Assembly: GCA_021904315.1 (NCBI GenBank)
Contig: CM038911.1
Coordinates: 8,591,390 to 8,655,389, forward strand
Source: Sphagnum magellanicum
Taxonomy: Eukaryota; Streptophyta; Sphagnopsida; Sphagnales; Sphagnaceae
DNA: 64,000 nucleotides
Direction of reading: 5' to 3'
A program made the translations under genes and the position numbers. Below, piece by piece: positions 1 to 64,000 of the stretch. The notes below the pieces were generated by a model. It saw only the letters and a list, made by a program, of their open reading frames with translations. It made no database searches and had not been told where the DNA came from. Numbering within the stretch: the first letter of the stretch is position 1; every line of letters starts with the position of its first letter.

Positions 1-220
1 TGGATTATTGGGTGTTTGAAGGTAGGTAGAAAACACAACAACAATGACTACAACAAGAGATTGTGGGTTTTCTAACACAAAATGTTGTGGCTCATGACAC
101 ATGAGAGGGATAAACTTTGTGAATTCGTCCATTACAACATACAATATATGATGTTTATTGTGACATATATGATATTGAAATGGCAATTTGACATTAGTGT
201 TTGAAAACGTTGTGCTTTCA

Positions 221-427
221 ACTTCCTAAACCCTAAAACTTCCATCCCTCATGTTGTGCTGGTGTGACTATTTTGACCATTGACATCCCGATAGAATTTC
301 ACTTATCACTCGGACCCCACACTTCTTAAACCTTAAACCCTAAACTTCCATCCCTCATGTTGTGCTCGTGTGACTATTTTGACCATTGAGATTGCAATAG
401 AATTTCACTTATCACTCGGACCCCACA
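221..427. repeat. ~100-bp tandem duplication
   Basis: ACTTCCATCCCTCATGTTGT through TTATCACTCGGACCCCACAC occurs twice in succession, with a 106-base offset at the 3' landmark and a few substitutions. The copies contain short AAACCCTAAA runs. Confidence 0.9.
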
Positions 428-499
428 CAATCTTTCAGATATTGCATTGAACTGTCGGCGATTGCAGGTTGTGTTGTTGTTGTGAGATGAGAGAGTCCT

Positions 500-970
500 G
501 AATAGAGAGAGAGCGAGAGAGAGAGAGAGAGAGAGACAACAGAAGCAGCACTGGTCTAGCACTCATCTTTTCAAGGTTGTCTGAAACCAACAGCTTGAGC
601 TTTGTGATAGTTTCAGTGCTTGAGCTTTGTTGATAGTTTCAGTGTCAGTGAGGGAACAGGTTTCTTGCACCCCCCACACTGGACTGATTTCCAGGCTTTG
701 GGTGGGTGGGGGGAAACAAAAAGCTGTGCACACAGTGCACCCACCAGTGCAATCAACCATGAAGGATGGATGGATGGATGGATGGATGATAAAGTGGTAA
801 GGAGACAGTATTCTGTTGGGTTTCAGTTCCCTAGTTAACCATGGTGGTTTAGCTCAGTTGCTTTTTTTTTTTTTTTTTTTTTTTTTTTCAACTACCCATT
901 TACTAACAACTCACAAGCAGGTTTGTTAGTTAGTCCGTAGGTAGGTAGGTAGGTAGGTAGGTAGTAAAAA
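500..970. repeat. Simple-repeat cluster: (GA)n, (GGAT)n, poly-T and (GTAG)n
   Basis: GA run near 505-536, GGAT run near 765-790, 27 T at 862-888 and GTAG run near 938-965. No gene is supported across them. Confidence 0.9.
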
Positions 971-3900
971 AAGCACTTACTACCTATGTATAAACCATCT
1001 ACTACTTACCTAGTAGTTAGTTACCTAGATATTTTCCTACCTATCTAACCTATATAATGAGACCTATTTCACCAAGTATTTGACCTCAGTTGAGGTTCAT
1101 CCACAACTGAGTAATAACAGACATCCAGTGGATGGTGCACTGATGATGGGTGCTGGTTCACTATGGCCAGGAAACAAACAAAAAGGACATGGAAACTGAG
1201 GATGCAGTGGGAAGCTCATTAATCAGTAAGTAGAAAATTAGTACTAAGCTGTGAACTCTTGTCCTCTCCTCCCACTCTGCCAGCTTTTGTTGTTGTAGCT
1301 TTTTTATTTATTTATTATTTATTTTATTTATTTATATTATTTATAGCTTATTAGCTTTGTCATTGCAAGTTAGCAGCTTTGTGTACCTCCCTACTTCTTC
1401 CACTTAGCATTTTAAAAATAATATTATGAGGACATAGAAATCAGTGTTTTCCAAGTGGCAAAATTTAATTTTGCCACTTGTTGATCCAAACCAAAAAAAA
1501 CCCCAAGCAACTAACTATTCATGCAATTTAAAGGAGTTTTGTGAAGGAAAAAAAAAAAACCACAAAAATTTTGCCAGGTTTTTGGGAGGATTTTATTATT
1601 TATTTATTGAAGTTGCCATATTTAGACAATAGGTTGTTGCATAAATTGCCAAAATACAGCAGGGTTTTCAGATTTTTGTACTTTCCTCTCTTGGGATTGT
1701 ATTCAAATGTTTTGGCTAATAAATTCCTCTTGTGGATGATTGCTAGACTTGTGGTTACATTACATTTCAAAACAAAATCCTTGGTGGAAAATGGGTTTGG
1801 AAAAGCAGAACACAGGAGCTAAGAGTGTCAATTACATCTTTACAAAAGAAATTGAAGTCAGTTCAAAGTAATGTATTGTAAAAAATTTACTTTGGAGCTA
1901 AAATTTATAAACATTTCCGTGACTAAATTAAGGGCATTCACAAAACCTTGAAGACATACATGATTTATAAAATAAAACAAAGGAGGTAAAAAATTATAGT
2001 TGAATTTCCAATGGGTAGAGATAGATAGTAATGTTTATACCATTTATAATTAGGTAGCAAAATATTTCCCTTTGAGTGTAAAGGGGGGTTTCATCCCTCT
2101 CCTCCTCCCCCAAAGGCAAATTGATTTGGGTACATGTAAAAAAAATAAAATTGAGTTAGGAATTCCTTTGTGTTAATTTCAAACAAAAAATTCCTTTGAA
2201 ATAACATGAAGAATTACAATTTTTAAATTTTTTATTTTTTATTTTTACTTCTTACATGGAACCACACACAACAAGTCAGGAAGGGTTTGTGTGCTACACA
2301 CGAAAATTCCATGTACAGAGTGAGTGAGTGAGTGAGCGAGTGAGCACACACACCTCCACTTGGAAAGTCTGCATGGCAATCAATGGAGCAAAGATAAGGA
2401 GATGGTTTGAGAAAAGCACTTCGAGGGGCCCAAAGCACTTGAGGGGCCCCATTTGTTCTCACACCCAAGAAGCTCATGTTTAAACCCTAAACCCTAAACC
2501 TGGTGACCTCATGATCCACTCAAGAGGAGATCCGTAACTAAGCCATTTTTTATTTTTTTGAGTATAGGTAAGAAGGCCCCGACATGGGCGTTACGTACCA
2601 TGGAATGGTCGAATCCCCTACCCATTATTATGTTGGGTAATGGTGCCAGGCAAAGCCCACCAGCTTCATGACACACCCAACATAGCAGGCGAGGAGAGGA
2701 GCAGAACGATTCATTCCGTAACATTAAGGTCTGAGGTAGGTGCCAAAATTCAACAATTTTTTAGTTTTTTTTCAAAAAACCCATTCTCATGTTCAACAAC
2801 AAAGAATTTTGGTCACTAGGCTACTTTGAATTTAGAACTTGAACCATGGATGTTTGCCCCCCCCCCCCCCCCCCCATTTTAAACAAGTTCAAGTTCTCTA
2901 GGTCGGTAGAGTCGTATTAATTTTGTAAAAATTAATGGATGTACATTTTAGGTAAGTCATTGCATTTGATTGGTTTGTACATAATTAATATTACAAAATC
3001 TCTGTCTTCAACTATGTTGCATTAATTCGACAAACAAATAAATACCATTAAAAAAATTTATTTGGTTGGGTATAATATAATCTATCTATGACACAAGGTA
3101 GTTTGTTTTTGTTTTGGTAGTTATGAGATCCACCGAACCGGGATGCTTCAGATCGTGTTCTTGGTGTCTTTGGAAAGCTCTCAATGAGGAGGGGTGCATG
3201 CATGGGGCTTGGTTCCATGACGTTTGGACTAATTACGGTGTAAAAGTTCTTGAATATTGAATGATTTCTTCACTGAAAATTCAATTAAATTAAATTGTAG
3301 CTGAAAATTTCGGAGGAATTGGAATGTGCCTTTGGAAAGATCTTGATGAGCAGGATTTAATGGAATTTATTTATTCGGTAAGATTTGGATTCAGAATGTG
3401 GGAGATATTGGTTTTTAAAGTGATTTCTACCACTGAAAATTCAAATAAATTTTTAAAAAACCAGGTTTTTTGGAAGGAGAAATCAGTTGAGGATGTGGTA
3501 ACACTTGGGCCAACAGCACAGGCCACACTATGATGGAGATGAAATTAGACCGGTTCTAAATTCTTTGCAAAAATGATTGAAATCAAGAGATTATGAAGAT
3601 TTTTTGTCAAAAAAAAACTACCAAAATTAATAGAATTTACACTAAAGAGGGAAAAAAAAAGAAAAAAAAAAGGAAATCTTCCCAAGTTTTTTTCCATAAA
3701 AAGAAACACTGGGAATCCATCCCACTTGTGTTGATTGAGATTAGTGAAAATTAATTAGATGGAAATAATGTGTTTGTGATGTGTTTTTAACTTTTTGCCA
3801 TTGGAACTGAGTGAAGGAACAGACCAGCAGCAGTCCCAGTTAGAAAACAAGAGCTCAAACCCGGTTACTACACGTGAGTTCTTGGCTCAGTCAGGGGTCA

Positions 3901-4831
3901 TCATAACCTGGATCACTAACTGGAACATGGGAACACTCATTGCATGGTAGCCAGGAAAGGCTGCTACTGGTTTCAGTTTCACCTCCCAGGGATTTATTTC
4001 CCACCTTTGGCTCTCACTTTCTCCAGCCTTTTATTTATTTTGGGGCCAATTTTTTGTCGTTTTTTCCAACAAAAAATTGGCCCCTCCCCAAAAAAAAATT
4101 AAAAAAAAAAAGTAAAAAAAATTCCAGAAAATTTTCTTTTTTTGTTGGGAAAATTCACCAAGTTTTTAGATATCAAATTTCAGTAACATAGGAACTAATT
4201 TATATGCGGTTCTTTGCAAAAAAAATAAAATTGTTTGTCGCTTCTACATGATCATTCTAGTCATATGGTTGTCCTTGGACCATTGCAAAGACAATTCAGA
4301 AATAACTACCTCATTTTCAAACTTAATTATTTCATAATTACTTCCTTTTTCTATTAACTTTTATAATGACTATCTCCCATCTTTCTCAATAACTACCTCC
4401 ATTTTATAATGACCTCACTCTTTTTTCCTATCCACCAACATGGATATGAAAAAAATAAAATTAACATGTGTCTTTTCATGTCCATGAAATTTATATTAAT
4501 GTAAATTAAATTTGACATTGACATAAATATATGAAAACATAAGAAAAAATTAAAATAGTTGATCATCATTGATAGTGTGTAGCAATGTGAAGTTCAAATA
4601 GTTTTAAACAAAAGAAAATCCTGACTTTATCCTTCCTTTTTTCCCCACTCTCAATAAGCAAAATATTGCACCAAATTTTTTTGCACTTAAATCAGCACTT
4701 AGGTATACCTTTGGGTTGGTCAAGTTCCAATCTAATTATTTTTTGATAGCCCAAATCAGCATTACACTTCTAGAATGGCCAAGTGGGTAACTGACCAAAC
4801 ACAACTACATTTCCCCTTCCCTCCCTCCCTT
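971..4831. other. Non-coding AT-rich DNA with homopolymer tracts; no gene supported
   Basis: Contains TTTA-type repeats (1290-1350), a GTGA run (2320-2345), 19 C at 2857-2875 and two short AAACCCT runs near 2482. Reading frames of 60-90 codons are low-complexity or chance. The short frame at 2509-2724 has no recognisable motif. Confidence 0.6.
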
Positions 4832-5429
4832 TATGCCCTTTTGCCCATCCCTTGTGCTCCCACACCACCAAGCTCCTCACATCACCTAATTCCTAACTAT
4901 CTATGCATCTCATGACACATAGAGTTAGCACCAAAACTTTTGAACCCATCTAGACTTGCCTCACTAAATAAATCTAGATTTGTTAATAGAAGGTTAGGAC
5001 TTAGTTTTAAATGTGGACTTCCCAAAGTCTAAGGCCTTGACACTCACGGCCCCATTGTTGCTTGTGCCTCAATTGCAAAAAGTCACTTTTGAAACAAGTC
5101 TAAGTCATCCCAAGGTGTCCCACAAGACAACACTAAGTTGCCCTTGGGACAACCCAAGGTTGTCTCCAAGGGAATGGGCTACACCAAGTCTCACCTCATG
5201 ACAACATCAAGTTGCCCAAAAGAGTTTTGCAAGGTGACACCAAGTGTTGCCTAAAGACAAGTCCCGTTTATCCCAAGTTTTGATCCCAAAACCTCACAAC
5301 CTGGTCCATGATATGAACTAGGGAATTGAACCCCCAATCTGCCATGGTTGAGACTTCCCATGCCACCATGGTGGTCTTTGGCATGAGTTTTGCCTTGTGC
5401 AAGTTGAACTCACATGAAAGGGCATGTCA
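4832..5429 (-). mobile_element. LTR-like copy, 3' LTR of a minus-strand gypsy element
   Basis: About 600 bases match 25424-26063 at many points (GCTCCTCAC, TTAGGACTTAGTTT, AGTCTAAGGCCTTGACAC, CCATGGTGGTC). On the minus strand the copy starts TGACATGCCC just after a purine-rich GGTGGGGGTGAG, which fits a polypurine tract, and lies downstream of the integrase remnant. The low-coordinate end is approximate. A short frame inside it (5013-5201) is not a gene. Confidence 0.6.
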
Positions 5430-6379
5430 ACTCACCCCCACCTTAATTACAAAGGTTAACATTGCCTTTGATGCTTTGACATTTTGTCCTTTACGATAAG
5501 CCCCTATTTGCCATACTCCCATCACAAGTCATCTTTTGGGATTAACCGCTTTTTAATTTTGGTTTCATTTGTGTTGTGTCCTTTTGGTCTCAAAATGGGA
5601 GGAATTTTAGATCTCACTTGTGCTCATTTATGTCATCATTCTAATTGCTTTCCCACACACCCTAGTGTCATTCCTCTTCTTGGGCCTCTTCAACTTAGGA
5701 AGTCTCTTCTTGAATCCATATTTAGGTTTTACAACTTTGACCATTGTAGAAAATTCATTCTCAAAAGTTTATTTCTTAGTTTAGAGGCATGCCATTTATT
5801 TCTCACACATCATTACCACAATCTTGCCTAATTGAACCTTTAGGAGTTTTTCCTTAGAGTTCAACTCCTAAGGTCCATTTCCATTAGTTGCTATCATTTC
5901 ATGTCAACTTTTCATTTCATCCTTTCATAGACTAGCTTCTTGCACAACTTGATCCAAGTCATTTTCCTTTGAATGAACTTTTGTGCCCTCGCTCCAAGCA
6001 TTAAGCTTGAGGGTTTATAAGCTCTCACTATCATTTTTGAAGATTCATGACCCTATCAACATTTAGTTAATTTAGGGACCTTTCACAAACTTTTACTTAT
6101 TTTGCATTTTCCTTCACCTCAACTCATACCTTCTTTCCAACTTAAACTTTTTGACCACTTTTGGCAAATGATATAAATGTGAGGGTTTCACCTGTCTTGC
6201 CCCCTTTGGATGGCATCCCTTCCATTTGACCAAATATTGCTTGCCTAACCTTTTGATTTATTTTACACCCATGATACATTTAACCTCACCTACAAGCCTA
6301 TGTTTAACGAAATCAAAACCTAGGTGATAAGCTTGCTTCCTATTGGACCTCCTTTCATTTTCATCAATTTATTTTAGCT
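5430..6379. other. Probable 3' non-coding part of the minus-strand gypsy element
   Basis: Lies between the integrase remnant and its 3' LTR-like copy. No conserved frame was found on either strand; a 115-codon plus frame (5484-5831) is antisense to the element and shows no motif. Confidence 0.4.
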
Positions 6380-7430
6380 TCAACACATGGAAGTTGAGAT
6401 GTGGCACAAAAGTTGTTGCAACAATAATGTATAAATGTCCGGGTGAAATTTATAGAACACCTTATAAGGGCTAACATACTTTGTATGAATCGACTTCCTA
6501 CAACTTCATGCATCTTCAAACCCTGAATGTTCAACCACATATGATCACCAATCTCAAATTCACTATACCTTCAAGTCTTATTCATTTGTTTCTTATGACT
6601 CACTTATGTTTTCTCCAAAAGTTGTTTAGCCTACACGTTCAACTTTTGTGCATTTTGACCATCTTTACAACAATTTTGCATCCCTCACAATGATATCCTT
6701 CAAACTTTAAGATGGCTAAGTGCATGGGTTTTCTTGCTTCAACTCCCAATGTTGACTCTAAGGGATTTGCCCCAATTGTCAAGTGTTTGGTTGAATTGTA
6801 ACAAAATTCTATTAAACTTAAGTGGTTACCCCAATCCTTATAATTGGCACTCACATAGTTTTGGAGATATTAATTTAGTATCCCATTCACACTCTCAATT
6901 TGGCCATTGGTTTGTGGATGGAAAGGCATGTTAAATTTCAACTAGATTTAACCTTCTTAATAAGAAATGTCCAAAATTTTGATATGAATTTGCCACCATG
7001 GTCACTTATTATGACCTCTAATATGTCATGGTGTCTAACCCACATATCAAAGAACATGTTTGTTGTCAATATCGTTATGGTTGTGGTTTTAATTGGTCCA
7101 AACTTGGCCAACTTGGAGAATTTGTTTACCATTGCCAAGATGGCATATTTCCCTTGCCATTTTAGTAGCCATCTCATGAAGTTCATTGTGACACCTTCAT
7201 ATGGACATGTCGTAGTAGGTTTTTTATGTCTATACAACCCAAACTTCTTTTTATGCACCAACTTGGTGTTTTGGCACTTCACATAAGTGTGTACATAATA
7301 TTCTATGTCCTTTTTCTTTTTATGCCAATAAAAACTTTTACTTAAATTCTCATGGTCTTTTCATCCTAGTGTCTTGCCCTTGGCACATTATGCATTTCTT
7401 GCATGGGGTGAAAACATATTACAAGGGGGC
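6380..7430 (-). pseudogene. pol: Ty3/gypsy integrase and C-terminal region, degenerate
   Basis: The minus strand gives KCQNTKLVHKKKFGLYRHKK, then the core with MVNKFSKLAKFGPIKTT, MWVRHHDILEVIISDHGGKF and, after a gap, DWGNHLSLIEFCYNSTKHLT and LGVEARKPMH. It continues toward 6380 with an SH3-like tail (EIGDHMWLNI, KYVSPYKVL). The first catalytic Asp is Asn (MVNKFS), whereas SDHGGKF keeps the second. The element family differs from the one at 56 kb. RT and RNase H are missing or unrecognisable upstream, so this is the 3' end of a truncated or interrupted element. Integrase inserts the cDNA copy; here it is dead. Confidence 0.85.
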
Positions 7431-10189
7431 CATCTTAGACAAGAAAATGTATTATTTTTTAATACATTTTGAATTATTTTGGGGGTAGTTTTTCTTTGAT
7501 TTCATCTAGCGTTCTTATAAACATGTAAAATGGATTTTCATACAAAAGCCTCCGACATAATTCTTGTTATCTTTCAAATGAAAATAAATTTTTCAACAAA
7601 CTTTTTTTTCCAAGATTGTTGTGATTGTTTCAATCCTTTTTAGAGTATATTTGCATTTTGTAGTATATTGGTACATGTATTAATATTTCACAAGTGTACT
7701 ATTTAATCATATAATATCAATCAATAATGTAATTTATTTTTACAATTGCATTATTTGGCAATTGAACTACTTTATTTTGAGTATAATTTAGGAAAACCTC
7801 CTTTAATATTGGCTTGGTCAGAGTTGCAAGTCACATAGTTTTGGAAAATAATATTTGTGACAACATTTTGTGGCCATTGTAATGTGCTTTCACCCCATGA
7901 CTTTCATGTATAACTTTCCTTTTTGCACATAAACATGTGATTACTTCTACTTAAACAACCCATCTAAGAAGATGATACTTTTCACTTTATTCTTGTTGTG
8001 CAACTACACAAAATAGTATTGCACAAGATGGTCCTTCGCATATGTTGGGAAAAAAACCTAGTTGAATTTAATAGATAGAGATTTAAGAAACAACCAAATA
8101 ATAGGATAATCAAAACTAGTAGTTAACCGAATTCTTTCCTTACCAAATCTAATGGCCAACCAAACTTAAATTGTTAGATATTGCAAATAGACGATTGTAA
8201 TAGTTTTTGACATAAATGGATAGCTAGAATTAATTGTAACTAACTAAAACAATACATATAAATGCAAAATTAGAGGACCAAAAGCCTTTTGATTACTTTG
8301 TAAATTTGTGACTATTATAACAAATCATTTTTTCATACTTATGTGTGTTAGATATATATAGAGTTGAAAAAGAAGGTTGTGGTAGCCTTGGTTTTTGTGA
8401 ATTTAAAAAGGGTAGTATTGACATTATTCAAGATGAACAAGTTGTTAAAATAATGATGGTGGGAATAGATCATGTTTTCAACTCTTGAAGAAAGTTTTAG
8501 TAAAAATTCTAAAATGATGTTGTTTAAAATACATGCATAGTTGTAATATAGTACTAAGGTTAAATGAATAATCTCTAAAGTGAAATGGATGCCTTAATTA
8601 TTTTCACAGATGGCATTTGGAAAATAGGAAAGGGGCAAAAATATTAATGAAATAAATTAAGAAAAGAACCATAAAGTTTTATTACTAACATTTGGCAACC
8701 ATGTTGGGGAATTATTCCTTCAATCAATCAATTTCATGGGAGAAGTCGAGATGAATCTGTCAAGCTTAGATTTTTGCTATGTGGTTACTTTTAACAAATG
8801 GGATAAATAAATAAAATGATATAGTTATCTTACTTGAAGGAATCTTGTTCTTTGCAACCAAGGAAACAATGATTAGAAATCCTCCATGATTCTAGGAATG
8901 ACTATAGTGATAAAATACAACTTTGAATCCTATGTGTAAAAAGAAATAGCCATAAATGAGTTGCATATTTCACTAATAGATGATAATGTTATAAATGGAA
9001 ACCCAAAATCATTATTTCATTCACTATATTTCATCCTCATGACATGCATAAGGAAGGAAAAAATTGACATGGGTCAAAACACATTCAAAGAAGCCAAAAA
9101 GGGTGTCAAATATAAGAAATTGCCATGTTCAAAATCAACTTGGTTTATTTATGTTTTGAAAATTTCAAACCATGGTAATCATGGAAAGTTGTTCCTTTTT
9201 GACACATATAAATGTCAAAAAAATAAAATAAAATATTTCATTTTTCCCAACTATAGGCTTTGGTTTTAGTTAAGGACTTTTGAAAATGAAAAATTGTCAT
9301 GTTAAAAGGACATTTTGCAAAGGACATCAATTAAAAGGACTCATGTGTTAAAATGAATTAATTTGATAATAAAAAAATTTAGATGATAATAACCTTTGAA
9401 CCACATTAAATTTTTTTTATAGTTTTTAAATGAAAAATAATCAAAATTTAAAAATTTTAAATAAGTTTCAAAATTTTAAGTTTTCAAGAATCTTGTACCA
9501 CACATAAATGGGATATAATGTACATGATGTATTAATAAAGAAATTATTTTATAATACAAGAAAGTGAACCTTTAAATATTGATTTTTTGGGGGATGACTT
9601 GAAATTATGATCATTTTATAAAGTGAAACACAAAATCTGCAAGGAATTTGTGCACTTTTAAAATTTCATATTTATTCACCAATGATCAAGAAAAAAATTG
9701 CGATGTATTGGGGAAACTTTAAGCATTTTTCACAATAAGTTGCAAAAAAATTCTTTTAAAATTTCATTCACATGAAAAAATCATTTTGGGTCAAAAGGAA
9801 TTATAGTCCTTATATAAAGTAATGCATGTGGCTCCTTTGAGTGTGTTTTGACCCACATTGATTTCTAATTATCATTTTTATGACTACAAAGTAATTGGCG
9901 TGTAAATAATGTGGATAATGATGTCTTGGAATTTTAATGCAACTATAAAATGATTAGAAAATGAACTTGATTTAACAATTGTCATATAACTACATGATGA
10001 TTACTTTGTAATGACATGGATAGTGAAGACCTAACATTTTCATGCATCTATAAAATGACTTTGGAATTGAACACTTTGATAGTTATTCTATGATTACAAA
10101 GTGATTGTTGTGTTGGTGAAAAATGTCTGGCCAGAGCTGCGCTGCAAGAAAAGGACGTGGCACAATCTGCGGCCTATGGCTCATTCCTA
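7431..10189. other. AT-rich stretch without recognisable genes
   Basis: No retroelement domain could be read upstream of the integrase remnant. A 102-codon plus frame at 8961-9269 is Lys/Phe-rich and looks like chance. No tandem arrays stand out before 10190. Confidence 0.4.
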
Positions 10190-10715
10190 ATAGACCTTAG
10201 ATTGCTTAATAGTCTAGGTAGGTTATGTAGCTTGTAAGCACCCCGTAGGTAGGCCCTAGGTAGCTTACATAGCCCTAAATAGCCTTTAGGTAGTTTACAT
10301 AGGCTTATAATAACCCCTAGGTAGATTACATAACCCTATAAGAGCCCTTAAGTAACTTATGTAACCTTAAGTAGGCCTTACATAACTTACATAATCTATG
10401 GTAGTCCTTAAATAACCTACATAATTTCCAGGTTGGCTTACATAACCTTTAGTTAGCCCTACATAGCTTGTAGATATCGTAACTAACCTTAGGTAGCCCA
10501 TAAGTAGCCTACATAGCCTTTAATAGACCATAAGTAATTTACATAGCCCCTAGGTAGTCCTATGTTTTTTGTAGGTAGGGGCTAGACCACCTATGTAACC
10601 ATTGGGTGAGTGTAGATCACCTTTTTGACCCCTAGGTAGGCCCTTGGCATGGCTTAGGCTATTCTAGTTTACCTAGGCTTATTCAGGATAGGGGTCCAAG
10701 CATGGTAAATGTGAC
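10190..10715. repeat. Degenerate TAGGTAGCCTACATAGCC-type tandem repeat
   Basis: Variants of CCTTAGGTAGCCTACATAGC recur roughly every 25-35 bases with gradual drift. The same GTAG core recurs as short arrays at 940-965, 13080-13300, 19620-19660, 21110-21145 and 22230-22290. Confidence 0.8.
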
Positions 10716-11380
10716 CCAAAAATACATAAACCTAAAATCCCACTTATAAATATGATGGATTTTTACATAAACACAAGAAAGTAAATTGAAAAACTTTTAT
10801 GTTTCATTTTGAAAACATTTATGCATCCATTGGGTTTATGGTAAGTTGAGTTTAAGATTTGAAGAACTTTACTATAATAAAAGTAGGTGACAAGTATTTT
10901 TGAAATCAATTGGCAAATATTTTTTTCAAACCTACTTTTACCTTACAAGCTAGATATGTTTTGATTAAATGTGAAAAGTCGCAAGTACATTTTAGGATCC
11001 CATTAAATAAAATATAAAAAATGTAATATGTCATCTACATACAACCTACTAAAAGGCCAAAAAGTAGATTGTGGGCTTGTTTGAATTTCAATGAATTTAT
11101 TCAAACCTACTTTAAACATGTAATTTTTATCTAAAGTTTTAACAAAATCGAAAAAAATGTTCATATTAATCATTGAATTAAATAATATTTTTAAGTTCAA
11201 TACATCAAAGCCTATTTTATGGCTACTTTCCATTTATGCTACAAGGAACATTAACAGTTTAATTTACCATGCTTTGTCCCATAGGGTAAGTTAATTAAGG
11301 TATCTATTGAGTAAGTTATTTACGTAGGATAGAAAAATGTTTATTAAAATGTGGTGGCATATTATTTCACAACAAAAAAA

Positions 11381-11475
11381 AGTTAGTGCAATTGTTAAGA
11401 ACTTGACCTCTCAAAGTGGAGGTGAGGGGTTCAAGTCTTCACACTTGCAACTTAAGAAGGGCCATTCTAGGCTAC
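11381..11475 (+). mobile_element. SINE-like tRNA-derived head with A and B boxes
   Basis: TTAGTGCAATTGTTAAG resembles an RNA polymerase III A box, and GGTTCAAGTCTTC (11428-11440) is a near-canonical B box about 36 bases downstream, the spacing of tRNA genes. The 5' acceptor stem cannot be paired, so it is not a tRNA gene. The 3' body and any target duplication were not resolved. Confidence 0.55.
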
Positions 11476-11514
11476 TTAGGTTCGACTATGAGGAAACCAT
11501 GTTTGTTGCAACTT

Positions 11515-11563
11515 GTCCAATGCAACTAAAAACTACTGGTTGTAGTTTTTAGTTGCATTGGAC
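11515..11563. repeat. Perfect inverted repeat, 22-bp stem and 5-base loop
   Basis: Positions 11515-11536 and 11542-11563 are exact reverse complements around a TGGTT loop. It lies 75 bases after the SINE-like B box. It could be the tip of a foldback element or a young inverted duplication. Confidence 0.95.
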
Positions 11564-11915
11564 ATTTTTTTCATTGGGAACAATGCATGTGTATTTTAGT
11601 TCACCAAAATGATTGCAATATGGACCTACACATAGGTGTCTTCTACCATGTGTGATCCAAGCTAGCTTTCAGATTTCATGACACATGGATCTTATGTGGT
11701 ATGATTCCACCATTGTCCTTTATGACTATGCAACCTTCAATCAATGTATGTGTGATTGAAAAATCAAATTTTTCTAGTGTCTTGGGGCCATTTATGCCAA
11801 AAACTAAGAGCATATGTATTAAAAAATCTAATAAGTATAGGCATGGAACTTGTATGTGGTATTCTAATTTTTTTTTTTCAATGGGAGCAATTTATCACAA
11901 AATGGTTTAAGCATG

Positions 11916-12320
11916 CACTACTAGAAAACCAGGTCTTGTGTCACTACACAATTCCATTCAAATCCAATTTTAGTGGAATGTGACGCATGCCATTCCACCA
12001 TACATTGGTTGTAGTGAAAGGGAACGTGACAATGCCACTTTCTTGACTACTTAAGTGGAATGGGATTCATGCCATTCCACCATGTAATGGTTATAGCTTA
12101 AGGGAGTATGACAATGCCAAGTTTTTTTATTGCCGAATAGTGGAATGAAATTCATGCCATTCCACCATACATTGACACAAATGGAAGGAAATTGTGACAA
12201 TGCCACCTTGTTGACTATTGCCTAGGTGGAATTGGACTTGTACCATTCCACCATACATTGACACAAGTGGAAGGCAATTGTGGCAATGCCACTTTCTTGA
12301 ATACTTAAGTGGAAGGTGAA
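11916..12320 (+). mobile_element. CACTA (En/Spm) transposon 5' end with subterminal repeats
   Basis: CACTACTAGAAAACC is a typical plant CACTA terminal inverted repeat. It is followed by four copies of an 82-86-base unit beginning near 11972, 12054, 12139 and 12225. Each unit contains the inverted pair TGGAATG / CATTCCA, a classic transposase-binding-style subterminal array. A matching 3' end (TTTCTAGTAGTG) was not seen, so the element is truncated or ends in diverged sequence. Short frames across the array are not genes. Confidence 0.75.
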
Positions 12321-14479
12321 TGATGTGTTCACCATTGAACATGCAATTTTTTAGGGGAATTGTAAAAGACTAAACTTTTTAAAATTTTTTTTTATGTGCA
12401 TCACTAACTTGCAACATGCCAATGGGTGGAACTAAGACACAACTCACCCATCCCTAATGCATATGTGGGCATATGAGTGCAAGGTATAATATGGAGTGTG
12501 CGCTATGTCCAATTTCACCTATTGACCTTGGATAATCAAGTGTAGTTTACTTGAAGGTGTGCTTACAATATATACACAAACACATATTCATTAATTTCCG
12601 TGAGCAAGATTGGTCATTGTGGCACATGTGACTTTATTGTTTTTCATTCAAATGTGATCATTCACATAACCGATATTTTTTATTGGTCTTCGCAACTAAA
12701 TTTTAATCGTAAATGACATTTGAAACTAAAATCTCATTATTCGCCTAAGACAAGTTGCATGTGATAAATTAGTTGCAAATGACAAAAGGTATTGGATGAA
12801 AAAAAAGTCAACAAATACAAATTCATCCTTGATTCCATTGTATATGTATTGTCACATGCGATTAAGATGCAACTATTTTGGTCACAATTGAGGGCTAATG
12901 ATGTGTTGCCACGTGTTTCAATATATGATTATTCGAAATATTATTATTATTATTCTGAAAATAATCTAGGATGTTCAATTCAAATGTTTGGATGATCTTA
13001 TATCATGACACATGGTCCAATGGAAATATGCCACGTGGCACTTAAAAATGAATTTAATAAAAATATTAATATTAAATTGGTAAGTACCTAGGTAGGTACA
13101 TAAGTAAGTGCCTATAAACCTAGGTTACATACCTACCTACCTACTTAGGTAAAAATGTAGGTAGGTAGGTTTTACCTTCCTAGGCTAAACATTTATTCAT
13201 ATGGGTAGGTACTTAGGTAGGTAGGTACATAAATTGACCTAGGTGGGTAGGTCAAATTAAGTACCTTCCTAGCTAGGTAAATAAATAGGTTGGGGAGGTA
13301 AGTATTTTAGAATTGTGCATAATCTGTTTTTTTGTTTTGGATTAAGCCTATTGATTAATTCATCCCATGTGCACAAATTTTTTAATGTGAAATTGAATGA
13401 CCACACCCTTTGTTTATAAAATGTTCAAAATAGGAATAGAAAACAAATAATATGGGATACATTTTGAAGTTGCAACTTCCTCACAAATTAAATTTGTAAC
13501 TTAAAAAACTTTCTTCATTCCTTATTTTCTTAGTTAATAAATTTCTAAATAATTCAAGTACATGGTTCACTTAATAATGATTAAATTTACATATATTTCA
13601 ACTATAAATTATACACTACAAATATTAAGTATTCATTATCAATTACTTTTTTAAAAAAATTCTCAATATCTAATAAACTAACTATCTAGTTATTCACAAG
13701 TTGTTACTACATAATTCACAGATAATTAAATAACTAAAATTTTTAAAAATATTTTTATCAATTTTAAAATTTTAATCGAATTATAAATAATATAAATAAT
13801 ATAAAACTAATTTAAGTACTATAATTTAAAAAATAAAATTTTAAAATATTTATTTTCAAATTATAAATAATGAACAAACAATTGATTTTAGAAAGTCAAT
13901 TTTTACATGAATTTTTTAAAATATTATTATTAATTAAATTAAATTAACTACTATATATTTATATTTATTGTTGTAAATTTTTTTATAGGTAAAGTGATTT
14001 ATTTGTCTTGGTAATTATTAATTATAAATAGAATAATTTGCTAAACATAACATTAATTTTTATAATTAATGTAAAATGACTATAAAATATTTATCATACA
14101 TGACCAATTACAGAATTTGAAAAAAATAAATAAAATACTGTTTAATACTTCCTGAAATTCAAATCATTAAATGTTTTTCTAACTACATTATAATTTTTCC
14201 AAAATTTGAATTCAGATTTACAGTTATAAATTACAGATTGCAAATAATTATGTTTGATTAGAGAATGATTATGCACATATTAATTAATTTTTATCTGAAG
14301 TAATTACAATGATTTTAAAGTAATGTAACATTAATTAATTCCTTTTATTGTAAGAATATAAACTATGTAATATAAAAATCTATGTTATAACAATAGTTAT
14401 TTAATATAACTTATAATTGATAAATACAATAATTTATGATTATTTTAAAAAGTGATTTATTATGGATAACACTAATAGA

Positions 14480-15330
14480 AAAAACCCTTAAAACTCAATC
14501 AATAATTTTCTGAGTGAAAAAATAAATTCATAGAATCCAAAATAGTAGTTCAGAATTCAAATATCAATTTTTAGATCAAATAATTCTTTTGAAGTTAAAT
14601 AAAAATTTTCATTATTGAAATGTGAATTTTCAGATTCAAATAACAATATTCAAAGCTGAAATGTCCAATTTAAGAGTCAATGAATAATTTTCTGAATTGA
14701 AATATTAATTTAGTGACTCCAAAATAATAATTTGGAATTTGGATTTCAACTTTCAAGTCAAATAATTTCTTAAATTTTAAATTCAAAAATTCAGAATTGA
14801 AATATCAAATTTTAAATTCAAATAAAAATATTTAAAATCAAAAAGTCATTCTAGACTCAATTATAAATTTTTGAATTGAAATAAATTTTTTAGATTTGAG
14901 AATAATAATTTAGAGCTGAAATACCAATTTTTAGATCGAATAGGTTTTTTAAATTTAAGGAAAAAAATTCAGAATTGAAATGTCAATTTTCAGATTCAAA
15001 TAAAAATATTCAAAATTGAAATGTCCATTTTTAGACTCAATTAATAATTTTCACTCTTGAAATATTAATTTAGAGATTCAAAATTATAATTCAGAATCCA
15101 AATTTCAAGATTCAAATCAAATGATTATTTAAAAATTTAAATGCAAAATTTTCAGTGTTTAAATGTAAATTTTCATATTCAAATACAAATATTCAAAAGT
15201 AAGATGTCCATTTTTATAATCAATTAATAATTTTCTAAATTCAATTACTAATTTTTGGATTTGAAAATAATAATTTAAAATTCAAATACCAATTTTTACA
15301 TCAAATAATTTTTGAAAAATTTAAATAGAA
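14480..15330. repeat. Diverged ~180-bp satellite-like array, about five units
   Basis: The landmark ATGTCCATTTTTAGACTCAA (with variants) and the following AATAATTTTCTGAATTG appear near 14482, 14661, 14841, 15021 and 15204, spacings of 179-183. Each unit is itself built from ~40-base AATTCAGAATTGAAATAT-like sub-repeats. Sub-repeats without the longer period continue to about 15890. Confidence 0.75.
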
Positions 15331-15889
15331 AACTTCATTTTGAAATAAAATATTTCAAATTCAAATAGTGTTTTGAACAATTGAAATAGCAATTTTGAGA
15401 TTCAAATATGAAGTTTCAAATTGAAATAATGTTTTTAAAGAATTAAAATAAAAGTTTTAAAATTGAAATATAACTCTTTAGATGAATTTTTTTTAATGAA
15501 TTTAAAATTTAAAAATTCAGAACTAAAATATGAAATTTGAGATTTAAAGATTTTAAAATTTAAATTCAAATAATGAGAAAAGAAATTCCAATATCTGTTT
15601 TTGGAAGTAAAATATTAAATTTCAGATTCAAATAAATTTTTTAGAATCAATGATGTAAAAAATAATTCCAATAGCAATTTTAAAAATTGAAACATCGATT
15701 ATAAATTTTAATTAAAATTTTCATAATTGGAATTCTAATTTTAGACTTAGACATATATTTTTTATTACAACTAATAGTTTTTAGAATTCATATTGAAAAT
15801 TCAAATAACAATTTTAAAATTCCAATATGATTTTCATAATTGAAATGATAATTTTCAGATTTGAATAACAAATTTCAAAGTTCAAATAT

Positions 15890-15948
15890 TTTTGAGATTC
15901 ATTATATGAATAATATACATACATATGCATATTTAATGTACACACACA

Positions 15949-15984
<36 letters not shown>

Positions 15985-16000
15985 AACTTTTAGTACATAC
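15890..16000. repeat. (CA)n microsatellite
   Basis: An almost pure CA run covers 15939-15980 within AT-rich sequence. It creates chance Val/Cys reading frames on the minus strand. Confidence 0.95.
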
Positions 16001-16289
16001 ATAAAAATAGACCATTATGGTGGTGTAAAATACTTTTAAAATGCAACTAATTTGGTGACTATTACGATTAATGAGACATATCAACATATTAATGGATGAA
16101 AATAAACCTAAATCCATTCAACCAATAGGATGAAATTTTCCAATAGTTGCATCATAGTTGTGAAAATGACCAAAATAGTTGAAATTTGGTTTGTAGTTAC
16201 AAATATTCCCAAATCTAGTCACAAATGATTACTAGTTGCAGGTAGTCACAAATAGAGTGATTACATTTTGGTTGATTTCTATTAATGGA

Positions 16290-18640
16290 AGGTGGTCCAT
16301 ACATTACCCTCACTAAGGTTACAATCTACTTTAATCACCAAACAATAGGTCATTCATCTCATATTGTAACTTGGCTTACGTATCACTAAGTCATGGCCAC
16401 TTTGACCATCTTGCTTCATGAATTAGGACCATGACCTCCTTTGGTTTGAAGGAATAACCATTTGATTTCATCTATGTTTGTTGCAAAGCCACTAACCTTC
16501 ACTTCCATGTTATCCTACATAGCTTAATGCATAATATAACATTGTGACAGCTTATTGGTTTTGGACTACACCCTTAATTTTTATTTATTTTTGGGTTGGT
16601 TACCTTCTATAGATAATTAAAATATAAACTACCAATAAAAAATATTGGCCTCCATGACACATCCAAACACATGGTAGCAACTTCTATCATCCATGTGTTT
16701 AAATCAAAATATTTCCACTCAGATAATATCACTCAAAATTATTAGTCATGACTTGCTTTTCATCTTACAATAACACCTAACCTATTTCACTCAAGCTTGT
16801 GTTGAAGATGTGCGGTTCTTAAGCAAATGTATAATAACCTTGTTGATCCATTCCACTATATACACTAATACCACTAAGGTGTGAAGTAAATGCCACCATT
16901 GCACATGCCATTACAAGGCCACCCACTTGTCACCTGACATGCTATCATTAAATTTCCAATCACATTAAGTTATAGTGATGTCTTATCCTAATGCTTTGAT
17001 CATGAGTTTATTTGATGTGATGTGCCCCTTACATGCATTTTTGGAATAAGGTGCAATGTGCTAAGTTTGATGTAAATGTCATTATTGGATATATATATAT
17101 GTCATTAGGGTTTGTGTGAGTTGGACCTATTTCATTGAATTTTATGTCATTTCAAACATTGTGCTTGTCATTAGAATACTAGGCCTTAATCACCAAGCTC
17201 ATGTGACAAAAAATTATTGCTAGGGCATCAAATGTTTGCATTCACTACTAGATCATTCTAATAGGATCACTTGTATGTCATTTAGTGTCAATTAAACATT
17301 ATTTTCCATAATGTCTAATTGGCACATCAAAGGTTCACATCCACTATACTAAACCACTTTGGTAAATTGACTCAAGTATGTCACTTGGATGCCATTCACC
17401 ATCATTCAAGAATCAAATAACAACACATCAAATGGTTGATTTAGTTCACATCCAATAAATTAAATTAGAACTCTAGTAAATCACTCAAGTATGACACTTG
17501 GGTGTCATCCAAGCATCACCTTCAAGAATGGGTGATAACTTGCACATTATATGTTCACTTTCATTATGTATGTGTGGCATGGATGTGCCACCACCCATGC
17601 TAGTATCATTTATAGAAAAATGTCATTAAAAAAATTCTATTAACATTACATGAAGCTACCAATACACCAATAGCTAAACCATGTCAAATTCACATAATGA
17701 CATATGGAAAGTAATTACCTTCACTAAAGTCTCAATCTACTAGTTATCAAAGACAATCATCCACCCTTGATGTCATTAGATCTCCTACATTGTGTTACAA
17801 AACCTTGGATCTTGATGTATTAATAACATACAACACACTTTATATTTCGATAAACCCTTTTTTGCATTTGGGATGGATGGATTATGTACCTTGTCTTGCA
17901 TGTCACCAAGTGTAATATGATGGAGTTTTTGTCCACTTCTTCTTCAATGTGTGCTTTTGATGTTGCATGTCAATTTGCCATAAGAAGTGACAATGACATG
18001 AACAAGTGGCCTTTTGACTTAGTTTATCACTCATACATGTGTCAAACGAAACAATTATGGCATATTCATTCATATGTGACTAGGAGATCATATAAGTATG
18101 ATTTAGGTTTTGGTACATATGAACTTTTATTGCATATTTACATGCACCAAGAAACTCAATAAAGAAGGATAATTGGAATAATCTTGTTGAAAAATTCAAA
18201 GAATTGCCAATGAATATACAAGAATTCATTTTAAAAAAATTGCATGAATGCACCCAAGTGTAGTGTATACAACATAGAATTTTGATGATTTATACAATTG
18301 AGCTTACCAAATACAAGTAGTGATTATTAGTGATTGTGTGTGTACTTCATTTGTTGTTGATTAAAAAAATGTTTGCTACACACCATAAACTAAGAAATAT
18401 CAATAGACAAAAGTTTTGCAAACCAAAGAAATTAACATTTTGATTTAAAAATGGATTTCTCGTGATTTCTTTTGGGCACTTAAAATCACTAATGAGGCTA
18501 ATGTAATGATAACAATAGGTAACGAAGAATATCACCCTTTAGTTTGTTAATCACAAAAAGGTGGTTATCATTAACTTTAATGATTTTATATGAGTAAGGT
18601 TGAAGGTTATGAATTGAACATGAAGGTTAATTTAGATAAC
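16290..18640. other. Non-coding repeat-like DNA with an internal direct repeat; unassigned plus-strand frame
   Basis: A stretch near 16290-16400 (TACCCTCACTAAGGTTACAA, then a CAATCATTC-like part) recurs near 17710-17800. A 92-codon plus frame at 17884-18162 has no recognised motif; I cannot support it as a gene. Confidence 0.4.
17222..17540. repeat. Three degenerate ~105-bp tandem units
   Basis: Blocks with GCATCAAA..TTCACATCC, then ACTCAAGTATGTCACTTGG and a CACCATCATTCAAGAAT-like end, recur near 17222, 17322 and 17423. No coding signal. Confidence 0.6.
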
Positions 18641-19246
18641 CAAAAAATTCCCACTGGGTGAAAACATGGTCAACAGAGCTCGGGGTACCAAGGTAAAAGT
18701 TCTTTCCAAGGACTGCACATGACATATGTCATTTCTATGTTGGTTTATAACTTAAATTTTAATATTTTGGATACCTAGTTTAACACTTCATATTAAATAT
18801 AAATATTTTTTGACTTCAAATTGATTGTATATCATATATATTATGGATTCATGCCTTCTATCACATAAATATGAACAACTTTTGTTAGGGCCACATTTTC
18901 AAAATCCATAAGTTTTAGGGTCACACATTTGAACCAAATGTGCTCAAGTCAGTTATAAAAATAATTTTCATTAGTACAAGTCCTTTTGCCCTTCTAATTA
19001 TCATAGTTTAACATTTTAATTGGAGAGGATTTTAACATTTAATATTAATGAAAAATATTCCAAAAGCTTTTATGACAATTTAAACAATTATGCTTCCTTT
19101 ATGATTTTTCAAACATACAAAATTATAGTTTAAAAAAGTGTCCACTTACTTGGGTGGCCCCTTTGATTATGTTTTTACCCCATTGAAAGCTTATGTCGAA
19201 CAAATATAAGTTTCATGAAGAGGCAAATGTTTATAAAGACCTAATT

Positions 19247-20470
19247 TTCTAAAGGAAAAATGGAAAAAAATCAACTTTCATTTGTAACTATATTTTAGTT
19301 GTAAAGGACATTTGCTAATAAAAATTGTTTAATTCCATTGACAAGTTGCATAAGACACTAGTTGTAAGTGTGGATGAAGTCAATGGTCAACCAATACTTC
19401 ACCATCCATATATTGTTGTATGCCATTTGTATATTACCATAAAATTCAGCAATTTACATAATGACATGTGGCAAATGAAAAAGGTTTGAAAACAATTATT
19501 TTGAAAATAGATAGTGGATCTTCACCATTATTTTAAACAATCTGATTGTGACACATGGCATAATACAAATATGGCACGTGATTTTTTGAAATTTGGCCAA
19601 AATAAGTTTAAATTAGTATTTAGGCAGGTAGGTAGGTAGGTAGGTTGGATTTGGTAAGTAGGTAAGTAATTTTTTAAATGTTTAACCTTTAAGGGTAAAT
19701 TGTTTTGATTGGCTCATCCCAAATGACATGTGTTTTTTTACATGAAAGTGTAGAACACATTTTTTTCATTATATAATGGAGGACAAAACATATGGGATAA
19801 AATTTGAAATTACAATTTAGTTTCAAACTAGGTTGTAACTATTTTTTTTAATTTCATAACCTTTTTTTAATAAAAAATTTATATAACTAAATAGATTAAT
19901 AAGTAAACAACCAATTAGATATAGATTATGAATTAATAATTCACATATAAAAAAATAAATGAATGAAATAACAATTAATTAACTAATTAAATAGTTATAA
20001 ATAATTGATTAATAGTTCAATGTATCTTTTAAAATATATATATATTGAATAATTCATAATTATTATAACTAATAAATCATTAATTAATTCATAAGCAAGT
20101 AGCTTACATTAGGTCAATAGGTAGATAAACATATATAGATAGGTGGGTAATTAATTTGCCTAAATACAAGCTAAATATAACTTTATAAATACACCAGTAA
20201 AAACATACCCCCATTATACCCCTAATATAATAAACTTCCATTTGTAATTAATGTGACATATGGGCATCATTATGGATGAAAACAATCATAGAATGTAAGA
20301 TGAAAAAATCATTACTTACAAATGTAGTTGTAGCATAGTTGCAAGAATGGTCAAGGGTGCAAAATAGTTGCAAAAACACTTAAAGCTAGTTGCACATGAC
20401 AATTAGTTACACATAGTTACACATGCATTGGTTGCAAATGCATTGATAACAATTTGAAAAAATTGTAGGT
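19247..20470 (+). mobile_element. Non-autonomous CACTA-type element, copy B (~1.2 kb)
   Basis: It shares the same ordered blocks as copy C, including GTGGATGAAGTCAATGG, CAATTTACATAATGACATGT, AACATATGGGATAAAA and AGAATGGTCAAGGGTGCAAA, but with a much shorter AT-rich middle. Its termini have decayed from CACTA to approximately TTCTA, and its 3' end is approximate. Confidence 0.65.
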
Positions 20471-20745
20471 CTAAACTTGTGAAGCAAATATAGCTTTAGA
20501 AACAAAAAATGAAATAATACACTTATAAAAGATGACTTCAAGAATAGAAAATAACTTTGAAACTTTTCACAATAAAGAAGTTTTAAAAAATCATTATTTT
20601 CTCCTTTTGTTAAATTTCCACCTAGGCGTCAAATCATGATTAAATATACACTTGGTGATCTTTGCACCCCAAAAAAAATGGAAATTTAAAGTAGATTTAT
20701 TGGTCAAATTTTTTCTTGTTAATTGTCCACCTTTTAAGGTTCAAA

Positions 20746-22698
20746 CACTAGAGGAAAACTAGAAAATAAAATAAAATTATTTGTAACTATTTTCTAGTTG
20801 CAAAGGACATTTGTTACTAAAAATTGCCTAATTACATTAGACACTAGTTGCAAGTGTGGATGAAGTCAATGGTTAACAAATACTTCACCATCCGTATACT
20901 ATTGTATGCCATCCATATATTACCATAAAAATCAGCAATTTACATAATGACATGTGGCAATTGAAAAATGTTTAATTAAAAAAAAAAATAATAATAATGG
21001 ATCCTCATCGTCTAATTTAAATGGTTTTAGATAGGGACACATGGCATAATACCAATATGCGACGTGGCATTTTTAGATTTTGATCAAAATGAATTAAAAA
21101 TCAATATTTAGATAAGTAGGTGGGACTAGGTAGGTAGGTAGGAAAATATTTTTAAAGTTTAACCTTTGGGGTTAAATCTTTTAGCAAGTTAAGTTCCTTT
21201 GGTTCATCCCAATTGACACATTGTGTTTTTTTATGTGCAAGTGTAAGACAAAACCTTTTCCTTGTATACTTTTCAAGATGGAAGTGAAGGATAAAACATA
21301 TGGGATAAAATTGAAATTACAACTTAGTTGCAAATTAAGTTGCAACTAAAAAGATTATCTAATATGTATTTTCTTCCCTTTTAATTTTGTAAATTATATA
21401 ATTAAGTAGATAAATAACTAAATAACTATTTAAATAAATAAACAAATAAATAAATAATCCATTTAGTTATACATTATTAATTCATAATTCATACATAGAA
21501 AAATAAATGACTGAAATAAAAAATAAGTAACCAATTATTATTTATATATTTTCATTAATAGCTTAATTTTATTAAAAAAAACTAAAATATTAGCCAATTA
21601 ATAGTTAACATTTAAGTAATAACTAATTAACTTATTGTTTATAAGTTATTAAATAATACTTCATAAATTAATTATTATTTATAAATTCTCATTTTATTTT
21701 CATAAATAGAAATAAATAAATGGCCAAACAATTAATTAGTTAATAATGAAATAACCAACTTATTGGTTATAATGTTAAATAATAATTTCATAAATATCAA
21801 CAAATTAATTGTCATTATACATATATGTGTCAATTAACTCATTTATTAGTTATAAGATTTCATTAATGACTGAAATATTAAATAAATAATTCTTAAATAA
21901 TAATAATAATCTGTAATTATTAATTATTAAATAACTAATGATTAACTAATTAATGAGTTAGTTACAAATTATTGACGAATAATTGATAAATTAAAATAAC
22001 TACAATATTATTACATTAATAATAAATAAGTAAATTAAAAAAAAAGAAATAATTGATCAATAGTTCATATAAAGAAAAATAAATAACTAATGTATTGAAT
22101 AATTATGAAATATTAACTATAAATATTAAGTATGAACTGTTAGTTATCAATGAATTAAAAATAAATGTAACTAATTAATCATCGATGAATTAATAAGTGG
22201 GAAGTATTTTAGGTAGCTAAATAACCTATGGTAGATAGGTAGGTAAACATATAAATAGATTCGTTGGTAGGCTAGGCTAGGCAAGTATACAACCATATAT
22301 AAGTAGGTAGTTATTTTGACTAAATACACCTTTATAAATACGCCAATGGAAACATACACCCATTATACCTTTAATATAACTTAGCAGAAATACACATACA
22401 TTTCAAAACTTTCCTAATACACTTATGTATACCATTAGGACTATCTTGACACTCGAAAGGTGCAATTAAATTTGGTTCCATTTGCAACTAATGGGACATA
22501 TGGACATGATCATGGATGAAAATAATCTTAGAGTGTAGAATGAAAAAGTCATTAATTGCAAATGTAGTTGTAGCATAGTTGCAAGAATGGTCAAGGGTGC
22601 AAAATAGTGATGAAACCAATAAGAGCTAGTTGCAAACAATAATTAGTTGTATGTAGTTGCAAATGCATTGGTTGTGTTTTGAGAGATTTCTTTTAGTG
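20746..22698 (+). mobile_element. Non-autonomous CACTA-type element, copy C (1,953 bp)
   Basis: It begins CACTAGAGGAAAACTAG and ends with the reverse complement of CACTAAAAGAAATC (12 of the first 15 bases match). AAA precedes and follows it, consistent with the 3-bp duplication of CACTA elements, though weak because the site is A-rich. The inside contains conserved blocks (TAGTTGCAAAGGACATTTG; GTGGATGAAGTCAATGG; AACATATGGGATAAAATTGA; GTAGTTGTAGCATAGTTGC), a GTAG-repeat block, and a long AT-rich middle of ATAAATAATTAAT-type sequence. No transposase. Confidence 0.7.
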
Positions 22699-23184
22699 AA
22701 AAAACACCTAGGGGTTAAGGGACAAAATGTGAACTTGCCTTTTAGGGCTTAAAAATCTCACAAGGGTGGGGGAGCAAAACACCCCAGGGGGGAAGGGTAG
22801 CTAACATTGCCATTATCATTGAATTCTTAACGTGAACTTTTAGCACCTTGACCTAAGTTTTGCCTATGTTATATTATTGCTAAGTTTGCACTTGAAATTT
22901 GAATATCCAAAGAACTTTGAATGTATGACTTATTTGGAGCTTTGTTGTCTTGAGTTTTTTGCAGAGTTGTGATATTTTGTGCAAAGTTTCAAATAGTGAT
23001 TTGTTGAAGTGTACTGAGTTTTTTCACTTTTAACATGCATCAAGTTCATTATTTGTTTTCCATTAATTGGTGTCATTGATTTTCAAAAGATAACCATTGG
23101 TTTTCAAGAATGAAAATGTGAAAAATGATCTAGTGAGTAAAAGGGAAGAAGAAAAGCCATACACTTAGTTGATCGAGATGGGAA

Positions 23185-24439
23185 ATGTCTAACTTCGCAA
23201 ATAGTTTAAGGGTGTGTTGTGAAAATTTGAATCCTAGCAAGGAGATCATAACATCTATAATGGTTTGTAAAGAACTCACTTATGTTTTTGGTGCTAGGCA
23301 ACAAAATGAATGGAAAGCAAACACTAATGAATTTTTGACTGAAAATGACTATGAAACACTTTGCAAGTTGTATGAAATTGTTTATGCCCATCTTTTTTAA
23401 ATGATGATTACTTAATTATTTTCATGTGCGGTTGGTTGGTTCAATGGAAGGGTGTTCAAGTGAATTCGGGCTCAATATGCACATGATATAACACATCAAT
23501 TGTTGAAGAGGGCAATAAGGCTTACATTGTGTGGAAGACCAAAATTGAGTTCGACTCTAATGACACAATCCACACAAGGTGACTATTGACCTAACATGCA
23601 CCTTTGTTGACAAAGATGGGCATGATGAGGAATGCTTCCTTCTAGAATGTGTGAAAGAATTGAAGGTTTTCACACCAAATTAGATAGTGCTAGTGAAGAA
23701 GTTGTTAAAAAATGTAGAAAATGCAAAACAAAATTGTTCTCCCAAGAAGTCAATTATGCAAGCAAAGGAGGAGCATCTATAGTCTAAAGTGAACTCATGG
23801 GTGACAACTTTAATTCACCTAAAAAAATGCTTAAAGAAAGATGAAGGCAAACTATTAAAATTGTGCAAAAAAATATATAAACTTGTCATGAGGTTTTTGT
23901 AAGCCATTCAAAGTGTAAAGATTCTATTTTTTTTTTTTGATCCCATCGATTTAGAGAAGTACAAGGCCATGGCATCAACAATAGTTGTTAGTTTGAAGAA
24001 GTGTGAGTAAGATTTTGAATTTGAAAACTTTTTGGTTGAGAGCGAGCATGAAATAGTGCAAGAAAGGCCAAAAAAACATGACTTAGCATTGACACAATTG
24101 GAATCTTTGACTACTAAGGTCAAGTTGCTTGACCATGAACGTAGCGGCAACAAGATCTAAATAAAAGGTTTATTGCACCACATACATCTAATGTCAAATG
24201 GTGCAAATGTGTATAACACCCCATTACCCATTGACAATTTTGCTTTCATGATGCTAAGAAGTTTTGGAATGTTTTTCATTGAACCATGTTTTGTTTGTGG
24301 TTTATATTTCTTTTTCAACAACATCATTATGTCATCATGTGGGTGCACATATCACCCCTTTTGCATGGGGTTGTATATGGAGACTAATGTTACTCATTGT
24401 GCTAAGCCTATGTGTGGGAAGTTATTGGAGTTTGATTAG
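23185..24439 (+). pseudogene. Broken unrecognised coding remnant with zinc-finger-like end
   Basis: The plus strand carries pieces that read like one decayed protein. A 71-codon frame at 23185-23400 (MSNFANSLRVCCENLNPSKE) comes first. Charged, helix-prone pieces follow (KDGHDEECFLLECVKELKVF near 23615-23675). An 88-codon frame at 24173-24439 ends with C-x2-C, a CGCTYHPFC cluster and HCAKPMCG, spacing like a RING-type or treble-clef zinc finger. Frames shift and stops separate the pieces. I do not recognise the family; a transposon-encoded protein is likely given the surroundings, but that is inference. Confidence 0.4.
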
Positions 24440-25403
24440 ATCACAAGCTTGGGATTTAGGCAAGCTTTTGCGCAATTGAAGAGGCCCAAGCTCAAGAAAG
24501 GATGCAATGTAATCATTAGGAGCACCTTCGCAAGTTTACAAATATCAACTTCCACACATTGTAAGGTTTTTCTTTTCATATAGAGCATGACTTTTAGCTT
24601 TTAGGTTTGCATGATTCAAGTGGTTCATGTGTGCGTGTTTGCTTGAAAGGTCCCTATGGCTTCATTTCTTGCTCTATGTGTGTTGACATTTGGGGTTTTT
24701 TTGTGATCGTATATTGAATGATTATTTTTCTATTTGTTAGAAACGTAAGAATTTTTTTTTTTTCCTTTTCAAGTTTTGAGAATTGTTGGTTGAAGCTTGT
24801 TTCATATGTAAATGCACATGTCCATTAGGTAACTATACATTTTGAGTGTGGAGAACTAGGCTTTGATGTAGCCACTACCTTTTAAATGTGGATTTTAAAA
24901 GATGTGACTAGTCCATAATCTCCATTTTAGGTTTTTCTTTGCTTTGTTCATGTTCTTTGAGTCATGACCCAAGAAATTTAGTCCTTCATTTCAAAATCAT
25001 AACTACATAAAGACAATTTTTTTGAAGTTGGTTGAAATATGATTTGCACAAATGTAAATCCATTTTATAACCTCAAATTAAAATCATAACTTTATAAATG
25101 TCATATATACTGATTGTGGTTGGTTGTCAAAATTTGTTCTGCTCATAAATGAGGATCCATTTTGTGACTTAAATTCATTAAATGCAAACCCTAGATGTAT
25201 TGGTTTCATTCCAAAATGTCTGCAATGACCTTGCATGTTATCCATGCCTCACCAATGTAGATTTTGAAGAACCATGTTATTGCCCAAATTTTCATTTGCA
25301 AATGCGTAGTTACTTTAATTTTTGCCTTTGACCTGCACTTATAGGGTTCGACCTTTTTTTTCAACTTCACAATGTTTTCATTGTTTCAATTGTAGGTCCA
25401 AAA
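24440..25403. other. AT-rich non-coding stretch, no feature recognised
   Basis: No conserved reading frame, tandem array or terminal repeat was seen. It would be the untranslated leader of the minus-strand LTR element if the LTR copy at 25424-26063 is a true 5' LTR. Confidence 0.4.
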
Positions 25404-25421
25404 TCCTGCTTTGATACTAGG
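25404..25421 (-). other. Primer-binding-site-like sequence (initiator tRNA-Met type)
   Basis: The minus strand reads CTAGTATCAAAGCAGG next to the LTR-like copy. It resembles the common plant retroelement site TGGTATCAGAGC with two or three changes. Position directly inside the LTR supports the reading. Confidence 0.5.
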
Positions 25422-25423
25422 TA

Positions 25424-26063
25424 TGATGCGATTTTGCTCATCCTCCATGCTCTTGTGCCATCGAGCTCCTCACACCATGTAACTTTTAACTCTTAATTAT
25501 CTACGTACCATGAACATGGGGTTGGATGGACCCACTCAAAACCATCCGGACTTGATTTGTTAACTAAGTTTAAACTCAGTAAAACAAGGCTAGGACTTAG
25601 TTTAAAATCCAAACTTCTTGAAGTCCAAGGCCTTGACACCCACGATCCCTACCATGGTTTGGGCTCCAATTGTAAAGTGGTATTCTTCCAACAACTCCAA
25701 TTGATCTCAAAGTGTCCCAAGGAACAACATTAAATGATGTCCTAGGACATCATTAAGTTGTTCCTAGGGCAACACAAGGTTGCCTCAAAGGTAAATGTGG
25801 GGTTTAGGGTTTAGTTTTGTGGGGGCCAACACCAAGTGTTGCCTCGAAACAACTCTAGGTAGCCCCCACGGAACAAATCAAGTTTGTCCTCAAACAAACC
25901 TCGCTTGTCCCAAGTGCCAATCCTGAAACACCATAGCTTGGTTTGTTAGACAAACTGGGGAGAACCCCAATCCACCATGACTTAAACTTCCCATGTTGCC
26001 ATGGTGGTCCTGGTGTGAGTCCAACCTTGTGTGACCTGAAAACACACGAAGGGGCATATGTCA
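25424..26063 (-). mobile_element. LTR-like copy, probable 5' LTR of a minus-strand gypsy element
   Basis: This copy is related to 4832-5429. On the minus strand it starts TGACATATGCCCC and ends near GCATCA, directly before a primer-binding-like site. It could be the other LTR of the element whose integrase lies at 6.4-7.4 kb, 20 kb away with nested CACTA elements between, or it could belong to an independent partial copy. The two copies differ strongly, so any shared insertion was old. Confidence 0.55.
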
Positions 26064-26089
26064 CCCGCTCTTTCACCTCCCCCTTCACC

Positions 26090-26385
26090 CCCAGCCAAAT
26101 GCTGAAAATTGGGTCTTTCAGAAGTTAACTTTTTCTCCCCTGCCCAAAACTGAAGTTGGGTATTTCAGAAGCAAACTTTTTCTCCCCTGCCCAAAACTGA
26201 AGTTGGGTATTTCAGAAGTAATTTTTTTCTCCCCTGCCCAAAACTGAACTTGGTTATTTCAGAGCTGAATTCTCTTTCCCTACTGCCCAAAAATGAAATT
26301 TTGGTATTTCAGAACTGAAACTTTTTCCCTCCTGCCCTTAAATGAAATTGAGTATTTTCAGAACTTCCCCCCTAACCCTGCAACA
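26090..26385. repeat. 47-bp tandem repeat, five to six copies
   Basis: TCTCCCCTGCCCAAAACTGA recurs at 26134, 26181 and 26228, exactly 47 bases apart, followed by more diverged copies. It directly abuts the LTR-like copy. Confidence 0.9.
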
Positions 26386-26639
26386 GATGTTGAGTGTGTG
26401 CAGTAAGTATTACATAGGATTCCAAGAACACAAAATGACACAAAAGGATTTTGCTGTAGAGTGTCAGCTTTTACAACAATTTGACCACATCTCTTACACA
26501 AGGACTAGGCAAGGCTAATGTATGAGAAGTCTCCTACACTGGAAATGTATGATCTCCTTCTCATAATAATGTGTAATGATCAGGCCAGTGCCCCAAGCTG
26601 GAAACATGAAAACCTCTGGCTGCTACCTTAAGCTTTCCA

Positions 26640-27875
26640 AAATCCTGAGGCTTCAAATAGGTAGTAAAGCCTACTTACTCATCATCATCAAGGTCAGAAG
26701 ACACTGACTCCAAACATGGAAATTGTGTATACAGCAGTCATGGGTTTGGAAAGGAGTGCAATGAGACCTAATCACTGACCTGTTCAAATTCATTCATTCA
26801 AAATGACAGGGGGCTTTTTCTTTTTTTTTCTTTTTCTCTCTAATTTTGGCGATTGAAACACGTTTTTTTTTAAATTAATTTTTTAAAAAAAATATTTAAT
26901 AATAATTTTTTTGATTTGATTTGATTTGATTTGATTTTATAAATTTATAAGTTTTGTGAGGTAGTTGGCTTGGCTATCATCCACAAGAGGACTTAGCCAG
27001 ATTTTGGCTACACATCACAAAGTACAGTAGAAGACCTTAGGTATCCTGCTGCTATAGTTATGTTTATTGATTAATTTTTATAGAAAAAAAAAGGAATTAT
27101 TGAACCAAATATCAAAACTAAATGTTCATGGATTTGACAAATAAGGCATATAAACCTCACTAAGGTTCCAACAAATTAATAAATCTACTAATTTAAAAGA
27201 AGGAACTAGACTTTCCCTTCAAAACTTGGATGGATGCTGAAACCAAGAGATAACAACTGGATTTTTAACTTTAAAAGGAATTTTTTCCCCCTTCTTTTAA
27301 GTAGATGTACAAGTGCAAGTGCAACAACTTTTAATGCAAACAACTGAAAGACAATAATTAATTAATATTATCTTTATTAAAAAAAATGAAAAGGGAGAAC
27401 ATGTGATTTATCAGGTCTAATCAAGTGACCACCTGAAACATCTTTGCATGCAAACTTTAGGCAAATTTAGGTGAATTTTGACAAGGGTTTTTGTTTTTTT
27501 TTGGGTACAATTTTGTCAAGTAGCTGGACTGGTGATCATCCACAAGAGGATTGAGCCAACTTTGGCTTAGAGGTCAGACAATTAAAGAGTCCTGCCTAGT
27601 TCTGACTACCAATAGGAATTCATTGTCTAAATATGGCGATACTTGACTCTTTTTTTTCCCTAAAAAATATGGCAAATTTTTCTCTTTTTTTGCCATAGCC
27701 ACAATGTGAAAATTCGCCAAAAACCAAAAGAACCAATGATTTAGGCTTCAAATATTCAACAAGTGACTGACTGAAAGATGGAAGTCATGTATGCAGTGAT
27801 GGGTTTGGAAAGAGTGCAATGAGACCTATTCCCGACTTGTTCAAATTCATTCATTCAAGGAACTGATTCATTGGT
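26640..27875. repeat. Pair of diverged direct repeats
   Basis: The stretch containing GGTTTGGAAAGGAGTGCAAT, GAGACCTA and GTTCAAATTCATTCATTCAA at about 26740-26810 recurs at about 27800-27862 (GGTTTGGAAAGAGTGCAATG). Between them sit two copies of the ATCATCCACAAGAGGA dispersed repeat. Confidence 0.75.
26950..27030. repeat. Dispersed SINE-like short repeat, copy 1 of 4
   Basis: TTTTGTGAGGTAGTTGGCTT followed by ATCATCCACAAGAGGACTTA and GCCAGATTTTGGCTA. Further copies lie at 27505-27580, 34565-34640 and 34905-34975. The opening resembles a polymerase III A box (TAGCnnAnTGG); a B box is not convincing. Confidence 0.6.
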
Positions 27876-30800
27876 GTACTTCATACCTAAACCCCAAGCT
27901 CTGACAAATAGCACTGGCCCAATTTCCCAACAAGGCCATTTAGGCAAATGGGTACTAGGGTTTTGACCATTTTGATTTCAAGTTTCAACCATTTCCATGT
28001 GAAATATGTGTACAAACTTAATGTGGGATATATACCTCACTAATGTCAAACTCTAATAAACATCCAATTTATTTTACATTGAAATAGTTGAAACCTTGTT
28101 GTGAGGTTTTTTCTTTATTTTTGGTGGGATGTATCCTTGAGTAAAGGTATATAATGTTTTTCAATTTATTTTCTCATTGGATAAGGGTATATTAAAAATT
28201 CATCAAGTTGGGGTTTGAGTATTTAAAAATTGAGATTTTTTTGGTAGGTGGGTAGGATCTAGGTACCCTCTTATCATATACCCCTTTTTGGGCTTAAAAA
28301 TGGGTTTTTTTTTATAGAAAAATATTTATTTTAAAATGAAAGAAAATGTCCACATTTTGAAATTTTAAAAAAATTCCAGAGGTCAAATATAATGTCAAAA
28401 TGTTGGATTCATCCTTGACTAAAATAAACATGCTTACAAATGAACACGTAATGCATAAAAAAACAATGACATCATGGTCAACACTCGATTAATGATGGAG
28501 TTTAAAAATAATTTGTAATTCATCTTTAAAAAAATTATTAAATTTTTGAATAATCTAATTTTGTTAAGTAAGCTGGAAGTTATGGCCCTCCAAAATAAAG
28601 GTTCTTCCATTTGAAATATATGCTCATCACACACATCTACCACTCTTAACATGTGCACTTTTAATACATGTTAACAATCCTCAAAGTTTATCCCATATAA
28701 TTTGCCCAAAGTTTTCAACTATATAGTTGGGTCAAAGAGGAGACTCTTCATCCTTATATATAAAGTTTATATTTTGGGAAGTTTTCAACGATTCAATTTT
28801 ATTTCTTTGTGTTTTTTGTTGCGATGGTCCAATCAAATTGGCTAATTACTAGATAACAAAAACAAAAAAAATTCTTGAGAAGCATCCTTTAGGGTTTGGT
28901 TCTTTGATTTTTGAGAACCTGTGGATGAAAAGGGTCCATTAGACCCAACCCTTATGGGCCATCTACTCTTTCTTTGGAAAAAGAAATGGAGAAAACCACA
29001 CCAAGGGTTGAATATTGCAGAATTTACATAACAAATTTTTGTCCACAAATAAGAACTTATACTTCACTTGAAGTTGTTCATACTAGACTCAAGATCTGAC
29101 TTAGGAGATATAAAAGATCCGAGGCATAGGACAACAATGTCCTTTGCTTCTCAAGGTGCTTTGGACAACAATGTCCTTCGCTTCTCTCTCAAGGTGCTTT
29201 GTCCGGGGGATTCTTCTTCGTTGTCAAAGACATGATTGATAAGATCATGTATATCACAAATAAAATATTCCACGACTAGACTATCGTACTTCAAATAAGG
29301 TGACCATCATCAGGTTGTGAAAAGTCCGAAGAAAGATTTGTCTTTGGGCTTGAGAATATGACCTGAGCAGGAGTGACATGAGAACTGCTGCACATTCTTG
29401 GGTCTGGAGTGTGGAAGCTTGTTTTTTTTGTTGTTGCGCATATTCAATGCAATGTACATTAGTTTCAAACACTAAGGTCAAAAAAATTTGATGTGAGTCT
29501 AGAACATAATAATAATAATAGAGTTATCTGTAAAGTCAGGCCATTAGGGGGCGAGAATGGCCAGTTTCTACATAATAGGGCATCAAAAGCGTAACTGGGA
29601 ATGAAAATTTTACAAAAGTAAATAACTGGGACCCAAACTAGTTTTTCCACCAATTTTGGTAGTGAACTGAGTTTCATCCTGTGTTTCCTTTTTCGTTGAG
29701 CGCCTGCACTGCTGCTACATATATTTTCACTGCTCCTACGTGTACAACTACTATAATTAGTCTGGAACCTTGTGCATTAAATGCTGAGTTTCAGCATTTC
29801 ATACCCAGAGTTGATAATTTTCCTTACTTTGTGGATACCACTGAAAGAGGGGATGCGAAAGCGAAGGCGATAGGGGGTGAAATGGAGGGTGACTTTACGG
29901 ATAACTGTAATGTGTATGTAATAACTAATAATAAGTATTAGGTGGTTCTTTGAAACAGTATCCAAACCCCCTAAGGTTCTCGGAATTTATAAACGCGATT
30001 CTCAAAAATCAAAGACTCAATTCTGATATATAACCATATGGGTTTTCCCAAAAAAAAACCACCCACAAAACTGCCAGTTCTTTATCAGTTCTTGAGAAAA
30101 CACCTGGTTATTAACAAGATCATTAATAACCTAGCTAGCTATTATTGTTTTTTCTTGAATTGGGAAAAGAACTTACCTATCTTGTGGGTAGGTAACAAAC
30201 CACTAAAGAACCTTATAGGCAAAGTGTTGAATTTTCAAATTTTAAGAACCTATACTTAGATGATTGGAATTTCATCCAATTAGGCTATCAATCCTGAAAC
30301 CCTAAGCTAATTTTCACATGTGACACTTGATGTTTGACAAGGGCTATTTATTTAGAGATCATAATTAGTGCTTGCCACATTGAGAAGGCAAGGTAGGACT
30401 CAACCAAGTAATGGAATTCGAAGAAGGTAGAGTGACATCCCGGGCATGAAAATTATCACAACAAAGAAAGAGATTTTCAAAACACACAAAGTTTAGGAAA
30501 AAGTAGATAGTAAAAGCAAGCTTACATTTAAGTTTACCAATGAAAGCACAATAATTAAAGTCAAGAACATGGAATGTGAAAAAAAGGGCTTTAGGATGCA
30601 AATAAAACAAATACAAACAAACCTTGCCAATTTGATTTTATTACAACAAATTGTTTTAGACCACTTAAAAAGCATTGGGAATGTTTGCCAAGACAATGTG
30701 ATAAACTATGATTAGTTACAAAATGTGATGAATTAAAAATTCATGATTTTTATGGTGATTAAAAATACTCTTTTTTCTGTCATGAAAAATTATATATTAT

Positions 30801-33800
30801 TATGTAAAGGTTTGAATAATTATTATACATGGCTATGTCATTTTGAAAGCATTTTGAGTCTTTTAAAAAATGAAAAAATAACAAAAGCATTGGGCTTCAG
30901 AATTTTACACTCATTAGATTTAATTCAAATTATTTTATATGTTTTCATAGTATATTAAACTGGGCATCATGTAAAGGTATTTTAAAAACTTGCAACATTA
31001 ATATATATTTTATATTAAAACGTGAAAAACTAAACATCCCAAGGAAGACACTAAATGTTAAAATTCCTATTCACATGTGTCAAACAAAGTATTTTTTGAG
31101 GGGTATTAGATAATTTTCCAACATAATTTTTCTCACCTTATTATTATTTAATTTTTAAATATAAACATATCTAAACCACCCTATATTAATTATAATATAT
31201 TATTTGAAATAATTATTATATACCCTATATTAAATATAATTTGATTTTCAAAATATACATAACCCAATTTTTGAACTAATTAACTTATAATTTTTACTCA
31301 ACACCCAATATATTGCACTCTATATTTTTACTCACATGATTTCCAATTTTTTAATCCCTCCCCCCCCCCCCCCCCCCCCTTGGAGCCAAACATTAGTTAC
31401 ATTTGTCCTCTAAAACAAAACTTTATTATGACAATGTAAGAAAACATAAGCATGAAATGAAAGAAACAAGAATATATTGCAAGGTTGTATCTGAAACTAA
31501 TGATGAACAAATTAAAAATAATTTAAAAAAAACCTCTATTTACACATGTTTGGAGACATAACTGCAACATGATTCCATATGAAAAGAATTCAACACCTTC
31601 CTAATTACAATATAAACAAATTTCATCCATGTTGATTGATGACCAATACTCAATAGATGAAACGAGAATGTTGAAAGATGAACTTCATTCATGGATGAAC
31701 TTCGTTCATTCATTCATGAATATTGATGTCACCGCCGATGTTGATGCTAGTGGTGGAGAACTACTATGGGATGTCATTTGTGACAATGTGCCACCCCGAG
31801 TACCATGGGACATCATTCGTGACATTGATGTGCCCCCCACCCTAAACTCTTCTTTCATACCATATTGGATGAACCCAATATTTGTCCCTGGATGATGGAA
31901 TGCAGTTTTTCATCCCCAATGACAGTCCCCAAATGATTGGATTACATGCAGGGTTGAGGGAGAGGGTATCTCTGGCAGCTGACTAGTGCTCATGGCTTGG
32001 TAGTGAAACTGAGATTGTTCTGAGAGAGAGTGCAGAGGAATACAAAAGGCTTTATTTCTTAAAGCTGGCACTTGCATGATTTGCATTTTTCTAGCATGGT
32101 ACTCCTTATTTAGTACCAGTGGTTTTTTATTAACAAATTTAGTGATGATCATCAATGAAAAAGGTTTAGCCCACAAATTTCCCTATAAATGAATTATGAA
32201 TTTCTTAAAAATCTAAGCATCTTTGTGTAATAGTGTTGGCTCTAACCTAGTGGAATCCCTTATGGTGATTTTTCTGAAATTAATTGTGTTTGAAATATAT
32301 ATGGCAATGAAAACCCTAAACCCAAAACCACTTTGTTTCAATTCATATAGCAACCTGGTGAAACAAAGTAGTTTTAGGGGTGGGTTTCTATTGCCATATT
32401 CCGAAATACAATGCACATGTCCAATTTTTTGGTGGATACAGAGAGGAAGATTTTCATCCTAAGTTCATGGGATTGAATGATTTTTGGGTATGTTTCTTAT
32501 TTGTGGGAAAATTTTGAAGTTTTATCAAAGGGGGGCGACATGTTAATGTGACTACCCCAACTAGTTTCCACCACAAAAGAACCTATAATTAACAACATAT
32601 GAATTCTATTCTTCATTGTCTACATTTTCACAATATTGTTGTTCTAGTGTACTGACTCTATGTTCCATGGCTTCTTCTACTATGGAGAATTTTACTCTAG
32701 AGTATCTAAAATGGGTTCATTTAGTAGAACATGGATATAAGATTGCTCATCAGAATAGGCCTATATCCACCCTAGAGGAGAATTTATGTTTGTTCAGTGG
32801 ACATTGGGTTTAGTTTTTGGTTGTGAGTCGTGACATGATGCCCTTAGGCAATTCCCTTGGCCTTTTACCTATGTATTGGTGGAGGAATTCCTACAAGTCA
32901 AGAAAACATTTTTATTTTTGTGGGGTTAAGTTATTTTGGAGTTGAACACGCATCATGATCATATGGTTTTTTCCTTAAGTTTTGTGATATAAAAAATTTG
33001 GTGAATTTTTTCCCCAAAAAATAGCAAAATTAGTTGAATTTATTTATGTTGGTTTGGTGAATTTTGTATACCAATTGGGTCCTAGTATATAGGTTTTAGC
33101 AAGAATGAGATACCCAATGCAACACTAATAATATTTGAAAAAAATTAAAAATTAGATATCAATCTAATATAAATAACATATTCATTATGAATGGGTTGTG
33201 TGATGGTATCAATATATGTATGTTTAGTGCTATATTAGTTCATTCCTAAGTAATGACCATTGGTATCAATGTCATTTTTCTTCTCTTCAATTGTTTCTTC
33301 ATCTCATTGTTCAAGGAATTGTAAACAAAAGTGGAAGTGGCAAAATTAAAGCTCCTCACTAGCTTATCCTTTTGTTGTGGAGGGAAAATATCTCCCTTCA
33401 CAACTTGCTTTCCTCTTTGGTAAAGAGAGGAGCAAAAAAAGGTAAGAGGGAGAGATTCAATTCCTCCCCTTTGGCCCACCTATATAGGTGACATGAGGAC
33501 AAGATTTGCCAAAGCATATGGGATAAAAGTGAGGTGCTATGGAGAACATGTTGAGGAACATCTGGGAACTCATAGGGAACATAGTGGGAACACAATGGGA
33601 ACCAAGCAAAAATGGGAAAAAAAAAAATTCTACAATGCCAGCATTTACAGTTCTCCAGGGGGTTCTCACACTTGATCAACCCTATTTTTGAGGCATTTGT
33701 CGGCATTGCCTACTTACCGAGGCAAGGATACTGTGTTTAGATTCAATATAGAGTATAGTAGCTTAATGGATTTTGGCCCCTACTAGGTAATAAATAATAG

Positions 33801-34559
33801 GTCTAGTATTTTTATATGAGGATTCTTGTTTGAAAGATGATATATTTTGGCTTGTGTTGAAACTTGAGATGAGTTATAGAGTTATAATATCTTGAAGTAT
33901 TTTGGTTTTTCTTAGAGGATTTTTGGAAGATTAATATTTTTGCATGGTGAAATATTTGATTTTTCATAAATTCTTTCTTTTTTGCCTTAAGAATATTTTT
34001 AAAAATGTAAATGGCAAGGCCAGAGTGTGACACTCCCATGTGATTCACTCTAGTGGTAGCAAGGCCTCCTTGTTGCATTAGTTTTTGTTGAGAAAAAAAG
34101 CTGTATTGTCTTCCCAGGTTTCCAGACTACTCTCTTGTTGTAGTGGTAGTAGTCATTATACCTGTGCACCCTTTACTTGCACTAGATTGTCCAATACTAA
34201 ACCTCATTATCTCCAGTGCAAAAGACCTCCACTGGTCCACTACCGTAGCCTAGGGTCAGTTTCCACATTGACAAAACGAATTATTATTATTTTTCAAAAA
34301 ATGATTTTTTTAAAACTTAAAAATTATATATTTTTTCATCATCTACTACAATATTATGATGATTTTCAACATATCAACTTGATATTCTCACAAATTTTCA
34401 TTTTATTATTTTGAGGATTATTTAATGACGAAACTGACCTAAGGGTAAAGGTAGTGACCAATCTTACATGCTGTGTACTATTGCTCACTCACTGTACAAA
34501 AATTGACCCAAATTGTATGGCCAGAGTGAACCAGCAACTGAATATTTTTGTGTTTTTTT
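27876..34559. other. Non-coding DNA, minor duplications only
   Basis: Holds a ~35-bp duplication (29129-29200, GGACAACAATGTCCTT twice), 20 C at 31360-31379 and a degenerate GGGAACA-rich patch at 33540-33605. The short frames here (60-110 codons) have no motifs, and opposing-strand frames overlap. Confidence 0.45.
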
Positions 34560-35010
34560 AAGTCAATTTTGTGGTGTAGCCAAAGTGGCAATTATCCATG
34601 TGAAGATTTAGTCACATTTGGCTATAAAGAAAAATTATGAAACCGAAAAAAATTTAAACATCCTTTTATATATATATATTTTGACTATCTGCTTGAACCA
34701 TGTATAGAAAGTTCTGTTGATTTTTCTTTAAAATTTTCAAATTTAGGCAATTGGAAATGTCAAAAATCCACCTCATTTTTAGTATGTTAAAAATTTTAAT
34801 CCCAATTTTTTGGCGAAATTTCACCAGTTGAAAAAAAGGCTGGTGCCACCAACCTGCCCACCATGCACGAAGGATAGTGTGTGGACAGCAAGGTTCTTTT
34901 TGCTTCCAATTTTGTGATGTACCTGAAGTGGGAATCATCCATAAGATGATTTAGCCAGATGTGACTATTAAAAAATAAAATGAAAGTAACAAAAATTTAA
35001 GCATCCTTCT
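34560..35010. repeat. Dispersed SINE-like short repeat, copies 3 and 4, about 343 bases apart
   Basis: AATTTTGTGGTGTAGCCAAA (34565) and AATTTTGTGATGTACCTGAA (34908) begin two similar blocks. Each runs into an ATCATCCA-type core, then AAAAATTTAAACATCCTT-like sequence and a T-rich stretch with GGAACATAAT or TTGAACCATG. Together they look like a tandem duplication of a longer element. Confidence 0.6.
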
Positions 35011-35284
35011 AATTTTTTTTTGCTACTCTATTGGAACATAATATAGGATTTGGTATTATTATTATTTTTAATTGGATAAAAATAGAGAATTTAATTATGG
35101 GGTCAAGTATTTTATTAAATTTATTAGTTCTTATTATATATATATATGTTTGGAATTTTCATTGAAGTAGGTTATCAATCCTTCAACCCTATATGTCTCA
35201 TACATACACAAATACCTAATTACTAGGTAAGTAGATGATTTATGGATAGGTAACTAAGGGCTGCTTTTACGATTATTCACTAGG

Positions 35285-35370
35285 TATATTCAGTTGTGGA
35301 TGTGGGTCATCCACAACTACTGATAACAAACAGAGATTCTGATACCATTCATCAGAATCTCTGCTATCAC
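35285..35370. repeat. Two adjacent perfect hairpins
   Basis: AGTTGTGGATG (35292-35302) pairs with 35308-35318 over a 5-base loop. CAGAGATTCTGAT (35331-35343) pairs with 35351-35363 over a 7-base loop. A related TTCATCCACAACTGAGTAAT block exists at 1090-1120 beside a GTAG array, so this is part of a dispersed family. Confidence 0.85.
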
Positions 35371-35506
35371 AAGGATGGCCTGCACCAGAGGAGGGAGGTG
35401 GAAATGTGTCTACCCCAAAATATGGGTGCATTTCACTAGTCCTTGTTCACTAGACCAGTAAATTCACTATTTTTTCATTAGGTCCAATTCATTATTGTCA
35501 ATGAAA

Positions 35507-35652
35507 AATTCATTTAAAATTCAATAAAATCACTTAACATACAGAGACACCTTTTGTTGTACATATACATACTCCCAAAATTCATTTAAAAATTCAATAA
35601 AATCACTTAACATACAGAGACACCTTTTGTTGTACATATACATACTCCCAAA
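35507..35652. repeat. 73-bp tandem duplication, nearly identical
   Basis: TCAATAAAATCACTTAACAT and the following bases through TACATACTCCCAAA occur at 35521 and 35594. The near identity indicates a recent event. Confidence 0.95.
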
Positions 35653-36639
35653 TGGTAGATGCAAAACTCTATATCATCATCATCATAAGACAGACAGAGG
35701 GCTGGAGTAGAGAAGTAGTACTACAACATAATGCTTCTATGCACCACCCTTCTTGAGGCCCACTACTATATCTGTTTTCTTCAGCTGAATTGGTATATCC
35801 CAAATCCCAAATCAGAGAGATAAGATTGTGTACTTGTATCATGATGCTATGAAGAAAAGGAATTCTACCTTACCTAGGATTGATGTTGAATTTTGTGGTT
35901 TTTCTCATTTAGGTGGACTCCAATTTTGGCAGAATTTTGTCCTCACCAAAATAAAAAGGAATTTATTTATTTATTTATTTAATATAAAAATTTCAAAAAA
36001 AAATCTATTGTCACAAATCCCCTACTTTTGGGGGGTTAAAAAAAAGGGTTGGGTACATTTTTTCCACACACTTTTCAGTTTTGGTTTTCTGTCAGTTTCC
36101 CTACAGTTTGGAGCGTTTTGTTTTTAATTTTTTAAAACCAACTTTTGGCAGTTGGTACGAAATAAAGGGAATTATATGAACTGTCACAAAATTCCATAAT
36201 TTTTATTTTATTTTTGGGAGCAAAAAATTCAACCATACATGTGCATAATTCAACACACTTCTTACTAGTTGTACCTAGGGGGAAATAAATACTTTTTCAC
36301 CAGTTTGACAGAAGATCAGCTTTCTACAAAATAAAAATAAAAATAAAAATAAAATTACTTTTCAGTAATTGATGCTAAAACTCTTGTTAATTTGGATGAT
36401 GACTATCTGATGTTACATCAGAATTTAACTGAAACCAAAAAAAAAGAAAGAAAGAAAGAAAGAAAAGAAAAAAAAAAAACACTGTTCAAAATTTGTTGGA
36501 AATTTCATACCATTGAGCACTATTAATAATAATTAAAAACTTGGGTTTTTTTGATAATTTTTTTCAAAAAATAATTATAAAATTGTCATGAATAATTTGT
36601 ATTAAAATTATTAACAATGATTTTAATGATTCTCCCTGC

Positions 36640-39600
36640 AGGCAGCTACTTCTTTTGATGAATCATAATTTAATTACATTTGGTAAAAAGACTTAGTAGA
36701 GCAAGCTGGAGGGACACAAACATTCATGAGGCCTGGGAACAAGAAGAAGAAGAAGAAGAAGAAGGCTTGAACTAGGAATTGCACCTTAAATTGTCACTTC
36801 AAAGGTTTGCACTTTTGTTTTGTTTGGTTTTCTCGACATCAATGGGTGCCACCAGCAGCAGCAGCAGCAGCTCAGAGCTTCATGAACAAGAAGAAGCTCT
36901 GGTTCTGCTCTTCTTCTTCTTCTTCTTCTTCTTTATGATGTGAACTGTGTTTTCTGTGTTTTCAGACAACAAAAAAGGCTGAAAACACCAGATCATGAGC
37001 TGCTGGTTGGTGATGGCCATGAACTTTTACTCTAGAAGAACGACACTGCAATATTAGTCATGCTAGACTTGCTGAGCTCCTGGATCAGTCATTCTGTTTC
37101 CATAGATATGTGTGTGTGTTTGTGTTTTTCATGCAGACGGTAGTCTAAGTGGCGGCTTGAGCCGCAGAGGCTCTAGTAGTTGCAGCTCCTGCAACTAGCT
37201 ACTAGACTCTTTGATTCAACAGTTTGTGCAAGTTCTCAATTTTCTTCCAGCTGATCTCGTGCTATAACTCTAGTAGTAGTAGTAGTTCTTCTACAGATTC
37301 TGGACTTGTTGTACATAACTGCTTTCCGTCGGGCTTTGACCAGCTCGTGACCTTTTAGCTCATCACGCGTGATGTGCAGACCTCTTCTTGAAGCTGGTCG
37401 TAAATAAAATTTTCAGCACATGATGATATTCATGTGTTCTCATGAGTTTAGCGGTGCAGCAGAAGCTCCACAATATGGTCCAGTTTTCTCTCTCTCTCTC
37501 TCTACCTGCAGATTTCTTGAGTGCGGCCCACGTCTGTCTGTGTGAAATCACTCTAGCTAGCCAGCTAGCTAATGCCTGTAGCTTGTGTCCCATGATCAGT
37601 AGATCAGCTGTGTCTTACGGCAGCTAGCAGCTCCTGATGGGCTCACTTGCTGCAAGTGAACTCTTCTACAAGAACTCTCGAGTATGTTGCTGCAAGTGCA
37701 CTCTTCTACAAGCTTGCTTGCACCATATAAACTTGACAGGAGCTTGATGAGTTCCTTCATGCATATGCCCGGATCAAACTTCTTCTTGTGGTCGCCGCTA
37801 GCAGCTAGCTAGGTCGACTTGACCTAATCTGCTGCTGGTTCGACATCATGATTGCCGTAGTCGAACTCTAGTTCTCTTCCGCGGCCTAATTTCTATCTCT
37901 TTGAATAATGTAGTTTTAAGTTCGCTTAAATATTTGCTCCCGAGATGGGTGGGTGGAGCGGCCGGGGCCTAATTTCTATCTCTTTGAATAATGTAGTTTT
38001 GAGTTCGCTTAAATATTTGCTCCCGAGATGGGTGGGTGGAGCGGCCGGAACTGGAAACATTTGAACAAAACTCCAGAGCTGGTCCTGTGTCATGCAGCAG
38101 GATCTGCAGTATGGACGTTTGTTGGTGCTCGAGAATACTGTGATATGATCTGCTGATGTGCAGCTTGCTAGCTAACTAGCTAGCTATTTGCTGCTGGTGC
38201 ACACAGATGCTGCTGATCAGTGGGCAGCTGCCGCGGGCTGAGCTCCTGCAGCTTGAGTCATGATCTCACTTTTGAGAGCCAGCTAGTGCAGCAGCAGCCG
38301 TAATGAATCGGAACCCATTTCCAGATGAATCTTATCAGAACAATAGTCACCTAGCTAGAGCGGTTGTTCCTAATGAATGATCAACATCGATGTTTGTGCT
38401 CTCGAGAGAATGGTGTGATATGTGCTACAACATGCAGGTGATCATACTCAGTGGCCGCGCGAGGTTTCTTCGTCGTAGACGTTTTAGGCCACCTGCATCG
38501 ATTGCAGCCCGGTGCGCGAGTATGCAGCGGTGTTACAAGGAATTCATACCCGTGTTTCACACCTTTGTCATAGGATTACACACACACACACACATACTCT
38601 GGCAGATGCAGATCTCTGGGAAAAAACCAAGCTAGCTAGAAAGCTGCTGCTCATGCTGCTGTTCTGCTGATCCGCCGGGCATGAATTTCAGTGATCATCC
38701 TGCAAGAGTGTATTTCAGGTGTGTGTGTATTCCTAGGACAAAAGGCTTGAAATGAAAGGTACAATGTAATTAGTTTTATTTTCGCGTGGCCGCATCGAAA
38801 TCGAGTACATTGACATCTCAGCCAGCGGAATGCGCGCCCTCCGGGTACGTCGTGCACACCGTCAGCTTGTAACTGCACAAATCTAATCGGTAAGTAGTCT
38901 CATGTCGATCTATGTCCTCCTGCACATTGTTCAAACTCATGAATCTGCAGCTAACTTGCTAGATCGAGCGCGGCCGCACGCAGATAACCGAAAGCAGGTG
39001 GCTGCATGCGCGCAGCAGCAGGGCCGGTAGTGATGTTTTTTTATGACCTTTGCAAATCTAGTACAAGCTCATGTACTCACCGGGATGATGCTGATCATGA
39101 TGATGATGAATCCCAGCTGCTATAATTAGCTGCTATCACCGGAAGCTGATGATGAGTGTAATCCAGTTGAATATCTCGACATGATCTTGTGTCGATGATG
39201 GAGCTGGAGATCCAGACTACTACTGACAAACAACTCCTTTTCTTTTCTTGTTAACAACTTTGTGAAATCATCAAGTAGCTGCACGACTCCTCGCAATCAA
39301 GAATGTTCGACTTGTCACACCTAGCTGCAGCAACGGATCAGTCGTGGTCTTCATGCGCGCGCCACAGTTATAACTAAAATTACTTAAGAATGGAGCGCCA
39401 AAAAAATTCCAAATTGTTCAGCGATGGTCGATGATCCTGCAGCTGGTACCAAAACTCGATCGAGCTGCATCATCAATCCGACTACATGTTATATAATCCA
39501 CCACGCATGTATGTACGGAGCTGCACATGAGATCTCTGATCACGGAGTACTGAAGCTCAAGATCACGCAGGCGGCAGCAGAACCTTAACTAATAGCTAGA

Positions 39601-40080
39601 GTCGGAGCTGACTCCTCGCTAACTAGCTAGCTGCTAGCTAGCTGCATCCTGTCCAGTTGGTCATGCAACAGATTGGTTTGCAAAATTCATAGCACAGCTA
39701 CTTAGACTCCAGATCTCATGCTGCAACAGATCTCTGTAAATCCCAGAAACAATGAAGGAAACCAAACAGGTCTCGAGCTTGGGAATTTTTGTTCAAGATT
39801 GGAAAGCTTTGCAACCTGTCCAGAGCTTAATCAAGCTGGGCGTCAGACTAAGCAGGCCTCAAGATTCTCTGGAAGCCTCTAAGAGCCTCCAGCTCCTGAT
39901 CAGCTTGCTTGATGAATGAGGGGCTAGCTTGGGGAGGAGACATGAGAACATAGACCTGTTAATAAATTAATTGGGGACATGGGGTGAGGGATGATGAGAA
40001 AAGACAGGAAGCTGCCTGGGGCCTCTTACACATGATGTGTGAATCTTATAATGCTACAACTCTCTAAGCAGATTATACTT
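36640..40080. other. CpG-retaining, CTAG/CAG-rich island; candidate transcribed leader or long non-coding RNA
   Basis: Composition changes sharply here. CpG is frequent (GCGCGGCCGCACGC near 38970; ATGCGCGCGCCAC near 39355), and AGCTAGCTAGCT, TGCTGCTG, GAAGAAGAAG and CTTCTTCTTC runs abound. Methylated repeats lose CpG, so its survival suggests an unmethylated, possibly genic region. No reading frame longer than about 80 codons looks real. A short frame at 36842-36943 (MGATSSSSSSSELHEQEE, then poly-Phe) follows from the triplet runs. It may be a long 5' leader or first exon of a gene outside the window, or a non-coding transcript; strand unknown. Confidence 0.5.
37883..38048. repeat. 83-bp tandem duplication
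   Basis: Two copies, starting GGCCTAATTTCTATCTCTTT at 37883 and 37966, differ by a single base (TTTTAAG versus TTTTGAG). A recent duplication inside the CpG-retaining island. Confidence 0.97.
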
Positions 40081-40879
40081 CTGTTTTTTTTCTAACTACT
40101 GTATTGCAGATCATGCCCATCTCTTTGTTGGATTTGTAAAGGGGAGGGCTCCGGTTGCAGCTCTCTTTTGTGGCTCCAGTTGACCAGTGCATTTGGGTTT
40201 TTTGGGTGTTGTATCTCTTGGTAGTCTGATGTTGGTCAGGCTCTAGTGATTTGTTGTAGTCTCCCTTAATTCCCCTTTCAGAAGGGTGTTTGTTCCTTAA
40301 TTAAAGTCAGAAACGGTTTCATCATGAATCATTTCTCATGCCTCCAAACACTACAATTTTTGTGTCTATTTTATCACGCATGCTTTCACTCATCAAACTG
40401 CATTTGATTGCAATTTGTGGTTAACTGGGTTTTAAAGCTCAATTGTGTAAATCTTGAGGGCTTGGGGGCTGGGATGCTGGAGATGAGAAAGGAAAGAGTG
40501 CGCTTGTGTGAATTTATTAGTGTAATCACCATTTAAGTGGACTACTAGTGTTTTATGTCTATTTTATCACACTTTCACCTATCAAGCTACACAATGTCAT
40601 GATATATCTTGCATCAATTGATTCCAAAGAGTGTTTTTTTTTTTTTTTTTGGGTGTACATGCTTTCTTTCTTATGTTCTGTAGTTGGGTGATGTAGTTTG
40701 AACAATAATATGATTTTTGGTTGCATTTCCTTGAGGTGAGCACTTGATATATGTTGAGGTGATCTTGGCGATTGTAGTTTTCCAAATCTTGTGATAATAT
40801 GCAAAAAGTAACACTAAAGTTTGAATTTGTTTTGGTTAGTTTTTCTAGTAATTTGATTAGATTAGGGAATTTTTTTTAA

Positions 40880-40909
40880 ATGATAAATTGGATTTACTTT
40901 TTGCACCAT
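40880..40909 (-). pseudogene. rps3: Start of mitochondrial rps3 (fragment)
   Basis: Immediately after rps19 comes ATG with MVQKVNPIY, the conserved start of mitochondrial S3 (M-x-Q-K-V-N-P-I). Similarity is lost after about ten codons. The break could be the end of the transferred DNA or the edge of an intron; I cannot tell which. Confidence 0.7.
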
Positions 40910-40915
40910 AGCTTA

Positions 40916-41192
40916 CTATTTTACCTTTTTTCTTGGTTTTACTTTGGTCTTTGAGGGTGAAGCTCTCTTCCCAAAGGAAGATGGTTTTCGTGTACAAGTA
41001 AACTTTTCAAATTTATGAGCAACCATTTTTTCAATAATCTTTAAACCAACAAAACTTTTTTCGTTATAAAATTATGCATAGCAACCAACAAATTGAGGCA
41101 AAATACAAGATCTACGTGACCAAATTTTTCACTTGATCTTTTTTTGCTTGAACAACTAGCATCTATAAAAGAACCTTTCCATACAGATCATT
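40916..41192 (-). pseudogene. rps19: Mitochondrial ribosomal protein S19
   Basis: After the rpl2 stop (41209) the minus strand gives SVWKGSFIDAS (41187-41155). A frame change leads into LFKQKKIK, a stop, KIWSRRSCILPQFVGCYA, a stop, FYNEKSFVGLKIIEKMVAHK, then RKPSSFGKRASPSKTKVKPR, with a TAG at 40918-40916. Length (~92 codons) and wording fit plant mitochondrial S19, a small-subunit protein. One frameshift and three internal stops make it a pseudogene. Its place between rpl2 and rps3 supports the call. Confidence 0.88.
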
Positions 41193-41208
41193 TCATAAAC
41201 TAATTTTT

Positions 41209-41586
41209 TCATTTTTTTATTATTGTTTTAAATCCACCTTTGCTAGGCTTTCCCCAAGGTGATATTGAAGGTTTACCTCTTTTTGTGTGTCCTTCACCTC
41301 TTCCATGAGGATGATCAATTGGATTCATAACAACACCTTGAACAATAGGACATTTGCCTAACCATCGATTTTGCCTTGCTTTGTGAAGCTTATGTTTACC
41401 ATGATGAAGATTAAACACTATACCAATGGTAGCTTGACATTAGGAATCTATGAGTTTGTCAATACCCGAAGGTAACCACACAATACATTGTGGTGTATTT
41501 TCAAATTTCTTAATTATTTGAGCAAAAGTTCCTGCAGCTTGAATCAACTTTGCACCTTGACCTAGATTCCATTTAATATTATGTAC
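41209..41586 (-). pseudogene. rpl2: Mitochondrial ribosomal protein L2, C-terminal part
   Basis: Directly after the insertion the frame reads HNIKWNLGQGAKLIQAAGTF, then CIVWLPSGIDKLIDS, a stop, CQATIGIVFNLHHGKHKL, RQNRWLGKCPIVQGVVMNP and HPHGRGEGHTKRGKPSISPW, ending TIIKK. This is the peptidyl-transferase-proximal end of L2. Relative to the family, several conserved Arg positions read Gln, Trp, Cys or His (for example IVW and KCPIVQG), the pattern expected when CpG-containing Arg codons decay by C-to-T on either strand. The only nonsense codon in this half follows DKLIDS. It joins the upstream part exactly if one copy of the GTACA duplication is counted. Confidence 0.93.
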
Positions 41587-42180
41587 TGTGAGCCATATCG
41601 ACACAACCATGTGCGGTAGTCTTAATTTTTAAGAGTTACATCAGGGTTACTTGTATAGGGTAAGGTTATTAAGGGCTTTTAGTGACTTCATAGGGAATGT
41701 GAATGTGCATGGTGCGAAGGGGGGTTATTTTCTTTTCTGACATGCGTCATTGGTGAATAAAGAGTTGGATTAGTTCTTTCCTTCAGCAAAGGCCAATAAC
41801 CATAGTTTTAGGAACTTGTTACATAATTAGGGGTGAGAAATCTCTAGAAGGTTGGGGGTAGAAGTAAAGACCAAAATTTACGGTGTTTAACACAACATTA
41901 GTTTTGTTATGGTATTTAGGAAGTAGCAAGGATGTTAAAAATTCTTAAAGCAGTTGAAGGGATGTTGATGAAAGATTTGATAGAGGTAGAATAATCTTCA
42001 AGTCGTTGAACATAAGGTTAATTCAAGGCAATTCAACAATTAAATAGATAGTATGATAGTGTGCCAATGGCAATAGGAGTTTGATGATAATTGAAACATT
42101 TACTTATAATAGGGATAAGCTCAGCAAAGAGCTGCAAATACGTGTAGAATCCTGAGTTATGTTTTAATAATAGTTCACAA

Positions 42181-42598
42181 CTACAGGAAATCTAGAATGC
42201 GCCGGATGGTGCGAACTAGGTAGTCCGCCTTGCTATTGGGAGGTAGTCGACGAATCGGACCGTGCAACCAACGATAATGACCAACGCCGGGAACTGAAGA
42301 CCATGCAAAGATAGAAGTATCTTCAGTTTCGTAACAACCTTCACAAACAGTCTCGGGTTCGTCACTAGAAGCAGGGTCAACTTGCAACAAGATCACCAGG
42401 GTGCGAGAGTTTGGAGAAATACGATAGTACCAGGCTCGAGGAGGTTTGACTTCAAGACGAGCACGCACTTCTCGAGGTTACAATTCTTCATCACGAGGAT
42501 GCTGTGTTAGGGTAAGATCTAGAAACGACTCCGGAGGCGGTTCTTCATTCGTTTGTGCGGCTTGCGGCCCGTAAGATGTGACCATGCGCGACGCCATA
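42181..42598 (-). pseudogene. Unrecognised reading frame inside the 2.5-kb insertion, one internal stop
   Basis: From an ATG at 42598 (MASRMVTSYGPQAAQ) the minus strand reads about 138 codons with a single in-frame TAA 42 codons in. The downstream piece reads KPPRAWYYRISPNSRTLVIL, a Cys pair (CEGC), then HYRWLHGPIRRLPPNSKADY and ends ILDFL. Base composition is CpG- and GC-rich compared with its surroundings, and only one stop has accumulated. I do not recognise the family. It could be an accessory product of a larger LTR element or chance coding in a CpG-rich LTR promoter. No motif supports a function. Confidence 0.4.
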
Positions 42599-42850
42599 AT
42601 TTCAAGCAAAGGAAAAAAAAGGTCAGATCTTCAATCGAAATCAAATTGACAATGAAGGTGTGAGGGACTTGTTACATTGAGGTGCGCAATCATAATTTAT
42701 AGATCGAAGAAAAGGAAATAAAAAAAGGCGTGAGTAACGGCTTAGGACCATGGTAAAGTAAAACTGTGAGGTCAAAGGAAAAAATTGAGGGTGCAAGTAA
42801 AGTTGTTGGGGGAAAATGGAAGAGGTGAAAAGGAGTTTTTCCTTCACCTT

Positions 42851-43050
42851 CCAATGGCCACCAAGCTTGGAACATTCCAATGGCCACCAAGCTTGGAACA
42901 TTCCAATGGCCACCAAACATGGAACATTCCATTGGCCACCAAGCATGGAACCTTCCATTGGCCACCAAGCATGGAACATTCCATTAGCCACCAAGCATGG
43001 AACCTTCCATTGGCCACCAAGCATGGAACATTCCATTGGCCACCAAGCTT
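42851..43050. repeat. 26-bp minisatellite, about 7.7 copies
   Basis: Units such as CCATTGGCCACCAAGCATGG plus six more bases repeat every 26 bases with few differences. Because 26 is not a multiple of three, all frames are open across it on both strands, which makes long but meaningless reading frames here. Several units contain the palindrome CCAAGCTTGG. Confidence 0.95.
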
Positions 43051-43289
43051 TGATCCACCTTCACCTCCCTTCTCCTTCTTTTTAAAAAGCGGACTCGGAT
43101 CATTAGGAGCTTTCTCTTGCCTCGGAAATAATTTTCATGCAATTTTAAATTTTTTTTTTCCACAAGCTTCTTGAAGAGGCAAATAATGATTAGTTTTAGT
43201 GGAGGAAAGAAGGAAGGAAGTAAAATTAAAATCTTGTAATAGTTTTGAAGGATGAGGGTGGGTAGTGACAATGTTGGAAGGTTGGAACT

Positions 43290-43815
43290 TGAGAGAAATC
43301 TCACAAACCCTCTCGGGTTTCATAGCATAACTTCTCACTAATTTAACTGCAGATCTTGAGATTTGGTAGCAAGTTGTGTCTTGTAGTTAGCTTTCTAACG
43401 AGCTAAGGCAAGCCGGATTTGAATAAGGTATGTGTTAGAAATGAAGGTTTTAGTGATTGAGGGTTTGCAATCTGTCTTCACAAAAAAACCTCTCGGGTTT
43501 GGTAGTATAACTCCTTACTAATGTGGCTGCAGATCTTAAGATTTGGTAGGTTGGTGAGCTAAGGCAAGCATGATTTGAATAATGTATGTGTTAGAAATGG
43601 TGTTTTAAGTGACTAATGGTCTACAGCAAGTTGAATTATCACCTTTGTGAAACCCTCTTGGGTTTTGTAACATAACTTCTTGTTGGTTTAGCTGCAGAGC
43701 CTAGGATTTGGTAGCAAGATGCACCTTGTTGTTAGCTTTCTAAAAAGCTATGGGAAGCCGGATTTGAATGACATATGTGTGAGAAACAACGTTTCAAGTG
43801 ACTAGTGGTTTGCAG
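43290..43815. repeat. Three tandem copies of a 165-180-bp unit
   Basis: Landmarks ACCCTCTCGGGTTT, GCTGCAGATCTT, GGATTTGAATAA and GTGTTAGAAATG recur in three successive copies starting near 43300, 43485 and 43648. The copies differ by substitutions and one internal deletion of about 17 bases. They lie inside the 2.5-kb insertion. Confidence 0.85.
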
Positions 43816-44090
43816 CTATGTTGGACATGATGTTAAATCCTTAAGCATTGGTTTAATTAAATGACAATTTGACATGGAGTCCTAGGATCTGTAGTGGATG
43901 AACTTGGAAATATATATCCATCAATTCTAATCATAAATGATGCATAGAAGGTGGGCTAATTAATTTCAACTACAGACGTAATCTAACTTCCAGAATTACA
44001 CTTGTATTTTTCCTTCATTAGTAGCATTTGTGCTTTCATGCATAATCACCTTGTAGAACCGGGAGTAGAAGGACAGAAAGTCACCTTACA

Positions 44091-45185
44091 TGTACCCATG
44101 TACCTATAGGTATATTAGCTAATGATATGCAATTTCCTACCATTTGATAATATGAATCAAATATATTTTGATTTTCACCTAACACGTAATCTCCCCCGTA
44201 GCCAAAGAGCAACCTAGGTACTTTACACAGGCTCTCCCACCTTAAGGGACCCTTGGCTTTCATCTATTGTGTAAACAAAGTGGTATTGGAACTGAAGGTC
44301 TTTATGGGCTATCAAATTATGGGAAGATTGATGGTGGTTGGATGAGGTTGAAGGTTTAGACCAATCACAATTGATCACCATCTTGCCAACTTCCAATTGA
44401 TCACTAGCTAATATATAAATAAAAGGCGCATAATCTACTTTGCTTGCTTCAACCTTTGGTCTTTATTTGCTATGTTTGGGTTCAAAAAAGATATATATTT
44501 AAAAAATTTATGCACAACAAAAAAATCGTTTTTCTTTTAAAACCAAGAAAGCATTTTACGTTCAATTTTCTGCGCCTAGAAAATGCTATACGATTTCCAT
44601 CTTTAGTTTTCACTTTGAGAGAACATATTATCTTCTTTGAAGTCTTTGCTTTGCAAACCAAAGAAAGCAGGTTTTGCCCCAGCTAAAGTTATCCTGGGGA
44701 AAGTAAAAAAAGCTACCAAAAGGGCCTAAAGTGGCAACCTTTTTTTTGCCTTCGGAGAATAAAAGGTAGGAAAAAAAACGTATTTTTTTTTTTGAGTTTT
44801 ATCAGGCAAGGAAGAAAATGAAAATAGGAGGCCAAAAAAAAAAAAAAAAATTTCTCTTCGACCAAGAAAAGGCCAAGCATTTTCTTTTCTTTAACTATTT
44901 GTTTTGGAAAGTGCAAAGTGCTTTCTAGAGCATAGCACCCCTTCAATCCATCATACTAAAGCAATCCAAGAAGAACAATTTGGATCTTATTCGATTCTTT
45001 CTACAACGCCCATAGATGAAGTGCTCCATTTAAGATCAATTCTTCGATGCAATTGCTTTGATCCACCTCCTTGATGAAAAACGATAATACGCCTTGATGA
45101 ATTTTTCTTGGCAAACTTCTTTTTAAAACTAAAAGCCAATTTTTTTTAGTGTTTTTCCCTTCCAACAACTATTTATCATGGTGTA
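44091..45185 (-). pseudogene. rpl2: Mitochondrial ribosomal protein L2, N-terminal and middle part
   Basis: In the third minus frame the sequence reads NSSRRIIVFHQGGGSKQL, HRRIDLKWSTSSMGVVERIE, a stop, then DPNCSSWIALV, a stop and WIEGV, which is the conserved N-terminal half of plant mitochondrial L2. The variable middle follows, with FPRITLAGAKPAFFGLQ and KSYSIF. A 60-codon frame at 44263-44081 continues with LRWESLCKVPRLLFGYGG, GNCISLANIPIGTWVH. The conserved sequence stops exactly at GTWVH, where the insertion begins, and resumes at 41586. The long variable middle and ancestral spelling (IPIGTWVH) resemble non-angiosperm or early-branching lineages. L2 is a core protein of the large ribosomal subunit. 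Stops and frameshifts show it is dead. Confidence 0.88.
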
Positions 45186-45190
45186 TTTGC

Positions 45191-48100
45191 CTCTTTTTTT
45201 AATTTAAAATATTAATGACATCAAAAAACTAAATGTACCTTAAGTACCCTTTTTCGACTGCTAACGCCATCAATTATCGTAGATGATTGATCATTTTGCG
45301 CCTAGCCATAAGATATATCATGTAAAATAATGATGCTATTAATAAATGGGCCTTTGGCTTGTGGTTGGTTTTACGGGCAAACACAATAGGACTAAAGTAT
45401 TTTTTGCCAATCAACTGCATAGGTGTTATGATTTCATATGAAAGTGAAACACACTAAGTGTGCATTACATTTGTTTGTGTGGACACTTATGATCTAAGGT
45501 TAAGTCCATCGAATATTAAAATGCACAAAAGCCCTTTTCAGGCAAATGTTTAAGTGCTACATGAAAAAGTATACAGACAATTTTGTCATCACTGAAGTTG
45601 ACCTGCTAACCTTCTCGACCAAAGTAGTCAAATTGTCAGTTGCAGAATTCTAACAAAAATGCGGTCCTAGTTTCGAAAAGGCCAAAACCAAGGTAGTATC
45701 CAACATGGTCTTCAAAAATTAAGGATATTCAAATTACGAACTTCACTCCAAGTTCAACAACATGTCGCCGAGCGTAAATCATTATCATATCGCAATCCTA
45801 CCTAGCCCACAAAACAAAGTATGGCCACTCTACATACCAAGGTGCGCAAGTTGATAGCTTTAAAGAACCTCAGTGCTATAATTATACAAAATTTTACCCT
45901 GAGAGGTTGGTCAAGTTACATGCAAATTCCATCTACCACAACTCAAAAAACTAAACAAGGATCTTAAGGCAAAGCTCTTGTCACCCAAGACTCAATAACC
46001 TTGAAACCCTTGTTATTACAAGTATTCTGAAGAAAACATTTACTTATTTCTAAATAAACAAAAGTAACACTAATATAACCACCAAGTAACCTTGACACAA
46101 AACTCATTTTTGAAACAATTCTCATTCATAAGGACTCTAGGGTGGACTTACCTAGCTCAATTGGAAACAACCATTATAAGCCACATCCTACAAATACATT
46201 CATCCCTTTTCTTACAAATACAACAAAATGCAGGTTATATTTTCCTAAGCAAATTACATACCCAAAACAATTATACTTGTCCACACCAATCAAAACTAAA
46301 CAATTAACCACTAACTTACAAGTGTCATTTCTCCTTGGTAATTCACCATGTTTGTAGCTAAACATCTCTTCATGGAATACTCTACTTGTGATTTTCACTA
46401 TTTGATTTATACTTGATCATCTAACTTAAGGTTAATTTTCAAGTAGTTGAAAAGTACCAACTCCTCATAAATAGGTCATAATCTAATGCAAATGAGTTCA
46501 ATTGACACATGTATAAGTGGTGCACAAGTGACATATACAACCAAAATCTAGAGCATAAAGGATATGGGAAGAGTGTTTGAAACAAGATGCCAATCAACAA
46601 TGTGGGGATGTGCCAACCATTTTATTCCAATCCCATTGTTTAGTTACTTGAATATTGAGATCCTATGGCTATTGGCCAAATTGTCAACCCTCCCCCATCC
46701 CAATTTTTTTCCCTAAGAAAATAGTGTTTAGGGAAAAGGAATAAGATAACATGTCACAAATTATGACATGTATGTCAGACCTTACCCCAATTCTATGTAA
46801 TATATACAAGTTGTAAATATATAATAAGATTTTATAATTAATTATTAAAATACAATTTTTCATTTTATTTAGTTTGTCATTCATCAATGAAGGATCCAAA
46901 CTAGCTATAATGAGGTAGCTGCCCTGAGGACTCAGTTTTTCACAGTCCTTGGTAAAAAAAATTTAATTGTAACAAGGGCCACATGGCAACTTGTGAATCG
47001 CTGGATCACATAATTCAATGTATTTACCTCAAAAATTCAAAATTAATCCAAAGTTTTTGTGGACACCAGGGTTAATTGAGCAAGGGATTAGTTTTGAATT
47101 ATGTGTTTATGTGGTTGAAGTCTGGGTGTGCACTCTTGTAGGTGTTGTTCAAATTTGTGCGTGTTTTTTTAGATTTCATCTAGTGGGGTCTTTTCCCTTG
47201 GGTGTTATAAGTTTCATAGTTTGCATTGTAATGCAATCATGTGTGTTTTAAGTAAATGTAGTCAAAGAAAATGGCAATTGACCTATAGGTAGTGGGAGAA
47301 GTGCAATCGTTGGAAAAAGTAAACAAAGGAGTTCTTTGCATTTGTTAGAGAGTTGAACAAGGGTTTGAATCCAAAACATAGATCACCTCTAGCCACATGA
47401 CCATAATGAACATCATTGAAATGTTTTGAAAATAAGAAGTCAAAGCCAAGTTGTTGCATTTGTTTTTTTATTTTTCACAAATCAGTAAAAGTTGCTTGTA
47501 AACACCCAAGAGAATTTGAATGGAGATGAAAAAAAGAGTTGAACTCTTCTCCAACACTTGTAGTGCTTATAAATATGGTCAATAAAGGATTTAAGGTCAC
47601 ATTTTAGCTCGCTTGTAGGGTTTGAACTTACTTGAACTACAAATGTCTAATCCTAAATGTTGGTAATGTGCATTATTAGGGCAATGGAAATAATGAACTT
47701 CAAGGTGGGCCTTTGAAGGATGTCATGACCAAGGATTTGTGGGCATTAAATGAAATGAATCATTTAAACCATGAAAAAAAAATCAATGTTTTTTGCACTT
47801 TACTAGAAAAAAAATGTTAAAATGCAATGAAAGGTGAAAATGACTTTTAGGATATAAAGTTGGAGATGTGAAAGGTTTCAACTAGGCTAATGGGAGCCAA
47901 AACTACATGTTTGGCTAACTCTTGAACAAGGACTCATTTTGAAGAAAAATAAAATGATGTGGCATGTTCCAATTGGCTAAACCAAATGGATCAAAAGTTT
48001 GGGTGTATGTATTATTTAGTGGTTCATTTTAAGCAAATACAACACTCACAAGAGTTACAAGAAAGTTTTTATAAATTATCCATATGGATACAGTTTAAAA

Positions 48101-51100
48101 TTCTAAGATTTCATTAATGTATTCTTTGATTATTAAAGTTTCAGTCACTTATGAAATTTTTTAAAACTAGATCAAAACCCATATTGAAAAATGTTGTCGT
48201 TAGCTGGTGTTATGTTGAAATCACCTTGCAAATCTTTTAAAAATAACCCATAAAGGGTGTACAAGTACAATTGGGTGGATCCACTAGGAACAACTTGAAG
48301 GAATGGTCAAGAAACAAAAATTGGCCAAATAATATTCCTAGGCCCTTTTCTTTAATTTTTTTCATAATTATAAGTTTTTTTCTCATGTTTATTTATTGCA
48401 TGCCAAAATATATGGCTTGAAGGCTTCATTACAATTTAAAAAGGTGGAAATCGTTACAAATTTGTATCCTTTATTGATGTGGCCCCTTCAAGAATCAAGT
48501 TCCTAAACTTTGAAAATTCATAACTAAATTATACCTACTCAAATAATTACCCAATAAGAATATCAAATAGAATACCATTTAAAGTACCTTAGAAAGTCAT
48601 ATCCATAAAAAAAACTCCAAACCTTGTTTGAAAAATGTTCCTAACAAAAAAGTTCAAGGAAAATAATGATTATGACATTCCTAAAACTTTGTGTGAATGT
48701 AATGAATAGGAACATCAAAATTCAGAGTATTTTTGGCATTGTTAAAATCTCAAAATCTATACAACCTAATCTTTATATGTGTTTCCTATATTTTTCCAAG
48801 GTTTGATGGGTCCTAAAAAATGAAGATGTGATGTTCATAATGGTACCACCTAATTTTACTTACACCCTAAAGTACATAAAAATAAAAGCCCATTTAGATA
48901 TTTCAATTATGGGCGTTTGCATTTTAAGGTGGCTCATTTTTTGAAAAAACAAAAAATTACAAAAGTCCATTCTACAGTGTTAAATTGTTTTAAAAATTTG
49001 GTACCTTGGGTTCAATGGTAATAAAGTCCATGTATCAAAAGAAATAAAGTCCATATTAATAGAAGCCCCTACATATTACAAATATATACACCTCTAGAAA
49101 AAAATTTGAAATTTAATATAAAAAAACAATTATGTTAGGAACTTATGAAAATATGGTTCAATCTTGACCATCCAAAGTCCCTAATTAAAATTCAATTATA
49201 ATTTTTGAGGGAAGACTTTCACATAAAAGTTTATTATTGGATGTTACACCATATATTGAACCCCTATAAATATTTTGGAATGGAATTCAATATGAACCTT
49301 TTTATTCTTTACCATTCTAGTCTATTGACCTGTCCATATTTTTGTATTTCAAAAGTCCATTGTGAAAATTTGGTGTACTTTTATTGAAAAATAATTACAT
49401 ATATATTTCATAATCAAGTTGTTAATGTATAATCAATTTCAAATCTTCAATTTGATAAGATTTATGGTTTGTTATAAGTGTCCAAAGAAAGGGCACTTTG
49501 CAAAAATGGGCACCATGACACAAAAAGTGGGCCACCTTAATGTGCATTCACCCTTATGTACCCATTGGCCATAAAAAGTTTGACAAATGAAAAATAAATT
49601 CATTTTTAAAAACATTTGATAACAAGGTTCAATTTTGACACTTCAAAATTTGATAACTACCATTTGCTTAAGATTTCACAAAAAAAGATTTGACATTTAA
49701 GTTTACGGTTTCATTTTTCAACCCATGCTTAGTCATTATAAAAAATTTAGAATATAATTCAATATGAATTCTTAAATTTTTTAACAATCTAGTGAATTTA
49801 TCAATATGTATTTTTTACTTCAAAAGTCCACTATTAATAATGAATGCATTATTTTCAAAAAATAATTATGCAAATGTCTCCATAATCAAATTGTTAATTT
49901 AAAATGATTTATCATTTAATGTATTTATTATTCACCATAAGCATTTAAACACAAAGCATGTTGTAGAAATTGTTATTAGGATTCCAAAAGTGACCCACCA
50001 TACCTTGCATTCACCCGTTTGACAAGGTTGACTTTGGAAACAAGGTACTTTTTAAAATCCACACAAGATTTTGAACTCCTACCAACAACCATGTGTAATC
50101 TAATGCATCTTCATGTGCATGCCAACTATAATCATCATCTTCCTCTAGACACACAAAAGTTGCTTCCATTGCTAAAACCTTGGTATTTAAGTATGGGCAT
50201 CCTCCTTCACCTTCATCTTCTTGTTTCACACACACACCATGTATAAGGTCATTTTCTTCCTACAGACACTCAACAAGCTTGAGGCTCCTTGTTAATCAAT
50301 TTTTCCCTTCATTGTTGTCTTCTTTCATACATCCACCATATGTGCAATTGTGTTAATCCTCCTTCACAAACATGGAATTCATGAACATGATGAAAGCACA
50401 AATAGGTGGACAATTTGGATGCCATAATCATAAATTTTTAAGATTATAGATGAACTTCAAATGTGGTGTCATATATTGTCCATTTTTTAATGATTGCAAA
50501 AGACTTTAATGAAAATTATATTTTAAAAACATGCATGAATTCTAAGAAAAAAATGGATTCATAATGGACTTTTGAAATAACAATATTGTCTTTGTCACAC
50601 ATTAAATTTACATGTGGATTCCAAAAACATGACATGGTAGTGTCAAAATTGAAATTAAAAAATAGTCCACATTAAATGAGATTTGTAAAAATAAAATACA
50701 TTGAAACTTTTCGAATACAAAAAATTTAGATTTTTAAAATTAATTTTCAAAAAATTGCCTCATTTTACTCATTGAAAGTTCATTTTGCATTCAAAATTCC
50801 AAGCTTTCACATGAATTTTTGACCAATCACATGTTTACATATATCTATAGGGCAATTTACCAATATTTTAAACATAGCTATATGGGAATGCACATTAAAC
50901 AACATAGTTTGTTAAATGTCACACTATGATAATTTTAACAATGCAAAATTTGGACTTTCAAATGTCATTTTTTAATCACTTAACCATGTTTTCACATAGG
51001 AAAAAATCTTCCTTTTTCAAACATATGTGCCAAGTAAGACATTTTCTTGCAATGCATTTCATTTCATTTTGTTACAAGGTGTTTTTTGAAGCTTAGATAT

Positions 51101-52144
51101 GTTACTTTCATTTTCTTCTTGTTCTTTCACTTGCAAAGGTAAGGAAGTTCTTGGCCATTGCAACAATTCTTAAGTTCATTTCTAATCATATTTGTAGTAT
51201 AGGGTTATTGCATTGTGGGAATCAAATGTTATGCTTTGTTTTGCATTTCATTATTTATGCATGATGGACAAGTAGGTTTAGGTTAAAGCTAAGTTTTAAG
51301 CATTAGTGTACATGTTTTTCTTCTTATGTTTCTTTTGCTTGACTAACTGTTCTAAATGGTGAAAGAAAAGAAGAGAAAGGACAATGTTGATTTTTTGCCT
51401 TGGGAAAAGGTGAATTATTGGCAATAGACATAAAAATATTTTTCAACAATGAAGCATTTGAATAACAAAGGTTTCAATCCAAAAATGAACCTCACCACAA
51501 ACATGTCACAGAAAATGATTTAAGGTTTGGTTTGAAGCCTAGTTTCAAAGTTACCAACACTCTCCTTCATGTTTGATACCAAGGAGTTGAAGAAGTTGAA
51601 TTGGCAAATCTATGGTGCAACCCAACAATGACTTCATGTTATGGATGGTTAAAGAATTTACATTGCACAAGAATGTAAACCATTTTAATTAAAATTAATT
51701 GGGCAAAGGTTAGAATATTAACAACCAAAGAAAAGGTGCACAAAATAAATGTGGGAAAACTCAAAAATGGAAGCATGGATTTGACTAACTGGAAATGGAG
51801 AAAGGTGGACCTACATGACAATTTGAGAGCAAGCCCTTGACCTTTCGAAATTAACAAAGTTCTAAGCAGAATGGTTCATAATATGTGTCCATATGAGATC
51901 TCCCCATCTAAAACAAAAAGGGTGGTAGACTTGCATGCCCTATCATGTGATTTAGAATAGCTTGTCATTGCAAAGGTAACTAATGTGAAGGATGAGAAGA
52001 ATAAACTTTCAAAGAAACTAATTAAAGGTTAAGGTTTGACTCATGGAGGACCAAAAAAATATTACAAAGGAAGCACGATGGTCCATAGCTACATATGAAT
52101 AGAAATTGAAGGTGATAATTCAAAAGACTTGTAACTTTCAACAA
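45191..52144. other. AT-rich DNA, no gene recognised
   Basis: Possible extra mitochondrial sequence may continue shortly past 45190, but no gene is readable. The rest shows AAAGTCCA-like recurring words around 48900-49900 and no conserved frame. Frames at 46142, 47018 and 50011 are unsupported. Confidence 0.4.
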
Positions 52145-52226
52145 ATTGAATGTAATTTGTGATTTACCACAAAATTATGTTATTTTCTTTTGTGCACATT
52201 GTATTTGCCCCTAATACCGTAACCTT

Positions 52227-52706
52227 GGGTTAGGTTCGACGCATTGAAAACGAATAATTAATTATTTTCAAAGAATGCATTTTAAGAAAATTATTACTAA
52301 AATTTTCGTTAATGAAAATGAAATTTTTTAATGAAATTCGTTTGAGCATTCAATTGCCTTCCAATAATATTTATGTTTCAATGCTCACACTCTCATCCCC
52401 TCACCTATTTTTTGCCTACTGATTACACTTTTAATGCTCTTGGGGAAAAAATCACCAATTAGATGAATTATGACTGAATTTGTGTGGGGATACTCATTAG
52501 TATTGTGACTTTTTTTAATGATTAACAAGGAACATGACTTCTTTTACCAACTTCTACAAAATTTTAGATTTTTTTCACTTTCAAGGTGCATTTATCATTT
52601 TTCGTCATTTCCAATGTGTTTTTATCAAATTTTTCAACACTTCAACATTTTATTTTCAAAAAAAATGTTCAAGGTTTTAATAATTATTTATTGTTGAACC
52701 TAACCC
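52227..52706. mobile_element. MITE-like insertion with 14-bp terminal inverted repeats
   Basis: GGGTTAGGTTCGAC (52227-52240) is mirrored by GTTGAACCTAACCC (52693-52706) with one mismatch, and weaker symmetry extends several bases outward. The ~480-bp interior has no coding capacity. Comparison with the next tandem unit shows this stretch as extra. The exact ends and target duplication could not be fixed, so the superfamily is open. Confidence 0.65.
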
Positions 52707-53160
52707 ATGGCTACATTAGTTACATATTAAAACATCACAATGATGTGCCAAAGGATCTAAAAACTTTATAAAAGTTAATTAAGGTTCTGCAATGTATGTC
52801 GATGTAGATCTCTTGAATGGGGAGAAGGAAATTTAAGTTCTATGGTTTTACAATGGCTTCTATTTGAGATTTTTGAATGGGGTGCATAGATACATGCAAT
52901 ATTTGTTTATATTGAAATTGGCACTGCCATTGCAGGCTTTGCCATAATGATGTTGTCATTTAAGGTGATTTTCCATTAGATATTATCATTTTCTTATGTG
53001 GGTTGTATTTGTCCCTAAAAGCTACAAATTAAAATCTCACAAGGTGATGAACCAAGGGTTTTATAAACATTATAAAAAGGAAATTTGGCATTAATGAATG
53101 CTCTAGAATGGATGTTGATATAGATTCTTTAATGGGTTTAAAAGGAAATATGGGTTTTAG

Positions 53161-53982
53161 TGTCGCAACCCCACTTTGAGGGAAATGTGAGGTCGCCACT
53201 CACATTCCCGAAAAATGGAACTTGGGAGTCCTCCGAGACTCCTGAAAATTCAGAACGCAATTGTAGGGGTCAAAACACCTTGCATTGAAGTGTTCTTTAT
53301 ACCATTGGAAAGGTCTTGAAATGTAAATGTCCAAAATGGCCTTGCATGAACCATTTGGACATTTGTAGCACAAGTTATGGTCGAAAGAAGGGCCGGGAAT
53401 CAAACTAGCAATTTGACTCCCAACCACTAAAAGTCGAGAATCGACCCAATTCCGGTGTGTGCAGGTGGAGTGCAACACACCGTTGGAAAGCTTTCAAGGA
53501 AGGCTACAAGTTTGTTTTAGACCTCGTCCCAAGCCGAGATTGGAGCAAGAAGTTATGAACGCCCAAAGTCTCGGGAGTCCAAACCGGGACAATTTCGGGA
53601 CTCCACTTTGGGAGTCCCAAGAAAAAATGCCATTCAGATGCAAGTGCGATGGTGAGACACAGAAAATACTATATGGGAGAAGGTGGTGGCTTCCCCCGAA
53701 TCTAGGCTGTGGTAAGTCAAGTGAGTACAGGGTTGCCCATGGCTTGTCTAAGCACCAAGGGTGCTTCAAAATGCGAACTAACCAACTTGTTGGTTGGTTT
53801 TGATGCAAGTTCGAATGAATGAATAGCTTGTCCCTCTTCCTAGTCCAATCCCGGAGCTTCAGCACGCCCCTCTACCCCTTTTAGTGTTGAGAGTTGGGAG
53901 CGTGCCGCGAGTCCTCCCCAATTCCGCAACTTGAGTAACATAGTACCGACTTGGGACTAACTAAGGACTTGGGAGCGCGTCA
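53161..53982. mobile_element. Solo LTR, 822 bp, with perfect 5-bp TSD (TTTAG)
   Basis: The segment begins TGTCGCAACC and ends GGGAGCGCGTCA. TTTAG stands at 53156-53160 and again at 53983-53987. Without it and one TTTAG, the flanks join into one unit of the local tandem repeat. It is CpG-rich and GC-rich against the AT-rich host, so it is recent. The three reading frames of 90-120 codons inside it overlap on both strands and show no recognisable protein, so I treat them as chance frames. No internal retroelement sequence is present. Confidence 0.88.
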
Positions 53983-54470
53983 TTTAGGTTTCTACAATGG
54001 ACATTGTTATTGTTTGTCATGTGGGGCATAATTGAATTTACAAGATGTGCAAATTCAACTTGGTTCACAAATGTGAATCTTGATATAACTATGTTGTAAT
54101 TGAAGGTGATTTTTCGAATATTATTACCTTTTTTTGTGGGTTATATCTATGGTTAAACAGTGCAAATCAAAATCTCAAGGTGATGTACCATGGGATTTAT
54201 AAACTTCAAGAGAAGAAAATTTTGATTTAATTGGCGCTATGCATGGATGTTGTAGATTTTTATATGGGGGAAAGGAAATATGGATTTTAGGGTCCTATAG
54301 TAGATGTTACCATAGATGTTTAAATGGGATGTAATTAAATTTGCAAGTTGTTTATTCAAATTGACATTTGTACTATGGGTCCTACCATGCATAACCATGT
54401 CGTAATTGATGAATAATGCAAATACAAATTTAGCACCAAGTGGTAGAAGATGCATTTATTGCAAATGCAT

Positions 54471-55815
54471 GTTTTAAGATCAAAACGATTGTTTAAAACA
54501 AATGATAGTTGAACTTGACATTATTTTTCAAAAGCAACCTACTTTGGAAAGAAAGTTGGAATGAAAAAATAGTTGTTGGATGATAAGGTTAAACTTGCCA
54601 TGCAAAATGAAAAACTTTTTTAGGATTGTGAAGTAGATTGCCAACTTTTGATTATGTCCTTGATGATCATTGATGAGCAAAGGAACAAAAGGCTATTCAT
54701 ACGTAATGCTTAGACAACATTCAATTGTGCTTGGAAGTTAAATTGAGTTTAAAGAATTTTCATAATGTTAAAAAAATATTAAGAATGCATGGACATCACT
54801 TAACTAATTGTGCTTGGAGGTTAAATTGAATGTTTAGAGAATATCCATAGTGCTTACAAGTTACATTGAATGCTTAGAAAGTAGGCATTATGCTTGCAAG
54901 TATAGCAAGTGCCTAAAGATTGTGTTTTGTGCTCACATGTAACCATCAATGTTTTTAGACAATATTCAAGCCGAAGGGTTGTTCTTATAACCACTTAAAG
55001 CCTACTTATGTTAGGTTGCTAGTTCTTTAAGGTGGCACAAAAACTATCAAGTATTTCAATGGTTTTTATATTCTAGAATGCCCATGGATTAGTTGCAAAA
55101 TGAAGGCCATAATTGAGAAAGAAATCACCTTACTGAATTCATATAACTTGGACCTTATATTCTTCAATTGGGGGAAAACTACGTGCACAATTCAAAACCT
55201 TAGACATGTGGTGCCTATTTTTATTTCCAACAAGTATTTCACAATATTTTGTCAAGGAATAAGGCAAATATTACGTAAAAGCCAACAAATTGGGCATTAT
55301 GCCACTTGTTCATTAACAAATTTACTTGAAAACTTTATAGGGCATTAGTACAAATCATTTTGAACAAATCAAGAAATGAAACAATGTCAAAACAAACAAA
55401 AAAAGTATTTTGAAAAGTGGATAATTTTTTTCAATTCAATCAAGTTATAAGCATTTTAATGGGTTGTTGATTCTATTGGGGCCAATACACATCTCAAAAG
55501 ACACACATAAGTGTTACCTATCCATGGCCTAATTTTTTGTTCAAAGTGGTGTGTGTAACATTGTATTTTCATGTGGTGGAAGGAAGGTGTGTTGTTTTGG
55601 ACAAATTTAAAATACCTATAAAATACCATGCAAAACCAAATGTTGTCGTGACGTGTAATGTTGTGACATACGGTGTCATAAAGGTGTAAATCCATAATAA
55701 ACTCTACTAAACAAAAAGACTAAAAACCGATCAAAGGTAAAAACTAATCAACCAAAAAGAGATGCATGCACATATGCATATGATGCACAAGAAGAAGCTG
55801 AGATGAAATTCTCAT
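54471..55815. other. Non-coding flank; short degenerate repeats and expected site of the 3' LTR
   Basis: 54700-54960 repeats a ~45-base word (TGCTTGGAAGTTAAATTGA and variants) several times. The part next to 55815 should contain the 3' LTR of the DNMT element, but without the 5' copy I cannot mark its limits. Confidence 0.4.
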
Positions 55816-55819
55816 GTAT

Positions 55820-55832
55820 CCCCCCCCAGACC
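55820..55832 (-). other. Polypurine tract candidate, plus-strand primer site of the DNMT retrotransposon
   Basis: On the element strand an uninterrupted run of eight G preceded by GGTCT lies 37 bases beyond the stop of the PHD frame. This is the expected place for the polypurine tract that borders the 3' LTR. I could not identify the LTR itself. Confidence 0.5.
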
Positions 55833-55868
55833 TAAGCTAGGAAAAGGGTGGCATGGTCTGAGTAGAAA

Positions 55869-57190
55869 TCAAGGTGCTACAAAAAAACATGATGAACAAT
55901 ACCAAATGTTGGCGGGAACTGGAATGAACTTCGACTTGAGGCAAAATAAATGGTATCCACCATTACAATTATCACAAAGCAACATTTGATCAGCATCATC
56001 TGTCCTTTGACATATTTGACATGGATAATCAAGTGGAGGAATCCAAGTCGACATGATGATGGTAGGATCTAAGTTCAATAGGTGGCAAAGCGCACAATTT
56101 TTGGAATGATCCCAAATTGTGCATCCGTTAGCTCCTTGCAACTCTAACACACTTGAAGGCTTGATCACCTTAATCTTCAAAATAGTGCGATTGAAATAAG
56201 TGTCTGGAACATCATTAGGTTGCCACTGGAGACACACAAAATCACCAACATCAAATTGTTTCACCTTTGGTTTGTAACTATCACCTCGTGTGTGTGCATA
56301 CTATAAGGTGTCTCGATGATGTGCAATGGACAAGTTCTCCATGGCCATGGACATAACCTTCCTGAATAAAATAGCCTTCTTTACGATGACCCTAGCCCAA
56401 GTGGTTGGGGAGTTCGAGTCCACAACCTAGTCCATTTGAACAACAATGGAAAAGGGTGGAATGGGATGTTTCCCAAAAAGTAGAAAGTAAGGAAAGAAAT
56501 GAGACAAAGAGGTGTGTTTGGACATCCTATAACCCATGGTGATGTGCGGTAAGGCCAGGTCCCAATCTTCTTTGTTCCTAGTGAAGCAAATATTCCAAAG
56601 TCCCTTTTTGCATGTCTGAACTATCCTCCCTTTGAGGCCATCAACTTGGGGATGATCCCTTGAAGTTCGGCAATGGTCAATGAGAGCATGGTCAAGTAGG
56701 TATTGGAATTCTCCTCTAAATTCTAATCCTTGATTAATAAGGCACTCAGCATGAGCCCCAAACCTACCTAGGACCTGTTGTAAAAAAGCTTGACTAATGT
56801 TATGTGATGACTTGTTTGCCAACGCAACAAGCTCGACCCACTTTGAAAAATGTTCAATCATAATCATGATGTAAACATTACCCCTAGAGGTCTGTGGTAA
56901 CTCTCCACCTAAATCACATGACCAATGATAGAATATGCCCTAAATAGGGAGTGGAGAAAGTGTGAGCTACTAAGAGGAGAAGGAAGTTTTCACTTTATCA
57001 CATTATTCACACCTACCAATGATGTCTCATACTTGAGCATACATACCTCTCCAATGGTAATGAGTGAGAAGGCTATAAATACACTTAACTTTGAAGTGTC
57101 CAAGTTCCACATGTACTTTCTAAATAAGACCACGCTATTCATGTGGTGGAGGAACCACCCAATCGCCTTGTGGTAAGCATCAGACAAGGT
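55869..57190 (-). pseudogene. pol: Integrase with C-terminal PHD finger of the DNMT retrotransposon
   Basis: The core reads MIMIEHFSKWVELVAL, then LINQGLEFRGEFQ and DHPQVDGLKGRIVQT, then LALPHITMGYRMSKHTSLS. The second catalytic Asp is Asn (NQG) and the usual Glu position in the third motif is Gly (KGR), so the D,D-E triad is broken. The N-terminal zinc-binding part (about 57187-56990) is not clearly intact. After the core, a 131-codon frame (56264-55869) begins with an SH3-like integrase tail (VGDFVCLQWQPND) and ends with an intact C4HC3 PHD finger at 56024-55887. Its ligands fall at residues 82, 85, 97, 100, His105, 108, 123 and 126 of that frame, including MLLCDNC and WYCSSC. Many plant gypsy integrases carry a chromodomain at this place; here a PHD finger takes it. 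PHD fingers often read histone H3 tails, so a role in choosing insertion sites is an inference. Confidence 0.88.
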
Positions 57191-57316
57191 GATTATCCCT
57201 CCATAAGTAGCATTTGGATCATTGTTGTATACAATCCCGATGACTTGATGTAACTTGGGGAGGGTATTCCCCGTGCTAAAAAAACCTTAGAGTGTCCAAG
57301 TCCTCCCATATATCCA

Positions 57317-58927
57317 CTATGGGATGTTAAACCAAGTTACATTGCAGTAGTGCAAGATAACTAGATGCATAAATACATGTACTGTTGGCATCTTGTCGAA
57401 GTCTTGCCTGGCTTCTAAAAAATCTTCAGAGGTAATGAGGGGTCTCCACAACATGGTATCCACGTTCTGATGTGTAATACCAGGTCGGTGAATAACTTTG
57501 AACTCATAATCCTGAAGTATAAGCGCCCAACAAGCTAACTTATTAAGAAGCTTATCGTTTGTCACCAACCACTTGTTAAGCTGGTAGTCGGTATACAAAA
57601 TGAACTCGGTGCCATAAATATAGGGCCTGAAATGTATGATGACCCATACAACAACAAGACACTCCCCCTCGTATGAAAGGTAATTGCTCTCAGCCTTGTT
57701 CTTGCTTTGGGATGCATAGGCGATAACATATTCCTTGCCTTCCTCATCAAATTGGCCAAAAATAGCAACAATACCAAGAGCACTCCAGTTAGTGTGTAGA
57801 ATGAAGACCTTGTTGAAATCAAGTCTTCTCAGAATGAGGAACTCTGAAAACTTTTCCTTGAGTGTGTTGAAAGCTTCCGAAGCCTTTTCACTTTATGTCC
57901 AAGCAACATCATTTTTTAACAATGCAAAAAGAAAATGAACAATAGTATTGAAATCTTGGACATAAATCCTATAATAATTACATAATCCGATGAAACTCTT
58001 CAAAATGTGAACATCAATAGGATTGGGCATCTCCAAAATGGCTACTACTTTGGCCCAATGAACCATAATACCATTTGGCAAAATTCTGTGTCCAAGGTAG
58101 ACTACTGAAGTGACAACAAACTCAGAGTTTTTAGGACGGATCTTCATATTGACTTTGTGGAACCTCTTGAATAACTGTTCAAGATGAGCCAAGTGTTGCA
58201 GGAGTCCCTTGCTATGCACTAGGATATCATCTATGTAGCATTTCAGGAAATTTGCCCCTTCAAAAACTTGGTCCATGACTCGCTAAAAGAAGAGAAGTGC
58301 ATTCTTTAATCCAAAAAGCATTGCAAGCTATTCCCACAACTTGTTGCTTCCATGGAATGTTGTTTTCTTACGATCCTTTGCAATGAGCGTAATCTGGTTG
58401 AAGCCTTGCCTCAGATCCACAATTATGAAGATGTTTGAACCTCTAATGCTATCAAACAATTCTTCAGGGATGGGAATGGGGTACTTGTCCTAAGGTGTAA
58501 CCAAGTTCAAAGGCTTATAATCCCCACACATCATTTTTTCAGTCCATAATCTAGTTGAATCCTTCTTTACTTACATTACTATAACGGCTACGAAATCAAA
58601 ACTTGATGGTTGAATGAGACCAACCTCATGGAGCTTTTTGCATCCTTCATCTATTAGTTCCCACTAATGCTTGCTCAACCTATGCCTCCTTCAATAGATG
58701 AATGTTTCATCTATAAAATCTATAGAGAATTGCATGGTCTCACACCTACCTAAGTCTTTCATTGAGAATGCGAACACATTTTCATACTTAATTAGCAAGT
58801 TTATGACCTGGTTTCTCTCCTTCTTGGTGAAATGGTTCCCCATAACGAAAAGGTAGTTGGAAACACATGGAATGTAGTTGGAAAGTGTGTTTGAAGAACT
58901 TGGTGTATTAAGTTCTCCACTATCCAA
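57317..58927 (-). pseudogene. pol: Reverse transcriptase and RNase H of the DNMT retrotransposon
   Basis: The RT begins near 58927 after a linker (GELNTPSSSN) and contains GDYKPLN, then IIVDLRQGFNQITL with the first catalytic Asp near 58415, then the active-site box CYIDDILVHSKG with YIDD at 58237-58226. The thumb and connection regions follow (YLGHRILPNGI, IGLCNYYRIY). RNase H occupies about 57840-57480. Its first acidic residue has become Asn (FILHTNWSALG), while the Glu in YEGECLVVVW and the Asp in YTDYQLNKW remain. The order and wording are typical Ty3/gypsy. It would copy element RNA into DNA and remove the RNA strand. Several stops and frame changes interrupt it. Confidence 0.9.
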
Positions 58928-59162
58928 CTACGTAGATTCACAAAAGGTTGTAATTGTTTCTCTAAAACCTGATGTACCTCCAGGTGTATCAAAAAAAATT
59001 TGAGTCAATTTACATGGTACCTCCTCCTCCCCAACACTAAGAGCGAAGTGTAAAGTGTTGAAGATAGGCAAGTGTATTGGTCGGGGTGCCATGTGGTCGC
59101 ATCACTAGAACTATAAGTTGATTGAATAAGTGATGATGTTGCGTACATTTGAAAAAATACAC

Positions 59163-60120
59163 AGGTTACCAACAACCATTTAAAGGAGTTCAAGTCCATG
59201 CCTCTCCCCAATAGAGCATTACACTCCAATCTATTCACCTTGGTGTGACTAGTAGTGCCAATTGGGAACCCCATAGCCCTTTTTTTTTCTTTTAGGCTTG
59301 GTTCATCTCAAGTGGCTGAGGCATGACGATAAACTAGGCCTGGTCCATCTCCTTAAAAGGCGTGTGCTCTTGGGAAAGAAACAAAGGTGGGCCAAGCACC
59401 TTTCAATTTTCTTATTGTGTTCACAAGAAACTGAGGTTTTTCTTGCCTTGTAACTAGTTGGTAGGAGCTTTAATCATCCAATATGTGAAAAACCTACAGG
59501 TTGGGGTCTTTAATGGTGTATCTTAGATCCAACTACAGAACTAAAAGTGGTGCAAGGTTGGTCCACCAGTTGCATAACCAGTGCGCATAGGAACTGCATT
59601 ATGCTGCATCGAGTAAGAATGGTTTTCTAAGGTAATGTTTAACCAGCGTGTAGTGCTCTTGGACTTTCTCCCTCTGGTCAAGCTGAAAAGGGGTGTTCTC
59701 AATTATGTAACCAAGCATAGGAGAAATGGATTGAGCCCAGGTGATTAATTGTACCATGTCTGTGAAGAGACCGGATCTTGTGTCATTCAATCCTTCTCCA
59801 AATCCAACCGCTGAAAATCCTTGACACTCCCAACCTGAAATGATGAGCTCCACGGGGCCAAGTAATTCCATGTGCTTATTCTAAATTAGTTGTATGTTAA
59901 AGGGCAAGAAAGTGAAATTGGCCTTCCATGTGGTGGTTGCAAACTGTTGTGAAAATCTAGTTGTGGGCTCCATCATTCTCAATGCTGCCACTTGCCTTAT
60001 AATAGGATCAATGTCTATATAAAAATACCTCTAAACGACCATCCTTGACTATAGTAGGGCTTGGAGACCTGTACCAATACCACCAAAAAGTTCTAATAAT
60101 GTAATCCCCTCCTTAGGCAG
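59163..60120 (-). pseudogene. C5 DNA cytosine methyltransferase domain inside a Ty3/gypsy pol region
   Basis: About 320 codons read in one register without a frameshift. Motif I, the AdoMet-binding loop, is LLELFGGIGTGL (60061-60099). An acidic motif II-like FYIDIDP follows. Motif IV, the catalytic loop, is SGWECQGFSAVG, with the catalytic Cys codon at 59824-59826. Motif VI is YIIENTP (ENT at 59692-59700). A motif VIII-like segment with WWTNL lies near 59540-59570, and a C-terminal motif X-like segment ends LLGRGMDLNSFKWLL near 59170-59216. The family transfers a methyl group from AdoMet to carbon 5 of cytosine. Two residues are unusual: the Pro of PCQ is Glu, and ENV is ENT. Both need more than one base change from the canonical codon, so they may be family traits. 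Nine in-frame stops (TAG, TAA, TGA) plus Arg-to-Trp and Arg-to-Cys changes show decay, mostly explainable as C-to-T. The reading is strong because all motifs are in order at normal spacing. Confidence 0.9.
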
Positions 60121-60230
60121 TGTCCAAATGATTAGCTAACAAAATACTAACTTAATGGTTCGCCATGGCTCTCCATGTTCTCAAAACTAGATAGAACTTT
60201 GACCAAACGCTCGTGGGCTGCTTTGAACCT

Positions 60231-60860
60231 CTATAAAACCTTTGGTCCATGTTGAATGTTAGTAAGAACCACCTTCAAGCTTTCATTAGCTTGGGCGTAA
60301 GCTATCTCCTTTTCATTTCCTTCTATCCACTCGTGGCTAGCTTGTTGAATGTAGGAAATAGTGTGTGCTTCCTTGAGCATACAATGGTGAGCCATAGGAC
60401 TATGGTTCCCATGTAAATCAAGGGGTATGTATCCCAGGTGGTGGCCATTAATCTCCCAATCCACTCGGTAATACACATGCTCGAACCAATTGTTGATTAT
60501 GAAACCTAGTGGAAACAGGGCCTCTTGCCCAATGAGCACATCATAACTAGTGGCATTGGTGACTAAACATCTGACCTATAAGCAAAGTTTCTAATCTTTA
60601 CCTTTATTGAAGTTAAATGTAATCAAATCCAAACTTTCCTTAAGTACCTCCTCTACGTTCCCACTAGCGATGTGAATTTGCCACATAGTTTTTTATAGTT
60701 TGGAATCAAGCATGCCCATCTTCTTGGTGAATTGAACTCCAAGATCATTGGTTGGGCACTTGTATCAAGAAGTAACACTTTGGGTGTATGTCCTCCCACC
60801 TAGATTGCTGACTCAGTATTGTTGACAATGGCAATTCTAGCAACAATGGAAATTCTCTCA
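60231..60860 (-). pseudogene. Retropepsin-type aspartic protease and linker of the DNMT retrotransposon
   Basis: The minus strand shows KVLLLDTSAQPMIL with the DTSA tetrad at 60755-60766, the variant of the retropepsin active site (D-T/S-G/A). About 65 codons later comes ATSYDVLIGQEALF, which matches the hydrophobic I/L-L-G-x flap-end signature of retroviral proteases, and then a well-preserved 102-codon stretch without stops (60539-60231) rich in Trp, Tyr and His (NNWFEHVYYRVDW). That stretch joins the protease to the methyltransferase and has no function I recognise. The protease would cleave the Gag-Pol polyprotein. Several stops and at least one frame change between this part and the methyltransferase show decay. 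Confidence 0.75.
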
Positions 60861-61299
60861 CTAGACACCACCTTCAAAAATGAATGAGAGATTTTGTGAA
60901 AAGAATGGTTATCCACAACGCCTTTGTTGAGTAACAAATCCACAAATGAAGTGTTCTTAGCTCCCTTTTAATATGTGAATGTAAAATCAGAAGTAGGAAA
61001 GCCCACTAATTTAGCCATGCTAGATTTAATGACCAGATTACGAACACCATCTTTAACAGTGAGCTAATTGAATGTCTCTCCAAAGTGTTGGATGGGACCC
61101 CTATAGCATGTGGATCAAGGATTGATAGGGGACCTAATGTAGTGTTCATGGTATCCTTTAATACTACAATTATGTCCTTGGTGCTTAGCTTCAAATCTTG
61201 AAAACTAAACAACAGTGTACTCACAAGCTTTTGCGCCACTTCACGCATTTGAAGTTGGCACTCCATAAGCTGATCAATGGAAAATTATGTGTTTTCCTG

Positions 61300-62953
61300 A
61301 TGTATATGTACTCTTGGGACACGAGAATTTGATGCCCTAACAACTTGTGGTGTAGTAGTCTCCCCCCCTTCACCAACATAGTGCGTTCTTCTTTCGTGTT
61401 GAGAGGACAAAAAAATTATGGCATGACTATTCAAATTCCTCTAGCCCTAGTAATAGGACTTGAACCAAATGCAAGTCCATCAATCTGAATTACCTACCTA
61501 ATGGCAAAAACTCTAGGTGCCACACTAACCTCTTGTGCCGCAAAGTAGGAAGGGCAAAAAGAAGTGGCAAATTCTAGTGTGAGACTAGAATTGTGTGCAC
61601 TGGAAAGAATATACTCCCCAACCATGACATCATGTGGGAGGCCATAGAACAACCTAAAAGGTCCCTCCCATGATCCTGAACCCTATACAGGTTGGGCAAA
61701 ACTAGCTGGTTGGGAAGACTTGCCTTTTAGATTAGCAAGTTAGGCCTTCAATGATTCGAGTTCATTTTACAAAGTTTGAACTTGAGCAACATGGGCTTGA
61801 AGCACCTCCCTCTTGTCGACATTGTGTTCCTTCTTCTTAGCATTCTTATTGGAATTACCCTTGGTGGGGAAAGCCTAAGTGGAAGGCTGAGGTGCCTTGG
61901 CTTTTGGTTGAGGGGCAGTGGAAGATGTTGGCAAATTTTGCCATGGTAATTGGAGTTGTTTCCATTCTGGGAACTTCACAAAACAAACAACTTCTTGATG
62001 TCCCTCTTTCCCACAATAATCACAAAAGAGGTCTTCGGAAGGAATGTTGCACTCATTAGCTTTGTGGGCAAAATTGCCACATTAGTTGCAAGAAGGTAGG
62101 ATGGGTGCAACCGAGTGCACTGCTTTAGCCTTTGAAAAAGAATGTGATGATCTGGTTCACGTAGTTAGTGGAGGATGAAGCCTTGAACGTGATGGAGGCC
62201 TCATAATATTGGCCTCATATTATGCACAAGCCAATTCTAGCTTTTCAGAAATGTTGTACACATCTAACAAAGTGTACGAGTCTCCAAATTCTGCAAAAAC
62301 CCGTTGCAAAACTTGCACATGGAGTGTCAAAATACCTTCTAATGAACAAAAATATCGATGGGCAACTTCTAGGTTTATGATGCTCTTAGTATCTTCTTTA
62401 AGCTTGAGAAGCCTCATATAGAGCATCTTGAGGGTTTCATCCTTCTATCGAAAGAAGGTGGCAAACTATAAATTTTTTTCAGAACTCTTGATCAGAAATT
62501 CCAACTCAAGAACTCGAAAGAATTCCCCCACTAGATCAACAAAAACTGGTGCATCGATGGTGGGAGGAATGTTGTGGTAGCAATAATAAATTGTTGAGGA
62601 GAAAGGTTTATTGAAGTTGGTACCAGATTTAGATTATTGGGCACAATCCCATGATGTGCAATGGCAACTTGAAATGCAGCTGGAAAGGCAATGACGATGG
62701 TTGTGGCATAATCTAAATTAGGGATCTAGGTGATGCCCAAAATCCTTGAAGAGTGTTGCTCATAGACATCGAATGCCTCAAAGTGCACATAACGGGCCAG
62801 TTATTTGAATGCGAACGCCTCAGTGTAATTAACACCATACTTGAGTTCTAATTCACAAACCACAATTGAGAATGTTGCCTTGAACTCCTTCAAAGAAATG
62901 GTACCTGGCCTTCCACTAAACTTATTAATCCCAAAGAAACTATTAACTTCCAT
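61300..62953 (-). pseudogene. gag: Gag polyprotein of the DNMT retrotransposon (capsid-like region, two zinc knuckles, coiled coil)
   Basis: The frame opens with an ATG at 62953 (MEVNSFFGINKFSG) and reads about 280 codons with scattered stops. One stretch (62426-62220, ending SEKLELACA) has no stop and resembles the helical capsid part of plant gypsy Gag. Two CCHC knuckles follow. The first, near 62050-62095, keeps C-x2-C-x4-H-x4-C spacing although one inner residue is now a stop. The second, near 61986-62030, is intact (CDYCGKEGHQEVVC). Downstream is a lysine-rich stretch and a heptad-like segment (about 61740-61850) that could form a coiled coil before the protease. In the family Gag packages the element RNA into virus-like particles and the knuckles bind nucleic acid. 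Multiple nonsense codons make it non-functional here. The Gag identity rests on the knuckles and position; the capsid call is by resemblance only. Confidence 0.75.
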
Positions 62954-64000
62954 GGTGTATATGGGTGTAGAGGTCACAGCTTACAACTGAATATACGGTG
63001 ATGGTGTGAAAGTAGGTGCGGCAACAAGTGTACCGCACTAATTAACCCATCCAAATGGATTTTGATGTACCATTGATGTAATGTAACCTAAACTTGAATT
63101 CCTAATAAGAATTGTACTAGATGACATTGGTGTTATAAACGTTTTGATGATATTGTAGTGAAGATCATGAGTTCAAAAAAATCAGCTCAAATGATTGTGT
63201 GTTACTTCGTAGCTGATACTTAAGCTTTGGCTGAGCGGTAATGCTCTCATCATCCAAGGACATGGTGTTGTCCCATGCCCCAAAATTTGGTAACAATGTA
63301 GAGCACTAACTACAAAGTTCTAACACAACCATGCAATTAAATGCAACTATAATGAAAACTAAATGTGAAATGCTTAAAAGAACATACCCTAAGCAAAACA
63401 TACCCTAGGCAACTTTCAATCTCTATAATCACTAGTGCTAAATGACGAAGTAGAGGAAGAAAGAATTGTATATTTATGTATTAATAAAATTACGTAAATG
63501 TATATATTAATACAAAAATAACGTCAATATACATATTAATATTAAATATGTAGATGTATGTATTAATATGAGAGTATGTAAATGTATGTATTAATTTTTA
63601 TTTATTTATTTAAATAAAAATAAAAATAAAAGTGTTGGTGGACGAAACAAAACCAGATGGACAAAACCATGGACAAAAGTATGATGAATGTTAGACGAAA
63701 GTCGGACGAAAATCCATGATGCGACGTCAAAGGCCACGGCATTACAAAACGCTCGTGAGCTCCACAGCAATGGCTGATAACAACGCAATATCGAAGGCCA
63801 CAATGTTGCAAATTATGACACTACAAGTGTTACACCTTGCAGCGGCACTACAAAAGCTATTTTTTTAGTTTTTTCTTCTTACCTCATACTTGTTTGTTGT
63901 CTCCTTGGCACTTGCCTTCACTCCTCTTCTCCTCACAAGAGCACAGTATATTAAAAAAAAAACAGAAAACAAGTAGAAGGGAGAGTTTGAAAGAACAAAA
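62954..64000. other. Leader and probable start of the 5' LTR of the DNMT retrotransposon; AT-rich, unresolved
   Basis: This lies upstream of the Gag ATG on the minus strand. It holds no reading frame worth calling. 63440-63630 is dominated by repeats of the type ATGTATATATTAAT and by T/A runs, and 63640-63830 is richer in CpG. No convincing primer-binding site or LTR boundary could be fixed. The second LTR copy needed to define ends was not recognised near 55 kb. Confidence 0.35.

Follow-up and report, generated by a model that had tools for sequence, protein, structure and literature searches.

The window, the whole 64-kb stretch of Sphagnum magellanicum DNA analyzed here, contains a damaged Ty3/gypsy retrotransposon on its minus strand, ordered gag, protease (PR), DNA methyltransferase (DNMT), reverse transcriptase (RT), RNase H (RH), integrase (INT), PHD finger, polypurine tract, and repeat B. 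The element spans 55644 to ~65548, its first ~1.5 kb lying beyond the window edge, and the following parts were located within the window.

61066..62980, minus strand: gag region (64-78% identity to gag of an open genome copy in tblastn)
~62090-61983, minus strand: two degraded zinc knuckles in gag, read by eye, one interrupted by a stop
60408..60886, minus strand: aspartic protease with DTSA, DTGA in the reference copy (tblastn, 55-79% identity)
59104..60135, minus strand: DNMT3-type C5 cytosine methyltransferase, motifs I-X, with ECQ as motif IV (PF00145, E=3.3e-7)
57845..58801, minus strand: reverse transcriptase with YIDD (PF00078, E=9.2e-10 on 57893-58282; 80% identity to the open genome copy)
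57306..57844, minus strand: RNase H (PF17917, E=5.7e-28)
56259..57062, minus strand: DDE integrase, rve (PF00665, E=5e-8)
55872..56108, minus strand: PHD finger at the end of Pol (PF00628, E=7e-11)
55820..55827, minus strand: polypurine tract GGGGGGGG, directly before repeat B and in the same place in ten printed copies
55644..55819, minus strand: repeat B, 178 nt in the reference, at the 3' end of the window copy (blastn, 84% identity)

The order gag-PR-RT-RH-INT with an rve integrase places the element among Ty3/gypsy retrotransposons. Gag was assigned from its position and the zinc knuckles, and a Pfam search of the open copy returned no Pfam match for gag; the protease piece of a genome copy matches PF13975 (E=5e-8). 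No chromodomain was seen at the integrase end, where a PHD finger was found instead. Copies of the element carry two repeats, A (311 nt) and B (178 nt), arranged as A-body-B-A-B in a long form or A-body-B in a short form. The window copy is of the short form; its repeat A begins at ~65548, beyond the window, and its flanks read GCAT at the start of A1 and ACAT on the 3' side. It is decayed, with 52 stops in 2351 alignable codons. An initial annotation of this DNA had placed a DTSA protease and a YIDD reverse transcriptase on either side of the methyltransferase on the same strand, and both are indeed present, at ~60.77 kb and ~58.2 kb, respectively. The element outlined there rightly joined PR, DNMT, and RT but was too small, as gag upstream and RNase H, integrase, and PHD finger downstream also belong to it. 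Self-comparison revealed no second DNMT copy within the 64-kb window. The same comparison marked tandem-like repeats at 42846-43048 and at 14488-15548, the latter where GC is very low (0.18). An open stretch at 6938-7360 on the minus strand, separate from the DNMT element, appears by eye to be a piece of another gypsy integrase.

The methyltransferase occupies one minus-strand register from 60129 to ~59104, in which motif I (LLELFGGIGTG), motif IV (GWECQGFS), and motif VI (IIENT) follow in order; the same register continues with a VIII-like LCNWWTN and the IX/X-like KRAMGF and LLGRGMDLN. The annotated run of C5 methyltransferase motifs is thus borne out by reading and by PF00145 as regards order and register, with the amendment that motif IV is ECQ instead of PCQ and motif VI is ENT. 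Ten in-frame stops interrupt the 390-codon piece. With X at the stops, the PF00145 search that the annotation had suggested gives 30.5 bits (E=3.3e-7) against a cut-off of 22, and the longest stop-free stretch alone (59880-59599) reaches 26 bits. The open genome copy, to which the window DNMT is 80% identical, scores 38.6 bits. A protein search with the domain yielded 193 matches at E<=0.001, the best at E=5e-168, which excludes a chance likeness. Several lines of comparison define its type. The motif order I-IV-VI-VIII-X is unrearranged, and a profile built from 33 family members matches DNMT3A (6e-26), DNMT3B (2e-22), DRM (1.8e-12), and HhaI (3e-7), with neither DNMT1 nor CMT among its 57 matches with E up to 1. 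An AlphaFold2 model of the relative P0001 has block mean pLDDT values of 71 to 96 over residues 80-420, mostly ~90 or more. The 50 matches (of 1218) listed by a Foldseek comparison with the PDB are all entries of DNMT3 proteins or their complexes, with by-target TM-scores between 0.41 and 0.83, and the closest solved structures among the matches listed are DNMT3A/B/C. By motif order, profile, and predicted fold, the domain is of the DNMT3 type and not of the DRM, CMT, or MET1 type.

A protein search of the genome (438,994,042 bases in 31 contigs) with the relative P0003 scored at least 117 copies of 1054 candidates. Its 118 rows lie on contigs C1 to C20, and 13 domain-spanning rows and one partial row are stop-free. 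Twenty copies were fetched for comparison. One of these encodes gag to PHD as a single frame of 2379 codons, and the longest frames in six others run from 1007 to 1936 codons. Repeats A1/A2 and B1/B2 are identical (100%) in one long copy, 95-99% alike in five other measured copies, and less alike in some, so that part of the insertions must be recent. Taken alone, the broken window copy could pass for a gypsy relic into which a bacterial methylase or host DNMT gene had landed by chance, and the initial annotation had likewise allowed for a methyltransferase present only here as a stray insertion. A search with RT scored at least 125 places (of 4303 candidates), and mismatch between the two lists gave the appearance of DNMT-free RT relatives. 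Nine of the RT places without a partner in the DNMT list were picked by eye and fetched, and all nine carry the DNMT, seven of them nearly whole in at least two HSPs and two in part (L041, L043). Together with more than 100 domain copies in the genome, single frames that link DNMT to protease and RT, and relatives in other bryophytes, this makes a chance landing exceedingly improbable. The genome-wide copy search that had been proposed thus returned a family feature rather than a stray insertion, and the window element is a decayed member of a large, recently active family.

The genome also holds a second DNMT-gypsy family, of PCQ type. The fifteen best rows for the query P0094, at 43-52% identity, outscore every other genome row, and two copies were fetched.

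C14:10651900-10662300: PCQ-type copy (L031, L032)
C18:10524900-10537000: PCQ-type copy (L030, L033, L034)

Both copies read GWPCQGHS and ENVP and are stop-free in that piece. The PCQ-type copies have the same order, gag-PR-DNMT-RT-RH-INT-PHD, and share the end motifs and 4-bp duplications described below, one copy being long (L031) and the other short (L030).

The PCQ expected of motif IV was not found in the window element or its clade, which have ECQ with the Cys and Gln retained. To our knowledge, the Pro of PCQ is nearly universal elsewhere. Motif IV is readable in 140 of 267 family proteins, the 127 without a readable motif being left out of the count, and reads PCQ in 72, ECQ in 58, and otherwise in 10. 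Among the genome copies, the motif IV Glu is present in 19 of 19 and the catalytic Cys in 18 of 19; the Glu and Asn of motif VI are kept in all 19, and the two Arg residues of motif VIII in 18 and 17 of 19, respectively. As judged from these alignments, the motif IV Glu is a feature of the family and not a product of decay, and a conserved ECQ instead of the catalytic PCQ in the clade of the window element is new. With a conserved Glu in place of the Pro that precedes the catalytic Cys, members of the ECQ clade may or may not be catalytically active on DNA.

Selection on the domain was gauged from the 20 fetched copies (153-190 pairs per domain, the window copy excluded and single copies missing from some domains). 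Mean pairwise dN/dS is 0.33 for DNMT, 0.30 for RT, 0.31 for INT, and 0.36 for PR (171-190 pairs in these four domains), with 0.36 for gag and 0.41 for RNase H; the linker that follows DNMT reaches 0.57, and the short piece of PHD stands at 0.23. The DNMT is therefore under overall purifying selection, with a dN/dS near that of RT. Among variants common to at least three copies, nonsynonymous and synonymous changes stand at 14:6 in DNMT, 14:15 in RT, 16:32 in gag, 4:6 in PR, 4:4 in RNase H, 2:6 in INT, and 3:8 in PHD. The 14:6 among shared variants implies a weaker constraint on DNMT than does its overall ratio; the domain may be less constrained than RT in the active lineage, the counts being small. 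These data bear on a further possibility, namely that the ECQ domain has given up DNA methylation and persists in Pol for a structural role or for binding nucleic acids, or has turned into an RNA methyltransferase. Such a loss would accord with a Pro-to-Glu change beside the nucleophile that is seen in 58 of 140 family proteins and fixed in 19 of 19 genome copies, and with the 14:6 ratio. It fits poorly with the near-complete retention of the catalytic Cys, the motif VI Glu-Asn pair, and the motif VIII Arg residues, with the overall dN/dS of 0.33, and with the intact predicted fold, and is thus considered unlikely, albeit far from negligible.

Three protein searches, with 193, 183, and 40 matches (the first two listing 120 each), place the family in other organisms. 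Named relatives among the matches listed come from Sphagnum compactum, S. balticum, and S. magellanicum and from the liverworts Calypogeia fissa and Marchantia polymorpha; the nearest named relatives of the window clade are from the three Sphagnum species and Calypogeia. The claim, made from the window alone, that a DNMT-bearing Ty3/gypsy element like the one in charophytes is present in a land plant is supported by this family and its bryophyte relatives. Other named matches are from a Candidatus Obscuribacterales bin (P0207) and, distantly, from Paraburkholderia (P0266). P0207, a metagenome-bin entry annotated as a bacterial DNA cytosine methyltransferase, is probably eukaryotic contamination. 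One scan of viral contigs, from which records near the window's genome may be absent, found no relative.

For a tree, 268 matches were reduced to the 57 that cover at least 78% of the profile and then to 48 by removal of near-identical rows. The five ECQ rows of Sphagnum type cluster as a single clade with 100/100 support. PCQ rows fall in several groups, one of which joins Calypogeia and Marchantia (99/95) and then the P0094 group (98/96). The base of the tree is without resolution, and two further ECQ rows, P0250 and P0254, stand apart. Calypogeia P0038 and P0021, both outside the 48-row tree, read GWECQGFS and align with the Sphagnum type. The position of the DNMT differs among distant relatives, with the order RT-RNase H-DNMT in P0254 and DNMT-integrase-PHD in P0255, P0258, P0262, and P0263; four of these five group with P0259 in the tree (94/96). 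The DNMT has consequently either moved within Pol or been captured more than once. Some of the liverwort proteins might instead have taken on a host role, as the annotated Marchantia gene Mp_8g17980 (P0245, 1248 aa) could suggest. P0245 retains gag and zinc knuckles, however, and more Marchantia gene models look alike, so that an element copy is the simpler reading of this gene and domestication is improbable. Both Mp_8g17980 and the annotated Sphagnum gene CY35_15G039600 (P0101) resemble pieces of the element, and such annotated pieces can distort counts of host DNMT genes.

Retrotransposons with a DNMT have been described from algae. KnitGypsy-Dnmt3 of Klebsormidium nitens is reported as an LTR Gypsy element with Dnmt3 in Pol, DIRS-like A-coding-B-A-B repeats, and purifying selection on the DNMT (de Mendoza et al. 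2018, PMC5890265). The same article describes the SymbioDIRS-Dnmt3 and SymbioLINE-Dnmt retrotransposons of dinoflagellates, the former with A-coding-B-A-B repeats and an enzyme for which CG methylation was shown (PMC5890265). A further report mentions, for streptophytes and dinoflagellates, LTR Copia and DIRS elements that contain DNMT3, and the word bryophyte is absent from its main text (PMC12344493). The open-access literature searched contains no report of a DNMT-gypsy element in a bryophyte, moss or liverwort, which is not proof of absence, as most subscription papers lie outside that scope. Compared by published description, KnitGypsy-Dnmt3 resembles the Sphagnum family in its Dnmt3-type domain in a Gypsy Pol, its repeat order, and its purifying selection. 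The Sphagnum family differs in having bryophyte relatives, more than 100 scored copies, ECQ in one clade, a PHD finger after the integrase (a word absent from the main text of PMC5890265), and described short A-body-B copies and 4-bp duplications. The dinoflagellate elements share the presence of a DNMT in a retrotransposon and, for the DIRS ones, the A-coding-B-A-B arrangement; they use a tyrosine recombinase or LINE machinery, as described, in contrast to the gypsy RT and DDE integrase of Sphagnum.

The ends of the Sphagnum copies are unlike those of an ordinary LTR element. Repeat A begins TGTCATG and B ends CACGACA, giving copies with TG..CA ends, and A lies at the left and B at the right in 17 of 17 copies for which both ends were recovered; the remaining seven of the 24 copies examined (L009, L010, L012, L013, L014, L016, L024) did not yield both. 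Identical LTRs at both ends are absent from all 17. Exact 4-bp target duplications flank 15 of the 17 copies tested. They read CTCT, AACA, TGAC, GGTT, AATA, GGAG, and CTTG (PCQ-type L030) in seven short copies and AACT, CAAG, TAGG, TCCT, AGGA, TCTA, CAGC, and TTTC (PCQ-type L031) in eight long ones. The other two copies match at 3 of 4 positions, namely the window copy (GCAT/ACAT, short) and a three-B copy (TTGC/TTGG). The latter, at C4:3308200-3318000 (L054, L055), is arranged A-body-B-A-B-A-B, its B repeats spaced by 488 nt. The genome contains 133 occurrences of a 19-mer taken from the right end of B and 0 of its reversed control. Long forms in both families have the split direct repeats A...B-A-B, and short forms are without the second A and B. 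The internal B-A junction contains a 2-nt spacer in 10 of 10 printed copies (GC in six, GT in two, AT in two), and that of L031 is GC. Five copies (L015, L020, L023, L024, L028) have a flush A/B join; 2 nt are missing from it in L018 and 3 nt from each of the two in the three-B copy. The join was unreadable by the pattern used in L013, L016, L026, and L027, and L031 has ~250 extra nt between A2 and B2. Permuted copies with exact 4-bp duplications, and the short A-body-B form, are new.

Signals at the inner edges of the repeats provide insight into replication. A G tract adjoins B in ten printed copies, one of which reads GGGGGGGA. Immediately downstream of A, the sequence is exactly complementary to AGTTTTTCTAGA at A182. 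This self-complement measures 12-13 nt in 8 of 9 copies and 10 nt in the ninth, and always begins at the A end (offset 0). Among 200 shuffled A sequences per copy, the longest match at any offset has a mean of ~6.4 nt and a maximum of 9 to 12 nt, so that in some copies a complement of this length could arise by chance; where it lies is more telling than how long it is. The PCQ-type copy L031 has no self-complement at its A end. TATAAA lies 32 nt upstream of A182 in 6 of 6 copies. A tRNA primer site, judged by eye only, was set aside. In Tf1 and Tf2, the primer binding site directly after the LTR is complementary to the LTR stretch that forms the RNA 5' end, which allows self-priming; Tf1 has ordinary LTR ends at integration and no DNMT. 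The Sphagnum family resembles Tf1/Tf2 in the complement directly after A to the A182 stretch and departs from Tf1 in its unlike ends and its DNMT. The polypurine tract and the putative Tf1-like self-priming site would define the LTR as B-A.

A replication cycle can be proposed on this basis. Transcription would start at A182, 32 nt behind the TATA box, and the RNA 5' end would fold onto the 12-nt complement after A and, in the manner of Tf1, prime reverse transcription. With the other end set by the polypurine tract, the cDNA would be B-A-body-B-A. Integrase would then bypass the LTR ends and use an LTR-internal site, CACGACA-2 nt-TGTCATG, with loss of the 2 nt. A two-LTR circle opened in this way would give A-body-B-A-B, and a one-LTR circle, or later recombination between B repeats, would give A-body-B. 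The short forms are equally explicable by B1 x B2 recombination, which counts against the integration model. Integration at the LTR-internal site, perhaps from LTR circles, is the best fit to the copies as a whole.

The repeat order allows a different reading. PAT and TOC1 are split-direct-repeat elements with the order A...B-A-B, a tyrosine recombinase, and no 4-bp duplication. The Sphagnum family is similar to them in repeat order and different in its rve integrase, TG..CA ends, and 4-bp duplications; the hallmark of DIRS/PAT elements, a tyrosine recombinase without target duplication, was not found, and rve integrase and 4-bp duplications stand in its place. The A-body-B-A-B unit might still be copied whole from RNA via the internal B-A bridge, as in PAT or DIRS elements, with the DDE integrase merely substituting for the tyrosine recombinase and with the short and three-B forms arising later by recombination between B repeats. 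The repeat order, which is that of DIRS elements and that stated for the Klebsormidium element, is in keeping with such a scheme, as is the three-B copy, whose two A/B joins have lost the same 3 nt, a pattern that in this copy suggests template copying or unequal exchange. A polypurine tract next to B and a putative self-priming complement next to A, however, belong to ordinary LTR replication; the joins that are flush in five copies, short by 2 nt in L018, and short by 3 nt in the three-B copy are what end joining would give, and 4-bp duplications are present. PAT/DIRS-like replication, in all three of its components together, is the less probable reading, and LTR replication followed by LTR-internal integration is preferred, though by no decisive margin.

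In that preferred cycle, the methyltransferase and the PHD finger could act on chromatin. Chromoviruses are Ty3/gypsy elements with a histone-reading module, the chromodomain, at the integrase C terminus; the Sphagnum family likewise combines Ty3/gypsy machinery with a histone-reading module in this position, differing in that the module is a PHD finger and in having a DNMT. The methyltransferase, once released by the protease, might mark either the cDNA or the site of insertion, and guidance of the pre-integration complex to histone tails might fall to the PHD finger. Marking and guidance together would let new copies begin in host-like silent or self-tolerated chromatin. The decay of inserted copies provides a footprint of methylation. 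In 18 copies, the two most diverged (L014 and L016) being excluded, singleton transitions occur at rates per site of 0.028 at CG (48/1722), 0.032 at CHG (84/2662), 0.010 at CHH (349/34715), and 0.0018 at A/T (113/62465). This footprint indicates that inserted copies are methylated in all contexts, as are plant-silenced transposons. C-to-T decay of similar strength at CHG and CG argues that host silencing acts on the copies too, and points to ordinary plant silencing, whichever enzyme initiated the methylation; self-methylation by the element, as envisaged in the initial annotation, is conjectural.

Taken jointly, the evidence makes probable the overall picture of the window element as a decayed member of a DNMT3-bearing Ty3/gypsy family, in which self-priming, LTR-internal integration, and chromatin roles for DNMT and PHD finger are the proposed parts. 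The fuller combination, a self-primed land-plant LTR family in which integrase would cut inside the LTR, circles would insert, and an altered DNMT3 and a PHD finger would write and read chromatin, is put forward tentatively, as somewhat more apt to fail in one of its parts than to hold throughout. DNA-methylase transposons have been stated to be absent from land plants such as tracheophytes (PMC6338049). Set against that statement as worded there, the Sphagnum family widens the known range of DNA methyltransferases borne by transposons beyond algae to include land plants, and at high copy number. Its permuted copies with 4-bp duplications bear on the old question of LTR circles as integration substrates, and a simple reading of DIRS-like repeats in an element with a DDE integrase is offered. 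Because PCQ and ECQ families reside in one genome, it becomes directly testable in Sphagnum whether a transposon writes self-silencing marks.
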